Shown: positions 1-64,000 of the stretch, in pieces
Layout of the letters: each line of letters opens with the position of its first letter
How positions within the stretch are numbered: the first letter of the stretch is position 1
NCBI RefSeq assembly: GCF_037153975.1
Contig: NZ_JBBAYJ010000011.1
Location: 62,001 to 126,000, forward strand
Length of the DNA stretch: 64,000 nucleotides
Direction: 5' to 3'
DNA from: Aquipuribacter sp. SD81
GTDB taxonomy: Bacteria > Actinomycetota > Actinomycetes > Actinomycetales > JBBAYJ01
Position numbers and translations under genes: made by a program
The notes under the pieces: generated by a model
What the model saw: only the letters and a program-made list of their open reading frames with translations
Database searches by the model: none
What the model was told of the DNA's origin: nothing

Positions 1-69
1 GTCGTGCTCGACGTCGTGACCCCCGGTGAGGTCGCGGTCGGCGACGAGGTGCGCCTCGCCGACGGCTGA
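1..69 (+). CDS. C-terminal fragment of a MOSC-like domain protein
   Basis: The window opens inside an open plus-strand frame that ends at TGA 67-69; only 22 residues are visible. They end in VVTPGEVAVGDEVRLADG. The pattern PGEV..GDEV near the end is what I associate with the final strands of MOSC (molybdenum cofactor sulfurase C-terminal) proteins, which handle sulfur or pterin cofactor chemistry. That assignment is inference from a short tail. The start and most of the domain lie outside the window, so another beta-barrel protein cannot be excluded. Confidence 0.4.
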   Translation, partial: VVLDVVTPGEVAVGDEVRLADG

Positions 70-151
70 GCCCCCCCGACCCGCGCCCGTCAGGAGCGGT
101 TCGCGTCCGGGACCCACGGACCCGAGCGCCGCTCGAGCCGGCCAGCGGGCC

Positions 152-682
152 TCAGCGCTGCACGGGGACCGTCGCGGCCAGGGAGCGCCCCCACTCCCGG
201 GCCCGGCCCAGCTCGCCGTCGGACAGCGGGCCCACCGTGCCCTCGACCGCGAAGGAGTGCGGGTGAGCGACGACCGAGCCGCCGAGCCGGCGCAGCCGCC
301 TCGACGCCGCGTGCGAGGCGTGCCCCGGCAGGTCCGGGTGGCGGACGTGCGTGTCGAACGCGGCCACACGCGTGCCCGTGCGCAGCTCCCCGCTCCCGAG
401 CCACTCGCGGATCCCCGGGCCGGTGGAGACGACGGGTCCCTGGCGCGCGGCGTCCGCGCGCGTGCCGGCCAAGCTCATGCCAAACGCGTGGGTCGGCCCG
501 CCCACCACGAGCAGCTCGGTGTCCACCGCGTCCAGCGGCGGGGCGTGCCCCACCTCGACGACGAGGACGCCCTCCTCGGGTGGGCCGTCGGCGAGACCGC
601 CCTCACGCAGGCCCTCGGCGACCGCCTCCGCCACGTGCTCCGTGCACCCGAACATCGACTCGTAGACCACCATGGCGCGCAC
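152..682 (-). CDS. Flavodoxin-like domain protein
   Basis: A 176-residue protein. The N-terminus (VVYESMFGCTEHVAEA) has the shape of the FMN phosphate-binding loop of flavodoxins, and VVGGPTHAFGMS about 60 residues on matches the second flavin-contacting loop. The length fits a single flavodoxin domain with no membrane segment, so it is probably a cytosolic FMN electron carrier or flavodoxin-fold reductase; the partner is unknown. I chose GTG 682 because GGAGG lies 8 nt upstream; ATG 673 would drop three residues. Longer frames upstream run through the 31-bp repeat array and are unlikely to be translated. The gene stands alone next to another minus-strand gene. Confidence 0.75.
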   Translation of the reverse strand: MRAMVVYESMFGCTEHVAEAVAEGLREGGLADGPPEEGVLVVEVGHAPPLDAVDTELLVVGGPTHAFGMSLAGTRADAARQGPVVSTGPGIREWLGSGELRTGTRVAAFDTHVRHPDLPGHASHAASRRLRRLGGSVVAHPHSFAVEGTVGPLSDGELGRAREWGRSLAATVPVQR

Positions 683-783
683 CGAGCCCACCTCCGCGAC
701 GAGAACGGCCGGCACGGTCGCCCCGTCCGGTCCGATAGCCCATGGTCGTTCCGGCGGCGGCTGAGGTACCGGGACCTTCGTCC

Positions 784-1101
784 TCACGGGCCTGCCCGGC
801 GCTCGAGCTGCTCGGCCGGCACCCACGCCTCCACGAGCGTCGGCTCCCCCTGGTCGTCGACGACGTACGCCACCCGGCCCTCCCACCCGACCGAGCGGCG
901 CCACTCCACGAGCAGGCCGGGTGCGCGGGCGCCGCTCGGGTCGACGACCCAGCAGTGCCGGACAGGGCGCACCTCCTGCGCGGCCCGCGGCGCCTCGACC
1001 CGTTCCGCAGCCACGTGGGGTGGCGCCGGGGCGTCGGCGCCCGTCCGGCTGGCCAGCGACCGGGACGGCCGCGGGCCGCGTCGGTCGAGGCCTCCGGACA
1101 T
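784..1101 (-). CDS. Conserved hypothetical protein, 105 aa
   Basis: A small protein of no function known to me. The C-terminal two thirds contains VRHCWVVDPSG, GLLVEWRR and GWEGRVAYVVDD, an alternating hydrophobic/charged pattern suggesting a compact beta-rich domain; this layout recurs in small actinobacterial hypothetical proteins. The first 35 residues are rich in Arg, Pro and Ala and look disordered. ATG 1101 is preferred because the frame upstream consists of the 31-bp tandem repeats. No signal peptide or membrane segment is seen. It is followed after about 100 bases by the flavodoxin-like gene on the same strand. Confidence 0.6.
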   Translation of the reverse strand: MSGGLDRRGPRPSRSLASRTGADAPAPPHVAAERVEAPRAAQEVRPVRHCWVVDPSGARAPGLLVEWRRSVGWEGRVAYVVDDQGEPTLVEAWVPAEQLERRAGP

Positions 1102-1147
1102 GCCGCCAGGATGGCACAGGCGTCGTACACGTGTTCGACCGAGACAA

Positions 1148-1355
1148 GAACGCAGACACACGTGGCGTCCGTCGACAGGAACGCAGACGTACGCGCCGCA
1201 CGTCGACACGAACGCAGACACACGCGCCGTACGTCGACAGGAACGCAGACGTACGCGCCGCACGTCGACACGAACGCAGACGCACGCGCCGTCCGTCGAC
1301 AGGAACGCAGACACACGCGCCGCACGTCCACACGAACGCAGACGTACGCGCGGTG
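1148..1355. repeat. 31-bp tandem repeat array, about 7 units
   Basis: The string GAACGCAGAC begins at 1148, 1179, 1210, 1241, 1272, 1303 and 1334, an exact 31-bp period. Between these anchors each unit has ACGCGCCG or a close variant and then the palindromic core GTCGAC inside ACGTCGACA or CCGTCGACA. Units alternate slightly, GACACACG against GACGTACG, giving a weaker 62-bp higher-order period. The last unit degenerates. Because 31 is not a multiple of 3 the array opens several reading frames, none of which looks coding. It fills the gap between two minus-strand genes. Confidence 0.9.
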
Positions 1356-1360
1356 CGACG

Positions 1361-1768
1361 TCAACCGGCCAGGAAGCTGAGGCGCACCCGACGGTCGGGG
1401 TTGTCGGCGTTGGTGTCGACGAGCACGACGCTCTGCCACGTGCCGAGCTGCGGCCGGCCGCCCAGGACCGGGACCGACAGCGACGGCGCGACGAAGGCGG
1501 GGAGCACGTGGTCGCGGCCGTGGCCGGGTGAGCCGTGGCGGTGCACCCAGCCGTCGTCGCGGGGCAGCAGGAGCTCCAGCGCCCGCTCGAGGTCCGGCTC
1601 GCTGCCCGCGCCGGTCTCGATCACCGCGACGCCTGCCGTCGCGTGCGGCACGAAGACGTGGACCAGCCCGTCCGACTCGTCCCCGGCCCGGCAGAACCGG
1701 ACGACCTCGTCGGTCAGGTCGGTGACGACGCGCGACCCCGTCCGTACCTGCAGCAGCTCAGACCTCAC
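1361..1768 (-). CDS. YjbQ / UPF0047 family protein
   Basis: A 135-residue protein with the YjbQ signature: HATAGVAVIETG, then a histidine-rich metal-site region (HRHGSPGHGRDHVLPAF) and the ending PQLGTWQSVVLVDTNADN. Family members form trimers, and some have weak thiamine phosphate synthase activity; the physiological role is generally unclear. Full length for the family. The start is GTG 1768 (VRSELLQ); no better start is seen upstream. Its 3' end lies a few bases beyond the 31-bp repeat array. It is divergent from the secreted nucleotidase at 1926. Confidence 0.85.
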   Translation of the reverse strand: MRSELLQVRTGSRVVTDLTDEVVRFCRAGDESDGLVHVFVPHATAGVAVIETGAGSEPDLERALELLLPRDDGWVHRHGSPGHGRDHVLPAFVAPSLSVPVLGGRPQLGTWQSVVLVDTNADNPDRRVRLSFLAG

Positions 1769-1925
1769 TGTCGCGACGCTACCGAGACGTCACCCGACGG
1801 TCATCCGCTCGTCACCGAGGGGCGGCCGTTGTGTCCGGCACGTCGCCTACGCTTCCGCGCGGACCGGACGAACCCGGACCGAACCGTCACTCCCCCCATC
1901 TCCGACACCTCACGAGGGGACGCGC

Positions 1926-3719
1926 ATGCGTCGCACAGCACTCCCGACGGCCCTGGCCGTCGCCCTGGCCGTCGGCACCGTCGCCACGGCCGCGACCACC
2001 ACGGCCGCCGCCGCACCGGGCGGACCCGGGCGGGCCACCCCGGACCAGCTCGAGCTCACCGTGCTCGCCACGACCGACCTGCACGGGCGCGTGCAGGACT
2101 GGGACTACTTCCGCAACGCCCCGTACTCCGAGCGCTCCGGCGACGCGACGGGCCTCGCCCGGGTCGCCTCGGTCGTGGAGTCGGTCCGCGCGGAGCAGGG
2201 CGAGGACCGCGTCCTCGTCGTCGACAACGGCGACTTCCTCCAGGGCACGCCGCTCACGTACTTCTACGCCAAGCAGCAGCCGGTGACCGAGACCGGTCTC
2301 GAGCACCCGATGGCGGCGGCGTACGACGCGATCGGCTACGACGCCCAGGTGGTGGGCAACCACGAGTACAACTACGGCCTCGACCTGCTGCAGGCGTACG
2401 AGGACGACGTCGAGCACCCGGTGCTCGGCGCCAACGTCGTCGACGCGGAGACCGGCGAGCCGTACCACGCGCCGTACACCTTGAAGCGGGTGTCGGTTCG
2501 GGGCCACAAGCCGGTCACGGTCGGCATCATCGGCCTCACCACGCCCGGCTCGGCCATCTGGGACAAGGGCAACGTCGAGGGCCGGGTCGAGTTCCGCGAC
2601 ATGGTCGAGACGGCCCGCGAGTGGGTCCCCGTCGTCGACGCGCGCGCCGACGTCGTCGTCGTCCTGTCCCACGCCGGGGTCGGCGGGGGCTCGTCGTACG
2701 GCCCGGAGCTGCCGCCGGAGAACCCGTCCGACGTGGTCGCCCGCACGGTGCCCGGCATCGACATGATGGTCGTCGGGCACACCCACCGCGACGCGCCGTC
2801 GCAGGTCGTGGTCAACGAGGTGACCGGCGAGGAGGTCCTCCTCACGCAGCCGTACCGCTGGGGCGCGACCGTGTCCCGGGTCGACATCTCGCTGGAGAAG
2901 GTCCGCGGCCGCTGGGACGTCGTCGCGAAGGACGCGACCGCGATCCGCACGAAGGACTACCCCGAGCACCCCGCGGTCCTCGCGGCCACCGACGAGTACC
3001 ACTCGACGGCCGTGGAGTACGTCAACCAGGTCGTCGCGACCTCGAGCGAGGAGCTGTCCGCGGTCACGAGCCGCTACGAGGACACCGCGATCCTCGACTT
3101 CATCCAGCAGGTGCAGACCGAGACCGTCGAGGCCGCGCTGGAGGGCACCCCGTACGCCGACACCCCGGTGCTGTCTATCGCCGCGCCGTTCAGCCGCGAG
3201 GCCGTGTTCCCCGCCGGCGAGGTGACGATCCGCGACATCGCGGGGCTGTACATCTACGACAACACGCTCGAGGCGGTCGAGATGACGGGCGCGCAGCTGC
3301 GGGACTACCTGGAGTACTCCGCCAGGTACTTCGAGCAGGTGCCGGCCACCGGTGACGTCGACCCGGAGTCGATCACCAACGCGGGTGGCACGCCGGACTA
3401 CAACTACGACCAGCTCGCGGGCGTCGAGTACGACCTCGACGTGAGCCGTCCGGCCGGGCAGCGCGTCACGCGCCTCGTCCACCCCGACGGCACCCCGGTG
3501 GCCGACGACGACGTGTTCGTGGTGGCGGTGAACAACTACCGACGCTCCGGTGGCGGCAACTTCCCGCACGTCTCGACGGCCCCGGTCGTCTACAACGAGC
3601 AGCAGGAGATCCGTCAGCTCCTCATCGAGTGGGCGCAGGCGCGCGGGGTCATCGACCCGGCCGACTTCGCCGACGAGTCGTGGTGGCTCGTGCGCGACGG
3701 GCAGCGCCTGCTGCCCTGA
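1926..3719 (+). CDS. Secreted metallophosphatase / 5'-nucleotidase
   Basis: A 597-residue exported enzyme expected to hydrolyse nucleotides or related phosphate esters outside the membrane. Residues 1-31 form a signal peptide (MRRT, an Ala/Val-rich core, then an AAAA stretch). The N-terminal metallophosphoesterase domain shows TTDLHGR, GDFLQGTP, GNHEYNYG, LSHAGVGG and VGHTHRD, the residues that bind the two metals. The C-terminal 5'-nucleotidase domain (about residues 360-560) carries YIYDNTLEAVEMTGAQL and NNYRRSGGGNFP. The length fits the bacterial UshA/YfkN-like class. ATG 1926 follows GAGGGGACGC. A long hairpin just downstream would end the transcript, so it appears monocistronic. Exact substrate is not readable. 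Confidence 0.9.
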   Translation: MRRTALPTALAVALAVGTVATAATTTAAAAPGGPGRATPDQLELTVLATTDLHGRVQDWDYFRNAPYSERSGDATGLARVASVVESVRAEQGEDRVLVVDNGDFLQGTPLTYFYAKQQPVTETGLEHPMAAAYDAIGYDAQVVGNHEYNYGLDLLQAYEDDVEHPVLGANVVDAETGEPYHAPYTLKRVSVRGHKPVTVGIIGLTTPGSAIWDKGNVEGRVEFRDMVETAREWVPVVDARADVVVVLSHAGVGGGSSYGPELPPENPSDVVARTVPGIDMMVVGHTHRDAPSQVVVNEVTGEEVLLTQPYRWGATVSRVDISLEKVRGRWDVVAKDATAIRTKDYPEHPAVLAATDEYHSTAVEYVNQVVATSSEELSAVTSRYEDTAILDFIQQVQTETVEAALEGTPYADTPVLSIAAPFSREAVFPAGEVTIRDIAGLYIYDNTLEAVEMTGAQLRDYLEYSARYFEQVPATGDVDPESITNAGGTPDYNYDQLAGVEYDLDVSRPAGQRVTRLVHPDGTPVADDDVFVVAVNNYRRSGGGNFPHVSTAPVVYNEQQEIRQLLIEWAQARGVIDPADFADESWWLVRDGQRLLP

Positions 3720-3735
3720 CCGGAGCCCCCGACAG

Positions 3736-3771
3736 GCGTGGGCCGGGCGGGTGAACCCGCCCGGCCCACGC
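3736..3771. terminator. Long GC-rich hairpin after the nucleotidase gene
   Basis: A perfect 17-bp inverted repeat with a 2-base centre: GCGTGGGCCGGGCGGGT, GA, then its complement. It starts 16 bases after the nucleotidase stop codon. There is no U-run, which is common for actinobacterial terminators. Confidence 0.7.
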
Positions 3772-3814
3772 CGCTGCCGTCCAGTGGCGGCGCGGCCGTG
3801 CCGATGAGCACCCC

Positions 3815-5086
3815 GTGAGCAGACGCCGCACGCCGGCGGAGGACCAGGTCGCGGACCTCCTCCGGACCGCCAAGGAGAGCCTCCGCCTGCCGGTGGCGTT
3901 CCTGTCGCGGCTCGACGGCACGACCCAGACCCTCGAGGTCGTCGAGTCCGACGTGCCGGTGCTGTTCCGCGAGAAGGTGACCCAGGTGCAGGCCACGAGC
4001 CTGTGCCAGCGCGTGCTGGACGGCGAGCTGCCGGCCGTCATGCCCGACGTCCTCGCCGAGCCCGCCGCGCGGGGCCTGCCCGCGACGAAGATCCCCCACA
4101 TCCGCAGCTACCTGACCGTGCCGGTCCACCTCAGCGACGGCTCGCTGTACGGCACGTTCTGCGCCGCCGGCCTCAGCCGCCGCCCGGACCTGCTCGCCCG
4201 CGACCGCACGCTGCTCGACGTGCTCGCCCGCGCCGCCGCCCTCATCGTCGAGCCGGAGATGCGCGCGCAGCAGCAGCGCGACGACGTGCTCACACGGCTG
4301 GAGCCGGTGGAGCGTGCCGGCGGCCCGCGCGTGCTCCTGCAGCCGATCGTCGACATCGCGACCGGCCGGCGGGTCGGGGCGGAGGCGCTCAGCCGGTTCC
4401 CGGCGGAGTGGCAGCTCACCCCCGACGTCGTCTTCGCACAGGCGCACGGCGTGGGGCGCGGGCACCACCTGGAGCTGCTCGCGCTGCAGCGCGCCGCCGC
4501 GCACCTGGCGGCCGTGCCCGGCTACGTGTCGATGAACGTGTCCCCGGCGACGCTGCTCACCCCCGAGCTGCTCGCGCTGCTCGAGGGCATGCCGGTCGAG
4601 CGGGTGCTGCTGGAGCTGTCCGAGCACGACGCCGTGGAGGACTACGACGCCCTGCGGGCGGCGCTGCGCCCCCTGCGCCGGCGCGGCATGCGGCTGGCGG
4701 TCGACGACGTGGGCGCCGGCTTCTCCTCGCTGCGTCACATCGTCGTCACCGAGCCCGACGTCATCAAGCTCGACCGCAGCATCGTCGACGGGGTCTCCCG
4801 CGAGCCGGTGCTGCGCAGTCTCGTGCGCTCCCTCGTCGACTTCGCCGCCGGTCTCGGTGCCGTGGTCGTCGCCGAGGGCGTCGAGGTGGCCGAGGACGCC
4901 GCGGCCCTGCACGACCTGCGGGTCGGTTACGGGCAGGGCTGGTTCTGGGGCCGCGCGGTCCCGGCGGACCTGCTCGACGAGACCTACGCCACCGGGCGCG
5001 ATGAGCCCGTCGCGGCGGCCCCGGCCGTCGAGCCGGCCGCGCTCGTGCCGCAGCAGACCCGCGCGGACAGCCCCGCCGCGGTCTGA
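3815..5086 (+). CDS. GAF-EAL domain cyclic-di-GMP phosphodiesterase
   Basis: A 423-residue protein with an N-terminal GAF-like sensor (about residues 10-155) and an EAL domain (about 168-395). EAL landmarks are present: AEALSRF, MNVSP, LELSEHD, VDDVGAGFSSL, KLDRSIVDG, AEGVEV and GQGWFWGRA. This suggests an active or near-active enzyme that linearises cyclic di-GMP in response to a small-molecule or redox signal. No membrane segment is seen. The start is GTG 3815, overlapping a tiny ATG frame; there is no GGDEF domain. It converges on glnE with 4 bases between the stops. A second c-di-GMP protein lies at 16458, so this chromosome region carries at least two. Confidence 0.85.
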   Translation: MSRRRTPAEDQVADLLRTAKESLRLPVAFLSRLDGTTQTLEVVESDVPVLFREKVTQVQATSLCQRVLDGELPAVMPDVLAEPAARGLPATKIPHIRSYLTVPVHLSDGSLYGTFCAAGLSRRPDLLARDRTLLDVLARAAALIVEPEMRAQQQRDDVLTRLEPVERAGGPRVLLQPIVDIATGRRVGAEALSRFPAEWQLTPDVVFAQAHGVGRGHHLELLALQRAAAHLAAVPGYVSMNVSPATLLTPELLALLEGMPVERVLLELSEHDAVEDYDALRAALRPLRRRGMRLAVDDVGAGFSSLRHIVVTEPDVIKLDRSIVDGVSREPVLRSLVRSLVDFAAGLGAVVVAEGVEVAEDAAALHDLRVGYGQGWFWGRAVPADLLDETYATGRDEPVAAAPAVEPAALVPQQTRADSPAAV

Positions 5087-5090
5087 GCCG

Positions 5091-8000
5091 CTACTGCCAG
5101 CCGAAGAAGACCCGCTCCACCACCGTGCGGGCGTGGCGCGCGGTGCGCAGCCAGTCGTCCTCCAGGTGCGAGGCCTCGCCGGGGCCGTAGCCCATGAGCC
5201 GAGCGGTGCCGTCGAGGTCGCGGCGGTCCGTCGGCAGGACGTCGGTCGGTCGGCCCCGCCACAGCGTGAGCGCGTCGCGCAGGCGCGACGCGGTGCGCCA
5301 CGCGACCTCCAGCGTCCCCGCGTCGTCGGCGCCGACGAGGCCGGCGTCGCGGGCGGCGTACAGGGCGCCGGTCGTCGACGCGGTGCGCAGCGCCGCCACC
5401 TCGTGGGCGTGCTGCAGCTGCAGCAGCTGGACGGTCCACTCCACGTCGGCGAGGCCGCCGCGACCCAGCTTCACGTGCCGGCGCGCGTCGGTGCCGCGCG
5501 GCAGCCGCTCCGCCTCGACGCGCGCCTTGATGCGCCGGATCTCCATGACGGCCTCGGCGCTCGGCCCGCCCGGCGGGTACCGCAGGGGGTCGACGACCTC
5601 CTGGAAGCGCCCGGCGAGACCGGTGTCGCCGACGAGCGGGACCGCCCGCAGCAGCGCCTGGTGCTCCGAGGGCACCGACCAGCGCCCGTAGTACGACCGC
5701 ACGGCGTCGATCGTGCGGACGAGCTCGCCCTGGCGGCCCTCGGGCCGCAGCCCGGCGTCGAGCTCGACCGCGGGCTCCCCGCTCGGGGAGCGCAGCAGCT
5801 GCCGTGCGCGTGTCACCACGTCGCGGGCGGCGGTGGTCGCGGCCTCGAGCTCGACGCCCTCGCGCGGCTCGTGCACGGCGACCACGTCGGCGTCGCTGCC
5901 GTAGCTGCTCTCGTGCCCGGCGAGGCGGCCGAGGCTGACGACGAGCAGACGGGTGGGCAGCCGGTCGAGGACGTCCTCGAGCGGGTCGTCCGCGCCGGCC
6001 TCCCCGCGCTGCTGCAGCCAGCCGCGGGCCGCCACGAGGACGGCGACCTCGACCGCCACGGCGGTGCTGGTGGCGAGCGCCCGGCCGACGGCGTCGCCGT
6101 CGAGCAGCCCGACGATGTCCCCGACCCCGGTGCGGACGATCTCCCGGCGCCGCACGGCCCGCACCGCCGTGACGGCCTCCTCGGCGTCGGCGTGGCGCCG
6201 GGCGACCGCGAGCACCTCCGCGCGCAGCGAGTCCTCCGTCGGAGGGCGCAGCCGCTCGTCGGAGTCCAGCAGCGCCGTCGTGCCGGGCGAGCGCTCCATG
6301 AGCTGCGCGACCAGCCGACCCGAGGCGAGGACCGCCGCGAAGCGCTCCGCGGCGCCCGCGGAGTCGCGCAGCATCTTGAGGTACCAGTGCGTGGTGCCGA
6401 GCTCGTCGGAGATGCGGCGGAAGGCGAGCAGCCCCGCGTCGGGGTCGGCGGCGTCGCCGAACATGCCGAGCATGGCCGGCAGCAGGGTGCGCTGGATGGC
6501 GGCGCGCCGGCTCACCCCGCCCGTCAGGGCCTCCATGTGGCGCAGCGCGCCCTTGGGGTCGCGGTACCCGAGCGCCTCGAGCCGGCTCGCGGCGGCGGCG
6601 CTCGTGAGGCGGACCTCGTCGGTGGACAGCGACGCGATCGCGGTGAGCAGCGGGCGGTAGAACAGCTTCTCGTGCAGCCGCGCCACGGCCCGGTTCACCT
6701 CGCGCCAGCGGGCGCGCAGGTCGTCGGCGTCCGCCCCCGGCCGCAGCACGAGCCGCGCGAGGCGCCGCCACCCGTCCGGACGGTCCGGCAGCACGTGGGT
6801 GCGGGCGAGGCGCTGCAGCTGCAGCCGGTGCTCGAGCACCCGCAGGAACCGGTAGGCGCGGTCGAGCTCCGCGCCGTCGTCCCGCCCGACGTAGCCGTGG
6901 GCGGTGAGCGCCTCCAGCGCGACGAGCGTGCCCGCGGCCCGCAGGCGGGAGTCGGTGCGGCCGTGGACGAGCTGGAGCATCTGCACGGAGAACTCGACGT
7001 CGCGCAGCCCGCCCCGGCCCAGCTTGAGCTGCCGGTCGGCCTCCTTCGCGGGGATGTGCTCGACGACGCGCTGCCGCATCGCGCGGGAGGCCTCGACGAA
7101 CCCCTCCCGCTCCGTCACCTGCCACACCATCGGCCACACGGCCTCGCGCCAGCGCTCGCCGACCTCCGCGTCGCCCGCCGCGACGCGCGCCTTGAGCATC
7201 GCCTGGAACTCCCAGGGCTCCGCCCACCGCTCGTAGTAGGCGACGTGGCTGGCCACGGACCGCGTGAGCGGGCCGGCCTTGCCCTCGGGGCGCAGGGCGG
7301 CGTCGACCTGCCACAGCGACCCCTCCGCGGTGACGCCCCCGCACACCTGCCCGATGGCGGCGGCCAGCCGGGAGCCGACGGTCTGCGCCTGGGAGTCGTC
7401 GAGCGCCTCCGCCCCGTCGGCGGCCTCGGCCGGCTCGCACACGTAGAGGACGTCGACGTCGCTGATGTAGTTGAGCTCGCGCGCGCCGGTCTTGCCGAGC
7501 GCGACCACGGCGAGGCGCACCCGGTCCGCGCGCGGGACCTCGCGGGAGGCGAGGTCGTGCGCGGCCACGAGGGCCGCGTCGGCGAGGTCGGCGAGCGCCT
7601 CCCCCACCCGGGGCAGTGCCGCGGTGGCGTCCGCGGCGCACAGGTCTGTCGCCGCGACCGCGAGCAGCTGGTCCCGGTAGGCGGCCTTGAGCCGGTCGCG
7701 GGCCTCGTCGCCGGTGCGGTCCCGCACCGCCTCGAGCAGGAGCATGCGCCGCTCCTGCGCGCTCGTGGCGAGCCCGTCGACGGCTGCCAGGCGCCAGCTG
7801 TCCGGGTGGCGGACCACGTGGTCGGCGAGCGCGCGGCTCGCGCCGAGGACGCGCGCGAGCCGGCGCAGCGGCCCCGCGCCGTCGTCGTCGCCGGGCCCGC
7901 TCGACCCGCCGCCGGGGCCGCAGGGGCGCTCGCGGTCGTCGACGACGACGTCACGGAGCCGACCGCTGAGCTCGCCGTCGGCGACCTCGGCGAGGCGGAC

Positions 8001-8180
8001 CATGCCGAGCAGGGCGAGGTCGGGGTCGGCGGTGTCGGCGAGGAGCTCGCCGAGCGCGACGGCACCCTCGTCGGAGCGCGCGAGGTCACCGAGCCGGGCG
8101 ACAGCCTGGTCGACCTGCGTGAACCCCAGCCTCGTGACGCTCGCGCGCACGGACGACGCGCGCGCCTCGCCGGCCGTCAC
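5091..8180 (-). CDS. glnE: Glutamine synthetase adenylyltransferase/deadenylylase
   Basis: About 1,029 residues, the normal length for GlnE, which adds or removes AMP on glutamine synthetase according to nitrogen status. Both nucleotidyltransferase modules are visible: NYISDVDVLYV in the N-terminal (deadenylylating) half and SYGSDADVVAV in the C-terminal (adenylylating) half, each followed by the long helical GlnE domain (KLGRGGLRDVEF and KLGRGGLADVEW). The start is uncertain: GTG 8180 is used and GTG 8150 is possible; neither has a strong ribosome binding site. It lies directly downstream of a glutamine synthetase gene on the same strand, as glnE does with glnA2 in mycobacteria. That neighbouring synthetase appears to lack the target tyrosine. 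Confidence 0.93.
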   Translation of the reverse strand: MTAGEARASSVRASVTRLGFTQVDQAVARLGDLARSDEGAVALGELLADTADPDLALLGMVRLAEVADGELSGRLRDVVVDDRERPCGPGGGSSGPGDDDGAGPLRRLARVLGASRALADHVVRHPDSWRLAAVDGLATSAQERRMLLLEAVRDRTGDEARDRLKAAYRDQLLAVAATDLCAADATAALPRVGEALADLADAALVAAHDLASREVPRADRVRLAVVALGKTGARELNYISDVDVLYVCEPAEAADGAEALDDSQAQTVGSRLAAAIGQVCGGVTAEGSLWQVDAALRPEGKAGPLTRSVASHVAYYERWAEPWEFQAMLKARVAAGDAEVGERWREAVWPMVWQVTEREGFVEASRAMRQRVVEHIPAKEADRQLKLGRGGLRDVEFSVQMLQLVHGRTDSRLRAAGTLVALEALTAHGYVGRDDGAELDRAYRFLRVLEHRLQLQRLARTHVLPDRPDGWRRLARLVLRPGADADDLRARWREVNRAVARLHEKLFYRPLLTAIASLSTDEVRLTSAAAASRLEALGYRDPKGALRHMEALTGGVSRRAAIQRTLLPAMLGMFGDAADPDAGLLAFRRISDELGTTHWYLKMLRDSAGAAERFAAVLASGRLVAQLMERSPGTTALLDSDERLRPPTEDSLRAEVLAVARRHADAEEAVTAVRAVRRREIVRTGVGDIVGLLDGDAVGRALATSTAVAVEVAVLVAARGWLQQRGEAGADDPLEDVLDRLPTRLLVVSLGRLAGHESSYGSDADVVAVHEPREGVELEAATTAARDVVTRARQLLRSPSGEPAVELDAGLRPEGRQGELVRTIDAVRSYYGRWSVPSEHQALLRAVPLVGDTGLAGRFQEVVDPLRYPPGGPSAEAVMEIRRIKARVEAERLPRGTDARRHVKLGRGGLADVEWTVQLLQLQHAHEVAALRTASTTGALYAARDAGLVGADDAGTLEVAWRTASRLRDALTLWRGRPTDVLPTDRRDLDGTARLMGYGPGEASHLEDDWLRTARHARTVVERVFFGWQ

Positions 8181-8250
8181 CGTCGCCGTCCGGACGGGCT
8201 CGCGCCCGCCCGCCGGTCCGTGTGCGCCGTGCGCGCCCGCCGCCTCACCG

Positions 8251-9597
8251 TCACAGCAGCGGCAGGTACCGGCGCCGCTCGAAGGGCGTGATCTCGCGGC
8301 GGTAGTCGTCCCACTCCTGCCGCTTGTTGCGCAGGAAGAAGTCAAACACGCCCTCGCCGAGGGTGTCCGCGACGAGCTCGGAGCCCTCCATGACCGCGAC
8401 GGCCTCGGCGAGGCTGCCGGGCAGCGGCTCGATGCCGAGGGACCGGCGCTCGGAGTCGGTGAGGCCCCACACGTCGTCCTCGGCGCCCGGCGGCAGGTCC
8501 AGGTCCTTCTCCACGCCGTCGAGGCCTGCCTCGAGCATGACCGCGAAGGCGAGGTAGGGGTTCGTCGCGGGGTCCAGCGCGCGGTACTCCACGCGCGTGG
8601 ACTGGCCCTTGCTCGGCTTGTACATGGGCACCCGGACCAGCGCGGAGCGGTTGTTGTGGCCCCAGCACACGTAGCTCGGCGCCTCGCTGCCGCCCCACAG
8701 CCGCTTGTAGGAGTTGACCCACTGGTTGGTGACGGCGGTGATCTCGCGCGCGTGGTGCAGCAGCCCCGCGATGAACGAGCGGCCGACCCCGGACAGCTGG
8801 TACTCCGCGCCGTCGGCGTGGAAGGCGTTGGACTCCCCGGAGAACAGCGACAGGTGGGTGTGCATGCCGGAGCCGGGCAGGCCCGCGAGCGGACGCGGCA
8901 TGAAGGAGGCCTGCATCTGCTGGCTGAACGCGACCTCCTTCACCACGGTGCGGAAGGTCATGATGTTGTCGGCGGTGCTGAGCGCGTCCGCGTAGCGCAG
9001 GTCGATCTCGTTCTGGCCCGGCCCGTTCTCGTGGTGGGAGAACTCCACCGAGATGCCGAGCGCCTCCAGCATGGTGATGGCCTCGCGACGGAAGTCGTGG
9101 GCCACGCCCGCCGGCACGTGGTCGAAGTAGCCGGCCTGGTCCACGGGCACCGGCACGCCCTGGCTGTCGAGGTCCTTCTCGAAGAGGTAGAACTCGATCT
9201 CGGGGTGCGTGTAGAACGCGAAGCCCTTCTCGGCGGCCTTGGCCAGCGAGCGCTTGAGGACGTGGCGGGGGTCCTGCGGCGCCGGCTCGCCGTCGGGGGT
9301 GAGCACGTCGCAGAACATGCGCGCGGTGCCCTGCCGGCCGTCCGGCCCGCCGCGCCACGGCAGCACTGCGAACGTCGACGGGTCCGGCCGCACGAGCATG
9401 TCGGACTCCACGACGCGCGCGAGGCCCTCGATGGTCGAGCCGTCGAAGCCGATGCCCTCGGTGAAGGCGGCCTCGAGCTCGGCCGGCGCCACCGCGACCG
9501 ACTTCAGCGAGCCGAGCACGTCGGTGAACCACAGGCGGACGAAGCGGACGTCGCGCTCCTCGACGGTGCGGAGGACGAACTCCTGCTGGCGGTCCAT
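8251..9597 (-). CDS. glnA2: Type I glutamine synthetase, GlnA2-like
   Basis: A 448-residue glutamine synthetase or gamma-glutamyl ligase of the GlnA family. Motifs: FTDVLGSLKSV near the N-terminus, GFDGSTIEGLARV, the metal-binding EIEFYLFEK, HHENGPGQNEIDL, the ATP-site GSGMHTHLSLF, NSYKRLW and the substrate-loop RVEYRALDPATNPYLAFA. It catalyses ATP-dependent amidation of glutamate, or in divergent GlnA paralogues of other amines. At the place where adenylylated enzymes have a NLYDLPP-type motif it reads KDLDLPPGAED, with no Tyr. ATG 9597 (MDRQQEF) is the natural start; upstream codons have no family similarity. It probably shares a transcript with glnE, 70 bases downstream. Confidence 0.93.
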   Translation of the reverse strand: MDRQQEFVLRTVEERDVRFVRLWFTDVLGSLKSVAVAPAELEAAFTEGIGFDGSTIEGLARVVESDMLVRPDPSTFAVLPWRGGPDGRQGTARMFCDVLTPDGEPAPQDPRHVLKRSLAKAAEKGFAFYTHPEIEFYLFEKDLDSQGVPVPVDQAGYFDHVPAGVAHDFRREAITMLEALGISVEFSHHENGPGQNEIDLRYADALSTADNIMTFRTVVKEVAFSQQMQASFMPRPLAGLPGSGMHTHLSLFSGESNAFHADGAEYQLSGVGRSFIAGLLHHAREITAVTNQWVNSYKRLWGGSEAPSYVCWGHNNRSALVRVPMYKPSKGQSTRVEYRALDPATNPYLAFAVMLEAGLDGVEKDLDLPPGAEDDVWGLTDSERRSLGIEPLPGSLAEAVAVMEGSELVADTLGEGVFDFFLRNKRQEWDDYRREITPFERRRYLPLL

Positions 9598-9708
9598 GCC
9601 AGAACCGTAGTAGGTCGCCTGACGCTGCGCCGTGGCCGCCACCCGCCGTCATCAGGCGCTGTGCCTCCGCCCCGGGAGGCAGCCGTACGCGGCACGTACT
9701 CTCGGGCC

Positions 9709-10446
9709 GTGGCAGCCGGGGGAACCGCAGCGGGACGCGTCCGGAGTCGGTGGGTGCTGCCCGCCGTCGTGCTCGTGACGGCTGCGCTCACGGTGGCGGC
9801 GGCCGGTGCCGCCTGGTGGTACCTCTGGTACCCGCACGACCGTCCGACGCTGCGCGCCGGGGAGTCGCTCGGCCTCGACGTCAGCAACCACCAGGGCCCG
9901 ATCGACTGGCCCGCGGTCGCCGCCGACCCGGACGGTCTCGCCTTCGCCTACATCAAGTCGAGCGAGGGCGCGGACTGGGTGGACGCGAGCTTCGCCACCA
10001 ACTGGGCCGGCGCGGAGGAGGCGGGGGTGCGGCGTGGCGCCTACCACTTCTTCACCCTCTGCACGCCGGGGCGCGAGCAGGCCGTCAACTTCCTCCGCAC
10101 CGCGCCGCCGGACGCGTCCGCCCTGCCGCCGGCCATCGACCTCGAGCTCGCCGGCAACTGCAGCGCCCGCCCCGACGCCGCGGCGGTCGACGCCGAGCTC
10201 GACGCCTTCCTCACCGAGGTCGAAGCGGCGTGGGGCCGTGACGTCCTGCTCTACGTCGGGGAGGACTGGGAGGACCGCTACCCCGTGCTGGAGCGCTCCG
10301 AGCGACCGAGGTGGCTGGTGAGCCACGTCGGACGGCCGGCCCGGGACTGGACGGTCTGGCAGTTCCACTGGATGGGCCAGGTCGACGGCATCGAGGGCAG
10401 GGTCGAGGTGAACGTCGCCCGGCTCGAGGAGCTGACCGGCACGTAG
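9709..10446 (+). CDS. Membrane-anchored GH25 lysozyme
   Basis: A 245-residue cell-wall hydrolase. A basic N-terminus and a hydrophobic helix (about residues 15-38) act as a signal anchor, so the enzyme acts outside the membrane. The GH25 muramidase domain follows: LGLDVSNHQGPIDWPAV, AYIKSSEGADW, GAYHFF and AIDLELAGN, with acidic residues at the positions that cut the MurNAc-GlcNAc bond, ending near WQFHW. No cell-wall-binding repeats are present. The GTG 9709 start follows GGGCC and is not strongly marked. It is divergent from glnA2, and 54 bases precede nadE. Confidence 0.88.
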   Translation: MAAGGTAAGRVRSRWVLPAVVLVTAALTVAAAGAAWWYLWYPHDRPTLRAGESLGLDVSNHQGPIDWPAVAADPDGLAFAYIKSSEGADWVDASFATNWAGAEEAGVRRGAYHFFTLCTPGREQAVNFLRTAPPDASALPPAIDLELAGNCSARPDAAAVDAELDAFLTEVEAAWGRDVLLYVGEDWEDRYPVLERSERPRWLVSHVGRPARDWTVWQFHWMGQVDGIEGRVEVNVARLEELTGT

Positions 10447-10500
10447 CCGGGCGGTCGCTCGCCCCGTCGCCTCCCGCCGCGTGCGCCGTAGCCTGGGCGC

Positions 10501-12258
10501 GTGCCCCGCCTGCGTCTCGCCCTCGCCCAGGTCGACACCGTGGTGGGTGACCTGCCCGGCAACGCCGCCCGCCTCCGCGCGGCGGTCGCCGAGGCCGCGG
10601 CCGCCGACGCCGACCTGGTCGCCCTGCCGGAGATGGCGCTGACGGGCTACCCGGTCGAGGACCTCGCGCTGCGGCCGGCGTTCGTGAAGGCGTCCCGCGA
10701 AGCCGTGGAGGACCTCGCTCGGGCCGTCGCCGAGGACGGCCACGGCGACCTCGTCGTCGTGGTCGGCTACCTCGACCAGGACGTCGACGCCGCGGGTCAG
10801 GACCCGAACCGGACGGGGCGCTCGCCGCTGGCGAGCCAGAACTGCGCGGCCGTGCTGCACGGCGGCGAGGTGGTCGCGCGCTACGCGAAGAACCACCTGC
10901 CGAACTACGGCGTGTTCGACGAGCGGCGCATCTTCGTGCCCGGCACGCACGGGCAGCGGGTCAACGTGCGCGGCGTCGACGTCACGCTGCTCGTGTGCGA
11001 GGACCTGTGGCGCGACGGCGGCGTCACCGCCCAGCTGGCCGAGGCCGAGCACGACCCCGGCCTCGTGCTCGTCGTCAACGCGAGCCCCTACGAGCGCGGC
11101 AAGGACGACGTCCGCTTCGAGCTGTGCCGCTCCCGCGCGACGGAGACCGGGTGCGCGGTGGCGTACGTCAACGCGGTCGGCGGGCAGGACGAGCTCGTCT
11201 TCGACGGCGACTCCATGGTCGTCGGGCCCGACGGCGCGCTCCTCACCCGCGCCCCGCAGCTCGTCGAGCACACGCTGGTCGTCGACCTCGACCTGCCCGA
11301 GGGCGCCGACGAGGCGGGACCGGGTCGGCTGTACGACCGGGTGACGCTGCGCCCGGACCGACGCCCGACCGACGGCCCGGCCGTCGTGCCCGCCGCGGCG
11401 GAGCCGCTGCAGGAGTGCGAGGAGGTCTACCGCGCGCTCGTGCTCGGCCTGCGGGCGTACACGACCAAGAACGGGTTCTCCTCCGTCGTGCTGGGGCTGT
11501 CCGGCGGCATCGACTCCGCCCTCGTCGCCACCCTCGCCGTCGACGCGCTCGGCGCGGACGCCGTCCACACCGTCGCCATGCCGAGCCGGTACTCCTCGGG
11601 GCACTCCGTCGACGACGCCGCCGAGCTCGCCCGCCGGCAGGGCACGCGGCACCGCGTGGAGCCGATCGCCGACCTCGTCGCGCCGTTCGTCGACCAGCTC
11701 GGGCTCACGGGGCTGGCGGAGGAGAACGTGCAGTCCCGCGCGCGCGGCGTCGTGCTCATGGCGATCAGCAACGCCGAGGGCCACCTCGTGCTCGCGCCCG
11801 GCAACAAGAGCGAGCTGGCCACCGGCTACTCGACCATCTACGGCGACGCCGTCGGCGGCTTCGCGCCCATCAAGGACGTGCCGAAGACGCTCGTGTGGCG
11901 CCTCGCGCGCTGGCGCAACGAGGAGGCCCGCCGTCGCGGCGAGACCCCGCCCGTGCCCGAGGCGAGCATCGACAAGGCGCCGTCGGCGGAGCTCGCACCG
12001 GGCCAGCTCGACAGCGACTCGCTGCCGGACTACGAGGTGCTCGACGCCGTCGTCGACGGCTACGTCGTCGGCGACCTCGGCCGGGCCGACCTGGTGGCCC
12101 GCGGCGTGCCCGAGGAGGTCGTCGACCACGTCGTCCGCCTCGTCGACCGGGCGGAGTGGAAGCGCCGGCAGTACCCGCCGGGCCCCAAGATCAGCCCCAA
12201 GGCGTTCGGTCGGGACCGGCGGCTGCCCGTCACCACCCGTTGGCAGGAGCGCGGCTGA
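10501..12258 (+). CDS. nadE: Glutamine-dependent NAD+ synthetase
   Basis: A 585-residue cytosolic enzyme for the last step of NAD biosynthesis, converting deamido-NAD to NAD with ATP and ammonia from glutamine. The N-terminal nitrilase-type glutaminase domain has the Glu-Lys-Cys triad in LPEMALTGYPVEDL, YAKNHLPNYGVFDE and LLVCEDLW. The C-terminal synthetase domain has the P-loop GLSGGIDSALVA near residue 330, GNKSELATGY and ISPKAFGRDRRLP. The two-domain length is normal. The GTG start begins VPRLRLALAQVD, the usual family opening. panB follows after 20 bases on the same strand, so the two cofactor genes may be cotranscribed. Confidence 0.95.
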   Translation: MPRLRLALAQVDTVVGDLPGNAARLRAAVAEAAAADADLVALPEMALTGYPVEDLALRPAFVKASREAVEDLARAVAEDGHGDLVVVVGYLDQDVDAAGQDPNRTGRSPLASQNCAAVLHGGEVVARYAKNHLPNYGVFDERRIFVPGTHGQRVNVRGVDVTLLVCEDLWRDGGVTAQLAEAEHDPGLVLVVNASPYERGKDDVRFELCRSRATETGCAVAYVNAVGGQDELVFDGDSMVVGPDGALLTRAPQLVEHTLVVDLDLPEGADEAGPGRLYDRVTLRPDRRPTDGPAVVPAAAEPLQECEEVYRALVLGLRAYTTKNGFSSVVLGLSGGIDSALVATLAVDALGADAVHTVAMPSRYSSGHSVDDAAELARRQGTRHRVEPIADLVAPFVDQLGLTGLAEENVQSRARGVVLMAISNAEGHLVLAPGNKSELATGYSTIYGDAVGGFAPIKDVPKTLVWRLARWRNEEARRRGETPPVPEASIDKAPSAELAPGQLDSDSLPDYEVLDAVVDGYVVGDLGRADLVARGVPEEVVDHVVRLVDRAEWKRRQYPPGPKISPKAFGRDRRLPVTTRWQERG

Positions 12259-12278
12259 CGCTCTGGGACCATGAGGCC

Positions 12279-13124
12279 ATGGCCGCCCCTGCCGTCGTGC
12301 CCCCCGAACGCCCTGCTCACCAGCCCCGGCAGGTGCGGACCGTGCACCTGCAGCGGTGGAAGGACGAGGGCCGTCGTTGGGCGATGCTGACCGCCTACGA
12401 CGCCATGACGGCGCGTGTGCTGGAGGAGGCCGGGATCCCCGTGCTCCTCGTCGGGGACTCCGCCGCCGGCGTCGTCTACGGCTACGACACGTCCCTGCCG
12501 GTGACGATGGAGGAGATGCTCCCGCTCGTCGGGGCCGTCGCCCGCTCGACCGTCCGCCCGCTCGTGGTCGCGGACCTGCCCTTCGGCAGCTTCGAGGCCT
12601 CCGACGCCCAGGCCGTGGAGTCCGCGGTGCGGCTCATGAAGGCCGGCGCCAACGCCGTCAAGCTCGAGGGCGGCGAGGCGCGCGCGTCGCGGGTGGCCGC
12701 CATCGTGACGGCCGGCATCCCCGTCATGGGCCACGTGGGGTTCACCGCGCAGGCGGAGAACGCCATCGGCGGGTACCGGGTGGCCGGGCGCGGCGAGGCC
12801 GCCGCCGAGCAGGTCGTCGCCGACGCCGTCGCGGTCGAGCGCGCGGGAGCCTTCTCCATGGTCGTGGAGATGGTGACGGCGCCGGTCGCCGCCCGGCTGC
12901 ACGAGGCCGTCGGCGTGCCGACCATCGGCATCGGCTCCGGCCCGGACATGGACGCGCAGGTCCTGGTGTGGCAGGACATGGCCGGCCTCAACGACGACCG
13001 CCGCTTCAGCTTCGTCAAGCGCTACGCCGACCTGCGCGGCGAGCTGCGCCGCGCCGCCGAGGCGTACGCCGCCGACATCGAGGCCGGCACGTTCCCGGGT
13101 CCGGAGCACTCCTTCGAGCGGTGA
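12279..13124 (+). CDS. panB: Ketopantoate hydroxymethyltransferase
   Basis: A 281-residue enzyme of pantothenate and coenzyme A synthesis. It moves a hydroxymethyl group from methylenetetrahydrofolate to 2-oxoisovalerate. Motifs: MLTAYDAMTARVLEEAG, LVGDSAAGVVYGYD, VVADLPFGSFEAS, AVKLEGGE, IPVMGHVGFTAQ, MVVEMVTAPVAARL and PTIGIGSGPDMDAQ. These include the Mg-binding Asp residues and the catalytic Glu. Normal length. ATG 12279 is the first good start after nadE. A 51-bp triplicated repeat lies in the gap after it. No panC or panD gene is seen nearby. Confidence 0.95.
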   Translation: MAAPAVVPPERPAHQPRQVRTVHLQRWKDEGRRWAMLTAYDAMTARVLEEAGIPVLLVGDSAAGVVYGYDTSLPVTMEEMLPLVGAVARSTVRPLVVADLPFGSFEASDAQAVESAVRLMKAGANAVKLEGGEARASRVAAIVTAGIPVMGHVGFTAQAENAIGGYRVAGRGEAAAEQVVADAVAVERAGAFSMVVEMVTAPVAARLHEAVGVPTIGIGSGPDMDAQVLVWQDMAGLNDDRRFSFVKRYADLRGELRRAAEAYAADIEAGTFPGPEHSFER

Positions 13125-13175
13125 CGGCCGGGCGCTGCAGGGCCGGTCCAGCGGCGCCTGCCGCGACGCCACGTC

Positions 13176-13297
13176 CGTCATGATCCATGCCGCGCGAGGC
13201 GACACCGGCCCCGCACCCGCGACTCGCGTCATGATCCATGCCGCGCACGACGGAAGGTGCCCCGTACGCGCGACTCACGTCATGATCGATGCCGCGC
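13176..13297. repeat. Three copies of a 51-bp spaced repeat
   Basis: The 20-mer CGTCATGATCCATGCCGCGC occurs at 13176-13195 and 13227-13246, and with one change (GATCGATG) at 13278-13297, exactly 51 bases apart. The flanks CGACTC and CGACGG are also partly repeated. The core is near-palindromic around CATGATC. It lies between panB and a small gene on the other strand. On the minus strand it would encode a 17-residue repeat (RGMDHDASRG...), but there is no plausible gene start or known family. Confidence 0.85.
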
Positions 13298-13334
13298 GCG
13301 ACGGCCGGCCGCACGGCCCCCGCGGCCCGCAGGG

Positions 13335-13529
13335 TCAGCTCCCGCCGCGGTCCCAGCGGTCGTCCTCGTCGTCCCAGCGCTCGTTGCGGGCGGCGGCCGT
13401 CTCCAGCGCCGCCGCGGCGGCCTCGCGCGTCGGGTAGGGCCCGATGAGGTCGGTGTAGTGCGACTGGCGGCCCTCCTCCACCTGCTTGGTGCGGGTGTTG
13501 AACCAGAACTCGGTCGCGTCGTCGGCCAT
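13335..13529 (-). CDS. Small conserved hypothetical protein, 64 aa
   Basis: The protein reads MADDATEFWFNTRTKQVEEG, then LIGPYPTREAAAAALETA and a charged Asp/Arg/Trp tail. The pattern 'aromatic strand, VEEG, GPYPTREAA..AL' is seen in small actinobacterial proteins sometimes described as SPOR-like; the role is unknown. It is cytosolic by sequence, with no signal peptide. I chose ATG 13529 because residues upstream have no matching character. It is convergent with panB across the 51-bp repeats and divergent from hsp20. Confidence 0.7.
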   Translation of the reverse strand: MADDATEFWFNTRTKQVEEGRQSHYTDLIGPYPTREAAAAALETAAARNERWDDEDDRWDRGGS

Positions 13530-13684
13530 GGGCAGGAGTGTGCTCCCGTCACCCCGCCGCGCCACCGGGGACGACCACGCCGTGCGCGGACGCCACCTCG
13601 CACCCGCAGCGGTGCTCGGCGGGCACGCGGGTGGAGACGCGAGACGGCCCGTGCCGGGAATTGAGCGGACCCGACTGAGGTTGG

Positions 13685-13705
13685 CTTGAGCATGACCCGC
13701 TCAAG
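13685..13705. promoter_or_regulatory. HAIR operator (HspR-binding inverted repeat)
   Basis: CTTGAGC, seven bases, GCTCAAG: a perfect inverted repeat that matches the HAIR consensus CTTGAGT-N7-ACTCAAG except for the symmetric base nearest the spacer. HspR represses actinobacterial heat-shock genes through this site. It overlaps the -35 region of the hsp20 promoter, 59 bases before the start codon. Confidence 0.88.
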
Positions 13706-13714
13706 TTCTACACT
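13686..13714 (+). promoter_or_regulatory. Probable sigma-A-type promoter of hsp20
   Basis: TTGAGC (13686-13691) and TACACT (13709-13714) are separated by 17 bases and lie within and just after the HAIR site, so bound HspR would block polymerase. The start codon is 49 bases downstream of the -10 element. Confidence 0.65.
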
Positions 13715-13763
13715 CGTCCTCGTTCCCGGACAGGCCGGGACGCAGCGCTACAGGAGGTCCGTC

Positions 13764-14228
13764 ATGGCTCTCGGTCGCCCCTTCTTCACCGACATCGACC
13801 GCGTCTTCGAGGACATGACCCGCGGCATGGCCGCCCCGGTGGGGTTCGGCGCCGTGGACGCCGCCCTCGACGTCGACTCCGGTCGTCTCACCGCCCGCTT
13901 CGACCTGCCCGGCGTCGACCGCGACTCGCTCAGCGTGCGGGTCGCCGGTGACGCGCTCGTCGTGGAGGCGCTCCGCTCCCCCGTCGAGCTCGGCAGCCGC
14001 CACAAGGTGCTCGCCGCCGAGCGCAGCACCGGGCAGGTGCGGCGCGTGTTCCGCACCGGGCTCAACCTCGACGCCGACACCGTCACCGCCCGGTTCGAGG
14101 ACGGGGTCCTCCTCGTCGAGGCCGGCACCCGCGCCCCCGGGCGCACCGTGCAGGTGAGCTTCGGCGGCAGCAGCGGCGGCGAGCAGCCGTCGATCGTCCA
14201 GGGCGAGCAGGCCACGCAGCAGGGCTGA
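13764..14228 (+). CDS. Hsp20 / alpha-crystallin small heat-shock protein
   Basis: A 154-residue ATP-independent chaperone that holds unfolding proteins. The alpha-crystallin domain spans about residues 35-125: [20 protein letters not shown], then [29 protein letters not shown] and [12 protein letters not shown] 13764 has a strong AGGAGG 8 bases upstream; a longer frame upstream contains the promoter and is not used. A HAIR operator and promoter lie just upstream, so the gene should be induced by heat through loss of HspR repression. A stem-loop 12 bases after the stop probably ends the transcript. Confidence 0.9.
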
Positions 14229-14239
14229 GTCCACCGTGA

Positions 14240-14272
14240 CGGAGGGGCGGGTCGCCACGACCCGCCCCTCCG
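14240..14272. terminator. Hairpin after hsp20
   Basis: A 15-bp stem, CGGAGGGGCGGGTCG, with loop CCA and the exact complement. It starts 12 bases after the hsp20 stop. There is no U-run. Confidence 0.75.
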
Positions 14273-14298
14273 CCGTGTGCGCACCTAGACTCCCCGCC

Positions 14299-15234
14299 AT
14301 GGCCACGACGACCCAGCGCCCGCCACTGAGGCCGGGCCGCGTCAGCCCGAGGCGGTCCGTGCCGCCGCACATCCGACGACCCGAGTACGTCGACCGGCCC
14401 CGCGCGGCCCGCTGGACCGGCGGCGAGGTGAAGGACGCCGCGACCGTCGCGGCGATGCGGCGCGCGTGCACCCTCGCCGCCGACGCGCTGCAGGCGGTCG
14501 GGCGCGCGGTCGCCCCCGGCGTCACCACCGAGGAGCTCGACGCGGTCGGGCACGACTACCTCGTCGAGCGCGGCGCGTACCCCTCGACGCTCGGCTACCC
14601 CGGCCACGGCTCGCCGGCGTTCCCGAAGTCCCTGTGCACGAGCGTCAACGAGGTCGTGTGCCACGGCATCCCGGACGACACCGTCCTGCTCGACGGCGAC
14701 ATCGTGAACGTCGACATCACCGCCTACCTCGAGACCGACGGCATCGCCGTCCACGGCGACACGAACGCGACGTTCCTCGTCGGCGGCGAGGACGCGGTGA
14801 GCGAGGACGTCCGGCTGCTCGTCGAGCGCACGCGCGAGGCGACGCTGCGCGGCATCCGCGCCGCCCAGCCGGGACGTCGGCTCAACGTCGTCGGCCGCGT
14901 CATCGAGAAGTACGCGACACGCTTCGGCTACGGCGACGTCGCCGCCTTCACCGGCCACGGCATCGGCGAGGCGTTCCACTCCGGCATCGTCGTGCCGCAC
15001 TACGACGCCGCCCCCGAGCACGACACCGTCATCGAGCCGGGCATGACCTTCACCGTCGAGCCGATGCTCACCCTCGGCGCCTCCGAGCACCGGATGTGGG
15101 ACGACGGCTGGACCGCCGTCACCGTCGACGGGTCGTGGACGGCGCAGTTCGAGCACACCGTCCTCGTCACCGAGCACGGCCCTGAGCTGCTCACCGTCCC
15201 CAGCGACGGCAACCCCCCCGGAGGCCTGCTGTGA
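14299..15234 (+). CDS. map: Type I methionine aminopeptidase
   Basis: A 311-residue cytosolic enzyme that removes the initiator Met from new proteins. All five metal ligands are visible: two Asp in [13 protein letters not shown] and HGDTNATF, His in [11 protein letters not shown], Glu in [10 protein letters not shown] and Glu in AQFEHTVLV. About 45 N-terminal residues rich in Pro and Arg ([18 protein letters not shown]) precede the catalytic domain, as in the longer actinobacterial MetAP form with an SH3-binding-like extension. ATG 14299 follows CCCCGCC without a strong ribosome site. Its TGA overlaps the GTG of ppgK by four bases, so translation is likely coupled. Confidence 0.94.
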
Positions 15235-16052
15235 CTGCCCGCAAGGACCCCAGGCTCGCGGTCGGCGTCGACATCGGCGGGTCCGGCATCAAGGCCGCCG
15301 TCGTCGACGTGGACGCCGGTGAGCTCGTCGCGGACCGCGTCCGCCACAAGACGCCCGAGGGCGGCAAGCCGGACGACGTCGCCGAGGTCGCGGCCACCGT
15401 CCTCGCCGAGGTGCTGCAGGCCGGCCCGGAGCCGACCACCGGGGAGACGGTCGGGGTCGGCTTCCCCGCCGTCGTCCAGCACGGCGTCACCCGCACCGCG
15501 GCCAACGTCCACGAGGACTGGGTCGACGCGCCTGCCGCGGAGCTGTTGACGAAGGCCCTCGGGCGCCGCGCGGTCGTCGCGAACGATGCGGACGTCGCCG
15601 GGCTCGCCGAGGTGCGCTTCGGCGCCGGGCGCGACGTGCCCGGCGTCGTGGTCGTCACGACCCTCGGGACCGGGATCGGCAGCGCGCTGTTCGTCGACGG
15701 CACGCTCGTGCCGAACACCGAGTTCGGCCACCTGGAGATCGACGGCGAGGACGCGGAGAAGCGTGCGGCCGACAGCGCCCGCGAGCGCGAGGACCTGTCG
15801 TGGAAGGACTGGGCGAAGCGCCTGCAGCGCTACTACACGCTGCTGGAGCTGCTGCTGCAGCCCGACCTCGTCGTGGTCGGCGGCGGCGTGAGCAAGAAGC
15901 ACGACAAGTTCCTGCCGCTGCTCGACCTGCGCGCGCCCATCGTGCCCGCGCAGCTGCGCAACGAGGCGGGCATCATCGGCGCCGCCGTCATGGCCGCCGA
16001 GCTGGACGCCGCGGGACCGACCGCGGGCACCCCTGCGAAGGAGACCGCGTGA
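15231..16052 (+). CDS. ppgK: Polyphosphate glucokinase
   Basis: A 273-residue ROK-family kinase that phosphorylates glucose using polyphosphate (and often ATP), typical of actinobacteria. Landmarks: [18 protein letters not shown] (phosphate loop), [26 protein letters not shown] (catalytic Asp), [23 protein letters not shown] in place of the zinc-type ROK motif, and [17 protein letters not shown]. Full length. GTG 15231 overlaps the map stop, and its own stop overlaps the DUF3467 gene, giving a three-gene coupled operon. A PPK2-type polyphosphate kinase lies at 22526, so polyphosphate handling is represented twice in this window. Confidence 0.93.
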
Positions 16053-16324
16053 GCGAGCAGCCGAACCCCGGTCCGGGCCACATCCGCGTCACCATGCCCG
16101 ACAAGCTCGCAGGCGGCGACTACGCCGACTTCGTGCGCGTGTGGCACGGCAAGGACATCTTCACCCTCGACTTCGCCGCGCTCGTGGGCCCGATGGGCGC
16201 GGACGGCACCACGGCGCGGGTCGTGTCCCGGGTGCGGATCCCGCCTAGCCAGGTCTTCGAGATCATGAAGGCGCTCGAGCGCTCCCTCACCGCGTGGGAG
16301 AAGGAGCACGGCTCCCCGGGCTGA
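16049..16324 (+). CDS. DUF3467 family protein
   Basis: A 91-residue protein with [20 protein letters not shown] and [20 protein letters not shown], the two blocks typical of DUF3467, a small beta-rich family of unknown role found in bacteria and archaea. No signal peptide or membrane segment is seen. GTG 16049 overlaps the TGA of ppgK (GTGA), so translation is probably coupled to ppgK. Nothing in the sequence gives a substrate or partner. Confidence 0.85.
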
Positions 16325-16457
16325 GGTGCACCGGACGGCGTTGACGCACCCGTCCGGGGGCGGCTGCGCGTCGACGCTCACGTCGCGTGCCGACGTGCCG
16401 ATCCGGAACCCGGGTCATCGACGCGCCGTGCCAACGGCGCGCCCGGGAGGAGCAGGC

Positions 16458-18665
<2,208 letters not shown>

Positions 18666-18674
18666 GGTGGGGCG

Positions 18675-20780
18675 GTGACCGACAGCGCCAGCCGCACCCC
18701 CGTCCCGGCCGACGGCCAGCCGCACGCCCTGCCCGCCGACAACCCGTTCGCCGCACCGAGCCCGCTGCCCTACGGCCTGCCGCCGTTCGACGTCATCCGC
18801 CCCGAGCACATGGCCCCGGCGCTCGAGGCGGGCATGGCCGAGCAGCGAGCGCAGTGGGAGGCCGTCGCGACCGACCCGGCGCCGCCGTCGTTCGCGAACA
18901 CCGTCGAGGCGCTGGAGCGCAGCGGCGCGCTGCTCGACCGCACCCGGGCCGTCGTCTCCGCGCTGTCGAGCGCGCACGCCACCCCCGAGGTGCGCGCCGT
19001 CGACGAGCAGTTCGCCTCGCGCCTGTCCGAGCACCACGACGCGCTCGTGCTGGACGCCCGCCTGTGGCAGCGGCTGCGCACCGTCCACGCCGCGCGCGGC
19101 ACCGCCGGGCTCGCACCGGAGCAGCACCGGCTCGTCGAGCGCTACCACCTCGACTTCGAACGCGCCGGGGCCGGGCTGGAGGAGGCGTCGAAGCAGCGGC
19201 TGCGCGCGCTCAACACCGAGCTGGCGACCCTCGCCCAGCGCTTCAAGACCCTCGTGCAGGACGCGTCGAACGACGCCGCCGTCCACGTCACGGACGAGGC
19301 ACGGCTCGCCGGCCTCGGCGAGGCCGGGCGCGCCTCCGCCCGCCTCGCCGCGCGGGAGCGCGGCCTGGACGGCTGGCTGCTCACGCTCGTGCTGCCGACC
19401 CCGCAGCCGGCGCTCGCGGTCCTGGAGGACCGCGGGCTGCGTCGCGAGCTGCTCGAGGCGGCGACGGGTCGCGGCCTCTCCGGCGACACCGACACCCGAC
19501 CCGTCCTCACGCGGATGGCGGCGCTGCGGGCCGAGCGGGCCGCGCTGCTCGGCGCGGACAGCCACGCCCGTCACGTGCTCGCCGACCAGACCGCCGGCTC
19601 CCCCGAGGCCGTCGAGCAGGTGCTGCTGGGCATGACCGGCCCCGCGGCGCGCAACGCCGCGGCGGAGGCCGCCGAGCTGGAGGCCGCCATGGCCGCCGCG
19701 GGCGCCGAGGGACCGCTGGAGGCGTGGGACCACGCGTTCTGGACCGAGCGCGTGCGCCGGGAGCGCTTCCGCGTCGACGCCGACGACCTGCGTCCCTACC
19801 TGGAGCTGGACCGGGTGCTGCGCGACGGCGTGCTCCGCGCGGCCACCGACCTGTACGGGGTGCGCTTCACCGAGCGCCCCGACCTGCCCGGCTACCACCC
19901 GGACGTGCGCGTGTTCGAGGTGCACGACACCGACGGCAGCGGTCTGGGCCTGTTCGTGTGCGACTGGTTCGCGCGCGACACCAAGCGCGGCGGGGCGTGG
20001 ATGACGACCTTCGTCGACCAGTCCGACCTGCTGGGCGAGCGCCCCGTCGTGACGGTGTGCCTCAACGTGCCCCGCCCGCCCGACGGGCAGCCGGCGCTGC
20101 TGAGCCCCGGCGAGGTGGACACGGCCTTCCACGAGTTCGGCCACGCACTGCACGGGCTGTTCTCCGCCGTCACCTACCCGCGCTTCTCCGGCACGTCGGT
20201 GCCGCGCGACTTCGTGGAGTTCCCCTCGCAGGTCAACGAGATGTGGGCGTGGCACCCGGAGGTGCTGCCGCACTACGCGGTGCACCACGAGACGGGCGAG
20301 CCCCTGCCTGCGGACCTGGTGGCCCGGCTGCAGAACGCGCTCGGCTACGGCGAGGGCTTCCGCACCACCGAGTACCTCGCGGCCACGGTGCTCGACCTCG
20401 CGTGGCACTCGCTGCCGGCGGGCGAGCAGGTGGCGGCGGCGGACGTCGAGCGCTTCGAGGCCGACGTGCTCGCCCGGTACGGCCTGGACGTGCCGAGCGT
20501 GCCGCCGCGCTACCGCTCGACGTACTTCGCGCACGTGTTCGCGGGCGGCTACAGCGCCGGCTACTACGGCTACATCTGGAGCGAGGTGCTCGACGCCGAG
20601 CTCGTCGACTGGTTCGGCGAGAACGGCGGCCTCGTCCGCGCGCTCGGCGACCGGTTCCGCGAGGAGCTGCTGTCGCGCGGCGGGTCGGTCGACCCGATGG
20701 CCGCCTTCGAGTCGCTGCGTGGTCGCCCGCCCGCCCCGGAGCCGCTGCTGCGCCGGCGCGGCCTGCTGCCCGCCGCCTGA
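18675..20780 (+). CDS. M3 family metallopeptidase (Dcp-like)
   Basis: A 701-residue zinc peptidase of the oligopeptidase A / dipeptidyl carboxypeptidase family, which trims short peptides in the cytosol. The zinc site FHEFGHALHGLFS is near residue 485, with the third ligand region PSQVNEMWAWHPEVL downstream. The helical N-terminal half includes LPPFDVIRPEHMAPALEAGM, the usual family opening. No signal peptide is seen. The GTG start lies 10 bases after the c-di-GMP gene's stop on the same strand, so the two may be cotranscribed; an acetyltransferase follows after 11 bases. Confidence 0.92.
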   Translation: MTDSASRTPVPADGQPHALPADNPFAAPSPLPYGLPPFDVIRPEHMAPALEAGMAEQRAQWEAVATDPAPPSFANTVEALERSGALLDRTRAVVSALSSAHATPEVRAVDEQFASRLSEHHDALVLDARLWQRLRTVHAARGTAGLAPEQHRLVERYHLDFERAGAGLEEASKQRLRALNTELATLAQRFKTLVQDASNDAAVHVTDEARLAGLGEAGRASARLAARERGLDGWLLTLVLPTPQPALAVLEDRGLRRELLEAATGRGLSGDTDTRPVLTRMAALRAERAALLGADSHARHVLADQTAGSPEAVEQVLLGMTGPAARNAAAEAAELEAAMAAAGAEGPLEAWDHAFWTERVRRERFRVDADDLRPYLELDRVLRDGVLRAATDLYGVRFTERPDLPGYHPDVRVFEVHDTDGSGLGLFVCDWFARDTKRGGAWMTTFVDQSDLLGERPVVTVCLNVPRPPDGQPALLSPGEVDTAFHEFGHALHGLFSAVTYPRFSGTSVPRDFVEFPSQVNEMWAWHPEVLPHYAVHHETGEPLPADLVARLQNALGYGEGFRTTEYLAATVLDLAWHSLPAGEQVAAADVERFEADVLARYGLDVPSVPPRYRSTYFAHVFAGGYSAGYYGYIWSEVLDAELVDWFGENGGLVRALGDRFREELLSRGGSVDPMAAFESLRGRPPAPEPLLRRRGLLPAA

Positions 20781-20791
20781 GCGCGCGCGGC

Positions 20792-21430
20792 ATGGGCTTC
20801 GAGCCGTTCGGCGACACGCGTCCCGCCGACACGCCCTGGCCGTCGCTGGTGTGGCCGGTGCCGGCGGGCACCGTGCTCGGCGACGGCCGGGTCGAGCTCT
20901 CGGCGCTCGACCCGGACCGCGACGCCGCGGAGCTGCACGCCGCGCTCGACGACGACCGCGTGTGGCGGCACCTCGCCGGGCGCGCGGCCGACCCCGCAGG
21001 GCTCGCCGCGGTCCTGCGCGAGCGCCGGGACCACCTGGGCTGGCACCAGTGGTGCGTCCGCTCGGCGGTCACCGGGCAGGTGCTCGGCACCACGTCCTAC
21101 CTGGAGGTGTCCGTGCCCGACGCGCGTCTGGAGGTCGGCGCCACCGCCTACGCCCCGGCCGTCTGGGGCACGGCGGTCAACCCGGCGTGCAAGCTGCTCG
21201 TGCTCGGCCACGCCTTCGAGGTGCTGCGCGCGGGGCGCGTGCAGCTGAAGACGGACGTGCGCAACGAGCGGTCCCAGCGCGCGATCGAGCGGCTCGGCGC
21301 CCGTCCCGAGGGGCTCCTGCGGCGCTACCAGCGGCGCGCCGACGGCACGGTGCGTGACACCGCACTCTTCTCCGTGACCGCAGAGGAGTGGCCCGCCGTC
21401 CGGGAGGGCCTGCGCCGCCGTCTCGCCTGA
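20792..21430 (+). CDS. GNAT family N-acetyltransferase (RimJ/RimL-like)
   Basis: A 212-residue acetyltransferase. After a 30-residue lead (MGFEPFGDTRPAD) the GNAT fold shows VELSALDPDRDAAELHAAL, TTSYLEVSVPDARLEVGATA, a CoA-contact region LLVLGHAFEVLRAGRVQLKT and the family ending NERSQRAIERLGARPEGLLR. This is the RimJ/RimL-type GNAT subfamily, which acetylates protein N-termini or small amines; the substrate cannot be read. ATG 20792 is 11 bases after the M3 peptidase stop, consistent with one transcript. Confidence 0.85.
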   Translation: MGFEPFGDTRPADTPWPSLVWPVPAGTVLGDGRVELSALDPDRDAAELHAALDDDRVWRHLAGRAADPAGLAAVLRERRDHLGWHQWCVRSAVTGQVLGTTSYLEVSVPDARLEVGATAYAPAVWGTAVNPACKLLVLGHAFEVLRAGRVQLKTDVRNERSQRAIERLGARPEGLLRRYQRRADGTVRDTALFSVTAEEWPAVREGLRRRLA

Positions 21431-21475
21431 GCGCGGCCGTGTGCGGCCCGGCGCCGCGGACGGCAGGGTGCCAGG

Positions 21476-22507
21476 GTGCAGCTGCTGACCTCCGGTGCCC
21501 CGTGGCCTCTCCTGCCGAGCATCGTCGGTCTCGTCGTCGCGGCGGTCGTCATCGTCGTCACCGGCACGCGCATCACCGCGGTCGCCGACGAGATCGCCGA
21601 CCGGACCGGCGTCGGGGAGGCGCTCGCGGGGGCGGTGCTGCTGGGGGCGGTGACGAGCCTGCCCGGGCTCACGACCATCGCGGTCGGCGGGCTCGCGGGC
21701 GACGCGCAGTTCGCCTTCGCCAACCCCATCGGCGGCATCCTCATCCAGACGGTGTGGCTCGCGATCGCCGACCTCTACTACCGCAGGGTCAACCTCGAGC
21801 ACGCCGCGGCCTCCAGCGAGAACATCATGCAGGCGCTCGTGCTCGTGGGGCTCCTCACGCTGCCGGTCATCGCCTTCTCGACCCCCGAGGTCGCCGTCCT
21901 CGGCGTCCACCCGACGACCTTCGCCATCCCCCTGCTGTACGTGGGCGGGCTCGTGCTCGTGCGCGAGCAGCGCAACGACCCGATGTGGGAGCCGGTCCAG
22001 ACCGACGAGACGGTCCGCGACGAGCCGCAGGAGGGCACCGACCAGAGCAACCGGCGCCTCGCGATGTCATTCGTCGTGCTCGCGGCGAGCATGGCCGTCG
22101 CGGGCTGGGTCGTCGGTCGGGCCGGGCTCGGGGTGGTGGAGGCGACCGGCGCCTCCGGCAGCCTCGTCGGCTCGACCGTCACCACGGCGGTGTCGTCGAT
22201 GCCGGAGCTCGTCACGCTCATCGCCGCGGTGCGGATGCGCGCCCTCGCGCTCGGGGTCGGCGACATCGTCGGCGGCAACGTGTTCGACGCCCTGCAGGTC
22301 GCCGTCGCCGACGCCTTCTACCGGGACGGCTCGCTGTACGCCGACGTCGGCCCGACGGGGCTGCTGCTCACCGCGGCGGGGCTGCTCATGAGCGTCCTGC
22401 TCGCCGCGGGTCTGCTGCTGCGCGGCCGGCGCGGCATCGGCTTCGAGGGGGTCGGCATCCCGCTGGTGTGGGTCGCGGCGATCGTCGGCGTCGCGGTCCT
22501 GCAGTAG
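21476..22507 (+). CDS. CaCA-family sodium/calcium antiporter-like protein
   Basis: A 343-residue membrane protein with about ten hydrophobic segments in two halves. Each half contains an alpha-repeat of the cation/Ca2+ exchanger superfamily: GAVLLGAVTSLPGLTTIAVG in the first and TVTTAVSSMPELVTLIAAV in the second, the latter with the Glu expected to bind cation. GDIVGGNVFDALQVAVAD follows the second repeat. A cytosolic loop (REQRNDPMWEPVQTDET) separates the halves. The first repeat has Gly where Glu is usual (SLPGL), so ion specificity may differ. The GTG 21476 start gives a membrane-embedded N-terminus. Confidence 0.85.
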   Translation: MQLLTSGAPWPLLPSIVGLVVAAVVIVVTGTRITAVADEIADRTGVGEALAGAVLLGAVTSLPGLTTIAVGGLAGDAQFAFANPIGGILIQTVWLAIADLYYRRVNLEHAAASSENIMQALVLVGLLTLPVIAFSTPEVAVLGVHPTTFAIPLLYVGGLVLVREQRNDPMWEPVQTDETVRDEPQEGTDQSNRRLAMSFVVLAASMAVAGWVVGRAGLGVVEATGASGSLVGSTVTTAVSSMPELVTLIAAVRMRALALGVGDIVGGNVFDALQVAVADAFYRDGSLYADVGPTGLLLTAAGLLMSVLLAAGLLLRGRRGIGFEGVGIPLVWVAAIVGVAVLQ

Positions 22508-22525
22508 CCCTCGCTAGCCTCGGGC

Positions 22526-23332
22526 ATGCCCGACGCCGCGCGTGTCCCGAAGAAGCGGTACGAGAAGGAGCTCCTGCGCCTGCAGGCGGAGCTCGTCACG
22601 ATGCAGGAGTGGGTGCGCGCGACCGGTGAGCGGCTCGTCGTGGTGTTCGAGGGACGCGACGCCGCCGGCAAGGGCAGCACCATCAAGCGGGTCACGCAGT
22701 ACCTCAACCCGCGGGTCGCGCGCATCGTGGCGCTGCCCGCGCCGACGGAGCGCCAGCGCGGTCAGTGGTACTTCCAGCGCTACGTCGAGCACCTGCCCGC
22801 GGCCGGGGAGGTCGTGCTCTTCGACCGGTCCTGGTACAACCGCGCCGGCGTCGAGCGGGTCATGGGGTTCTGCACGCCGGAAGAGCACCGGCGCTTCCTC
22901 CACCAGTGCCCCATCTTCGAGCGCCTGCTCGTGGAGGACGGGATCATGCTGCGCAAGTACTGGTTCTCCGTCAGCGACGGCGAGCAGGAGGCGCGCTTCC
23001 GCTCGCGCCTGGAGGACCCCATGCGCCGCTGGAAGCTGTCGCCGATGGACCTGGAGTCGATCAGCCGCTGGGAGGACTACTCCCGGGCCAAGGACGAGAT
23101 GATGGTCCACACGGACATCCCCGAGGCGCCCTGGTGGGTGGTCGACAGCGACGACAAGCGCCGGGCGCGGCTCAACATGATCGCGCACCTGCTGTCGACG
23201 GTGCCGTACGACGCGAGCGCCGCTCCCCCGCCGCTCGTGCTGCCGGAGCGGCCGCCGTCGCGCGGGTACGAGCGCCCGCCCCGCGACACGCAGAACTACG
23301 TGCCGGACCACGCGGCGACGCTGCTGGCGTGA
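22526..23332 (+). CDS. ppk2: Polyphosphate kinase 2 family protein
   Basis: A 268-residue PPK2, which transfers phosphate between polyphosphate and nucleoside phosphates. Walker A is FEGRDAAGKGSTIKR, the RGQWYFQRYVEHLP block follows, and Walker B with the lid is LFDRSWYNRAGVERVMGF, then KYWFSVSDGEQEARF and the DDKRRARLN ending. Whether it makes ATP or GTP, or works on mono- or diphosphates, is not decidable by eye. Full length for a single-domain class. ATG 22526 is 18 bases after the antiporter stop. It is convergent with the vapC-like gene, 4 bases apart. Confidence 0.92.
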   Translation: MPDAARVPKKRYEKELLRLQAELVTMQEWVRATGERLVVVFEGRDAAGKGSTIKRVTQYLNPRVARIVALPAPTERQRGQWYFQRYVEHLPAAGEVVLFDRSWYNRAGVERVMGFCTPEEHRRFLHQCPIFERLLVEDGIMLRKYWFSVSDGEQEARFRSRLEDPMRRWKLSPMDLESISRWEDYSRAKDEMMVHTDIPEAPWWVVDSDDKRRARLNMIAHLLSTVPYDASAAPPPLVLPERPPSRGYERPPRDTQNYVPDHAATLLA

Positions 23333-23336
23333 GGAG

Positions 23337-23711
23337 TCACGCCAGCAGCGTCGGCACCTCGTAGGCGGGCAGCCGACGATCACGTGTGACCAGCACCAAC
23401 CCCTCGATCGCCGCCTGGGCGACGAGCATTCGGTCGAAGGGGTCACGGTGGTGATGGGGAAGACCGGCGACGGCACGCACGTGCTCCGGCTCGACGCCCA
23501 GCAGGGCGAAGCCCATGGCGACGGCGGCGTCACCGGGGTCCTCCGGCGGAGACAGGCGACCGAGCCCCTGCTCGATGGCGATCTCCCACAGCGAGGCCAT
23601 GCTCACGAGGACGTCGTTGGCCGGGTCCGCGAGCGCCGTCCGCGCGCTGCTCTCGACCGGTTCGTCCGTGAGCAGCCACAGCAGCACGTGCGTGTCGAGG
23701 AGGTACCTCAC
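23337..23711 (-). CDS. vapC: PIN-domain ribonuclease toxin (VapC-like)
   Basis: A 124-residue PIN-fold protein. YLLDTHVLLWLL carries the first acidic residue, MASLWEIAIEQG the second, DPFDRMLVAQA the third and LVTRDRRLPAY the fourth, the usual Mg-binding set of VapC RNases that cut tRNA or rRNA. GTG 23711 overlaps the antitoxin TGA by four bases. Forms reading further upstream would run inside the antitoxin gene and are rejected. The pair lies just outside attL, 283 bases from the repeat, on the chromosome side of the integrated element. Confidence 0.85.
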   Translation of the reverse strand: MRYLLDTHVLLWLLTDEPVESSARTALADPANDVLVSMASLWEIAIEQGLGRLSPPEDPGDAAVAMGFALLGVEPEHVRAVAGLPHHHRDPFDRMLVAQAAIEGLVLVTRDRRLPAYEVPTLLA

Positions 23712-23935
23712 TGCTCGTCGAAGTGCTCGGTGAGGTCGTCCTCCCACCCGTCACGGAACACCTCTGCGGCACGCCACCGCCCGAACACGCGGGGAGCCGT
23801 CCTGTCCGGTACGGCCACGAGCCGCGCCCGAGGTCGCCCGTTCTTGGCGATGACTATGTCCTCGCCGGCCGCCGCGCGCTCGACGAGGTCCGACAGCCGC
23901 GTCTTGGCCTCGTAGAGGTTGACCTGCGTGCTCAC
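23708..23935 (-). CDS. Phd/YefM-type antitoxin paired with VapC
   Basis: A 75-residue antitoxin. VSTQVNLYEAKTRLSDLVER and GEDIVIAKNGRPRARLVAV are the DNA-binding Phd/YefM fold, and the acidic tail (FRDGWEDDLTEHFDEQ) is the part that usually wraps the toxin. Its stop overlaps the vapC-like start, the standard antitoxin-first order. GTG 23935 matches the family N-terminus; the frame upstream is not conserved in type. The pair is likely autoregulated through the antitoxin, though no operator stands out. Confidence 0.85.
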   Translation of the reverse strand: MSTQVNLYEAKTRLSDLVERAAAGEDIVIAKNGRPRARLVAVPDRTAPRVFGRWRAAEVFRDGWEDDLTEHFDEQ

Positions 23936-23993
23936 CGGACAAGGGTGCGACCTCTTGACCAGGTTGGTCAAGCAGGGGCGCCGTCAGCGGGTT

Positions 23994-24019
23994 GGGGACG
24001 AGCCGGCCTGTAAGCCGGG
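23994..24019. other. attL: 26-bp copy of the rnpB 3' end
   Basis: Identical over 26 bases to 36111-36136, beginning GGGGACGAGC and ending GTAAGCCGGG. The match stops on both sides (T against A before it, G against T after it). This copy is only the 3' tail of RNase P RNA, with no gene body attached, as expected for the displaced end of the target gene. Confidence 0.9.
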
Positions 24020-24035
24020 GACAGTTCCCGCAGTT

Positions 24036-24146
24036 CTCTGACCTGCCCGATCAGCGCTCGCTTCCGCTCTGACCTGCACTTATGCCGTTGGTCAGCGTTG
24101 AGTGCCGTTGGTCGCAAACGATGATCCTGCGGACTATCTGCGGACT
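24036..24146. repeat. Short repeats next to attL, candidate integrase arm sites
   Basis: CTCTGACCTGC occurs at 24036-24046 and 24067-24077, and its core CTGACCTGC is inverted at 36092-36100 next to attR. TGCCGTTGGTC occurs at 24083-24093 and 24103-24113, and TGCCGTT again at 36102-36108. CTGCGGACT occurs at 24127-24135 and 24138-24146, with GCGGAC variants at the end of the integrase gene. Paired repeats on both flanks suit integrase or excisionase binding. Confidence 0.5.
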
Positions 24147-24194
24147 GACCGCGGACCGCACAGCGTCACACCAGACCCGTGGAAGGGACCAACC

Positions 24195-25028
24195 ATGAAC
24201 GTAAACACCACAACCGCCGAACCGCTCGTCGTCACCGACGGCGCGCCGGACGACCTGACCATCGACGACGACACCCTGACGGTCGAGCAGATCGCCGAGC
24301 TGCCCGACGTGCAGCAGGTCGTCGTCGTGCGTGACCCGTCCCGGCCGGCAGGCCTGCACTCCGGCACGGTCGAGGGCTGGCGTCGGGTCGCGGTGCTGCG
24401 GGTGCCGGACCAGGCGACCGCCGACCGGCTCCTCGTGGGGCTCGCAAACGACGGCGGGGTCCTCGTGCCCCGGCCGCTGCTGGGGTGCCCGTCGTGGTGC
24501 GACCGCACGCCGGGCCACGGCTGGGACGACATCCTGTACGGCGAGGGCGAGGGCGGCGCGCTCGTCGTGGAGCGCACTCACGAGGGGAGGGTGCTCGCCG
24601 AGCCGTGGGCGCGGGTCGAGCTGCACCGGACCGACCGCTGGGAGGTCGCGCAGCAGCCGCAAGAGCGGGTGCTGTACGGCTCGCGAGTGCTGGTGACCGA
24701 CATCGGCCTCGACGGGCAGGGCTACCTTCACGACCCGGCCCACATCGAGCACCTGGGTGCCGCCGTGTCCGAGGCGTCGCGGCTGCTGGCGCAGGGCCGC
24801 GAGCACGGCGACCCGCTGCCAGGCCCCGGCAACGAGGGTCCGCGGCTCGGCGAGCGTGTCGTCGTCGACGAGAGGGTGCCGTCCGGCTACGTCGCGGTGA
24901 GCGACGTCGGGGGCCGCCCGGTGGCTGTGGTGTCGGGTCGGGACTCGCGTCCCACGCACGCGCGCCTGTTGCGGGCGGCCGGTTGGGAGCCCGGCGAGGA
25001 CGGGTGGGGGCCGGCCCGGCAGGAGTAG
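24195..25028 (+). CDS. Element-borne hypothetical protein with CPSWC motif
   Basis: A 277-residue protein with no function known to me. An acidic Thr/Asp-rich N-terminus (about residues 1-45) precedes GCPSWCDRTPGHGWDDILYG, a Cys-x-x-x-Cys..His arrangement like that in actinobacterial phage and plasmid proteins grouped as DUF6907, and then a beta-rich region (WARVELHRTDRW, GSRVLVTDIGLD). The Cys/His set could bind a metal. The C-terminus (HARLLRAAGWEPGEDGWG) is a separate small unit. ATG 24195 has GGAAGGGACC upstream. It is the first gene inside attL, and a strong hairpin follows it, so it is probably transcribed alone. Confidence 0.65.
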   Translation: MNVNTTTAEPLVVTDGAPDDLTIDDDTLTVEQIAELPDVQQVVVVRDPSRPAGLHSGTVEGWRRVAVLRVPDQATADRLLVGLANDGGVLVPRPLLGCPSWCDRTPGHGWDDILYGEGEGGALVVERTHEGRVLAEPWARVELHRTDRWEVAQQPQERVLYGSRVLVTDIGLDGQGYLHDPAHIEHLGAAVSEASRLLAQGREHGDPLPGPGNEGPRLGERVVVDERVPSGYVAVSDVGGRPVAVVSGRDSRPTHARLLRAAGWEPGEDGWGPARQE

Positions 25029-25060
25029 CGTCCGGCGCACCCTTCCCTGCCAAACGGCAC

Positions 25061-25099
25061 GAACCGCCCCGTTCGCCAGACAGGCGAGCGGGGCGGTTC
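25061..25099. terminator. Hairpin after the CPSWC gene
   Basis: GAACCGCCCCG and CGGGGCGGTTC form the outer stem, with TCGCC/GGCGA inside and AGACA as loop. It lies between two plus-strand genes of the element and ends 12 bases before the next start codon. Confidence 0.75.
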
Positions 25100-25111
25100 T
25101 AGGTTTCGGGG

Positions 25112-25480
25112 ATGCAAGCTGACTCGCGGTTCTCTATCCGCGTTACCAAGATCGAATCAAGGTCCGAGATCGCCGAGCTGGCAAAGTTCGCGAGCCTCGC
25201 CCGCTACGACTTCGAGCTGACGCCCCCGCTCGCCGACAGTGATGTCGTCACCTTCTCCGCCAAGTTCGTGACTCCTGCCGACGAGGACCACACGCGAGGA
25301 CTCGTGCACGACCTCACGCGACTCGTCGCGCTCGAGTCGATGACTTCCGGCCGCGCAGTGCAGGACGTTGTGGCCCAGCTCGTGGACAATCTCAAGCGGT
25401 GGGATGCGCCGCTGGATCGGCCCTTCTCTGACGGTCCGGGCATCGGCGAAGCCGATGGGCCTGCAGCTGGGGCCTCTTGA
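25112..25480 (+). CDS. Hypothetical protein, first gene of a two-gene cargo
   Basis: A 122-residue protein that I do not recognise. It opens MQADSRFSIRVTKIESRSEI, continues with two strand-like stretches (ARYDFELTPPL, VVTFSAKFVTPADE) and a helix rich in Leu/Val (GLVHDLTRLVALESM), and ends in a Gly/Ala/Pro tail. No signal peptide or membrane segment is seen. The start codon is ATG 25112. Its stop abuts or overlaps the next gene, which has an HEPN-like motif, so the two are probably cotranscribed and may act together, for instance as partner and ribonuclease. That relation is inference from gene order only. Confidence 0.6.
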   Translation: MQADSRFSIRVTKIESRSEIAELAKFASLARYDFELTPPLADSDVVTFSAKFVTPADEDHTRGLVHDLTRLVALESMTSGRAVQDVVAQLVDNLKRWDAPLDRPFSDGPGIGEADGPAAGAS

Positions 25481-25488
25481 CGCCCCCT

Positions 25489-25995
25489 ATGGACGCATTT
25501 TTTCGAGAACTTCGAGCCACTAGCACAGTCGGACTGCAGTACCTCGGCTTATGCATGACGTTGACCGTTCCGGACATCTGCGGCGCCCTAACCGCCACGA
25601 ACGGGAGAGCCAGTAAGGACCGGTACATCAGGTGGGTTGAGGAACGTCTCCATGGTTATGCCGATTGGGCAAGCGACCTATACAGCTTCCGTTGCTCACT
25701 GTTGCATCAAGGGAAGGCAATGCCCATGCACGGCCCACGCCTGCTCTTCGTCGAACGAGACGTGGCTAAGGGGTACGGCCACTTCCATATGATCACAATC
25801 GAGCAAGACGCTGGCAAGCCTGCGGCGCGGATAGTTGACGTGCCTCTGTTCATCGAAGATATGTGCAATGCCGCGGAGGTGTGGCTTTCCGAGGTACGTG
25901 ACACCGAGCCCTTCGTGACGAACTACACCACCTTTGCGCGTCGGCACCCCGAGGGCGTGCCGCCATTCGTTGTCGGGGGTCCCGTTTTTGGCTAA
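25489..25995 (+). CDS. HEPN-like protein with R-x4-H motif
   Basis: A 168-residue protein. The stretch LYSFRCSLLHQGKA contains Arg-x4-His, the RNA-cutting motif of HEPN domains; the family I recall with R-C/N-SLLHQG also shares the later PLFIEDMCNAAEVWL block seen here. Upstream helices (YIRWVEERLHGYADWASD) fit the HEPN bundle. HEPN proteins often act as toxin or abortive-infection RNases. Codon use is looser and GC clearly lower than in the chromosome, a sign of recent transfer. I use ATG 25489; TTG 25477, overlapping the previous stop, would add four residues. A 7-bp inverted repeat spans its stop codon. Confidence 0.65.
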   Translation: MDAFFRELRATSTVGLQYLGLCMTLTVPDICGALTATNGRASKDRYIRWVEERLHGYADWASDLYSFRCSLLHQGKAMPMHGPRLLFVERDVAKGYGHFHMITIEQDAGKPAARIVDVPLFIEDMCNAAEVWLSEVRDTEPFVTNYTTFARRHPEGVPPFVVGGPVFG

Positions 25996-25997
25996 AT

Positions 25998-26168
25998 CTA
26001 GCCAACGATGAACTCCACCACGCCGCCCGTCACCCGCACACCCTGCACAACCCCCTCCCGAGTCTCGTCGTCGAAGAGCACGCAGACGGGCATGGAGGGT
26101 GGCAGTGCAGACAGGACAGTTAGGACCCAGGCGACCGTCCCCTGACGCTCAAGGTCATCTCGACTCAT
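25998..26168 (-). CDS. Small protein downstream of the tape measure gene
   Basis: A 56-residue protein (MSRDDLERQGTVAWVLTVLS, then PVCVLFDDETREGVVQGVRV). The second part looks like two or three beta strands. Its ATG overlaps the tape measure stop codon by four bases (ATGA), so it is translated with that gene and would be the last gene of the minus-strand chain. No family is recognised; genes in this position in siphophages are usually small tail or tail-tip proteins, but this one is too short to assign. Confidence 0.55.
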   Translation of the reverse strand: MSRDDLERQGTVAWVLTVLSALPPSMPVCVLFDDETREGVVQGVRVTGGVVEFIVG

Positions 26169-29100
26169 AGACCAACACCCCAAGCCGCACCCAGCGCCGC
26201 GATCTCACGCTCAGCGCGCAGTGCCTCCCTCACGACCCGGCCGGCCAGCTCGGTGCCGTCAGTCTGGACGTTCACGTTGCGGTTGATCGTCACCGCCCCG
26301 CCCACACCAACGGCGGTCGCCGGGGTGGTCGGGATGACCGTCTCCGGCTTGCCCGTGCCGTTGTAGGTGAAGCCCGGCAGCAGCGGGCCACCCGCGTCCC
26401 GTACGTGCGGGTTGAGGAGGCTTCCGCGCTCCGGCACGACACCGCCCCGAGCGAGACCAAGGTGCAGGTGGTCGTCGTGGTCGGTCCGGCCGCCGATCTC
26501 CCGGTAGTAGACCTGCCGGAAGCTCGCCATCTTGAGGACCGTCGGAAGGATGCCGCGGACGAAGGCGTTCTCGATCGAGTTCGCCCCGCCCGGGCCGTAG
26601 TTCACGTCGATGGCGCGGTTTCGGTAGTGCAGCGACGTCGGGGAGTGCGCGCCAGGGGTGACACCACCGAACGCGGGATGCCCCGAGACGCGAGCACCCT
26701 TGGACTGCAGCCACTTGCCGATCGACACGAGGTCGCCGCCGGCCGGGACGTTCGCCGCGAGCCACTTCGTCACCGCCGCGTAGGCGGCGCCCATCGTGGC
26801 CTGCGCGCCCGTGCTCAGTGGCGTGCGGAACGGGTCGGTGGAGTACGGCTTCGGGACGCTGCTCGCGGTGGTGAAGCCACCCGCGATGACCCCGCCCGTC
26901 GCGTACGCCTCGTACACCTCGGGGATGGGCCGCCCGGACCGCGCGGCGGCGTTGGCCCGGGCCACATAGTCCGTGCCGACGGCCTTCGTCCACTCCGGGC
27001 GCATGACGGCCTCACCGCCGGACAGGTCCAGCCGGCCGCCCGTCGCGCTGTAGAACTGATGCACGTCCCGGCCAGGTGACCAGCCCGGCATGACACCGCC
27101 CGTGGCGTAGCCGTTGGCCCGCTTGGTGTCGTCAAACCGGATAGGCGTCTTGCCGACCGCGGACAGCACCGGGTTGACGCCGGACACGAGGGCAATCCCG
27201 TACTTGTCGGCGATGCGGCGGACCTCTTCCGCGCCGATGCCCAGCTCCTCGGCGATGCCCTCAGCGGTGTTCTTGGCGCCCTTGCGGCCCAGGCGCTCCA
27301 TGACCTCGAGCTCGGCGACAACACCCTCACGGCCGAACTGTGCGTCGGCGATGAGCAGGTCGGCCATGCGCTGGAACTCGGCGTCGGTGGCGTCGGCCAT
27401 GTCGGCGGTGATCTGTGCGCCCTCGGCGCCCATGTCGGCGAGGATGCCGGCGACCTCGAGGCCGCCGCGCTCGGTGACGGTGACGAGGTTCGCGCGCCAC
27501 TGCTCCTGGTCGGCGATCTGCTGCTCGAGCATGTCGGCGTACTCGGTGAGGGTGAGGCTGACGCCCTCGTAGTAGTCCTGCCATGAGTCCTCGGCGTCCT
27601 CGGTCGCGGCGGCTGTCGCCTCGGCGGCCTGCCGCTCGGCCTCCTCCTTATCGGCGAGGAGCTGCTGGTAGGCGCTCAGCGGCTCGACGAACGCCTCGGC
27701 GATGCCGGCCATGCTGCGTCGCCACTCCTCGAGGCGGTCTGCCGCGGTGTCGGCCTGCTCGCCGGAGTCCGCGATGGCGCCCGTCATGGGGTCGATCGCG
27801 CCAGCCGCGCCCGCGGCGGCCTCGGTCATGGCGTCGATGCCGCCGCGAGCCTCGTAGTACTCGGCGGCGGCCTTGCTGACGGTGCCGGCGGCGACCTCCT
27901 CGGCGGCGGCCAGGCGGCGGGTCTGCTCCTGCGCGTCGCCGAGGGCAGCGGACTGCTGACCGAGGACGTCCCGCAGCCGCTCAAGGTCAGCCTCAGTCTG
28001 GTTGTTCATGCCGGAGGTCGCCATCTGCGCCTCATTCAGCGCGGCGTTGGCCTCCGACATGCGGTTGATCCGCTCGGTGACGTCCTCGTACGCCTGGCCG
28101 CCCTCGGTGATGGCGGTGACGAGGTCGGACGTGCTGACGCCGAGCCGTTCGGCGGCCTCGAGCGCCCCGCGGTCCTCCAACGCCTTGGCGGCGACGGTGC
28201 GGGAGGCGTCGGTGACCGCGCCAGTTAGCTCGTCGAGGCTGCTGGCGTAGTCGTCCACGGCCTGCTTCTGGTCGACCCAGGAGTCGATGAGGACGTACCC
28301 GACGGTGCTCAGTCCGGCCAGCGCGAGACCGATAGGCCCGGCCGCACGCCCGGCAGCCCGCAGACCGCCAGCGGCGGCGTGACCCGCGGGACCCATCTTG
28401 GCGAGGCTCACGACGCCGGCCTCGAGCCGCGGAATGGTGATGAGCAGCCCGCCGCCGAGCAGCCCGACCCCGGCCGTGACGAGGCCCACGGCGGTGACGG
28501 CCTGCTGGGCGCCGTCGGGCATGTCCCCGAAAACGTTCACGAGGGTGGTGGCGTCCTGCGTGGCCTCGCGCAGCGGGCCGTTGCTGGCCTCGCCGAGACC
28601 GATGAGGGAGGTCTCCACGGAGCCCAGGAACTCCTCGGCGTCCCCGCGCAGGTTGTCCATCTTGGCGGCGGCCTGCTCGGCGGCGAACCCCTGGTCGTCC
28701 ACGGCGCGGGTCCACGTGGCGATGCCCTCAGCGCCCTGCTGGTAGATCACTGACGCGGCACGAACGGCGTCCGAGCCGAAGATGGTCGCCAGAGCACTGT
28801 TGCGCTGCTCCGGCGTCAGGTCGGCCAGGGAGTCGCGCAGGTTGCCCGCGAACGCCTCGAGCCCGACGAACTCCCCGCCAGCGTCGTAGGCGCTGATGCC
28901 GAGCTCGTTCATCAGGTCTCGGGCCTCGGCGCTCTGCGGGGTGAGGCGCTGCAGCATGCTCTTGAACGACGTGCCCGCGTCGGAACCGAGCAGCCCGGCG
29001 GACGCGAAGGCGGTCAGCGCGCCGGTCGTCTCCTCGATCGTGAGGCCGGTCTGTTCGGCGACGAGGCCGGACTGCCCGAGCGCCTGCCCGAGGTCGGACA

Positions 29101-29704
29101 CGTCGCCCTGCGCCTTGCCGGCGCCCGCGGCGAGCAGGTCCGCCACGTGCGTGACGTCCTGCCCCTCGAGCTTGAACTGCGTGAGGGCGGTGGCGGCGAT
29201 GCCGGCGGCGTCGGCGACCTCGAGCCCACCAGCCGACGCCAGGGCGAGGGCGCCGTCGAGCCCACCGTCGAGGATGTCCGCGGCCGAGACACCGGCCTTG
29301 CTCAGTTCGGTGATGCCCGCGGCGGCCTCCGTCGCGCTGAACGCGGTGTCGGCGCCGGCCTGGATGGCGGCCTCGCGGAGGTCGTCCAGCGTCTTCCCGG
29401 TCGCGCCGGTCGCGGCACGCACCTGCGACATCTCGGCGTCGAAACGGGAGAACGCGACCGCAGTGGCAGTCAGGCCGGCGCCGGCCGCGAGGCCCACGCC
29501 CAGGAACGCCTTGCCGGTGTCGGTCCACGCCTTCTCGTTGTCGTGCGCGTGCTGCGCCAGCCGGGACATAGCACCGCGAGAGCGCTTCTCGGCGTCCTCG
29601 GTCTTCTTGCCGACGTCCTCGGTGGACTTCTCGGCGGTCCGCATCGCGCGGACGTACTCGCTGACGTTCGCCATCAGGCGGATGAGCACGGTCCTGTCGG
29701 CCAT
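26165..29704 (-). CDS. Phage tail tape measure protein with M15-like peptidase
   Basis: A 1,179-residue protein. Residues about 70-400 are the TP901-type tape measure core (AFSRFDAEMSQVRAATGATG, ELSKAGVSAADILDGGLDGA, GLLGSDAGTSFKSMLQRLTP). A hydrophobic Gly/Ala stretch (VGLVTAGVGLLGGGLLITI) and long helices with ADMADATDAEFQRMADLL-type sequence follow. Near the C-terminus SLHYRNRAIDVN (about 1024-1035) and HDDHLHLG (about 1076-1083) give the His, Asp and His of an M15/VanY-type zinc peptidase, which would cut peptidoglycan during DNA entry. The protein sets tail length and lines the tube. Two small genes sit directly upstream, and no other tail gene is present. Confidence 0.92.
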   Translation of the reverse strand: MADRTVLIRLMANVSEYVRAMRTAEKSTEDVGKKTEDAEKRSRGAMSRLAQHAHDNEKAWTDTGKAFLGVGLAAGAGLTATAVAFSRFDAEMSQVRAATGATGKTLDDLREAAIQAGADTAFSATEAAAGITELSKAGVSAADILDGGLDGALALASAGGLEVADAAGIAATALTQFKLEGQDVTHVADLLAAGAGKAQGDVSDLGQALGQSGLVAEQTGLTIEETTGALTAFASAGLLGSDAGTSFKSMLQRLTPQSAEARDLMNELGISAYDAGGEFVGLEAFAGNLRDSLADLTPEQRNSALATIFGSDAVRAASVIYQQGAEGIATWTRAVDDQGFAAEQAAAKMDNLRGDAEEFLGSVETSLIGLGEASNGPLREATQDATTLVNVFGDMPDGAQQAVTAVGLVTAGVGLLGGGLLITIPRLEAGVVSLAKMGPAGHAAAGGLRAAGRAAGPIGLALAGLSTVGYVLIDSWVDQKQAVDDYASSLDELTGAVTDASRTVAAKALEDRGALEAAERLGVSTSDLVTAITEGGQAYEDVTERINRMSEANAALNEAQMATSGMNNQTEADLERLRDVLGQQSAALGDAQEQTRRLAAAEEVAAGTVSKAAAEYYEARGGIDAMTEAAAGAAGAIDPMTGAIADSGEQADTAADRLEEWRRSMAGIAEAFVEPLSAYQQLLADKEEAERQAAEATAAATEDAEDSWQDYYEGVSLTLTEYADMLEQQIADQEQWRANLVTVTERGGLEVAGILADMGAEGAQITADMADATDAEFQRMADLLIADAQFGREGVVAELEVMERLGRKGAKNTAEGIAEELGIGAEEVRRIADKYGIALVSGVNPVLSAVGKTPIRFDDTKRANGYATGGVMPGWSPGRDVHQFYSATGGRLDLSGGEAVMRPEWTKAVGTDYVARANAAARSGRPIPEVYEAYATGGVIAGGFTTASSVPKPYSTDPFRTPLSTGAQATMGAAYAAVTKWLAANVPAGGDLVSIGKWLQSKGARVSGHPAFGGVTPGAHSPTSLHYRNRAIDVNYGPGGANSIENAFVRGILPTVLKMASFRQVYYREIGGRTDHDDHLHLGLARGGVVPERGSLLNPHVRDAGGPLLPGFTYNGTGKPETVIPTTPATAVGVGGAVTINRNVNVQTDGTELAGRVVREALRAEREIAALGAAWGVGL

Positions 29705-29962
29705 CTACTTGTCCTCTCCTCGGAAGGCGGCCTCAGCACGCCTCAACTTGTTGGCGTGCGGTGCGGGGGTGGCCGCGTACCGCAGCTCGTCCAGCAGGAC
29801 CGCCATGGCCTCCATGAGCCCGCAGGCGGCATCGCCGTCGTACGTCTCGGCGACGCGCCGGCCCATGTCGCGCAACGCGCCGGCCATGACGGACTTCTCG
29901 CGCTGCGACAGGCCCGCGGCGGCGCGCACCACGGCCCGGCCGGCGTCGTCCACGGCGCTCAT
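29705..29962 (-). CDS. Hypothetical protein directly before the tape measure gene
   Basis: An 85-residue, mainly helical protein: MSAVDDAGRAVVRAAAGLSQ, DMGRRVAETYDGDAACGLME and ANKLRRAEAAFRGEDK. ATG 29962 overlaps the stop of the gene before it (ATGA), and its own stop touches the tape measure start. In siphophages the pair before the tape measure gene usually encodes tail assembly chaperones; position and helical content fit, but I see no slippery frameshift site and sequence similarity cannot be judged. Frames starting further upstream overlap the preceding gene and are rejected. Confidence 0.6.
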   Translation of the reverse strand: MSAVDDAGRAVVRAAAGLSQREKSVMAGALRDMGRRVAETYDGDAACGLMEAMAVLLDELRYAATPAPHANKLRRAEAAFRGEDK

Positions 29963-30207
29963 GCGGTGCCTCGGCTCGTTCGGGCTCGGTCGAGGGCGCC
30001 GGACCAGCCCGGGCTGCGCTGCAGGATCGCGTAGACCTGGGGCCAGTCGCCCGGGTCGACCCCGTGCTCGGCGAGCCATGCGGCGCGGGCGCGCATCCGG
30101 TCGGCGTAGGCCCCCGGGGACTCCTGCACGCCACGCGGCGCGCAGAGGTGGGCCGGGAGGACGAGGAGCCCGCCTGCGGGTGTCGTGACGGTTCTACGCC
30201 GTGCCAC
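29959..30207 (-). CDS. Hypothetical protein of the tail module
   Basis: An 82-residue protein beginning VARRRTVTTPAGGLLVLPAH, with ESPGAYADRMRARAAWLAEH and GDWPQVYAILQRSPGW. GTG 30207 overlaps the end of the terminase small subunit gene by 14 bases. It could be the first of a tail-chaperone-like pair ahead of the tape measure gene or an unrelated adaptor. I do not recognise a family, and the assignment rests on position. Confidence 0.55.
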   Translation of the reverse strand: MARRRTVTTPAGGLLVLPAHLCAPRGVQESPGAYADRMRARAAWLAEHGVDPGDWPQVYAILQRSPGWSGALDRARTSRGTA

Positions 30208-30565
30208 GGGCCGCACCTCCCCAGCGGGCGGCGTGCCCTCGTCGTGAGCGGGCACGCATCGGGCTGACGACCCCGCCGTCCTCGTCGGGCAGGTCGAGCT
30301 GCGACAGCAGCCGGCCCAGCGCGAGGCGGTGCTGGCGGACCTCGGCGAGGGCGGGGTGCACGCGCGGTTGTCCGGTGCTGCCGCGGACGGTCGTGCCGTC
30401 CTGCTCAACCGAACGGCGCAACGCGTCGATCTCGTCGAGCAGTCGGCAGCACTCCGCCAGCAGCTCGGCCTCGGCGTCGCTGAGGTCGAACGTGCCGAGC
30501 GTCGTCGCCCAGAACCGCCGGCCACGAGCCCCGAGGGCCGCCGGGGCGCGGCGTGGGGCGCTCAC
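30194..30565 (-). CDS. P27-type phage terminase small subunit
   Basis: A 123-residue protein. RRFWATTLGTFDLSDAEAEL, LLAECCRLLDEIDALRRSV and GSTGQPRVHPALAEVRQHRL follow the order of actinophage P27-family small terminase subunits: a helical N-terminal DNA-binding part, then a GS.GQ.R.HP hinge, then LALGRLLSQLDLPDEDG. The small subunit recognises the packaging site and hands DNA to a large subunit motor. No large subunit gene is present in the element, so it would have to recruit one from elsewhere. GTG 30565 overlaps the stop of the preceding short frame (GTGA). Confidence 0.8.
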   Translation of the reverse strand: MSAPRRAPAALGARGRRFWATTLGTFDLSDAEAELLAECCRLLDEIDALRRSVEQDGTTVRGSTGQPRVHPALAEVRQHRLALGRLLSQLDLPDEDGGVVSPMRARSRRGHAARWGGAARGTA

Positions 30566-30807
30566 GGGGCCACCCCGGGAAACCGGGCGCAGGCAGGTCG
30601 CGGGCTGCGAGCGACCTCACCAGCGGTTCGAAGTGATGGGGTCGCTTGGCCCCCTCGCCCGGGGTGGTGGGCGCGACCGGCCGGCGCAGCCGAGGTCTCG
30701 GCGGTGCGAGAGCTCACGCTCGCTCGGCTTCGTGTCCGTGGTCCACGGTCCCCGTCGTGCGTGCCGTGGGCGGTGACGTTGACGCCGGTCCGGTCGCGGG
30801 TGCTCAT
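30562..30807 (-). CDS. Possible small protein before the terminase subunit
   Basis: An 81-residue frame, MSTRDRTGVNVTAHGTHDGD and then an Arg/Ser/Ala/Pro-rich stretch of low complexity. It is supported by GGAAGGAC about 7 bases before ATG 30807 and by a four-base overlap (GTGA) with the terminase subunit. Composition is like that of shadow frames in GC-rich DNA, and I recognise no domain, so it may simply be a leader between two genes. Confidence 0.35.
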   Translation of the reverse strand: MSTRDRTGVNVTAHGTHDGDRGPRTRSRASVSSRTAETSAAPAGRAHHPGRGGQATPSLRTAGEVARSPRPACARFPGVAP

Positions 30808-30826
30808 GGTGGTGTCCTTCCGTCGC

Positions 30827-31897
30827 TCAGCGGTGGGAGTGGAAGCGCTCGCGCCAGGCGGCGGCGCGAGCCTCGAGGCTGCGGGCGAGGCGCTGCGGTG
30901 CCCCGGGGTCTTCGGGGTTGGCGAACTCCTCGCGCCAGTGCCGGGCGCCTGCGCGGCTGCGGTGGGTGTTGGCGTCGCGCGCGTACTGCTCGACGGCGCC
31001 GTTGGTCGCCTGCACCTGCGCGGGCGTGGCGACCCGCGGCAGCGCCTCGGGGTGCTGGGCCTGCCAGAGCATCGCCTCGAGTGACAGCCAGTCCTCGGGC
31101 CACGGCGCCGGGCGTGCGGGTCGAACGGTCCCGTCTGCGTCCTCGACCTTCAATCCGTAGCGGTGCGCCACGAGGTCGGGCCACGCGGCGAGCGGGTCGC
31201 CGAGGTACAGCGTGGCCTGCCGGAGGTCAGCGCCGGTCGTGTCGGCCGCCTTGTACAGCTGCTGGCCGCTGACTCGCACGCGGCGGTACTCCTCGTGCAG
31301 GCGGGCCAGGTGCTGCCACTGCTCGACCTTGCCGTGAGAGATGGCCGCCTCGGCGTCACTGACACCGGCGAGGCTCCGGGTCGCTTCGCTCACTCGCTCG
31401 AGGACGTCGGTGAGCTGGGCGTCGACGTAGCCGAACAGGACCCCCGACTCGATCGCGTCGCGCAGCGCCTGACCGACTGCACTGGACAGGGTGGAGCGCT
31501 GGCGGGTGACGGCGGCCACGACCGCGGTGCGGGCCTCGTACTCCGCGATCTTCGCCCGGGCGGCGCTGACAAGCGCCTCGACGTCGACCGGGCGCCCGGA
31601 CGCGATGGCCTCCTGCACCACCTCGTCGGACGCGACGACGACCGGGTCCACGCCTCCGGCGCCGAGGCCGGGCTGCCGCGGTCCGAGGGCTACGAGGGCG
31701 GCAGCGGCGGCCTGGTAGTCCCCCACGCCCGCGAGTGCGTCGGCGACGGGCGTGTCGGTCTGGGCGTAGAACGTCCGCAGGGTGGGGTCCTGGCCGTGGA
31801 AGTCCAGGGCGGCCCGCAGCTCGGTGGGGTTCACCGGACGCCGCTGCGTGCGTCGCCGGCTGGTGCTGCTCGTGGCGGGCTCGGTCGTCGTGGTCAT
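30827..31897 (-). CDS. Helical hypothetical protein, 356 aa
   Basis: A mostly helical protein of unknown role in the middle of the element. After a disordered Thr/Arg lead (MTTTTEPATSSTSRRRTQRR) come PTELRAALDFHGQDPTLRTF, a coiled-coil-like region (VSAARAKIAEYEARTAVVAA, HGKVEQWQHLARLHEEYRRV) and a Trp-rich C-terminal part (PWPEDWLSLEAMLWQAQHPE, GARHWREEFANPEDPG). It has no membrane segment, and ATG 31897 overlaps the preceding stop (ATGA). It could be a scaffold or remodelling factor acting on helper particles, but this is speculation from position and helix content. Confidence 0.6.
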   Translation of the reverse strand: MTTTTEPATSSTSRRRTQRRPVNPTELRAALDFHGQDPTLRTFYAQTDTPVADALAGVGDYQAAAAALVALGPRQPGLGAGGVDPVVVASDEVVQEAIASGRPVDVEALVSAARAKIAEYEARTAVVAAVTRQRSTLSSAVGQALRDAIESGVLFGYVDAQLTDVLERVSEATRSLAGVSDAEAAISHGKVEQWQHLARLHEEYRRVRVSGQQLYKAADTTGADLRQATLYLGDPLAAWPDLVAHRYGLKVEDADGTVRPARPAPWPEDWLSLEAMLWQAQHPEALPRVATPAQVQATNGAVEQYARDANTHRSRAGARHWREEFANPEDPGAPQRLARSLEARAAAWRERFHSHR

Positions 31898-32064
31898 GGG
31901 CGGGTCTCCTGCTCTGTCTGGCGCCGGAGGGCGGCGAGTCGCTTGCGGGCGGTACGGGATCGGTTACGGCGGCGCATGCGGGCGCGGTGTCGGTGGCGGG
32001 GCCACTGCCCGCCATCGCGGCGGACGTAGCCGGCCGGGGGCACGAACAGGTCGAGGTCGCTCAC
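31894..32064 (-). CDS. Small basic hypothetical protein, 56 aa
   Basis: The protein is VSDLDLFVPPAGYVRRDGGQ followed by a strongly basic tail (HRARMRRRNRSRTARKRLAA). GAGGAG lies about 6 bases before GTG 32064. Its start overlaps the stop of the WhiB-like gene and its stop overlaps the 356-residue gene, so it is part of the coupled chain. The tail could bind nucleic acid; no family is recognised. Confidence 0.6.
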   Translation of the reverse strand: MSDLDLFVPPAGYVRRDGGQWPRHRHRARMRRRNRSRTARKRLAALRRQTEQETRP

Positions 32065-32354
32065 GCGCTCCTCCTCGTGGTGGCGGGCTGAGCCGTGCGG
32101 TCGCGGCCGCCCCACACGCCGGCCCGCTCGCGGTTGGTCGCGGCGTACTCGTGGCAGGCGGCGGTGTGGGGGCAGTAGCCGCACGCCTCAGCGGCCTGCT
32201 GGCGGTCCTCGTGGTCCTCGCTCGTCCAGAGGTCTGCGTCGGTGCCCTGGCACGGCGGGCGGTGGTCCTGGCACGCGTCGAGCAAGGCAGCGAGCAGAGG
32301 CACGGCAGCGGGACGGAGGCCCAGACCGCCCGCGGGGCTGGGGGCGCGGCTCAC
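32061..32354 (-). CDS. WhiB-like iron-sulfur regulator
   Basis: A 97-residue WhiB-like protein. Four cysteines in the usual order (DHRPPC upstream, then CGYCPHTAAC, i.e. C-x2-C-x5-C) would hold a [4Fe-4S] cluster, and GVWGGRDRT is the signature turn before the basic end that meets DNA or sigma factor. Actinobacteria and their phages use these proteins to redirect transcription. GTG 32354 overlaps the stop of the DUF3631 ATPase gene (GTGA). Within this element it may control its own late genes or alter helper or host promoters; which one cannot be told. Confidence 0.85.
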   Translation of the reverse strand: MSRAPSPAGGLGLRPAAVPLLAALLDACQDHRPPCQGTDADLWTSEDHEDRQQAAEACGYCPHTAACHEYAATNRERAGVWGGRDRTAQPATTRRSA

Positions 32355-33499
32355 GCGGCCTCACCACCGAAGAGGTCGTACGGCGGGTCCTCGGTTTCGC
32401 TGGTTTCGCTGGTTTCGCTGTCCTCGGGGGGCGGAGGGAGGTAGCGGGACCAGGCGTCCTCGAAGTCCTCTCGGCGGTAGCCCTTGCGGTTGATCGCCTT
32501 GATCTGGTGGCTACCGATGTCGTACTTCCGGAGACGTTGGGCTAGCCCTCGTCCGTCGAGGCTCTTGCCTCTCAGGTCGTCCCAGGGACTCTCCTCAAGG
32601 GCGTGAAGAGCGCTCAGCAGCTCGTCGGTGCCCATCCAGTCGGCGTCCTGCTCGGTGAAGACACCGCGGAGGTCTCGGAGCAGTCGGACGTTGAGGCTGA
32701 CTGCCTCTCCGTCCCCCCGGGACTGCGAAACCAGCGAAACCGCCGAAACCCTGGCGCGCTCCGGCCAGTCCCCGCCGGCCGCGTCGGCGACCGCGAGCAG
32801 CGCCTCCCATACGTCTGCGGCGCGGTCCTCGATGCCCGTGGGCATGTCGGGCCAGGCGTCGGTCAGCGACGGGGTCTTGGCCTGCATCCAGGCCGCCAGC
32901 CGCAACTGAAGGTCGGTCCCGGTCTGCGCGTGCAGCCGGTGCCGGAACGGTTCGACCCGCTCGCCCGGTGCCCGGCGCCTCATGCGGATGACGACCGAGC
33001 GGGACATGATCGTGTCAGGCAGGTCGTCTAGGCCGGCCATCGCGACGGGGGCGTAGGCGGGGAAGGTGTCGACCTCCACGGCCTTGCCCTTGACCACGCA
33101 ACGGTGGGCCTGCGCGCCGCGACGGTGCCCGGCGTTGATGAACCCGCGCAGGTCCTCGTGGTCCTTCGCGGCTCGAGGACCGAAGATCGTGTCGGCCTCG
33201 TCGAGCAGGATGGTCGGCACCCCGTCGTCGCCGCTGACGAGTCGGAACAGGGCCGCGGTCGAGCTGTTGAGGCTGAACAGGGCGCGGGGCACCAGGAGCT
33301 CGAGCACCTCCAGCACGCGGGTCTTTCCCGACCCCGGCTCAGGGCTCAGCACCGCCAGGCGGGGGGTCGACTCAAAGGCGCTGAGGGCGTGGACGTGCGC
33401 GGCCCACAAAGTCACCGCGGTGGCGCACTCGGGCGAGGGGAAGGCGACAAAGCGACGCAGGTACGTCTCCACGTCGGTCAGGAGGTCTGCACCATTCAC
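32351..33499 (-). CDS. DUF3631 ATPase/helicase-like protein
   Basis: A 382-residue ATPase. Walker A is SPEPGSGKTRVLEVLE and Walker B is ILLDEADTIFG; DDLPDTIMSRSVVIRMRRRA is the sensor/arginine-finger region. The N-terminal part is DLLTDVETYLRRFVAFPSPE and the C-terminal part ends in an acidic tail with SETSETSETED, produced by a short DNA repeat. DUF3631 proteins are found on actinobacterial plasmids and integrated elements and are thought to help DNA replication or unwinding. GTG 33499 overlaps the preceding stop. Longer frames upstream are shadows. This is the only replication-type gene in the element. Confidence 0.88.
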   Translation of the reverse strand: MNGADLLTDVETYLRRFVAFPSPECATAVTLWAAHVHALSAFESTPRLAVLSPEPGSGKTRVLEVLELLVPRALFSLNSSTAALFRLVSGDDGVPTILLDEADTIFGPRAAKDHEDLRGFINAGHRRGAQAHRCVVKGKAVEVDTFPAYAPVAMAGLDDLPDTIMSRSVVIRMRRRAPGERVEPFRHRLHAQTGTDLQLRLAAWMQAKTPSLTDAWPDMPTGIEDRAADVWEALLAVADAAGGDWPERARVSAVSLVSQSRGDGEAVSLNVRLLRDLRGVFTEQDADWMGTDELLSALHALEESPWDDLRGKSLDGRGLAQRLRKYDIGSHQIKAINRKGYRREDFEDAWSRYLPPPPEDSETSETSETEDPPYDLFGGEAA

Positions 33500-33789
33500 G
33501 CGACCACCTCGGCCCGACGCCAGGAGTACGCGACCTCGGCCGCGATCTGTGCCGCAGTCTTCGGGGCCGGCTTGTGCGCGTAGGACCGCGCATCGGCCAC
33601 CGCGGACCGCTGCCGGGCGAGGTAATCCTCTAGCCACTGCGGACTCGGCAGGGGCGCCACGGTGACACCGGACACCGCGCAGGCGTCCGCGTAGCCGTCG
33701 AGCCATCCCCAGCGGTACAGCGGCTCGGAACGGACCTCGTCGGGGGTGTCCACGGCGGTTGCCTCGCCGAAGGTGCGCGGGTACGTCAC
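33496..33789 (-). CDS. Hypothetical protein, 97 aa
   Basis: It begins VTYPRTFGEATAVDTPDEVR and contains YRWGWLDGYADACAVSGVTV and SPQWLEDYLARQRSAVADAR. It is rich in Tyr and Trp, soluble and of unknown family. GTG 33789 overlaps the stop before it and its TGA overlaps the DUF3631 start, both by four bases, so it is translated as part of the chain and could be a cofactor of the ATPase. Confidence 0.6.
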   Translation of the reverse strand: MTYPRTFGEATAVDTPDEVRSEPLYRWGWLDGYADACAVSGVTVAPLPSPQWLEDYLARQRSAVADARSYAHKPAPKTAAQIAAEVAYSWRRAEVVA

Positions 33790-34079
33790 TGGCGCACCTC
33801 CCGCGGCGAAGCGGCAGACCAACAGCAGACGGTGGGACCAGCCGCCGCCGCGCGGATAACCTCGGCGCCGGCCCAGCCACAGCCGTCCTGCGCCGCGCAC
33901 AGCTCGCGCAGGTGGTCGCGCTCGAGGTCGTGGGGGACGACCACCAGGCCGCTGCGTGCGTCCACAACCGAATGGCGGTCGTCGCGCGTAAGGTAAGGAT
34001 TGACGTAGCCGCTCGCCCGCTGTTCCGTCCTCGACGCCTCACGGTCGGTCCCCGTGGGGCGTCGGTCGTTGCCGGGCAT
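33786..34079 (-). CDS. Hypothetical protein, 97 aa
   Basis: The protein starts MPGNDRRPTGTDREASRTEQ and contains VNPYLTRDDRHSVVDARSGL, then a Cys-rich part with LRELCAAQDGCGW and PTVCCW. The four Cys might bind a metal, although spacing does not match a family I know. ATG 34079 shares one base with the stop of the HTH gene (TGATG). The second gene of the chain. Confidence 0.55.
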   Translation of the reverse strand: MPGNDRRPTGTDREASRTEQRASGYVNPYLTRDDRHSVVDARSGLVVVPHDLERDHLRELCAAQDGCGWAGAEVIRAAAAGPTVCCWSAASPREVRQ

Positions 34080-34282
34080 CAGGCAGGCACCGCCGCCTCG
34101 GCGCGCTCTCGCTCGATCAGCCAGGCGTCTACTGCCTCGCGGCGGTACAGCCGACGCTTGCCGAGCCTGACGCTTGGCGGGGCCACGCCCCGGTGCACCC
34201 AGTAGTGAAGCGTCGCCTCAGGGATGCGCAGGTGCTCGGCAACCTCCGGCGTCGTCATGATCTCCGGCTCATCTGCGGCCAT
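34079..34282 (-). CDS. AlpA/MerR-type HTH protein, probable excisionase
   Basis: A 67-residue DNA-binding protein: EIMTTPEVAEHLRIPEATLH, then YWVHRGVAPPSVRLGKRRLY and RREAVDAWLIERERAEA. This is the winged helix of AlpA/Xis proteins, which direct excision or activate the integrase of mobile elements. ATG 34282 has GGGAGTCGAG upstream. It is the first gene of the long minus-strand chain and is divergent from the plus-strand gene at 34383. A perfect palindrome lies between the two, so both directions may be switched by one repressor. Confidence 0.85.
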   Translation of the reverse strand: MAADEPEIMTTPEVAEHLRIPEATLHYWVHRGVAPPSVRLGKRRLYRREAVDAWLIERERAEAAVPA

Positions 34283-34330
34283 CTCGACTCCCGTTCGCGT
34301 CGGTCGCTGCGGGTTGCCCCACAGTTGGTG

Positions 34331-34359
34331 TTGACAGCGTGCCTTGCCAGTTGGCAAGG
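34331..34359. promoter_or_regulatory. Divergent control region: TTGACA and an 18-bp palindrome
   Basis: CCTTGCCA, GT, TGGCAAGG is a perfect palindrome at 34342-34359. A consensus -35 hexamer TTGACA (plus strand) is at 34331-34336, so the palindrome would cover the spacer and -10 region. The half site TTGCCAG recurs at 34404-34410. No repressor gene is identified; the plus-strand gene at 34383 with its HTH-like C-terminus is one candidate. Confidence 0.6.
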
Positions 34360-34382
34360 TGTCCTCGTCAGGGGTCGTCGAT

Positions 34383-34967
34383 GTGTTGGCGAGGTTGATG
34401 GGGTTGCCAGAGCGTGAAGTGACGTGGCGTTGGTCGAGCAACTTCGTGCAGCTCGGCGGTGGCGACACCTTCGTGCCAGATTCGGCTCACCTTGTTGGCC
34501 GCGCCCTCGACGGCTCGCCGGACCTAGAGGCGCGCTTCGAGGTACGTCAGGGCGTCCCGGAGTGCGTGGACTTCCGCCTTCGCGCACAGCCCGGCGGTCG
34601 GGCAGTGAGGAGCTCAGACTTGCGGCTCTTCAACCTTCATGGCTTCACGCTGAACGCCTTCATGCCCGCCGCGAGGCGACGTAGCCGCGAGCACAACGGC
34701 ACAGCCGCCCCACCCGAGCGGGGAACCCCGGAGTGGCACGCGGCCTGGTCTGACTTCGACCGCGCGCAACATGCCGCAAAGACGCGAGACCGTTCGGACG
34801 AGCTCGCCGAGGTCGCTCGGGTCTACCGCGCCAATGTCACCGGCAACCCGACTGCCGAGGTTGAGCGGGAGATGCACTACACCCGGCGTACCGCGGCTCG
34901 CCGGGTACAAGAGGCCCGCAAAGCCGGCCTTCTGCCACCCACGACTCCGGGCAAGAAGAAGGGGTGA
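34383..34967 (+). CDS. Element protein with HTH-like C-terminus before integrase
   Basis: About 194 residues. The C-terminal 60 (EVARVYRANVTGNPTAEVER, TRRTAARRVQEARKAGLLPP, TTPGKKKG) match a type common next to integrases in actinobacterial elements: an HTH-like unit with a basic end. The N-terminal half (TWRWSSNFVQLGGGDTFVPD, FTLNAFMPAARRRSR) is unfamiliar. The start is uncertain: GTG 34383 has AGGGG 8 bases upstream and is preferred over TTG 34344 inside the palindrome and ATG 34398. It ends 4 bases before the integrase start, so the two form an operon. It may be a regulator of the lysogeny-like state. Confidence 0.65.
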   Translation: MLARLMGLPEREVTWRWSSNFVQLGGGDTFVPDSAHLVGRALDGSPDLEARFEVRQGVPECVDFRLRAQPGGRAVRSSDLRLFNLHGFTLNAFMPAARRRSREHNGTAAPPERGTPEWHAAWSDFDRAQHAAKTRDRSDELAEVARVYRANVTGNPTAEVEREMHYTRRTAARRVQEARKAGLLPPTTPGKKKG

Positions 34968-34971
34968 CCGC

Positions 34972-36087
34972 ATGAGCAGCATCGCCAAGCGCCCGGACGG
35001 CCGGTGGCGCGCTCGCTATCGCGGCCCCGACGGCAGGGAGCGCGCCCGGCACTTCGACCGCAAGGTCGACGCCACACGTTGGCTCGACGAGGCCACGGCG
35101 GGCATCGTCACGGGGCAGTGGGTCGATCCCCGCGCCGGCCGCCAGACGTTCCGGCAGTACGCCGAGCAGTGGCGCGCGGCGCAGGTGCACCGGCCCTCGA
35201 GCGCGGCCCACGTCGAGACCATGCTGCGGCGCCACGTTTACCCGGTCCTCGGCGACCTGCCGCTGTCCTCCGTCGTGCCGAGCACGGTGCAGGCGTGGGT
35301 CAAGGGCCTGGTGCTGGCGCCGAGCACGGTGCAGGTGGTCCACGGCATCGTGGCCGGAGTCTTCCGCGCGGCTGTGCGGGACCGACGCATCGCGTCCAAT
35401 CCGTGCGAGGGCACGCGCCTGCCCAAGCGCGAGCGGCACCGCGTCGACCCGCTGACTGTCGAGCAGGTCGCCGCGCTTGCCGAGGCAGCCGCACCGCAGT
35501 GGCGTGCGTGCGTCGTCCTCGGAGCGGGTGCAGGGCTGCGCAACGGTGAGGCGCTGGGACTGACGGTCGACCGGGTCGACTTCCTGCGTCGCTCGCTGCT
35601 GGTCGACCGCCAACTCGTCACAGTGCCGGGTACTCCACCGCGGCTCGGCCCGCCCAAGACGGCCGCCAGCGTGCGCACCGTGCCGCTGCCCTCAGTCGTC
35701 CTCGACGAGCTCGCCCGGCACGTCGAGCGCCACGGCACCGGACCTGACGGGCTGCTCTTTGTCGGCGCGCAGCGGCAGGCAATGACCCGCACCGCGTTCG
35801 GCAACCTCTGGCGTCCGCTCGTGGCCCGTTCAGGGCTGCCGGACGGCACGAGGTTCCACGACCTTCGCCACCACTACGCCTCACTGCTCATCCGTCACGG
35901 GGAGAGCGTCAAGACGGTCCAGGCACGGCTCGGGCACGCCTCGGCGGCCGAGACGTTGGACACCTACAGCCACCTCTGGCCGGACAGCGACGACCGGACA
36001 CGAGACGCCGTACAGGGCGCCCTCGGTGCGGCCCTGGCCGGAGATCTTGCGGACCAGGCGCGGACTAGGGAGGTGGTGCAGACCTGA
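34972..36087 (+). CDS. int: Tyrosine recombinase (integrase)
   Basis: A 371-residue phage-type integrase. The N-terminal arm-binding part reads SSIAKRPDGRWRARYRGPDG, the core-binding domain covers about residues 60-150, and the catalytic residues are visible: Arg in GAGLRNGEALGL (about 188), His and Arg in FHDLRHHYASLL (about 296), His in RLGHASAAETLD (about 320) and the nucleophile Tyr in DTYSHLW (about 331). ATG 34972 lies 4 bases after the preceding stop. The gene ends 23 bases before attR, the usual place for an integrase whose target is the adjacent gene end, here rnpB. Confidence 0.95.
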   Translation: MSSIAKRPDGRWRARYRGPDGRERARHFDRKVDATRWLDEATAGIVTGQWVDPRAGRQTFRQYAEQWRAAQVHRPSSAAHVETMLRRHVYPVLGDLPLSSVVPSTVQAWVKGLVLAPSTVQVVHGIVAGVFRAAVRDRRIASNPCEGTRLPKRERHRVDPLTVEQVAALAEAAAPQWRACVVLGAGAGLRNGEALGLTVDRVDFLRRSLLVDRQLVTVPGTPPRLGPPKTAASVRTVPLPSVVLDELARHVERHGTGPDGLLFVGAQRQAMTRTAFGNLWRPLVARSGLPDGTRFHDLRHHYASLLIRHGESVKTVQARLGHASAAETLDTYSHLWPDSDDRTRDAVQGALGAALAGDLADQARTREVVQT

Positions 36088-36110
36088 AAGCGCAGGTCAG
36101 GTGCCGTTTA

Positions 36111-36136
36111 GGGGACGAGCCGGCCTGTAAGCCGGG
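36111..36136. other. attR: 26-bp repeat inside the rnpB 3' end
   Basis: The same 26 bases as 23994-24019, here continuous with the complete RNase P RNA. The repeat covers the 3' strand of helix P1 and the neighbouring stem, so insertion rebuilds the RNA end and leaves rnpB functional. Confidence 0.9.
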
Positions 36137-36493
36137 TTCTGTACCGGTGCTCGCGCACCGGCGGCGACCATCCATCTAGGACCGCCGTCGCCGACGGTCT
36201 CGTGCGGTCTACCCGGACGCTCGGGCGGGCCGCCCTCGGACGCGTCCTGTCTGACCTTGCTCCAGGTGGGGTTTGCCTAGCCGCACCGGTCACCCGGCAC
36301 GCTGGTGGTCTCTTGCACCACCCTTTCACCCTTACCGCCGTCCCGGTCTCCCGGTCCGGCGGCGGTCTTCTCTCTGTGGCACTGTCCCGCGGGTCACCCC
36401 GGGTGGGCGTTACCCACCACCTCGCCCTGCGGAGCCCGGACTTTCCTCGGCGGGCCCGGAGGCCCGACGCGGTCGCCCGGCCGGCTCGTCCGG
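36111..36493 (-). ncRNA. rnpB: RNase P RNA, bacterial class A
   Basis: Read on the minus strand, the RNA (about 383 nt) contains the conserved GAGGAAAGTCCGGGCTCC near the 5' end, then ACAGAGAGAAGACCGCCG, GGTAAGGGTGAAAGGGTG, and the 3' AGAACCCGGCTTACAG. P1 is formed by GACGAGCCGGCC at the 5' end (36490-36479) and GGCCGGCTCGTC at the 3' end. This RNA is the catalytic part of the enzyme that matures tRNA 5' ends. The exact ends are estimated from P1. The integrated element lies directly after its 3' end. Confidence 0.93.
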
Positions 36494-36569
36494 CGCCAGC
36501 GTAGTGCGCCGCGGACGGGGGACGGGCCGCTGTCGGTCGGCCCGTCCCCCCTTTCCTCGGCTCGCGGGG

Positions 36570-38234
36570 TCAGTCCGCGAGGTCGATGACGCCCCGCACC
36601 GCGGCGGTCGAGCGGGCGATGGTCGCGATCGCGTCGTCGTCGCCGCGCAGCTGCTTCTCGGCGATGACGTCGGCCTGGCGCATCCACCGGCCGGCGGCCC
36701 TGAGGTCGCCGGCGTCTGCGGCGTCCTGCGCGCGCCCGACCCGCTCGGTGAGCCGGTCAGCGGCGCGGGAGTCGAGGCGGCCGTCGGACACGCGGGCCCC
36801 GACCAGCTCGAGGACGTCGGTGTACCAGGCCGGGTCCTGGGCGAAGCCGTCGTGGAGGTACCCGGCCTCGACCGCGTCCGCCGTGGCGTCGACGACCATG
36901 TCGACGTAGTCCGCCTCCGACGGGTACCAGTCGGCGAGCGTCGCGTCGTCGACCGGGACCGAGCTGCCGTCGAGGAAGCAGAACCCGGGCCCGCTGTTGA
37001 GCCCGGAGTTCAGGCGGACCGGCACGTCCTGCTGAGCGAGCCGGATGCCGCCGAGACCGAGGCCCAGCTCGTCGCGCGCGACGGTCCCGCCGCTCAGCAC
37101 GATCGGCTCCGCCGACGGCGGGGCGACACCGTCCGCGACCCAGGCCGCGACGTGGTCGTAGATCGTCGACTGGACCATGTGCTGCGGGATGCGCGAGCCC
37201 GACGGATTGTCGCACGTCTGCGGCGTGCCGGGGTAGCCACCGGGAGCGGTGCCGATGTCACGGATGCGAAGCCGGCCGTAGTCGGTGATGAGCTTCCAGT
37301 CCCCGTGCGAGGCGCCGGAGACCTCCCACGTGCGCAGCACGTCGCTGTCGGGCTGCCGCTGCGCGGCGCCGATGAGGTTGATGGCCACGTCCGTCTCGCT
37401 GTTGATCTTGAAGACGGGCGTGTCGAGGTCGGTCCGCATGAGGCCGCCACCGCCGTGCAGCACCACCGCGTCGACGACGTCGGCGAGCGGGTCGACGGAG
37501 TTGACGTAGCCGTGGAGGCGACCCGCGGACTGCGAGTGTCCGGTGGCGACGACCCGCTCGGCCTCCAGCGGGCCGAGCGGCGCGGTCCCGGCCGGGTCGC
37601 GGACCGCCTGCACGGCCTGGGAGAAGATGTCCCACGACAGCGTGTCGTCCATGACGGTGCCGCCGTCGGTGACGTCGAGGTCGCCGTACCGCTCCGGGCT
37701 CCAGGCGCGCAGGCCTGTCGCGGAGTGGACGCCCGCACGCTGCGCCGAGACGCCGACCCACGCGTAGCCCTCACGGACGAGGTGCTCGTGGGTCTGGAAC
37801 CAGTCGACCTCCTGGTCCCACTGGTTCGACACGTTGTACCACTCGGCGATCACGGTGCCGTTGAAGTCCTCGGCGTCCACGGGCCGCCGCACGGTGATCC
37901 GGGTCGTGTACTCGTGCCCGGTGCTCAGGACCGTGGCGTCGGTGGTGGCGTCGACGCGGTAGCGCGTCGCCTCTCCCGACACGAAGTACTCCTCCTCGAC
38001 GTAGCCGTGGCCGGCGAGGTCGTAGTCGGTGGCGAGGAAGGTGTAGCCGTGGCCGGGGTCGCCGACCTCCGTGGTCCACGGCACCGGCCCGCTGACCTCG
38101 GGGTCGGGCACGGCGGCGGAGGCCGGGGCCGGGACGGCCAGCACGGCGAGGGTCGTGGCGGCCGCGGCGACGACGGCGGCGGCGGTGCGGGAACGTCCCG
38201 GTCTCGGGGTGCGGGGCGTCAGGGTCTGCTGCAT
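36570..38234 (-). CDS. Secreted alpha/beta hydrolase domain protein
   Basis: A 554-residue exported protein. Residues 1-40 form a signal peptide (PGRSRTAAAVVAAAATTLAV, ending near ASAAVPD). The body belongs to the large alpha/beta hydrolase domain family often listed as Abhydrolase_10: FNGTVIAEWYNVSNQWDQEV, GYAWVGVSAQRAGV, and the nucleophile elbow VVATGHSQSAGRLHGYVNSV, with HGGGGLMRTDLDTPVFKINS and a probable catalytic His in VSGASHGDWKL. Substrate unknown. The C-terminal 60 residues are helical. A perfect palindrome 92-116 bases upstream of the start is a likely operator. Confidence 0.85.
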   Translation of the reverse strand: MQQTLTPRTPRPGRSRTAAAVVAAAATTLAVLAVPAPASAAVPDPEVSGPVPWTTEVGDPGHGYTFLATDYDLAGHGYVEEEYFVSGEATRYRVDATTDATVLSTGHEYTTRITVRRPVDAEDFNGTVIAEWYNVSNQWDQEVDWFQTHEHLVREGYAWVGVSAQRAGVHSATGLRAWSPERYGDLDVTDGGTVMDDTLSWDIFSQAVQAVRDPAGTAPLGPLEAERVVATGHSQSAGRLHGYVNSVDPLADVVDAVVLHGGGGLMRTDLDTPVFKINSETDVAINLIGAAQRQPDSDVLRTWEVSGASHGDWKLITDYGRLRIRDIGTAPGGYPGTPQTCDNPSGSRIPQHMVQSTIYDHVAAWVADGVAPPSAEPIVLSGGTVARDELGLGLGGIRLAQQDVPVRLNSGLNSGPGFCFLDGSSVPVDDATLADWYPSEADYVDMVVDATADAVEAGYLHDGFAQDPAWYTDVLELVGARVSDGRLDSRAADRLTERVGRAQDAADAGDLRAAGRWMRQADVIAEKQLRGDDDAIATIARSTAAVRGVIDLAD

Positions 38235-38325
38235 CGGGGCACATCCTCGGTCGGCGGTGACGGTCGGACGGCCGGTCCCGGGGCATCGGTGAACGGGCCG
38301 GTCGGACCGTAGTGCCGAATCCGGA

Positions 38326-38350
38326 CTTTTGTCGAGACATGCGACAAAAG
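38326..38350. promoter_or_regulatory. Perfect palindrome CTTTTGTCG-N7-CGACAAAAG
   Basis: Nine-base arms with a 7-base centre (AGACATG), unusually AT-rich for this genome. It lies between the guanidine exporter stop and the start of the secreted hydrolase, upstream of the latter. The geometry resembles operators of TetR-like repressors. No regulator gene is adjacent, so the binding protein is unknown. Confidence 0.65.
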
Positions 38351-38395
38351 ATGGACACGAGTCCCAGGGCATCAGCGCACCCGACGCCGAGCGCG

Positions 38396-38710
38396 CTAGT
38401 GGACGACCTCGAGACCGACGACGCAGCCCACGATGCCGAGCAGCAGCAGGACCTTCACGACCGAGAACGCCTCCGCGCCGGTCGACATCGCCCAGCCGAC
38501 CGTGAGGGCGGCGCCGATCCCGACCCACACCGCGTAGGCGGTGCCGACCGGCAGACCGCGCATGGCGAACGCGAGCCCGGCCATGCTGAACGCGAGAGCG
38601 GCCCCGAAGACGACGGTCGGACCGAGACGGGTGAAGCCCTCGGTGCGCGAGAGCGCGGTGGCCCAGACCGCCTCGAGGACGCCGGACGCGATGAGAACGA
38701 GCCAGTGCAC
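38396..38710 (-). CDS. gdx: SMR-family guanidinium exporter (Gdx/SugE type)
   Basis: A 104-residue, four-helix inner-membrane transporter of the small multidrug resistance family. [20 protein letters not shown] contains the central Glu of helix 1 that binds substrate and proton, and [16 protein letters not shown] is the Gdx/SugE-type helix 3 signature, rather than the broad-drug EmrE type. It would export guanidinium in exchange for protons as an antiparallel dimer. GTG 38710 follows GAGGAG. A guanidine-III riboswitch ends 13 bases before the start, which strongly supports the substrate. Confidence 0.92.
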
Positions 38711-38723
38711 GGGTGTCTCCTCT

Positions 38724-38764
38724 GTGCCGTCGTGTCGCTGGCCGGGTACGGCACCCTCGTCCGG
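38724..38764 (-). promoter_or_regulatory. Guanidine-III riboswitch (ykkC-III)
   Basis: On the minus strand the leader reads CCGGACGAGG, GTGCCGTACCCGG, CCAGCGACACGACGGCAC. This matches the compact guanidine-III consensus, in which CCGGACGAGG opens the domain, CCGTACCCGG closes the first stem, and ACGACGGC.C forms the pseudoknot. The GAGGAG ribosome site follows within a few bases, so guanidine binding probably frees it and turns on translation of the exporter. Confidence 0.92.
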
Positions 38765-38860
38765 AGACCTCGTGCGGTCCTGGTAGGACGTTCTCAAGGT
38801 GCCCGGGCCCCGGGCAAGCCCGGCGGCGGTGACCCTCGTCTCCGACCGACCGTCGGCGAC

Positions 38861-40081
38861 TCAGAACAGGGTCGGTGCCGCGTCCGGCGGCACGTGCAGG
38901 CCGACGCCGTCGACCTCGGCCCCACCGTCCGGCCAGTGCCGGGTCGTCGTGAGGCTGCCGGGCGCGAACCGCAGCCGCCCCAGCGCCTGCTCGCCGGCGT
39001 CGAGCAGCCGGCGGACGACCGAGCGGATCGGCGTCATGTGGCACACGACCGCCACCGTGCCGCCCTCGTGCTCGCGCAGCAGGTCCGTGAGCGCGTCGGC
39101 GACCCGGGCCTCCAGGTCGCGCATGGACTCACCGCCCGGCGGGCGCACCCCCGGGTCGCCGAGCCACCGCCCGAACAGCTCGCCGTCGCCGCGGGCCGCG
39201 ACCTCGGCGGCCGTGAGGCCGTCCCACGCGCCGAAGGCCATCTCCGCCCAGCGCTCGTCGACGCTCGGGCGCGGCCAGCCCAGCCGCTCGCGCAGGAGCT
39301 GCTCGGTCTGCACCGCCCGCAGCAGGGGCGAGGTGACGACGGCGTCGACGCGGAGCCCCGACAGGTACGGCACCGCGCCGACGGCGTCGAGCCGGCCGAC
39401 GTCGGTGAGCGGCGCGTCGTCGCCTCGCACGCCGGAGAAGCGGCGCTCCTGCGTGAGCCGGGTCCGCCCGTGGCGCACGAGCAGCACCGTGGTCGCCGGA
39501 CCGAGGTCCGGCTGGCTCGCGCCCTGCGGCACGGCCAGGTCGGGCGCGCTCCCGCCGCGGCCCGGCGAGGGGTCCGGCGCCGGGTCGACGGCGCCGACGG
39601 GGTCCGTCGGGTCGTCGGGCGAGGCCGGGTGCGGGTCGGCCGCGAGCGCGGCGATCGCGTCCTCGACGGGCCGCTCCCGGCCGTCCATCGCCTCGTTGGC
39701 GAGCCGGTCCGCGGCGGCGTTCTGCGCCCGCGGCACCCACGTGTACCGGACCCGGGAGCGGTCGAAGGCGGCGCTCGCCTGCGCGGCGATCCCGGCGAGC
39801 CGCCGGTCCTTGATCTTCCACCGGCCCGACATCTGCTCGACGACGAGCTTGGAGTCCATCCGGACCTCCACCGTCGCCGCCGGGTCGACGGCGTGCGCGA
39901 GCCTGAGCCCGGCCACCAGGCCCGAGTACTCCGCGACGTTGTTGGTCGTCCGCCCGCAGCGCTCCCCCGCCCGGGCGAGCACGTCGCCGTCCGCGTCGCG
40001 CACGAGCGCGCCGAAGCCCGCCGGTCCCGGGTTGCCGCGCGAGCCGCCGTCGGCCTCGACGACCAGCCGGCGCCCGCTCAC
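38861..40081 (-). CDS. Bifunctional RNase H / CobC-type phosphatase
   Basis: A 406-residue two-domain protein like mycobacterial Rv2228c. Residues 1-130 are RNase HI: EADGGSRGNPGPAGFGALV, NNVAEYSGLVAGLRLA, RMDSKLVVEQMSGRWKIKD and AADRLANEAMD supply the Asp-Glu-Asp-Asp metal residues for cutting RNA in RNA-DNA hybrids. A Pro/Asp-rich linker leads to a histidine phosphatase domain (about 190-406; LLVRHGRTRLTQERRFSG, CHMTPIRSVV), related to alpha-ribazole phosphatase of cobalamin synthesis. GTG 40081 overlaps the stop of the zinc-ribbon gene, so they form an operon with the Nif3-like gene upstream. Confidence 0.93.
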   Translation of the reverse strand: MSGRRLVVEADGGSRGNPGPAGFGALVRDADGDVLARAGERCGRTTNNVAEYSGLVAGLRLAHAVDPAATVEVRMDSKLVVEQMSGRWKIKDRRLAGIAAQASAAFDRSRVRYTWVPRAQNAAADRLANEAMDGRERPVEDAIAALAADPHPASPDDPTDPVGAVDPAPDPSPGRGGSAPDLAVPQGASQPDLGPATTVLLVRHGRTRLTQERRFSGVRGDDAPLTDVGRLDAVGAVPYLSGLRVDAVVTSPLLRAVQTEQLLRERLGWPRPSVDERWAEMAFGAWDGLTAAEVAARGDGELFGRWLGDPGVRPPGGESMRDLEARVADALTDLLREHEGGTVAVVCHMTPIRSVVRRLLDAGEQALGRLRFAPGSLTTTRHWPDGGAEVDGVGLHVPPDAAPTLF

Positions 40082-40815
40082 GCCGTGGTGTCCGCGCGCA
40101 CGAGGATGCGCTCGCACTCCGGGCAGCGCAGCAGCTCGTCGGCCGGCTTCGAGGTGAGGGCGTGCAGGTCCGACGGGGACAGCGGCATGCGGCAGCCGTC
40201 GCAGCGGCCCTCCACGAGCGGCGCGGCACCGCTCCCGAGGCGGTCGCGCAGCCGCTCGTACACCTTGACCACCTGCTCGGGCATGCCGGTCGCCGCGGCG
40301 CGGCGGTCGTCGCGCAGCGCCTCCTCCTGCGAGGCGAGGTCCGCGAGACGGCCATCGCGTGCGACGACGACGTCCGCCAGCTCGGCCTCGGTGCTCGCGA
40401 GCCGGGCCTCGGTGGCCTCCAGCAGCGTCGACTGCTCCTCGCGGCGCTCCATGACCTCCAGCTCGGCGTCCTCCAGGTCCGACTGCCGGCGCGCGAGCGA
40501 CGTGAGCTCGTGCTGCAGCCCGACGAGGTCCTTGGAGCTGCCCTGGCCGGCCTCGAGGCGGGCGCGGTCGCGGTCGGCGCGCGCACGCACCGCCTGCACG
40601 TCGCCCTCGACGCGGGCCACCTCGCGGTCGAGGTCGGACACCTTGGTGCGCAGCAGCACGACGTCGTCGCGCAGCGTCCGCAGCAGCGCCTCCAGCTCCT
40701 GCGCGCGCGCCGCCTCGGGCAGCGTCGTCCGGGAGTGCGCGAGCTGGTCCAGGCGGGTGTCGAGCGCCTGCACCTCCAGGAGCCGCAGCTGGACGGTGGG
40801 GTCGACGGTCACCAC
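40078..40815 (-). CDS. Coiled-coil C4 zinc-ribbon protein
   Basis: A 245-residue protein: a long antiparallel coiled coil (about residues 10-175, e.g. LRTKVSDLDREVARVEGDVQ) and a C-terminal zinc ribbon with CDGCRMPLSP and LRCPECERIL, four Cys. This is the DUF164/CdsZ-like type found next to RNase H and Nif3-like genes in actinobacteria. A role in binding RNA or ribosomes has been suggested for relatives; I cannot confirm it here. The start is GTG 40815 (or 40812), with GAGGAGC 6 bases upstream. Confidence 0.85.
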   Translation of the reverse strand: MVTVDPTVQLRLLEVQALDTRLDQLAHSRTTLPEAARAQELEALLRTLRDDVVLLRTKVSDLDREVARVEGDVQAVRARADRDRARLEAGQGSSKDLVGLQHELTSLARRQSDLEDAELEVMERREEQSTLLEATEARLASTEAELADVVVARDGRLADLASQEEALRDDRRAAATGMPEQVVKVYERLRDRLGSGAAPLVEGRCDGCRMPLSPSDLHALTSKPADELLRCPECERILVRADTTA

Positions 40816-40877
40816 GGTGTGCTCCTCGCTGTGCTGCTGTGGGTGGTGTGCGTGCGGCTCGACGCCGCGGGCGGTCG

Positions 40878-42008
40878 TCAGGCGCGCGACGTCCACGGGT
40901 CCGTCACGGTACGGGACACCGCCACGTCCAGGCGCTCCCCGGTCGGGTCGAGGGCCGCGAGCACCCGCTCGCGCGCCCCGATGAGGAACGGCCACTCGCT
41001 CGCCCAGTGCGGCACGTCGACCAGCCACGGCCCGCCGACCTCCATGGCGTCGGCGACGGGGTGGTGCCGCAGGTCGGCGGTGACGAGCACGTCGGCGCCG
41101 GCGGCGCGGGCCGCCCCGATGAGGGAGTCCCCCGCCCCGCCGCACACGGCGACGCGCTCCACCTGCGCGTGCACCGGTCCGGCGATGCGCACCCCGCCGT
41201 TGGTCCGCGGCAGGACGCGGGCGACGTGCTCGGCGAAGGCCTGCAGGCTCATCGCCGACGGCAGCTGTCCCACCCGGCCGAGCCCCTCGGCCCCCTCGGG
41301 CGGCACGGTCGTGAGCAGCTGGAACGCGGGCTCCTCGTAGGGGTGGCTCGCGCGCAGCGCCGCGACGACGGCCCGGGCGGCCGCGGCCGGCACCACGACC
41401 TCGAGCCGGTCCTCGGCGACCTCGCTGCGGCTCCCGACCTCGCCGGTGCTCGGCTGCGCACCGGGCTGCGGCTCGAAGGTGCCCGTCCCGCCGGACCACC
41501 AGCCGCAGCGCTCGTAGTCGCCGATGCGGCCCGCGCCGGCGGCGGCGAGGGCGTCGAGGACGCGGTCGCGGTGCTCGGCCGGCACCTGGGTGACGAGCAG
41601 GTGCACGGGCTCCCCGCCGCGCGGGCTCAGCGCGCTCAGGCCCTGCAGCCCGATGACGCGCGCCAGCGCGTCGCTCACGCCCGGCACGGCGGTGTCGGCG
41701 TTGGTGTGCGCGGTGAACAACGCGCACCCGCCGCGCACGAGCCGGTGCAGCAGGCGCCCGCGGAAGGAGTCGGTGCCGACCCCGTGCACGCCGCGCAGGA
41801 ACAGCGGGTGGTGGGCCACGAGCGCCTGCACGCCGCTGTCGAGCGCCTCCGTCACCACGGCGTCGGTGACGTCGACGCTCAGCAGCACCGACGACACCTC
41901 GTCGTCGAGGTCACCGCACACCAGGCCGACGGCGTCCCAGTCCTCGGCGAGGTGCCGGGGGTAGGTGGCGTCGAGCACGGTGACGAGGTCGCGCAGGGTG
42001 ACCGTCAT
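40878..42008 (-). CDS. Nif3-like dinuclear metal centre protein
   Basis: A 376-residue protein of the Nif3/YbgI/YqfO family, widely conserved and of uncertain function (suggested GTP cyclohydrolase-like or hydrolase activities). Metal-binding landmarks are present: AEDWDAVGLVCGD, ALVAHHPLFLRG, ALFTAHTNADTAVPGVSDAL and LVTADLRHHPVADAM with the later His/Glu set. A middle insert (about 150-260, with SHPYEEPAFQLL) is the PII-like domain found in longer members. ATG 42008. It is the first gene of the set followed by the zinc-ribbon and RNase H/CobC genes, a known actinobacterial order. Confidence 0.9.
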   Translation of the reverse strand: MTVTLRDLVTVLDATYPRHLAEDWDAVGLVCGDLDDEVSSVLLSVDVTDAVVTEALDSGVQALVAHHPLFLRGVHGVGTDSFRGRLLHRLVRGGCALFTAHTNADTAVPGVSDALARVIGLQGLSALSPRGGEPVHLLVTQVPAEHRDRVLDALAAAGAGRIGDYERCGWWSGGTGTFEPQPGAQPSTGEVGSRSEVAEDRLEVVVPAAAARAVVAALRASHPYEEPAFQLLTTVPPEGAEGLGRVGQLPSAMSLQAFAEHVARVLPRTNGGVRIAGPVHAQVERVAVCGGAGDSLIGAARAAGADVLVTADLRHHPVADAMEVGGPWLVDVPHWASEWPFLIGARERVLAALDPTGERLDVAVSRTVTDPWTSRA

Positions 42009-42070
42009 GCGACCGGAGGCTAGTGCGTCACGGGGCGCCCGCGGCAGGGCGCCGGGCCGACGGCGCAGGG

Positions 42071-42144
42071 TGGGCCCGGCCGGGCTCGAACCGACGACAC
42101 CCGCGGTGTAAGCGCGGTGCTCTGACCAACTGAGCTACAGGCCC
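42071..42144 (-). tRNA. tRNA-Val (anticodon TAC)
   Basis: On the minus strand the acceptor strand GGGCCTG pairs with CGGGCCC. The D arm TAGCTCAGTTGGTCAGAGC is typical, the anticodon stem CCGCG/CGCGG encloses loop CTTACAC, and the T arm has GGTTCGAGCC. The anticodon TAC reads GTA and GTG valine codons. After the discriminator A the genome reads CCC, so the CCA end is not fully encoded. Confidence 0.95.
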
Positions 42145-42168
42145 TGCTGCCGGAAGGGTAACCGGGTC

Positions 42169-42672
42169 CTACAGCGCGGCGACGGCCTCGCGGTACGCGC
42201 CGAGGTCGCGGGCCGCACCCGGTCCCTGCACGACGGACCAGCGGAGGACGCCGTCGCCGTCCACGAGGAAGCTGCCGCGCGTCGCGAAGCCGAGCGTCGG
42301 CAGGAAGACGCCGTAGCGCGTCGCGACCTCGCCGTGCGGCCAGAAGTCGCTGAGCAGCGGGAAGCGGTAGCCCTCGGCGTCGCCCCAGGCGCGCAGCGCG
42401 TGGACGGGGTCGCACGAGACCCCGACGACCTGCACGCCCTCGTCGGTGAACGACGACAGGTCGTCGCGCAGCGCGCACAGCTCCCCGGTGCACGTGCCGG
42501 AGAACGCGAACGGGTAGAACACGAGCAGCACGGCCCGCGTGCCGTCGCCCAGCAGGTCGGGCAGGTCGATCGTCTGCCCGTGCTGGTCGGTGAGGGACAG
42601 CGCGGGAGCGGGCTCCCCGAGGCTCGGGACGGTCCCGGCGAGCGGCAGTCCGATGTCGGGACCGGCGCTCAC
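42169..42672 (-). CDS. AhpE-like peroxiredoxin
   Basis: A 167-residue peroxiredoxin that reduces peroxides. The active site is FYPFAFSGTCTGELCALRDD, with the peroxidatic Cys in GTCTG; FPLLSDFWPHGEVATRYGVF is very close to the AhpE type of mycobacteria. A second Cys five residues after the first (GELC) stands where one-Cys relatives have another residue, so its resolving chemistry may differ. GTG 42672 overlaps the DUF3052 gene's stop (GTGA). It lies just after a tRNA-Val gene on the same strand. Confidence 0.9.
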   Translation of the reverse strand: MSAGPDIGLPLAGTVPSLGEPAPALSLTDQHGQTIDLPDLLGDGTRAVLLVFYPFAFSGTCTGELCALRDDLSSFTDEGVQVVGVSCDPVHALRAWGDAEGYRFPLLSDFWPHGEVATRYGVFLPTLGFATRGSFLVDGDGVLRWSVVQGPGAARDLGAYREAVAAL

Positions 42673-43094
42673 CGCCGCCCCTTCGGGCTCGCCAGCCGCG
42701 TCCCCGACCAGTCGGGTGACGCGCTGATGCTCGAGGTCGCGTGCAGGCCGGCGGTCGGCGCGGACTCCTCGATGTCGCCCGGCTCGACGTGGTCCGGGCG
42801 GCCCGCCTTGGGCGTGAACAGCCACACGACCCCGCCGTCGCCGAGGTTGGTGAGCGCGTCGACGAGCGTGTCGACGAGGTCGCCGTCGCCGTCGCGGTAC
42901 CAGACGAGGACGACGTCGGCGACCTCGATGGAGTCCTCGTCCTCGATGGGCTCGCCGGTCGCCTGCTCGACGGCGGCGCGCAGGTCCTCGTCGACGTCGT
43001 CGTCCCAGCCGTACTCCTGGACGACCTGGCCCGCGGTGACGCCCAGCCGCCGCGCCAGGTCCGTGTCCGCCGGTCGGTCGGCGGTGGCAGACAT
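42669..43094 (-). CDS. DUF3052 family protein
   Basis: A 141-residue acidic protein with [40 protein letters not shown] and [20 protein letters not shown], the three conserved blocks of DUF3052, a family of unknown function limited mainly to actinobacteria. It is nearly always divergent from the aceE gene, as here, so a role linked to pyruvate oxidation or its stress response is possible but unproven. ATG 43094. Its stop overlaps the peroxiredoxin start, giving a two-gene operon. Confidence 0.88.
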
Positions 43095-43343
43095 CTGGTT
43101 CGTGCTCCCTCGTCCACGGCCCCCAGGCCCCTGGTCCGGCGCGGGTCCGCGCCGGTCGATGTAGTCCACAGCACCTGCCACGACCCGCGCAAGCGAACCG
43201 GGCCGGACCGACCCCCGGACCCTCGTGTTGGACGGTGCTGCCCGAAGGGCCAGGATGGGACCGGTACGGCACGGGCGACCCCCGGGCCGCCCCCGACGAC
43301 GAGGGCCCGCACCGGGTCCGGAGACGACGCTGTGGAGGAACCC

Positions 43344-46094
43344 GTGGCTGACGACGCCGCACCGATGCTCGACGGCCTGCTGGCCCAGCTGCCGGACGTC
43401 GACCCCGAGGAGACCGCGGAGTGGCGCGCGTCCCTCGCGGCCGCGGTCGAGGCCGGCGGCAAGGAGCGCGCGCGCTACCTCATGCTGCAGCTGCTCCACG
43501 CCGCCCGCGAGCAGCACCTCGGCGTGCCGAGCCTCACGGCGACGGACTACGTCAACACCATCCCGCCGGAGAGCGAGCCCATGTTCCCCGGCGACGAGGA
43601 GACCGAGCGGCGCTACCGGCGCTGGATCCGGTGGAACGCCGCCGTCATGGTGCACCGCGCGCAGGCGCCCGGGATCGGCGTCGGCGGCCACATCTCGACG
43701 TACGCGTCGTCGGCGACCCTGTACGAGGTCGGGTTCAACCACTTCTGGAAGGGCCGCGACCACGAGGCCGGCGGCGACAACGTCTTCATCCAGGGCCACG
43801 CCTCACCCGGCGTGTACGCCCGCGCCTACCTCGAGGGCCGGCTGAGCGAGGAGCAGCTCGACGGCTTCCGGCAGGAGAAGTCCTCGCCGGTCGGCGGGAC
43901 CTCCAGCTACCCGCACCCGCGGCTCATGCCGCAGTTCTGGGAGTTCCCCACCGTCTCCATGGGGCTCGGCCCGCTCAACGCGATCTACCAGGCGAGCTTC
44001 GACAAGTACCTGCACGCCCGGGGCATCAAGGACACCTCGCAGCAGCACACGTGGGCCTTCCTCGGCGACGGCGAGATGGACGAGCCGGAGAGCCGCGGCC
44101 TGCTCCAGGTGGCCGCGTCGGAGGGCCTGGACAACCTCACCTTCGTCATCAACTGCAACCTGCAGCGCCTCGACGGGCCGGTCCGCGGCAACGGCAAGAT
44201 CATCCAGGAGCTCGAGTCGTTCTTCCGCGGAGCCGGCTGGAACGTCATCAAGGTCGTGTGGGGTCGTGACTGGGACCCGCTGCTCGCCAAGGACCGCGAC
44301 GGCTCGCTCGTCCGGCTCATGAACGACACCCTCGACGGCGACTACCAGACCTACCGCGCGGAGAACGGCGCCTTCATCCGCGAGCACTTCTTCAACCGCG
44401 ACCCGCGCACGAAGAAGCTCGTCGAGGGCATGAGCGACGCCGACATCTGGCACCTGCGCCGCGGCGGGCACGACTACCGCAAGGTCTACGCCGCGTACAA
44501 GGCAGCCACCGAGCACGACGGCCGCCCGACCGTCATCCTCGCCAAGACGGTCAAGGGCTGGGGCCTCGGCACGAACTTCGCCGGGCGCAACGCGACCCAC
44601 CAGATGAAGAAGCTTGCGCTGGACGACCTCAAGAACTTCCGCGACGGGCTGCGCATCCCGGTCTCCGACGAGCAGCTGGAGAAGGACCCGTACCACCCGC
44701 CGTACTACCGGCCCGAGGACGGCGACGAGACGCTGGAGTACCTGCGCGAGCGCCGCCGCGTGCTCGGCGGCGGCCTGCCGAGCCGCAAGGGCTCGCGGGG
44801 GCCCATGAAGCTGCCGGCCGACGACGCCTACGCGGTCGCCAAGCGCGGCTCCGGCAAGCAGAACGTCGCCACGACGATGGGCTTCGTCCGCCTGCTGCGC
44901 GACCTCATGCGCGACAAGGAGTTCGGCCGCCGCGTCGTGCCGATCATCCCCGACGAGGCGCGCACGTTCGGGATGGACTCCTTCTTCCCGACGGCGAAGA
45001 TCTACAACCCGAAGGGCCAGAAGTACGTCTCCGTCGACCGCGACCTCATGCTGTCGTACAAGGAGGCGAAGGACGGCCAGATCCTCCACGTCGGCATCAA
45101 CGAGGCCGGCTCGCTCGGCGCCTTCACCGCCGCCGGGTCGTCGTACTCCACGCACGGCGAGCCGATGGTGCCGGTCTACATCTTCTACTCGATGTTCGGG
45201 TTCCAGCGCACCGGCGACTCCATGTGGGCCGCGGCCGACCAGCTGGCGCGTGGGTTCTTCCTCGGCGCGACCGCCGGGCGCACGACGCTGACCGGCGAGG
45301 GCCTGCAGCACGCCGACGGGCACTCCCCGCTGCTCGCCTCGACGAACCCCGCGGTCGTCTCCTACGACCCGGCCTACGTCTACGAGATCGGCCACATCGT
45401 CAAGGACGGTCTCGAGCGCATGTACGGCGACCGCGGCCCGGACGGGCGCGGCGAGGACGTCATGTACTACCTGACCGTGTACAACGAGCCGTACGTGCAG
45501 CCGGCCGAGCCCGAGGGCCTGGACGTCGAGGGCGTGCTCAAGGGCATGTACCGGCTGCGGGAGGGCTCCGGCGACGGCCCGCGAGTGCAGCTGCTCGCCT
45601 CGGGCGTCGCGGTGCCGTGGGCGCTGGAGGCCGCCGACCTGCTCCGCGAGGACTGGGGCGTCGTGGCCGACGTGTGGTCGGTGACGAGCTGGTCGGAGCT
45701 GCGCCGGGACGGCCTCGACGCCGACGCGGCCGCCTTCGCCGACCCGTCGGCGGAGCGGCGCACGCCGTACGTCACGCAGCGCCTGCAGGACGCCCCGGGT
45801 CCCGTCGTCGCGGTGACCGACTACATGCGGGCGGTACCGGACCAGATCGCGCAGTACGTGCCGGACCCGACGCGCTTCGTCTCGCTCGGCACGGACGGCT
45901 TCGGCTTCTCCGACACGCGCGCCGCCGCCCGGCGCTTCTTCAAGGTCGACGGCCCGAGCATCGCCGCCCGTGCGCTCGCCTCGCTCGCCGCGCGCGGCGA
46001 GGTCGACGGCGACGCCGCGGCCAAGGCGCACGAGAAGTACGCGCTCGACGACGTCACCGCCGGCAGCACCGGCAACGCGGGCGGCGACGCCTAG
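43344..46094 (+). CDS. aceE: Pyruvate dehydrogenase E1 component, homodimeric
   Basis: A 916-residue thiamine diphosphate enzyme that decarboxylates pyruvate and passes the acetyl group to the lipoyl domain of E2. Visible motifs: [40 protein letters not shown] and [17 protein letters not shown] (the GDG...N thiamine diphosphate motif), [16 protein letters not shown], and [19 protein letters not shown]. Normal length for the AceE type. GTG 43344 (VADDAAP) has GGAGG 5 bases upstream; GTG 43332 would overlap that site. E2 and E3 genes are not adjacent, common for actinobacteria. Divergent from DUF3052. Confidence 0.95.
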
Positions 46095-46110
46095 AGCCGT
46101 GCCTCGTCGC

Positions 46111-46240
46111 GGTCGTGGGACGCCGCGCACCGTCTCCCCCGGCGGGAGCGTGCGCGAGGTCCCACGACCGGGTCGGCCCGCTGCGTCGTGGGACCCCGCG
46201 CACCCGGTTCCGGCCGGGTGGGTGCGCGGGGTCCCACGAC
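46111..46240. repeat. Two long inverted repeats in tandem after aceE
   Basis: First unit 46111-46169: GGTCGTGGGAC ... GTCCCACGACC with a further GCGCAC/GTGCGC inside. Second unit 46185-46240: perfect 20-bp arms GTCGTGGGACCCCGCGCACC and complement around a 16-base loop. The two units share the arm sequence, so one 20-mer appears four times (two forward, two inverted). It lies between the convergent genes aceE and 46314-46979 and would act as a two-way terminator. Confidence 0.8.
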
Positions 46241-46313
46241 CGCTCGCGCCACGGGCTCGGACACGACTCGGCCGCGCCCCCCGGAGGGGCCGCGGCCGAC
46301 GTGCGTGCGGGCG

Positions 46314-46979
46314 TCAGGGCCGGCGGGCGCGCTCCGCGGCCGTGATGGCCCGCTCGAGGTCGCGGCGCATGGCCGCGACGCCGGTGGCGTCGGGGTGCGC
46401 GCCCAGCGCGTCGAGGTGACGGCGGGCCTCGGCGAGGCGGTGGGCGTCGACCGCGGCCGACACCATCTCCCGGCCCGCACCGAGCGGGTGCTCGGTGGGG
46501 CGCCAGTGGCCCATGCCGAGGGACAGCGCGCCGTCGTCGTCGCCGGCCTCGCGCAGCAGCACGAGCCCGTGGGTGAGCGCCGTGCCCGACGGGTCCCGCT
46601 CGGCGGCGACGCCGAGGCGGCGCAGGGCCGCCTCGCGGTCGTCGGCCAGGGACAGCCGGGCGAGCTCGACCAGCGGGTACCACGACCGGGAGTCGTGGGC
46701 GAGCTCCTCCGCGAGCGCCCACACCGCGTCGGCCTGGGCCCTCTCGGGGTCGCCCCCGGCGTGCCCCTCCGCCGCGCGGCGACGCACGACGTTCGCCATC
46801 TCCGCGAAGCGGACCTCGTCGTTCGGGTCCTCCTTGAGCAGCGCGTGCAGGCGCTCCTCGTCGACGGACTCGTGCACGGTCGAGACGTGCTCACTCGTCG
46901 TCCCGACGTCCTTCGCGGGCACCTCGGCCCGGTCACGGCGTCGGAGCAGGCGGTTCCGCCAGCTACCCAGCGCAGCCAC
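46314..46979 (-). CDS. Conserved hypothetical helical-repeat protein, 221 aa
   Basis: A soluble, mostly helical protein with repeat-like pairs of helices: EERLHALLKEDPNDEVRFAE, AEELAHDSRSWYPLVELARL, EAALRRLGVAAERDPSGTAL and MVSAAVDAHRLAEARRHLDA. This suggests tetratricopeptide-like folds; the exact family is not certain. A basic N-terminus (MAALGSWRNRLLRRRDRAEV) precedes them. ATG 46979. It faces aceE across the tandem palindromes and is divergent from the FasR-like gene. Role unknown. Confidence 0.75.
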   Translation of the reverse strand: MAALGSWRNRLLRRRDRAEVPAKDVGTTSEHVSTVHESVDEERLHALLKEDPNDEVRFAEMANVVRRRAAEGHAGGDPERAQADAVWALAEELAHDSRSWYPLVELARLSLADDREAALRRLGVAAERDPSGTALTHGLVLLREAGDDDGALSLGMGHWRPTEHPLGAGREMVSAAVDAHRLAEARRHLDALGAHPDATGVAAMRRDLERAITAAERARRP

Positions 46980-47102
46980 GCATCACTCCCCTCGTGGTCG
47001 TGCCGCCACAGTATCCGAGGGGTCGGTCACGGGCTCGCGGCCGCACGCCGCAGGCGACGGCAGGGCGTCCGGCACCCGCGCGGGCGGGCTACCGTGACGG
47101 CC

Positions 47103-48296
47103 ATGGCGACGGCGCAGCGCGAGGTGCCGGCCCTGCTCAGCGAGGACTCGCTGCGGGCGCTGGAGTGGGCCGCCTCCGCCATCTCCGCCCGCGCCACCGC
47201 GCGGATGGACACCGAGCTGCCGTGGTTCCCCTCGCTGCCGCCGGAGGCGCGCGCCTCGGTCGGGCTCGTCGCGCAGTCCGGCGTGGCGGGGTTCGTGCGC
47301 TGGTGCCGCGACGGCGCGCCGGTCGGGCCGACGCTGCGCGGCATCGACCTGTTCGGGGCGGCGCCGCGGGAGCTCACTCGCCTCATCACCCTGCACCAGA
47401 CCGTCACGCTGGTCCGGACCGCGATCGACACCTCCGAGCAGCTGCTCGAGGACACCATCGCGGGCGAGGAACTGACCCGCGCCCGGGAGCTGCTGCTGCG
47501 CTACGCGCGGGAGGTCGCCTTCGCCGCCGCCGAGGTCTACGCCCGCGCGGCGGAGAACCGCGGCGCGTGGGACGCCCGGCTGGAGGCCCTCGTCGTCGAC
47601 GCGCTCGTGCGCGGCGAGGCCGACGACGGCCTCGCCTCCCAGGCCTCCGCGCTCTCGTGGCCGGTGGAGGCGCCGACGACCGTCGTCGTCGCGCCGGGCG
47701 ACCCGCCGGCGCCCGCGCACCTGCTGCGCCGTGCGGCCCGCGCCCACGGCGTCGAGCTGCTCGTCGGCCAGCAGGCCGACCGCCTCGTCCTCGTGCTCGG
47801 CGGCGACGCCGACCCGATGACGGTCGCCACGGACCTGTGCGAGCACCTGGGCGAGGGGCCCGTCGTCGTCGGCCCCACCCGTCCCGGCCTGCCGAGCGCA
47901 CCGCGCTCGGCCCGGGCCGCGCTGGCCGGCACGACGGGCGCGCGCGCGTGGCCCGGTGCGCCCCGGCCCGTGCTCGCCTCGGCCCTGCTCCCGGAGCGGG
48001 TCCTCGCCGGTGACGTCGCGGCGCGGCGCGCGCTCGTCGACCTCGTCCACGCGCCGCTGGTCGCCGCGGGCAAGGACCTCGTCGACACGGTCCAGGCCTA
48101 CGTCGACTGCGGCGGCGGGCTAGAGGCGACGGCCCGCGCCCTGTTCGTGCACGCCAACACCGTCCGCTACCGCCTGCAGCGCGTCGAGCAGGTGACCGGC
48201 CTGCTCGCGACGGACCCGCGTGAGCGGTGGACCCTGCAGATGGCGCTGGCGCTCGGCCGCCTCGCGGCGCCGCCCCGGCGACCGGGGCCCGGCTGA
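47103..48296 (+). CDS. fasR: PucR-type regulator of fatty acid synthesis, FasR-like
   Basis: A 397-residue transcription factor. The C-terminal PucR-type HTH (about residues 335-395) reads LVDTVQAYVDCGGGLEATAR and LFVHANTVRYRLQRVEQVTG, ending DPRERWTLQMALALGRL. The N-terminal two thirds is a helical sensing region (LLSEDSLRALEWAASAISAR, TLHQTVTLVRTAIDTSEQLL). Immediately upstream of fabD-fabH-acpP-fabF this is the place of FasR, which activates the fatty acid synthase operon in Streptomyces. ATG 47103. Two inverted repeats between it and fabD are possible binding sites. Confidence 0.88.
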   Translation: MATAQREVPALLSEDSLRALEWAASAISARATARMDTELPWFPSLPPEARASVGLVAQSGVAGFVRWCRDGAPVGPTLRGIDLFGAAPRELTRLITLHQTVTLVRTAIDTSEQLLEDTIAGEELTRARELLLRYAREVAFAAAEVYARAAENRGAWDARLEALVVDALVRGEADDGLASQASALSWPVEAPTTVVVAPGDPPAPAHLLRRAARAHGVELLVGQQADRLVLVLGGDADPMTVATDLCEHLGEGPVVVGPTRPGLPSAPRSARAALAGTTGARAWPGAPRPVLASALLPERVLAGDVAARRALVDLVHAPLVAAGKDLVDTVQAYVDCGGGLEATARALFVHANTVRYRLQRVEQVTGLLATDPRERWTLQMALALGRLAAPPRRPGPG

Positions 48297-48323
48297 GCGC
48301 CGATCAGCCGGGGCCGGGGCGTT

Positions 48324-48357
48324 TGTAGGGTTCCTACAGACAACCCACGGGTTTGTC
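48324..48357. promoter_or_regulatory. Inverted repeats before fabD, possible FasR site
   Basis: TGTAGG-GTT-CCTACA at 48324-48338 is perfect. GACAACCC and GGGTTTGTC at 48339-48357 form a second one with a single-base bulge. They lie 50-83 bases before the fabD start, in the only gap between the FasR-like gene and the operon. Confidence 0.5.
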
Positions 48358-48406
48358 GTGCCCGCCGTCCTGCCGGTGCACCGACGGCGTGCGCCAGTGT
48401 GACGAC

Positions 48407-49606
48407 GTGCTCATCGTCGTCTGCCCCGGGCAGGGCTCCCAGAGCCCCGGCTTCCTCTCCCCCTGGCTCGAGCTGCCGGGCTTCGAGGACCGGCTGCGCT
48501 GGCTGTCCGCCGTCGCCGGCGTCGACCTCGTCGCCCACGGCACGACGTCGGACGCCGACACCATCCGCGACACCGCCGTCGCGCAGCCGCTCATCGTGGG
48601 CGCGGGCCTCGTGTCGCTCCTCGAGCTCTTCCCCCACCCCTCCGACGCGTTCCGGCTGACGGCCGCGGGCGCCGGGCACTCCGTCGGCGAGATCACCGCT
48701 GCCGCCGGCGCCGGGGTCATGACGGCGGAGCAGGCGATGGTCTTCGTGCGCGAGCGGGGCCGGGCGATGGCCGAGGCGAGCGCCGTGCGCCCCACGGGGA
48801 TGAGCGCCGTGCTCGGCGGCGACGCCGAGGACGTCGCCGAGGTGCTGCGGCGCCACGGCCTCACGCCCGCCAACATGAACGGTGCCGGGCAGGTCGTGGC
48901 CGCCGGCACCCTCGAGCAGCTGCAGGCCCTGCGCGACGACCCGCCCGCCAAGGCGCGCGTCGTGCCGCTGCAGGTGGCCGGCGCCTTCCACACCGAGCAC
49001 ATGGCGCCCGCCGTCGGGGTGCTCCAGCAGTACGCCCGCGCGATCACCACCCACGACCCGCGGAGCCGGCTCGTGTCCAACGCCGACGGCACCGTCGTGC
49101 ACGACGGCCGGGTCGTGCTGGAGCGGCTCGTCGCCCAGGTCGCGCGGCCCGTGCGCTGGGACCTGTGCATGGAGACCTTCCGTGACCTCGGTGTCACCGG
49201 CGTCGTCGAGATCCCGCCGGCGGGCACGCTGTCGAACCTCGCCAAGCGGGCGCTGCCCGGCGTCGAGGTGGTCGCCCTCAAGACCCCCGACGACCTGCCC
49301 GCGGCCCGCGCGCTCGTCGCCGAGCACGGCGGGCAGACCAGCCCGCTCGCCGTCAGCCCCACGTGGCGGCTCGTCGTGAGCCCGGCCAAGGGCCTCGTCA
49401 CCATCGGCGACCACCCCGAGGGCGCGACGGTCGGCCCCGGCAGCGTCGTCGCGCGCGTCGAGGGTCTCCGCGACTCCTACGAGGTCACCGCCCCGCACGG
49501 CGGCACGGTCGTGGAGTGGATCGTGCACGACGGCGACCCCGTCTCCCCCGGCCAGCCGCTCGTGCGGCTGCACCCGGTCGGCAGCGCGGGCGGGGGCATG
49601 GCGTGA
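48407..49606 (+). CDS. fabD: Malonyl-CoA:ACP transacylase with biotinyl-like tail
   Basis: A 399-residue enzyme that loads malonyl groups on acyl carrier protein. The N-terminal transacylase (about 1-310) has IVVCPGQGSQSPGF, the nucleophile Ser in GAGHSVGEITAA, and the catalytic His in VAGAFHTEHMAPA. Residues about 318-399 are extra: WRLVVSPAKGLVTIGDHPEG, VTAPHGGTVVEWIVHDGDPV and SPGQPLVRL, the outline of a biotinyl/lipoyl-type domain. Where such domains carry the modified Lys (EAMKM), this one reads VEGLRDS, with no Lys, so it is unlikely to be biotinylated. The GTG 48407 start gives the normal N-terminus. Its stop overlaps fabH. Confidence 0.9.
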   Translation: MLIVVCPGQGSQSPGFLSPWLELPGFEDRLRWLSAVAGVDLVAHGTTSDADTIRDTAVAQPLIVGAGLVSLLELFPHPSDAFRLTAAGAGHSVGEITAAAGAGVMTAEQAMVFVRERGRAMAEASAVRPTGMSAVLGGDAEDVAEVLRRHGLTPANMNGAGQVVAAGTLEQLQALRDDPPAKARVVPLQVAGAFHTEHMAPAVGVLQQYARAITTHDPRSRLVSNADGTVVHDGRVVLERLVAQVARPVRWDLCMETFRDLGVTGVVEIPPAGTLSNLAKRALPGVEVVALKTPDDLPAARALVAEHGGQTSPLAVSPTWRLVVSPAKGLVTIGDHPEGATVGPGSVVARVEGLRDSYEVTAPHGGTVVEWIVHDGDPVSPGQPLVRLHPVGSAGGGMA

Positions 49607-50661
49607 GCGGGACAGCGAGCACCCCGGTGAGCACGCCGGTGAGCAGCCCCGGCCGGCTGGCACCGCCCGTCGGCGCCGCGCACGCGCGCATCCTCGGCAT
49701 CGGCGCGTACCGCCCGGAGCGCGTCATCACCAACGAGGAGGTGTGCACGTGGATCGAGTCCTCCGACGAGTGGATCCGCGAGCGCAGCGGCATCGTGGAG
49801 CGCCGGTGGGCCCGGCCTGACGAGAGCGTCGTCGACATGTCGCTCGCCGCGTCGCTCGAGGCGCTGCAGCGCGCGGGCGTGGCCCCCGCCGACGTCGACG
49901 CCGTGATCTGCGCGACCGTCACGTGGCCGTACGCGACGCCGTCGGCCGCCGCGGTCCTCACCGAGCGGCTCGGCGCGACCCCCGCCGCCGCCTTCGACGT
50001 GTCCGCGGCGTGCGCGGGCTTCTGCCACGCCGTGGCGCTCGCCAACGACATGGTCCGCGGCGGCAGCGCCCGCCACGTGCTCGTGGTCGGCGTGGAGAAG
50101 CTCTCCGACTGGACCGACCGCCACGACCGGGGCACCGCGTTCCTGTTCGGCGACGGGGCGGGCGCGGTCCTCGTCGGCCCGTCCGACCGGCCGGGCATCG
50201 GTCCCACCGTGTGGGGCTCCGACGGCGCGCAGTGGGAGGTCATCTCCCAGCGGACGGCGTGGACGGACATGCGCAGCGAGGACGGCGCCCGGGTCGACGG
50301 CGAGTGGCCGGCGCTCGTCATGGCCGGGCAGACGGTCTTCCGCTGGGCCGTGTGGCAGATGGCGCCCGTCGCGCAGAAGGCGCTGGACGCCGCGGGCGTG
50401 AGCATCGACGACGTCGACGTGTTCGTGCCGCACCAGGCGAACGTCCGCATCATCGACGCGATGGTGAAGCAGCTCGGCCTGCCCGCCCACGTGCCCGTCG
50501 CCCGCGACATCGTCACCAGCGGCAACACCTCCAGCGCGAGCGTCCCGCTCGCCCTGCACCGCCTCGTCGACGAGGGCGTCGCCAGGAGCGGCGACCTCGC
50601 GCTCCTCATCGGCTTCGGCGCCGGCCTGGTCTACGCCGCGCAGGTCGTCGAGGTCCCCTAG
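49603..50661 (+). CDS. fabH: Beta-ketoacyl-ACP synthase III
   Basis: A 352-residue enzyme that starts fatty acid chains by condensing an acyl-CoA primer with malonyl-ACP. The Cys-His-Asn triad is visible in SAACAGFCHAV (about residue 135), PHQANVRIID (about 276) and TSGNTSSASV (about 306). The first 25 residues (SGTASTPVSTPVSSPG) are a disordered lead; ARILGIGAYRPERVITNEEV begins the domain. GTG 49603 overlaps the fabD stop. Primer preference (branched or straight) cannot be read by eye. Confidence 0.94.
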   Translation: MSGTASTPVSTPVSSPGRLAPPVGAAHARILGIGAYRPERVITNEEVCTWIESSDEWIRERSGIVERRWARPDESVVDMSLAASLEALQRAGVAPADVDAVICATVTWPYATPSAAAVLTERLGATPAAAFDVSAACAGFCHAVALANDMVRGGSARHVLVVGVEKLSDWTDRHDRGTAFLFGDGAGAVLVGPSDRPGIGPTVWGSDGAQWEVISQRTAWTDMRSEDGARVDGEWPALVMAGQTVFRWAVWQMAPVAQKALDAAGVSIDDVDVFVPHQANVRIIDAMVKQLGLPAHVPVARDIVTSGNTSSASVPLALHRLVDEGVARSGDLALLIGFGAGLVYAAQVVEVP

Positions 50662-50751
50662 GCAGCACCACCCGCACCACCCGGCACGAACCCGCACGTT
50701 CCCGCACGTACCCGCACCTCAACCCACGCACGTCCAACAGGAGGAACCCCC

Positions 50752-50997
50752 ATGGCAAGCGAGCAGGAGATCCTGAGCGGCCTCGCCGAGATCGTCAACG
50801 AGGAGACGGGCCTGCCCACGGACGCCGTCGAGATGGACAAGTCGTTCACCGACGACCTCGACATCGACTCGCTGTCGATGATGACGATCGTCGTGAACGC
50901 GGAGGAGAAGTTCGGCATCCGCATCCCGGACGAGGACGTCAAGAACCTCGCGACGGTGCGCGACGCCGTCAGCTACATCTCCCAGGCGCAGGGCTGA
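50752..50997 (+). CDS. acpP: Acyl carrier protein
   Basis: An 81-residue, very acidic four-helix protein. DLDIDSLSMMTIVVNAEEKF holds the DSL serine that receives phosphopantetheine. It carries the growing acyl chain between FabD, FabH and FabF. ATG 50752 has AGGAGG 6 bases upstream, stronger than the neighbours, as expected for an abundant protein. The 90-base gap before it contains a 10-base repeat (CCCGCAC...). Confidence 0.95.
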   Translation: MASEQEILSGLAEIVNEETGLPTDAVEMDKSFTDDLDIDSLSMMTIVVNAEEKFGIRIPDEDVKNLATVRDAVSYISQAQG

Positions 50998-51073
50998 CCG
51001 AGCGTCCCGGCGGGCCGGGGACCCCGTGTCCCCGGCCCGTGCCCGCCCCCTCCCCCACCCCCAGGAGCAGACG

Positions 51074-52327
51074 ATGAGCCCCACCCCCGTCAGCGTGGTC
51101 GTCACCGGTCTCGGCGCCACGACCCCCATCGGCGGCGACGTGCCGAGCACGTGGGAGGCCGCGCTCAAGGGGACCTCGGGCGCCGCGACCTTCACGGGGC
51201 CGTGGGTCGACGACTTCGAGCTGCCCGTCACCTTCGGTGCGCAGGTCGCCGTGCCGCCCTCGGACGTGCTGGAGAAGGTCCAGCTGCGCCGGCTCGACCC
51301 GAGCTCGCAGTACGGCCTCATCGCCGCTCGCGAGGCGTGGGCCGACGCCGGCAGCCCCGACGTCGAGCGGACGCGGCTCGGCGTGTGCATGGCCAGCGGC
51401 ATCGGCGGGCTGTGGACGCTGCTCGACAACTGGGACGCGATGAAGGAGAAGGGCCCGCGCCGGGTCTTCCCGCTCGCGATCCCCATGCTCATGCCGAACG
51501 CACCGGCCGCGACGGTGAGCCTCGAGCTCGGCGCCCGCGCCGGCGCGCACACTCCCGTCAGCGCGTGCGCGTCCGGCGCCGAGGCCATCGCGATGGGGCT
51601 GCAGATGATCCGCAGCGGCCGCGCCGACGTCGTCGTGTGCGGCGGTACCGAGGCGGTCGTCCACCCGCTGCCCATCGCCGCGTTCGCCGCGATGCAGGCG
51701 CTGTCGACCCGCAACGACGACCCCGAGCGCGCCTCGCGCCCCTACGACACCGGCCGCGACGGCTTCGTGCTCGGCGAGGGCGCGGGTGCCGTCGTGCTGG
51801 AGTCCGAGGAGCACGCCCGCGCCCGCGGCGCGACGGTCCACGCCCGGCTGCTCGGCGCCGGCATGTCCTCCGACGCGCACCACATCGCCGCGCCCGAGCC
51901 CGAGGGCATGGGCGCCGCGCGCGCCGTCGAGCTGGCGTTGGCGGACTCCGGCCTGCAGCCGGGCGACCTCGACCACGTCAACGCCCACGCGACGTCGACG
52001 CCGGTCGGCGACACCGCCGAGGCCCGCGCCATCCGCCTCGCGCTCGGCTCGGCCGCCGACTCCGTCGCGGTGTCCGGCACGAAGTCGATGACCGGGCACC
52101 TGCTGGGCGCCGCCGGGGCAGTCGAGGCCGTCCTCGCCGTGCTCGCGGTCCGGGAGCGCCTCGCCCCGCCGACGATCAACATCACCGACCTCGACCCCGA
52201 GGTCGACCTCGACGTGGTCCGCGACGAGCCCCGCGCGCTCGGCGACGGCGAGCGCGCGGTCACCGCCCTCAACAACTCCTTCGGCTTCGGCGGCCACAAC
52301 GTCGCCCTCACCTTCCGGAGCGCCTGA
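51074..52327 (+). CDS. fabF: Beta-ketoacyl-ACP synthase II
   Basis: A 417-residue elongating condensing enzyme. The Cys-His-His set is in VSACASGAEAIAMG, VNAHATSTPVGD and GTKSMTGHLLGAAG; NNSFGFGGHNVALTF closes the protein. It extends acyl-ACP by two carbons from malonyl-ACP. ATG 51074 has CAGGAG 7 bases upstream; longer frames upstream are not conserved in type. Its stop overlaps the accD-like start by one base (TGATG), so translation of the carboxylase is coupled. Confidence 0.95.
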   Translation: MSPTPVSVVVTGLGATTPIGGDVPSTWEAALKGTSGAATFTGPWVDDFELPVTFGAQVAVPPSDVLEKVQLRRLDPSSQYGLIAAREAWADAGSPDVERTRLGVCMASGIGGLWTLLDNWDAMKEKGPRRVFPLAIPMLMPNAPAATVSLELGARAGAHTPVSACASGAEAIAMGLQMIRSGRADVVVCGGTEAVVHPLPIAAFAAMQALSTRNDDPERASRPYDTGRDGFVLGEGAGAVVLESEEHARARGATVHARLLGAGMSSDAHHIAAPEPEGMGAARAVELALADSGLQPGDLDHVNAHATSTPVGDTAEARAIRLALGSAADSVAVSGTKSMTGHLLGAAGAVEAVLAVLAVRERLAPPTINITDLDPEVDLDVVRDEPRALGDGERAVTALNNSFGFGGHNVALTFRSA

Positions 52328-53766
52328 TGACCGCCGCCACGACCCGTCCGCAGACCGCCCCCGCGACCGACACCCTCGAGGTCGACGCCGACCCGCGCGA
52401 CCCCGTCGTGCGCCTGCAGGCCTTCGCCGACCCGGGCTCGGTGGAGCTGCTGAGCCCGCAGGACGACTCCGGCATGCTCGCCGCGCGCGTCCTGGTCGAC
52501 GGCGCCCCCGCGGTCGTGTTCGTGTCCGACGCCCGCACCATGGGCGGCGCGATGGGCGCCGCGGGCTGCAAGGTCATCGTCGCCGCGTACGAGCGCGCCC
52601 TGGCCGACGAGGTGCCGGTCGTCGGGCTGTGGCACTCCGGCGGCGCCCGGCTCGCCGAGGGCGTCGTCAGCCTCGACGCCGTGGGCCAGGTGTTCGCGAT
52701 CATGACGCGGGCCTCGGGCAAGGTCCCGCAGATCAGCGTCGTCATCGGCCCCGCCGCCGGCGGCGCCGCGTACGGCCCGGCCCTCACCGACGTCGTCGTG
52801 CTCGGGCCGGACGGTCGCGTGTTCGTCACCGGGCCGGACGTGGTCCGCAGCGTGACCGGCGAGAAGGTGGACGCGCTGCGCCTCGGGGGACCCGAGCCGC
52901 ACGGCCGCCGCTCCGGGGTCGTGCACGTCGTCACCGAGACCACCGAGGACGCCTACGCCCGCGGCCGCGACCTCGTGACCCTGCTCGGTCGGACCGGCAC
53001 GGTCGACCCGGCGGACGTGACCGACCGGGACCTCGGCCGGCACCTGCCGGAGAACCCCAAGCGCGCCTACGACGTGCACCCGATCGTCGCCGACCTGCTC
53101 GACGCCGACGGCGAGCAGCTGGAGCTGCACCCGCGGTGGGCGCCGAACGTCGTCACGACGCTCGGCCGGCTCGGCGGCGGGACGGTCGGGGTCATCGCCA
53201 ACAACCCGATGCGGCTCGGCGGCTGCCTGGACTCCTCCTCGGCGGAGAAGGCGGCCCGCTTCGTGCGCATGTGCGACGCGTTCGGCATCCCGCTGCTCGT
53301 GCTCGTCGACGTGCCCGGCTACCTGCCCGGCGTCGGGCAGGAGTGGGACGGTGTCGTCCGCCGCGGCGCGAAGCTGCTGCACGCCTTCGCCGAGGCCGTC
53401 GTGCCGCGCATCACGCTCGTGACCCGCAAGGCGTACGGCGGCGCCTACATCGCCATGAACGGCCGCTCGCTCGGCGCGACGAAGGTGTTCGCGTGGCCCG
53501 CGAGCGAGGTCGCCGTCATGGGCGCCGTCGCCGCGGTCCGCATCCTGCACCGCCGCCGCCTCGCCGAGGTACCGGACGACGCCCGCGCGCAGGTCGAGCT
53601 CGAGCTCGCCGCCGAGCACGAGCGCCTCGCGGGCGGCATCCCGCGCGCCATGGAGATCGGCGTCGTCGACGAGGTCGTCCCGGCCGCGCTCACCCGCTCC
53701 GCGCTGGCGACGGCCGTCGCGGAGGCGCCGGCCCGGCGCGGGCAGCACGGCAACATCCCGCTGTGA
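52327..53766 (+). CDS. accD: Acyl-CoA carboxylase beta (carboxyltransferase) subunit
   Basis: A 479-residue carboxyltransferase with two crotonase-like halves. N-half: SDARTMGGAMGAAGCKVIVA, WHSGGARLAEGVVSLDAVG, IGPAAGGAAYGPALTD. C-half: LVLVDVPGYLPGVGQEWDGV, VTRKAYGGAYIAMNGRSLGA, VAVMGAVAAVRILHRR. It moves the carboxyl group from biotin to acetyl- or propionyl-CoA; location at the end of the fab operon resembles mycobacterial accD6, which supplies malonyl-CoA. No biotin carrier gene is adjacent. ATG 52327 overlaps the fabF stop; an acetyltransferase overlaps its own stop. Confidence 0.93.
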   Translation: MTAATTRPQTAPATDTLEVDADPRDPVVRLQAFADPGSVELLSPQDDSGMLAARVLVDGAPAVVFVSDARTMGGAMGAAGCKVIVAAYERALADEVPVVGLWHSGGARLAEGVVSLDAVGQVFAIMTRASGKVPQISVVIGPAAGGAAYGPALTDVVVLGPDGRVFVTGPDVVRSVTGEKVDALRLGGPEPHGRRSGVVHVVTETTEDAYARGRDLVTLLGRTGTVDPADVTDRDLGRHLPENPKRAYDVHPIVADLLDADGEQLELHPRWAPNVVTTLGRLGGGTVGVIANNPMRLGGCLDSSSAEKAARFVRMCDAFGIPLLVLVDVPGYLPGVGQEWDGVVRRGAKLLHAFAEAVVPRITLVTRKAYGGAYIAMNGRSLGATKVFAWPASEVAVMGAVAAVRILHRRRLAEVPDDARAQVELELAAEHERLAGGIPRAMEIGVVDEVVPAALTRSALATAVAEAPARRGQHGNIPL

Positions 53767-54356
53767 GCGAGCCGGGTGCGGCGTCCGCGGGCGCCGTGCC
53801 CGTCCGCGGCACGGAGCGCCTGGTCCTGCGCGGCTTCACCGACGCCGACCGGGAGCCGTTCGCCGCGCTCAACGCCGACCCGGCCGTCATGGAGCACTTC
53901 CCCGAGCCGTACGGGCAGGCCCGCTCCGACGCCTTCGTCGACCGCATCCTCCGCAGGTGGCTGGAGCGCGGGTACGGCCTGTGGGCGCTGGAGCGTCGGG
54001 ACACCGGCGCGTTCATCGGGTACACGGGCCTGTGGCCGGCCGAGTTCGAGGCGCCTTTCACGCCCGCCGTCGAGGTGGGCTGGCGGCTCGCCCGCGAGCA
54101 CTGGGGTCACGGTTTCGCGAGCGAGGCGGCGCGGGAGTCGCTGCGGTTCGGCTTCACCGAGGTCGGGCTGGCGGAGGTCGTGTCGTTCACGGCGACGCCG
54201 AACGAGCGCTCGTGGCGGGTCATGGAGCGGATCGGCCTGCGGCGTGTCGTCGACGGCGACTTCGACCACCCGGGCGTGCCGGAGGGACACCGGCTGCGCC
54301 GGCACGTGCTGTACCGGCTTACCCGCGAGCAGTGGAAGGCGAGCGGCGCGACCTAG
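53763..54356 (+). CDS. GNAT family N-acetyltransferase
   Basis: A 197-residue RimJ/RimL-like acetyltransferase: GTERLVLRGFTDADREPFAA, LWPAEFEAPFTPAVEVGWRL, EHWGHGFASEAARESLRFGF (CoA loop) and TPNERSWRVMERIGLRRVVD. The substrate could be a protein N-terminus, an amino acid or a drug. GTG 53763 overlaps the accD stop (GTGA), so it is the last gene of the fatty acid operon, though a functional link is not evident. It is convergent with the YbaK-like gene; the stops overlap by four bases. Confidence 0.88.
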   Translation: MSEPGAASAGAVPVRGTERLVLRGFTDADREPFAALNADPAVMEHFPEPYGQARSDAFVDRILRRWLERGYGLWALERRDTGAFIGYTGLWPAEFEAPFTPAVEVGWRLAREHWGHGFASEAARESLRFGFTEVGLAEVVSFTATPNERSWRVMERIGLRRVVDGDFDHPGVPEGHRLRRHVLYRLTREQWKASGAT

Positions 54357-54880
54357 CGCGCGAGCCCGTCGACGACCTCCGCGCCGGGCAGCGCGCCCAC
54401 GAGCAGCCCCGGCACCACGAGCTTGGATCGTCGCAGACCCGACCCGACGACCACCCACGGCGTCGCGGCGACGGCGGCGTCGACGAGCAGCAGCCACCCC
54501 GCCGGCAGGCCGACGGGCGTGATGCCGCCGTACTCCATCCCGGTCTGCTCGACGGCGTCGGCCATCGGCGCGAACGACGCCTTCCGCGCGTCGAGCCGGC
54601 GCCGCACGACGCCGTTGACGTCGGCGCGCGTCGTCGCGAGCACCACGCACGCGGCGTAGCGGACGTCCTCGCCGCGTCGGCCCGCGACGACGACGCAGTT
54701 CGCGGACACCTCGAGCCCGACGTCGTACGACGCGCAGAACGCGGCCGTGTCGGCGAGGTCGGGGTCGATGGGCGCGACGAGCACCTCGTCCGGCGGCAGG
54801 TCCTGCGCCGCGGCCGCGACGGGCGCGGCCAGCAGGTCGGGACGGTCCAGCGCGGGTGCGGTGTCGAGGGTGCCGAGCAC
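54353..54880 (-). CDS. YbaK/EbsC-type aminoacyl-tRNA editing protein
   Basis: A 175-residue protein of the YbaK/ProX fold, which removes wrong amino acids from tRNA. ADTAAFCASYDVGLEVSANC begins the fold, CVVVAGRRGEDVRYAACVVL follows, and the signature MEYGGITPVGLPAGWLLLVD matches the family's GG.TP.G block. The last strands are PWVVVGSGLRRSKLVVPG. The start is not certain: GTG 54880 gives a fit at the N-terminus, without a strong ribosome site. Which mischarged tRNA it edits is unknown. Confidence 0.83.
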   Translation of the reverse strand: MLGTLDTAPALDRPDLLAAPVAAAAQDLPPDEVLVAPIDPDLADTAAFCASYDVGLEVSANCVVVAGRRGEDVRYAACVVLATTRADVNGVVRRRLDARKASFAPMADAVEQTGMEYGGITPVGLPAGWLLLVDAAVAATPWVVVGSGLRRSKLVVPGLLVGALPGAEVVDGLAR

Positions 54881-54890
54881 GTCGGCGAGG

Positions 54891-55364
54891 CTAGCCCGCC
54901 CGGCCCGGCGCACCCGACGCGCCCGACGGGCCCACGACCACCCGCAGCCGGGGCACGAGGACGGCGGCCGGCCCGACCGTCCGCCGCGGGAGGCGCTGCT
55001 CGGCCGCGTCCACGAGCCACAGCACCGAGACGACGCACGCGTACAACCCCACACCGACGGCGAGAAGCCCGCCCACCTGGCTGAGAGCGTCGGACGTGTA
55101 CGGGTCGCCGTAGGGGTCGCCGTACAGGCCGGCGCCGTCACCGACGTTCGCCGGCAGCAGCAGGACGCCGGCGACGACCGCCGACAGACCCTGCAGCCGG
55201 AAGGCGGCGGCGGCGTGGGCCCGGAGGAAGCCGTCGACACGCCTGAGCCGGGCCGCCAGGGCGAGGACGGCCGCGCCGAGCACCGGCACCACGGACCACA
55301 GCGCGTGCGCACTCGCCGCGCCCAGCAGCACCCCGGTGCCGCGGCCGGGCGCGTGGACGGTCAC
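54891..55364 (-). CDS. Small membrane protein, 157 aa
   Basis: Three or four hydrophobic segments (SVVPVLGAAVLALAARL, LSAVVAGVLLLPANVG, QVGGLLAVGVGLYACVVSVL) separated by charged loops; GFLRAHAAAAFRLQG recalls the DUF4870-type pattern of small membrane proteins but the match is weak. The loop GDPYGDPYTSD is a short repeat. GTG 55364 is the start. It lies upstream of the YbaK-like gene on the same strand, 10 bases apart. Role unknown. Confidence 0.65.
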   Translation of the reverse strand: MTVHAPGRGTGVLLGAASAHALWSVVPVLGAAVLALAARLRRVDGFLRAHAAAAFRLQGLSAVVAGVLLLPANVGDGAGLYGDPYGDPYTSDALSQVGGLLAVGVGLYACVVSVLWLVDAAEQRLPRRTVGPAAVLVPRLRVVVGPSGASGAPGRAG

Positions 55365-55416
55365 GGCACCGACGGTACGTCGGGCCGGTGCTGTGCCGCG
55401 TTGCGCGGGCGGAACG

Positions 55417-55911
55417 TCACCCGACCCGGTGCAGCCAGCGGACCTGCGCGTCGTCCCCGGCGTGCCGGAACGGCTCGAGCTCGCGGTCCCACGCGGTGCC
55501 GAGCGCGACCTCGAGGCGGTGCCGCACCTCGACGTGGTCGGTCTCGGCGAGCGCCGTGCGGATGCGGTCCTCGGGCACGACGGTGTTGCCGTGCACGTCC
55601 ATGACGGCGTGGAACAGCCCGAGGTCCGGCACGTGGCTGAACCGGGCGCCGTCGCAGCCGCGGCTCGGCTCCTCCGTCACCTCGTAGCGCAGCTCCGACC
55701 AGCCGCGCAGCGCGCTGGCCAGCCGCGCACCGGTGCCCTGCTCGCCCTGCCACGACAGCTCGGTGCGGAACAGGCCGGGCCCGAGCGGCTGCGGCGTCCA
55801 CTCCAGGTCGACGCGCATGTTGAGCACGCGCCCGGTGGCCCACTCCACGTGCGGGCACACGGCGCGTGCAGCGGAGTGCACGTACAGCACCCCGCGGGTG
55901 ACGACAGGCAT
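55417..55911 (-). CDS. DUF3145 family protein
   Basis: A 164-residue protein with VLYVHSAARAVCPHVEWATG, VDLEWTPQPLGPGLFRTELS and LGLFHAVMDVHGNTVVPEDR, the conserved blocks of DUF3145, an actinobacterial family usually found near the fab operon. The function is unknown; location suggests a link to lipid synthesis. ATG 55911 (MPVVTRG) has GGAGGAGAG upstream. The longer frame (MGKTTLG...) covers the ribosome site and is rejected. Confidence 0.9.
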   Translation of the reverse strand: MPVVTRGVLYVHSAARAVCPHVEWATGRVLNMRVDLEWTPQPLGPGLFRTELSWQGEQGTGARLASALRGWSELRYEVTEEPSRGCDGARFSHVPDLGLFHAVMDVHGNTVVPEDRIRTALAETDHVEVRHRLEVALGTAWDRELEPFRHAGDDAQVRWLHRVG

Positions 55912-56046
55912 GGTCTCTCCTCCACGTCCGAGGGTCGTCTTCCCCAACGGCCTCGATCGCGGAACAGCCTGCCCGGCCGACGCCAGTGTGGCGCACGCGG
56001 CGCGCCGACACCACCCCGACCCGCCGACGCGTGGGGCTCGCCGCGA

Positions 56047-56098
56047 GGGTCGAGGTCGGGGGTCGAGGTCGGGGGTCGTGGTCGGGGGTCAAGGTCCG
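56047..56098. repeat. Four units of a 13-bp tandem repeat
   Basis: GGGTCGAGGTCGG at 56047 and 56060, then GGGTCGTGGTCGG at 56073 and a fourth, degenerate unit at 56086. It lies in the 287-base gap between the divergent DUF3145 and 56199 genes, which otherwise shows no gene or clear promoter. Confidence 0.8.
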
Positions 56099-56198
56099 GC
56101 GCGGGCGTGCCGATGACGCACCTGCCGGGACCGACCCCTCGTCCCGGACGCCCACCCGCCGGCGACACGGCGGGCGCTGCGCACACGGAGGACCACTG

Positions 56199-56624
56199 AT
56201 GGACGGAGCCGAGCTCCTCGCCGCCCAGGCCTACGACGAGGGGGTCATCACCGAGGTCATCCGCCCCGCCGCGATCGTCCCGGAGGGCGCCGCCCGCGCG
56301 ATCCTCGTCGAGCTGAGCCTCGGCGACGTCAGCTCCGGCGGGGTGTGGCACTCCACGACGACGATGTGGTCGCGCTACGACCGGCCGTGGACGGGCTCGC
56401 CGGGCACGACCGGCGCCGAGCTCATCGGCAGCGTGCAGGTCGCCTACGGCACCCCGACGAAGTACGAGATCACGCTCTACCGCGTCACGATCACGAAGTT
56501 CGGTCAGGAGAACGGCTGGACGGTCGAGCTGCTGAGCGACGAGGCGCTCGGCTTCGGCGGGCTCACGCTCGCCGAGTGCCCTCGCGCGGCCCTCAACGCG
56601 CCGCCCAAGCCGTTCCGGTTCTGA
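56199..56624 (+). CDS. Conserved hypothetical protein, 141 aa
   Basis: A soluble protein of unknown role, with ITEVIRPAAIVPEGAARAIL, GVWHSTTTMWSRYDRPWTGS, LIGSVQVAYGTPTKYEITLY and LTLAECPRAALNAPPKPFRF. The alternating strands suggest a beta-barrel. GGAGGACCACTG precedes ATG 56199. No known domain is recognised. It is divergent from DUF3145. Confidence 0.7.
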   Translation: MDGAELLAAQAYDEGVITEVIRPAAIVPEGAARAILVELSLGDVSSGGVWHSTTTMWSRYDRPWTGSPGTTGAELIGSVQVAYGTPTKYEITLYRVTITKFGQENGWTVELLSDEALGFGGLTLAECPRAALNAPPKPFRF

Positions 56625-56695
56625 CCCGGATCGGGCGATACTCGCTCGCGTCCCTCCCGGGCGACCGCCCGGGACCCGGCGAGCGGAGGTGGGCG

Positions 56696-58003
56696 GTGGC
56701 AGGGGTCCCCGTGTGGTGCTCGGTGCTCGCGCACGCCGTCGGCACGACGGACTGGCAGCTGGTGCTCCGGCGCACGGGCATGCCCTTCCGCGCGCCCGGC
56801 GAGGCGCCCGGACGCTCGCTGCGCGCCGTCGGCGCGTCGGTGCTCGCCGGGTGCGCCGCGAGCGGGGCCGCGACGGCCGCGCTCGCCGCGGCGACCGGGC
56901 TGCGCGGCAGCGCCCTGCGCGGAGCGCTGGCGCCGTGGCTCGCCTCGCCCGCGGCGCCGTTCCCGGTCCTCGGCGCCCCGTTCTCCGCCGTCCTCGACAC
57001 GACGGTGTGCCGCCGAGCCGGGCGGCTCGGCACCCGCGGCCCGTCCGAGGCGAGCCGCACGCTGCTCGGCACGGTGGCCTACGGGGCGGTCCACGGCCTG
57101 GTGACCGCGCTCGCGGGGTACGCCGTCGACCGGGTGGCGCCCGTCCCGGCCGAGCCGCCGCGTCCCACCCCCGCGACCCGGCTCGACGTCGCGGGCCCGG
57201 ACGTCGACGAGCGCAACGGACCGGACGGCTACGTCGTCTACCTCGACGGGGTGGGCCGCTGCGAGCGGCGGACGACGCCGGTCGCCCGCGCCTTCGCCGG
57301 GGCCGTCGGGGACCGGCTGCCCCGCTGGCACGTCGTGCTGTCGCTCATGCCGAACGACGTCACCCAGGAGCCCGCCTTCCTGCGCCCGGTCACCGGCGGG
57401 CTGTGGGGACGGCTGTACCGGGCCGACAGCCGCTGGCTCGTGGCGCGCGGGGTCTGGGAGGCCGTCGTCGCGCTCGACCCGCGCTACCGGGACCGGCTCG
57501 CGGCCGCGCACACGAGCGCGCTCGTGGCGCACCTGCGGGCGGCCGGCTACCGGGTCGGCAGCGGCACGCCCGTGGTGCTCGTCGGTCTGAGCGGCGGCGC
57601 GCAGACCGCGCTGCGGGCCGCCTCCGAGACCGCGCAGGCCCTCGGCGGCGCGCCGCTGGACGTCGTGACGTTCGGCGCGTTCGCCGACGGCTCCGCCGAC
57701 CTGCGCGGCGTGCGGCGCGTGCACGCCGCCGTGTCGTGGGGCGACCCGGCGGAGCTGCTGCCGGTGCTGCTGTTCCCGTCGCGGTGGACCGCGCTGGGGG
57801 TGGGTGCCTGGCACCGCGCGAAGCGGCAGGGCCGCGTCGTCGTGCGCCGCCACGACTTCGCCACCCACGTCGGCGCGTCGGGCTACCTGAGCGCCACCGC
57901 CCGCACCCCCGACGGCCGGACGCGCCTCGCGCAGGCCGCCGACCTGGTGGCGCGGGCCGCGCAGGAGCTGAGCCGTGGCGCGCGCAGCCGGACGGCCCCG
58001 TGA
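56696..58003 (+). CDS. Membrane protein with alpha/beta-hydrolase-like domain
   Basis: A 435-residue protein. The N-terminal part has about three weak hydrophobic segments (VGASVLAGCAASGAATAALA, TVAYGAVHGLVTALAGYAV). The C-terminal part is a hydrolase-like fold: DGYVVYLDGVGRCERRTTPV, WHVVLSLMPNDV, VVLVGLSGGAQTALRAASET (a G-x-S-x-G elbow) and DVVTFGAFADGSADL, with HDFATHVGASGYLS near the end offering a His. It may act on a lipid or ester at the membrane. GTG 56696 has GGAGG 8 bases upstream. Its stop overlaps the next gene by four bases. Confidence 0.7.
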   Translation: MAGVPVWCSVLAHAVGTTDWQLVLRRTGMPFRAPGEAPGRSLRAVGASVLAGCAASGAATAALAAATGLRGSALRGALAPWLASPAAPFPVLGAPFSAVLDTTVCRRAGRLGTRGPSEASRTLLGTVAYGAVHGLVTALAGYAVDRVAPVPAEPPRPTPATRLDVAGPDVDERNGPDGYVVYLDGVGRCERRTTPVARAFAGAVGDRLPRWHVVLSLMPNDVTQEPAFLRPVTGGLWGRLYRADSRWLVARGVWEAVVALDPRYRDRLAAAHTSALVAHLRAAGYRVGSGTPVVLVGLSGGAQTALRAASETAQALGGAPLDVVTFGAFADGSADLRGVRRVHAAVSWGDPAELLPVLLFPSRWTALGVGAWHRAKRQGRVVVRRHDFATHVGASGYLSATARTPDGRTRLAQAADLVARAAQELSRGARSRTAP

Positions 58004-58665
58004 CGCAGCGTCCGCGCCGTCCGGCGCCGCTGTCCCCCGCCGCGGTGAACGCGCTGCGCGAGGCCGACCCGGCCGAGCGCCTCGAGGCCGCCCACGCCAG
58101 CGCCGCGGCCGTCGTGTCCCGGCTGCGGGACGGCAGCGACCCGGGGGCGGGCGCGCGCATGGCGGCCGCGGTCGACACCGACGAGGGCCTGGACGCCGCC
58201 GCGCGGCTGTGGGCGGTCGCGGCGCCCGTGTCGCTGCCCGGGGCGCTGTGGCGGCTGCTCGCGCTGCGGGCGGGCGTCCGTCGCGCCCCGGCGCAGGCGG
58301 CGCTGGAGTACGACGCGGGACGCCGGCAGCTGCCGGTGGCGGAGGTCGTCGCGGGCGTCGCGCAGCCGCCGGGCCCGGACGAGGTCACCGCGATGGTCGA
58401 CGCCGTCCTGCACGGGGTGGGTGAGGGCGACCTCGACGTCACCTTCGAGCGCGCGGCGGCCTTCGCGCGGGTGTGCTCGGTGGGCCGTGCGGTGCTGGCC
58501 GACCAGCGTCACGTCGGCCGCGACGACGGCGACGCGGACGCCGTCGCCGTGCTCGACGCGGAGCTCGACGCGACCCGCCTCACCCGCTCCGCCTCCGCGC
58601 TCGTGCAGACCGCCGAGCACCTCGAGGCCTCCGCGCGGCGCTGGCGGCGCAACGACCTCGACTGA
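58000..58665 (+). CDS. Conserved hypothetical helical protein, 221 aa
   Basis: Soluble and helical throughout: LSPAAVNALREADPAERLEA, WAVAAPVSLPGALWRLLALR, VTAMVDAVLHGVGEGDLDVT and LVQTAEHLEASARRWRRNDL. No motif is recognised. Actinobacteria have similar proteins of unknown role. GTG 58000 overlaps the stop of the hydrolase-like gene (GTGA), so the two are coupled and could work together. Confidence 0.7.
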   Translation: MTQRPRRPAPLSPAAVNALREADPAERLEAAHASAAAVVSRLRDGSDPGAGARMAAAVDTDEGLDAAARLWAVAAPVSLPGALWRLLALRAGVRRAPAQAALEYDAGRRQLPVAEVVAGVAQPPGPDEVTAMVDAVLHGVGEGDLDVTFERAAAFARVCSVGRAVLADQRHVGRDDGDADAVAVLDAELDATRLTRSASALVQTAEHLEASARRWRRNDLD

Positions 58666-58729
58666 CGGCGCACCGTCGGTCCGGGGAGCGGGCTTGTCCG
58701 GGTGCCGTGGTCGGTGTCACCGTCCCGGC

Positions 58730-59098
58730 GTGGACGTCGGCACGGAGGACCTGGCCGCGGCGGAGCGCCGCCTGCTGCAGGCCCAGCGCACGAACGACGT
58801 GGCGGCCCTCGACGGGCTGCTGCACCCGGGCGTCGTGGGCCGAGGGCCCGACGGGTCGACGTTCACCAAGGAGGAGGACCTCGACGCGTACCGCTCGGGG
58901 CGGCTGCGCATCGTGTCCGTCGAGGAGCGCTCCGTCGACGTGCAGGACGACGGCACGAGCGGCGTGACGCGCACCGTGGTGGACGTCGAGGCCGTCCAGG
59001 GCGGCGCGACGGCGGTCGCCCGCATGCGCTACACGCGGTTGTGGGTGCGCTCGGAGACCGGGTGGCAGGTGCTGGCCGCCGTCTTCGAGCCGGTCTGA
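58730..59098 (+). CDS. NTF2-like (SnoaL/DUF4440) protein
   Basis: A 122-residue single-domain protein: LAAAERRLLQAQRTNDVAAL, LLHPGVVGRGPDGSTFTKEE, RMRYTRLWVRSETGWQVLAA. This helix-then-sheet order is the NTF2/SnoaL-like cone, used for small-molecule binding or catalysis; the ligand is unknown. The GTG start gives VDVGTEDL. It is 64 bases after the previous gene. Confidence 0.78.
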   Translation: MDVGTEDLAAAERRLLQAQRTNDVAALDGLLHPGVVGRGPDGSTFTKEEDLDAYRSGRLRIVSVEERSVDVQDDGTSGVTRTVVDVEAVQGGATAVARMRYTRLWVRSETGWQVLAAVFEPV

Positions 59099-59457
59099 GC
59101 GGGACCGGGCCGTCAGACGCAGCGACGCCGCCCCCGCGGTGGCGGGGACGGCGTCGTGGGGGTCAGCGGGTGCCGGACCGGAAGCGCCTCTCGGCGTGTG
59201 GCCGCTCGTAGCGGCAAATGATGGAGCCCGGGGCTTTCGCGGCCCGACACCCACGACCACCGTAACGGACCGGACGCGGAAGGTGTTCCCCGGCGCGGTC
59301 CCTCACCCTCAGGGCTGCACTGCAGCGCCCACGCCGGGCCGCACGGCCGTCACCCCGCCACCACGGCTGCAGTGCAGGGCCCAGGGCGGCCGGGGTGGCC
59401 CGGGGACCGCCACCACGGCTGCAGTGGACGTCCCGGGGCGGCCGGGCCCGTCCGGGG
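59099..59457. other. 359-base gap with short repeats, no gene seen
   Basis: No supportable gene was found here. The 20-mer CCGCCACCACGGCTGCAGTG occurs at 59355-59374 and 59407-59426, 52 bases apart. Odd-centred palindromes lie nearby: GCTGCA-C-TGCAGC at 59314-59326 and CTGCA-G-TGCAG at 59367-59377. The segment 59200-59280 is slightly less GC-rich and may hold regulatory sequence. The stops of 58730-59098 (plus) and the agmatinase gene (minus) face it. Confidence 0.6.
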
Positions 59458-60477
59458 TCAGCGGCCGTCGAGCAGCGGCCCGGCCGGGTCGGGGAACCGC
59501 TCTCCCGCCGCCTCGCGCCGCCGGCGCGCCATGCCCGACAACGCCTCGAGCACCACCCGGTTGCCGAGCGCCGCGGTGATGTCGGCGTGGTCGTAGGGCG
59601 GGCTCACCTCGACGACGTCGACGCCGACGACGGGCAGCTCGAGGCAGATCCGGCGCACGGCGTCGAGGAGCTGCCGCGCGGTCAGCCCACCCGGCTCGGG
59701 CGTGCCGGTGCCGGGCGCGTGGCCGGGGTCCGCGACGTCGATGTCGACGGACAGGAAGACGCCGTCGCACTCGTCGGTCGCGGTCACGAACGCCTCGTCG
59801 AGGCAGTCGGTGAGGCCGCGCGCGACGATCTCGGTCATCTCGAAGGAGCGCATCCGCTGCGCAGCCATCCACGCGAGCGTGTCCGGCCCGGGCCAGTACC
59901 CGCGCAGCCCGATCTGCAGGAAGCGGTCCCCGCGCAGGGCGCCGGACTCGATGAGCCGTCGCATCGGCTGCCCGTGCCCCCACAGCGACCCGAACTCGAT
60001 GTCGCCGGTGTCGGCGTGCGCGTCGAAGTGCAGCATCGACACCCGGCCGTCGCCGAGGGCGTCGGCGGTACCGCGCCCCGTCGCGTAGGTGATCGAGTGG
60101 TCGCCACCGAGCACGACCGGGACCGCGCCCGCCCGCCGGACCGCGGCGACCGCCTCGCGCAGCCGGGCGAGGCTCGTCTCGATGTCGCCCGGCGGCATCT
60201 CGACGTCGCCCGCGTCACGGACGACGAGGTCCGCGAGCGCGTCGACCCGCAGCGCCAGGCTGGGCCGCGAGCCGTCGTGCGGCAGGTAGTCCGTCGAGCG
60301 GATGGCCTGGGGTCCGAACCGCGTGCCCGGGCGGTGGGAGGTCCCGCCGTCGAAGGGCGCGCCGAGGACGACGACGTCCGCACCCGCCAGCGAGGCGGTG
60401 TCCCGCCAGTCGCAGCGCTCGACGCCGAGGAACGTGATGTCGGGCCCGAACTGGGCGCCGTAGCGGGGCTGGGACAT
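59458..60477 (-). CDS. speB: Agmatinase / ureohydrolase family protein
   Basis: A 339-residue Mn-dependent hydrolase that releases urea from a guanidino compound, most likely agmatine or guanidinobutyrate. The metal motifs are VVLGGDHSITYATGRG, LHFDAHADTGDIEFG and FLSVDIDVADPGHAPGTGTP. The N-terminal lead (MSQPRYGAQFGPD) and GAPFDGGTSHRPGTRFGP are typical. ATG 60477. It is divergent from an amino acid/polyamine permease 38 bases away, so uptake and breakdown of the substrate may share control. The precise substrate cannot be told from sequence. Confidence 0.88.
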   Translation of the reverse strand: MSQPRYGAQFGPDITFLGVERCDWRDTASLAGADVVVLGAPFDGGTSHRPGTRFGPQAIRSTDYLPHDGSRPSLALRVDALADLVVRDAGDVEMPPGDIETSLARLREAVAAVRRAGAVPVVLGGDHSITYATGRGTADALGDGRVSMLHFDAHADTGDIEFGSLWGHGQPMRRLIESGALRGDRFLQIGLRGYWPGPDTLAWMAAQRMRSFEMTEIVARGLTDCLDEAFVTATDECDGVFLSVDIDVADPGHAPGTGTPEPGGLTARQLLDAVRRICLELPVVGVDVVEVSPPYDHADITAALGNRVVLEALSGMARRRREAAGERFPDPAGPLLDGR

Positions 60478-60515
60478 ACGGCGGAGCGTACGAGCCGTCG
60501 CTAGCCTCGGGGCAC

Positions 60516-61790
60516 GTGAGCGAGCCCGCCCGCCTCGCCCGTCGGCTCGGGACGGGTGACGCCGTCGTCGTGGGGCTCGCCGCCATGATCGGCGCGGGCG
60601 TGTTCGTCGCCTTCGCCCCCGCTGCCGCGGCCGCCGGGAACCTGCTAGTGGTCGGTCTCGCGCTCGCGGCGCTCGTCGCCTGGTGCAACGCGACCGCCTC
60701 GGCCCAGCTGGCCGTGCAGTACCCGACCTCCGGAGGCACGTACGTGTACGGCCGGGAGCGGCTCGGGCCGTGGCCGGGCTTCGTCGCGGGCTGGGGCTTC
60801 GTCGTCGGCAAGACGGCGAGCTGCGCCGCGATGGCGCTCACCTTCGCCGCGTACGTCGCGCCCGACGGCTGGCAGCGGCCCGTCGCCCTGGTCGCGGTCG
60901 TCGTCCTCGCCGCGGTGGGCTACCGGGGCGTCACGCGCACGGCGGGGGTGGCCCGCGTCCTGCTCGCCGTCGTGCTCGTCGGCCTCGCCTGCGGTCTGCT
61001 CGCCGCGTGGCTCGGCCGGCCGGCGCCGCCGTCGCTCGCACCGCTCGGGGCCGAGGACGGGCTGACGGGCGGCGGGGCCGTCCTCGGTGTCCTGCAGGCC
61101 GCGGGCCTGCTGTTCTTCGCCTTCGCCGGGTACGCCCGCATCGCGACGCTCGCGGAGGAGGTCCGCGAGCCACGGCGGACCATCCCCCGCGCGGTGCTGG
61201 TGGCCCTCGGCGGCGCCGCCGTCACCTACCTGCTCGTCGCGCTCGTCCTGCTGGGGACCCTGGGCGCCGACGGCACCGCGGCGGCGCCCGCACCGCTCGC
61301 CGCGGCCGTCGCGGCCGGGACGCAGTCGTGGGCTGTGCCGGTCGTCGCGGTCGCCGCCGCGGCCGGGTCGCTCGGCGCGCTGCTCGCCCTGCTCGCCGGG
61401 GTCAGCCGCACGACGCTCGCGATGGCGCGGGAGCGGGACCTGCCCGGCTGGCTCGCCGCGGTGCACCCGGTCCACCGGGTCCCGCACCACGCCGAGCTCG
61501 CCGTCGCGATGGTCGTCTGCGTCCTCGTGCTCGTCGGCGACGTCCGCGAGGTGATCGGCTTCTCCTAGTTCGGGGTGCTCGTGTACTACCTCGTCGCCAA
61601 CCTGAGCGCGTGGACGCAGACGGGTGCGGACCGCCTGTACCCGCGCGCGCTGCAGGTGCTGGGGGCCGTCCTGTGCGCGGTGCTCGTCGTCACCCTGCCG
61701 CCGGTGAGCGTGCTGGGCGGCGTCCTCGTGCTCGCGGTGGGCGTCAGCTACCGGCTGCTCGCGCTGCGGGGACGCCCGGCCGACGCCTGA
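60516..61790 (+). pseudogene. APC-family amino acid permease broken by in-frame TAG
   Basis: A transporter of about 424 residues in one frame except for TAG at 61566-61568. The first 350 residues hold some ten hydrophobic segments (VVVGLAAMIGAGVFVAFAPA, GGTYVYGRERLGPWPGFVAG, FAFAGYARIATLAEEVREPR) and stop after VREVIGFS. The same frame continues FGVLVYYLVANLSAWTQTGA and VLGAVLCAVLVVTLPPVSVL, the final segments of the family. Relatives commonly have Ser at the stop position (GFSSFGVL-like), so TCG to TAG, one base, would explain it. It may be a true pseudogene, a sequencing error or a truncated but working carrier. Divergent from the agmatinase. Confidence 0.8.
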
Positions 61791-62326
61791 GGCTCGCGTG
61801 GCGCCCGGGTCCCCGAGCGGCGCGCAGGAGCGGCCTCCGGACGGAGCGGGACGCCGACCCCGCGCCGCTCCTCGAAGACGAGGTGCGTCTCCACCTGGCG
61901 CACGCTCGGGTGGCTCGTCACGTGCTCGAGCACGAGGTCACGCAGCCGCTCCGCGCTCGGCACGGCCACGTGCACGAGGAAGTCGTCCTCACCGGCGAGG
62001 TGCAGCACCGACAGCACCCCCGGCACCGCGACGAGGTGGTCGTAGATGGCCGCCACGTGGGCGCGGTCGTGCGTGCCGAGGCGCACCTTGACGACGGCCC
62101 GCAACGGGTGGCCGAGCGCGGCGGCATCGAGGTCGACGCTGCTGCCGGTGACGACCCCGGCCCGGCGGAGCGCCCGCAGCCGGCTCGCGCACGTGCTCTC
62201 GGCGATGCCGGCGAGCGCGGCCAGCGACGCGTTGGTCGCGCGGCCGTCGGCCCGCAGACCCTCGAGCAGGGCGCGGTCCACGTCGTCGAGGGACGGCTGC
62301 ACGTTCTGCGGCTCGGGTCCGGGCAC
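61748..62326 (-). CDS. Lrp/AsnC family transcriptional regulator
   Basis: A 192-residue regulator. The N-terminal HTH reads LDDVDRALLEGLRADGRATN and AALAGIAESTCASRLRALRR; the C-terminal RAM domain (VVKVRLGTHDRAHVAAIYDH, VLSVLHLAGEDDFLVHVAVP) binds amino acids and forms octamers. The last 40 residues are a low-complexity tail. GTG 62326 is the start. It is divergent from a Cys/Met-metabolism PLP enzyme and probably controls it in response to a sulfur amino acid. Its 3' end overlaps the broken permease by 43 bases. Confidence 0.9.
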   Translation of the reverse strand: MPGPEPQNVQPSLDDVDRALLEGLRADGRATNASLAALAGIAESTCASRLRALRRAGVVTGSSVDLDAAALGHPLRAVVKVRLGTHDRAHVAAIYDHLVAVPGVLSVLHLAGEDDFLVHVAVPSAERLRDLVLEHVTSHPSVRQVETHLVFEERRGVGVPLRPEAAPARRSGTRAPREPQASAGRPRSASSR

Positions 62327-62425
62327 GTGGCGTCCTCCTCGCTCATCCTGCGAACCCAGGCCCCTCTAGCCGCAGGTCCTGCGGCCGATGTTGTCACAGA
62401 CCGGGGAACCGTCGACCCTGACGCC

Positions 62426-63703
62426 ATGACGCCGTCGTCGGACCCCTTCGCCTCGCCGCTGCACCTGGACTCCCTCGCCGTGCACGCCGGGCGCGACGAC
62501 CTCGCGGCGCTGGGCGTGCACGCGCCGCCGCTCGACCTGTCATCGACGAGCCCGCTGCCCGACGTGGAGTCCGGCGGCGCCTCGTACGAGGCGATGGCGA
62601 CGGGCCACCACCCGCTCGCCGAGGGCGGCCACGTGTACCAGCGGCTGTGGAACCCGACCGTCGCCCGGTTCGAGGCGGCGCTGGCCCGCCTGGAGGGGAC
62701 GGCCGAGGCCGTCGGCTTCGCCTCCGGCATGGCGGCGCTGACGGCGACGGTGCTCGCGTGCACGACCGACCCGGAGCTGACGGGCGGGGCGCCGAAGCGG
62801 CACGTGCTCGCCGTCCGCCCGCTGTACGGCGGCAGCGACCACCTGCTCGCGAGCGGCCTGCTCGGCACGGAGGTCACGTACTGCCGGGCCGAGGAGGTGG
62901 CGCAGCGGCTGCGCCCGGACACCGCGCTGGTGGTGGTGGAAACACCCGCCAACCCGACGCTCGACCTCGTCGACGTCGCCGCGCTGTGCGCCGCGGCCGG
63001 CGGCGTCCCCGTCGTGGTCGACAACACGTTCGCGACGCCCGTGCTGCAGAACCCGGCGGCGCTCGGGGCGGACCTCGTGCTGCACAGCGCGACCAAGTAC
63101 CTCGGCGGCCACGGCGACGTCGTCGGCGGCGTGGTGGCGTGCAGCGAGCGGTTCGCGGCGGCGCTGCGCCGGGTGCGGGCGGTGACGGGCGGGCTGCTGC
63201 ACCCGCTCGCGGCCTACCTGCTGCACCGCGGCCTGCCCACCCTGCCGGTCCGCGTCCGCACCCAGCAGGCCGGCGCGCAGCACGTGGCGGCCTGGCTGGC
63301 GGCGCACCCCGCCGTCGCCCGCGTGCACTACCCCGGCCTCGACGACCCGGACGGTCTCGTCGGTGCCCAGATGCGCGGGCCCGGCGCCGTGCTCGCCGTC
63401 GAGCTGCGCGGCGGCTACGAGGCCGCGAGCACGCTGGTGCGGTCCGTGCGGCTCCTCACGCACGCGGTGAGCCTCGGTGGCGTCGACTCGCTGCTGCAGC
63501 ACCCGGCCGCCCTCACGCACCGCCCCGTCGCCGCCGAGGCGAAGCCGTGCGACGCGCTCGTGCGGCTCAGCATCGGCCTGGAGGACCCGGACGACCTCGT
63601 CGCCGACCTCGACCGGGCGCTGTGCGCGGCCGCGGCGACGCCCGCGGGGTCGCTCGGTCGTCCGACGGGCCCCGCGAGGACGGCGGAACCCGTCGGCGCC
63701 TGA
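62426..63703 (+). CDS. Cys/Met-metabolism PLP-dependent enzyme
   Basis: A 425-residue fold-type I enzyme of the trans-sulfuration group (cystathionine gamma-lyase/synthase, methionine gamma-lyase). GHVYQRLWNPTVARFEAALA, GFASGMAALTATVLA, VVVDNTFATPVLQNPAALGA and LVLHSATKYLGGHGDVVGGV show the cofactor site, with Lys in SATKYLGG forming the Schiff base. AVSLGGVDSLLQHPA and VRLSIGLEDPDDLV are the closing motifs. Which reaction it performs needs testing. ATG 62426; the Lrp-type gene is divergent 99 bases away, the arrangement of a regulated amino-acid lyase. Confidence 0.9.
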   Translation: MTPSSDPFASPLHLDSLAVHAGRDDLAALGVHAPPLDLSSTSPLPDVESGGASYEAMATGHHPLAEGGHVYQRLWNPTVARFEAALARLEGTAEAVGFASGMAALTATVLACTTDPELTGGAPKRHVLAVRPLYGGSDHLLASGLLGTEVTYCRAEEVAQRLRPDTALVVVETPANPTLDLVDVAALCAAAGGVPVVVDNTFATPVLQNPAALGADLVLHSATKYLGGHGDVVGGVVACSERFAAALRRVRAVTGGLLHPLAAYLLHRGLPTLPVRVRTQQAGAQHVAAWLAAHPAVARVHYPGLDDPDGLVGAQMRGPGAVLAVELRGGYEAASTLVRSVRLLTHAVSLGGVDSLLQHPAALTHRPVAAEAKPCDALVRLSIGLEDPDDLVADLDRALCAAAATPAGSLGRPTGPARTAEPVGA

Positions 63704-63713
63704 GCGCGGACCC

Positions 63714-64000
63714 TCAGCCCTCGCCGTCCTGGCTCGGCTGACCGGAGCCGGCGATGTTGACCATCCACTGCACGCCGAAGCGGTCGGTGACCATGCCGAA
63801 CTCGTCACCCCACGGGGCGACCGCGAGCTGCTCCTGCACCTGCCCGCCGTCGGCGAGGCCGTCCCAGTAGCGGTGGAGGGTCTCGGCGTCCTCCGGGCCG
63901 CCGGACAGCGAGACGGCGTGCGCGGCGGTCCCCCGGGGCTGGTCGAGCATGTGGGCGGGCGTGTCGGAGGCCATGAGCACCCAGCCGAGGTCGGTGACGA
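63714..64000 (-). CDS. VOC/PhnB-like protein, C-terminal part
   Basis: The minus-strand frame ends at 63714 and runs past the window edge, so its start is not visible. The visible part is VTDLGWVLMASDTPAHMLDQ, AVSLSGGPEDAETLHRYWDG, VQEQLAVAPWGDEFGMVTDR and FGVQWMVNIAG. This is the second half of a PhnB-like member of the vicinal oxygen chelate superfamily (glyoxalase fold). The ending DRFGVQWMVN is characteristic. Function unknown. It is convergent with the PLP enzyme. Confidence 0.85.
   Translation of the reverse strand, partial: VTDLGWVLMASDTPAHMLDQPRGTAAHAVSLSGGPEDAETLHRYWDGLADGGQVQEQLAVAPWGDEFGMVTDRFGVQWMVNIAGSGQPSQDGEG

Follow-up and report, generated by a model that had tools for sequence, protein, structure and literature searches.

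A satellite-like element at the 3' end of rnpB in Aquipuribacter sp. SD81 and a related lineage of actinobacterial integrases linked to the RNase P RNA gene

The window, that is, the whole stretch of 64,000 nucleotides of the Aquipuribacter sp. SD81 genome analysed here, almost certainly harbors a satellite-like element of 12.1 kb (positions 23994-36136) that integrated at the last 26 nt of the RNase P RNA gene (rnpB) by means of its own tyrosine integrase, leaving the gene rebuilt and its P1 and P4 helices intact. The same insertion occurs in several dozen other actinobacterial genomes, and the essential rnpB gene thus regularly serves small mobile elements as a docking site. On a broader scale, RNase P RNA is likely to constitute a further regular class of RNA-gene attachment sites, served by an Actinomycetota-wide integrase lineage specialised on the P4 and P1 3' strands, with an int-Xis-attP module that has passed between satellites, mobilizable elements and plasmid-like integrative elements. 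Mechanistically this is ordinary gene-restoring integration of a known kind; novel are the class of target and how widely the lineage that uses it is spread. Open-access full texts searched for rnpB as an integrase target contained no such report, and the mentions of rnpB in them concern genotyping or promoter uses; earlier mention in subscription papers or supplements is possible.

The rnpB gene (36112-36488, minus strand) encodes a class A RNase P RNA and is intact in the integrated state, matching the complete RF00010 model (1-367; 283.8 bits, E 1.1e-91). Its last 26 nt, assigned as the attR core (36111-36136) from the exact repeat, 36 att pairs and P1 pairing, recur without a mismatch (26/26) at the far end of the element (23994-24019), where this attL core represents the displaced original rnpB tail. 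Identity between both copies breaks off within 1-2 bases at either side. The pair is the sole exact repeat of at least 26 bp in the window with copies kilobases apart, and the rnpB tail region has only these two matches, attR and attL, in the entire assembly. Since 36 homologous attL/attR pairs share this block, placed identically in rnpB, the repeat is beyond chance. Thus the element is bounded by direct repeats of the 3' end of its target gene, with the full RF00010 match at attR and only the tail copy at attL, in agreement with what an earlier note on this DNA had claimed on both points. The target is RF00010 rather than a tRNA or tmRNA gene, the closest tRNA being located at 42069.

In the RNA sense the 26 nt read CCCGGCUU ACA GGCCGGCUCG UCCCC. 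By the established structure of RNase P RNA, the first eight nucleotides, CCCGGCUU, are the P4 3' strand (36136-36129), part of conserved region V; a linker (36128-36126) separates them from GGCCGGCUCG, the P1 3' strand (36125-36116), and the 3' tail follows. The P4 strand is a pseudoknot strand and is missing from the Rfam structure line. The repeat had been proposed to comprise the P1 3' strand and an adjoining stem; this is the case, and the adjoining stem is the P4 3' strand.

Alignment of the attL and attR copies of the 36 pairs delimited 36111-36136 as the common block. Identity drops from 36/36 at position 36136 to 13/36 at 36137, which places one limit of the block where the P4 strand begins; on the opposite side the agreement tapers off below 36111. 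Only a few positions inside the block show mismatches (36111-36113, 36115, 36120, 36123, 36127 and 36135). The base at 36130 differs among hosts (A, G or C) but is always equal at the two ends of a given element, which is what a strand-exchange region in need of a match should show. Most hosts have GGC-N6-GCC, a small inverted repeat centred on CTGTAN. From this dyad centre and the agreement of 36130 within pairs, we infer that CTGTAAG (36125-36131), between the arms GGC and GCC, is the overlap region. In tRNA targets the crossover arms often derive from one hairpin; at the rnpB site they belong to two different helices, P4 and P1.

In the mechanism proposed, the integrase would recombine attP, which contains a copy of the 26-nt rnpB tail, with attB, the identical 26-nt end of the rnpB gene in the host. 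Crossover would probably take place within CTGTAAG, flanked by the short inverted arms that form part of P4 and P1 in the RNA. The original tail would be displaced to the far end (attL) and rnpB would gain a new, element-borne tail (attR), so that P1 and P4 stay intact. If the exchange falls within catalytic-core strands (P4, conserved region V), this would account for the conservation of the target as well as for the need of an element to bring along a faithful tail. The integrase and the element's helix-turn-helix (HTH) protein probably work via arm sites that lie no more than about 140 bp from the core, on both sides.

Consistent repeats occur at both ends of the element, in the layout of arm-type sites, and are regarded as putative sites of this kind. 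The ends hold 8 repeated 9-mers, versus 0.15 in shuffles. A putative arm-type site, GCAGGTCAG, lies 10 bp off the core on the integrase side (36092-36100, plus strand), and two inverted copies of it, CTGACCTGC, at the opposite end (24038-24046 and 24069-24077, plus strand), followed by two direct copies of TGCCGTTGGTC (24083-24093 and 24103-24113, plus strand), which may be arm or Xis sites. A GCGGACC/GCGGACT pair lies in the 3' end of the integrase gene (36049-36066, plus strand), the same motif being present at the other end (24129-24157). With at most one mismatch, GCAGGTCAG was recovered in 26 of 39 related loci versus 1.1% of control segments, and GCGGACT/C pairs in the integrase end in 23/39 versus 0.5% of controls.

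P1 pairing of the host RNA is predicted to be retained after integration. All ten P1 pairs are present in 32 of the 36 integrated states, and P1 is kept in all five cases of att mismatch, where the attL and attR versions both pair by G-U wobble. Of the four states with fewer pairs, L089 is truncated by its contig end, and L075 probably reflects a truncated alignment. The sequence downstream of rnpB is now the convergent integrase gene, placed tail to tail with its stop 24 bp short of the rnpB tail, and the integration could for this reason be seen as a switch changing the expression or 3' processing of rnpB instead of being neutral to the host. This is improbable, given that P1 and P4 are kept and that no sequence evidence of regulation was found.

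Uninterrupted sites were recovered in two other genera. A query of 380 nt that joins the distal flank of the Mycobacterium aurum element to the rnpB of that genome is uninterrupted in 35 of 60 Mycobacterium genomes and split in M. aurum itself (1-206 and 178-380, 15.7 kb apart), with agreeing junction bases; a joined query from Blastococcus TF02-8 is contiguous in 3/24 relatives and split in the carrier. In the window's genus, the element is absent from two congeners (G001 and G002), each of which contains the 26-mer once, as anticipated in the earlier note for relatives lacking the element. On the left, the window shares with them only a block that begins 1.7 kb away from the end of rnpB in G001 and 5.9 kb away in G002, and the 2.6 kb to the left of position 23994 (transporter, ppk2, VapBC) do not lie beside the rnpB 3' end in either. 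The contiguity of both flanks in uninterrupted relatives thus holds for the family, in Mycobacterium and Blastococcus, and only roughly for the window, where the empty site lacks base precision since the flanking 2.6 kb are unconserved in the two congeners. A VapBC-like toxin-antitoxin pair (23337-23971) is situated directly left of attL and is missing from the same place in the congeners, indicating that the left flank is variable.

An immediate left flank that is unconserved beside rnpB, and the existence of truncated rnpB copies elsewhere (L186 and L187), would also fit a repeat that is a by-product, either of another att site nearby or of an rnpB duplication whose remnant is the left copy, the adjacency of integrase and rnpB being coincidental. 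Such an origin is hardly credible in view of the 36 att pairs with the same limits, the contiguous empty sites in two other genera, the circular attP contigs and the near-constant distance between integrase and rnpB, and for the integrase family these four observations refute it. Integration at the rnpB 3' end with rebuilding of the gene, as originally put forward, is upheld by the repeat, the adjacent integrase, the att pairs, the empty sites of relatives, two circular attP contigs and the P1 pairing.

The circular contigs, L135 (8,186 bp) and L132 (15,101 bp), derive from IMG/VR metagenomes, and their ends are identical over 127 bp, which usually marks a circular assembly. Both contain the integrase, the core and the opposite element arm, with attP inside and no rnpB, and are best read as excised circles. 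In 15 further carriers, a tail-pattern search recovered two exact-pattern copies each, located in 13 of them on one contig and the same strand, 11.2-29.1 kb apart; the other measured elements range from 2.3 to 22.6 kb. No measured element is of typical full-prophage size, though longer ones might have escaped. In Blastococcus endophyticus (L159/L160), three successive copies of the rnpB tail, spaced by 15.8 and 5.3 kb and the middle one with one mismatch, match the expectation for tandem elements.

The distribution of the integrase lineage was assessed by a genome scan with the integrase only, blind to rnpB, which yielded 80 loci with 43-66% identity. An rnpB gene is present in the same locus for 57 of these, and the spacing between integrase and rnpB is near-constant across related loci. 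Both genes are tail to tail in 38/57, with the integrase stop 15-70 bp off the rnpB 3' end in 36 of these. Eight integrases run parallel to rnpB, 173-243 bp off its 3' end (L084, L088, L091, L092, L095, L096, L098 and L102), and in 11 the integrase is further away or its end is altered. In a maximum-likelihood tree the rnpB-linked integrases group together in a single large clade (73 rows, 95/94), within which some rnpB-less members are nested. The same-direction arrangement occurs in two separate places of the tree and apparently arose twice (Acidimicrobiia and Mycobacteriaceae). The 23 of 80 related integrases without a nearby rnpB include some for which the contig ends too soon; an Rfam search near 14 rnpB-less related integrases found no rnpB. 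Others of the 23, such as L064 and L065, use other targets, and a search for att repeats in both revealed none that was convincing. Ten more distant integrases from relatives of the window have no rnpB nearby, and four of the ten lie by tRNA genes. Within this integrase lineage the rnpB target is the rule. The description of rnpB as a much less usual target than tRNA or tmRNA genes remains valid against those classes but does not extend to the lineage itself.

The window element has a G+C content of 71.3%, versus 74.7% and 75.8% in the flanks. Its tyrosine integrase (371 aa; 34972-36087, plus strand; PF00589, 6.9e-21; phrog_1, 2.9e-71) shows in translation the R...HxxR...H...Y motifs of tyrosine recombinases (GLRNGEA, HDLRHHY and LGHAS...DTYSH). 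The genes described next, up to the tape measure gene, are on the minus strand. An HTH_17/MerR-like protein (34079-34468; PF12728, 1.3e-12; phrog_66, 4.3e-10) is the probable excisionase, and HTH/Xis-like homologues adjoin the integrase in most related elements. It is followed by a DUF3631 protein of uncertain start, probably a replication ATPase/primase partner (32351-34042; PF12307, 1.3e-62), and by a WhiB-like regulator (32061-32354; PF02467, 1.9e-11) of a type also found in L153, L162 and L126. A 356-aa protein (30827-31897) has no family match and no homologue among 197 other genomes, and its fold is not predictable (pLDDT 48). Next come a terminase-small-subunit-like (TerS-like) protein (30194-30565; phrog_1496, 6.6e-18), a 124-aa protein with no family match (29705-30079) and a tail tape measure protein of 1179 aa (26165-29704; PF10145, 1.2e-47; phrog_1533, 1.1e-93), whose residues 1-400 share 49-56% identity with Arthrobacter phage counterparts. 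Between 26165 and 30565, the tape measure and TerS-like genes stand without further head or tail genes. Three plus-strand ORFs at the attL end (24195-25028, 25112-25480 and 25477-25995) have no Pfam match.

No large terminase, portal or capsid gene of a complete prophage is among the element's predicted proteins. What it encodes is the gene set of phage-inducible chromosomal islands (PICIs) and similar satellites, namely an integrase, a regulator, a replication gene and TerS with an incomplete virion set; the element does not have the set of a capsid-forming satellite (its own TerL, portal and major capsid, with no tail genes). The favoured reading, judged from gene content, is that of a satellite whose own TerS would redirect packaging and whose tail ruler would be altered or supplied. 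Having a TerS-like and a tape measure gene while lacking those for a large terminase, portal and capsid, it would presumably depend on a helper. Alternatively, it could be a full prophage in decay that lost most head and tail genes, the integrase, TerS-like and tape measure genes being left by accident. The single phage structural genes would agree with this, as would the genome itself, in which a PF10145 search of the assembly found neither another tape measure gene nor a helper prophage. Decay is nonetheless unlikely: the reading frames are uninterrupted, the att sequences at the two ends agree exactly, the element falls within the size range of its family (2.3-29 kb), and two Nocardioides elements at the same site, L153 and L161, also keep a tape measure gene, to which L153 adds a WhiB relative.

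Other relatives of this satellite-like element carry different cargo. The closest integrase found (69% identity) belongs to L129 (1-10198), which ends in rnpB and encodes terminase, portal, head protease and major head genes, with no tail gene among the proteins scanned. L130 (1-9747) is alike, with terminase, portal and major head genes and no tail gene found; by this gene set, the two metagenomic rnpB-site elements resemble capsid-forming satellites. TrwC relaxases occur in L157 and L164, and a pSAM2-type RepSA in L163, all at the same rnpB site. The common part across the differing cargo is the int-HTH-att module.

In several respects the window element resembles the islands recovered by the Islander method (PMC4383910): the integrase lies beside the target, attP holds a fragment of the gene's 3' end, the target is restored, the displaced fragment is found at the other end, and tandem arrays occur. 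It differs in that the target is rnpB instead of a tRNA or tmRNA gene (tDNA), the only genes covered by that method (PMC4383910). PICIs, including candidate mycobacterial ones, are likewise of about 10-16 kb with an integrase, an HTH/excisionase, a replication protein and a TerS-like gene (PMC10654092), and the rnpB-site relatives L129 and L130 share with them packaging and capsid-type genes. Unlike PICIs, the window element has a tape measure gene and no capsid gene, and the mycobacterial PICIs shown with tyrosine integrases lie in tRNA genes (PMC10654092). Elements of the pSAM2 type (L163) or with TrwC relaxases (L157 and L164) share the integrase lineage and the rnpB site but differ in transfer biology, only the int-Xis-attP module being common. 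The Arthrobacter phages TripleJ and Kukla, among the closest isolated-phage relatives, have integrases of the same superfamily (∼38% identity) but are full-size phages.

Island tools restricted to tRNA/tmRNA genes miss rnpB. In the TIGER resource, targets are classed as tRNA/tmRNA, protein-coding or intergenic (PMC12424338), so that rnpB insertions could count as intergenic and may hide among those. As one landing site common to very different small elements, rnpB may be a place where these compete or stack in tandem. Since rnpB is essential and conserved and usually occurs as a single copy, these integrases suggest themselves as a basis for integration vectors in Actinomycetota.

Two further observations were made. 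A second, truncated rnpB (model 20-222) occurs in two mycobacterial genomes (L186, 6256-6452; L187, 6272-6468) inside a stretch of ∼7.6 kb that is 100% identical between both, which suggests a recent mobile element or contamination. To the right of the window's rnpB, a guanidine-III riboswitch (38721-38797) heads a small multidrug-resistance-type transporter gene (38396-38797, minus strand) that probably encodes a guanidine exporter.
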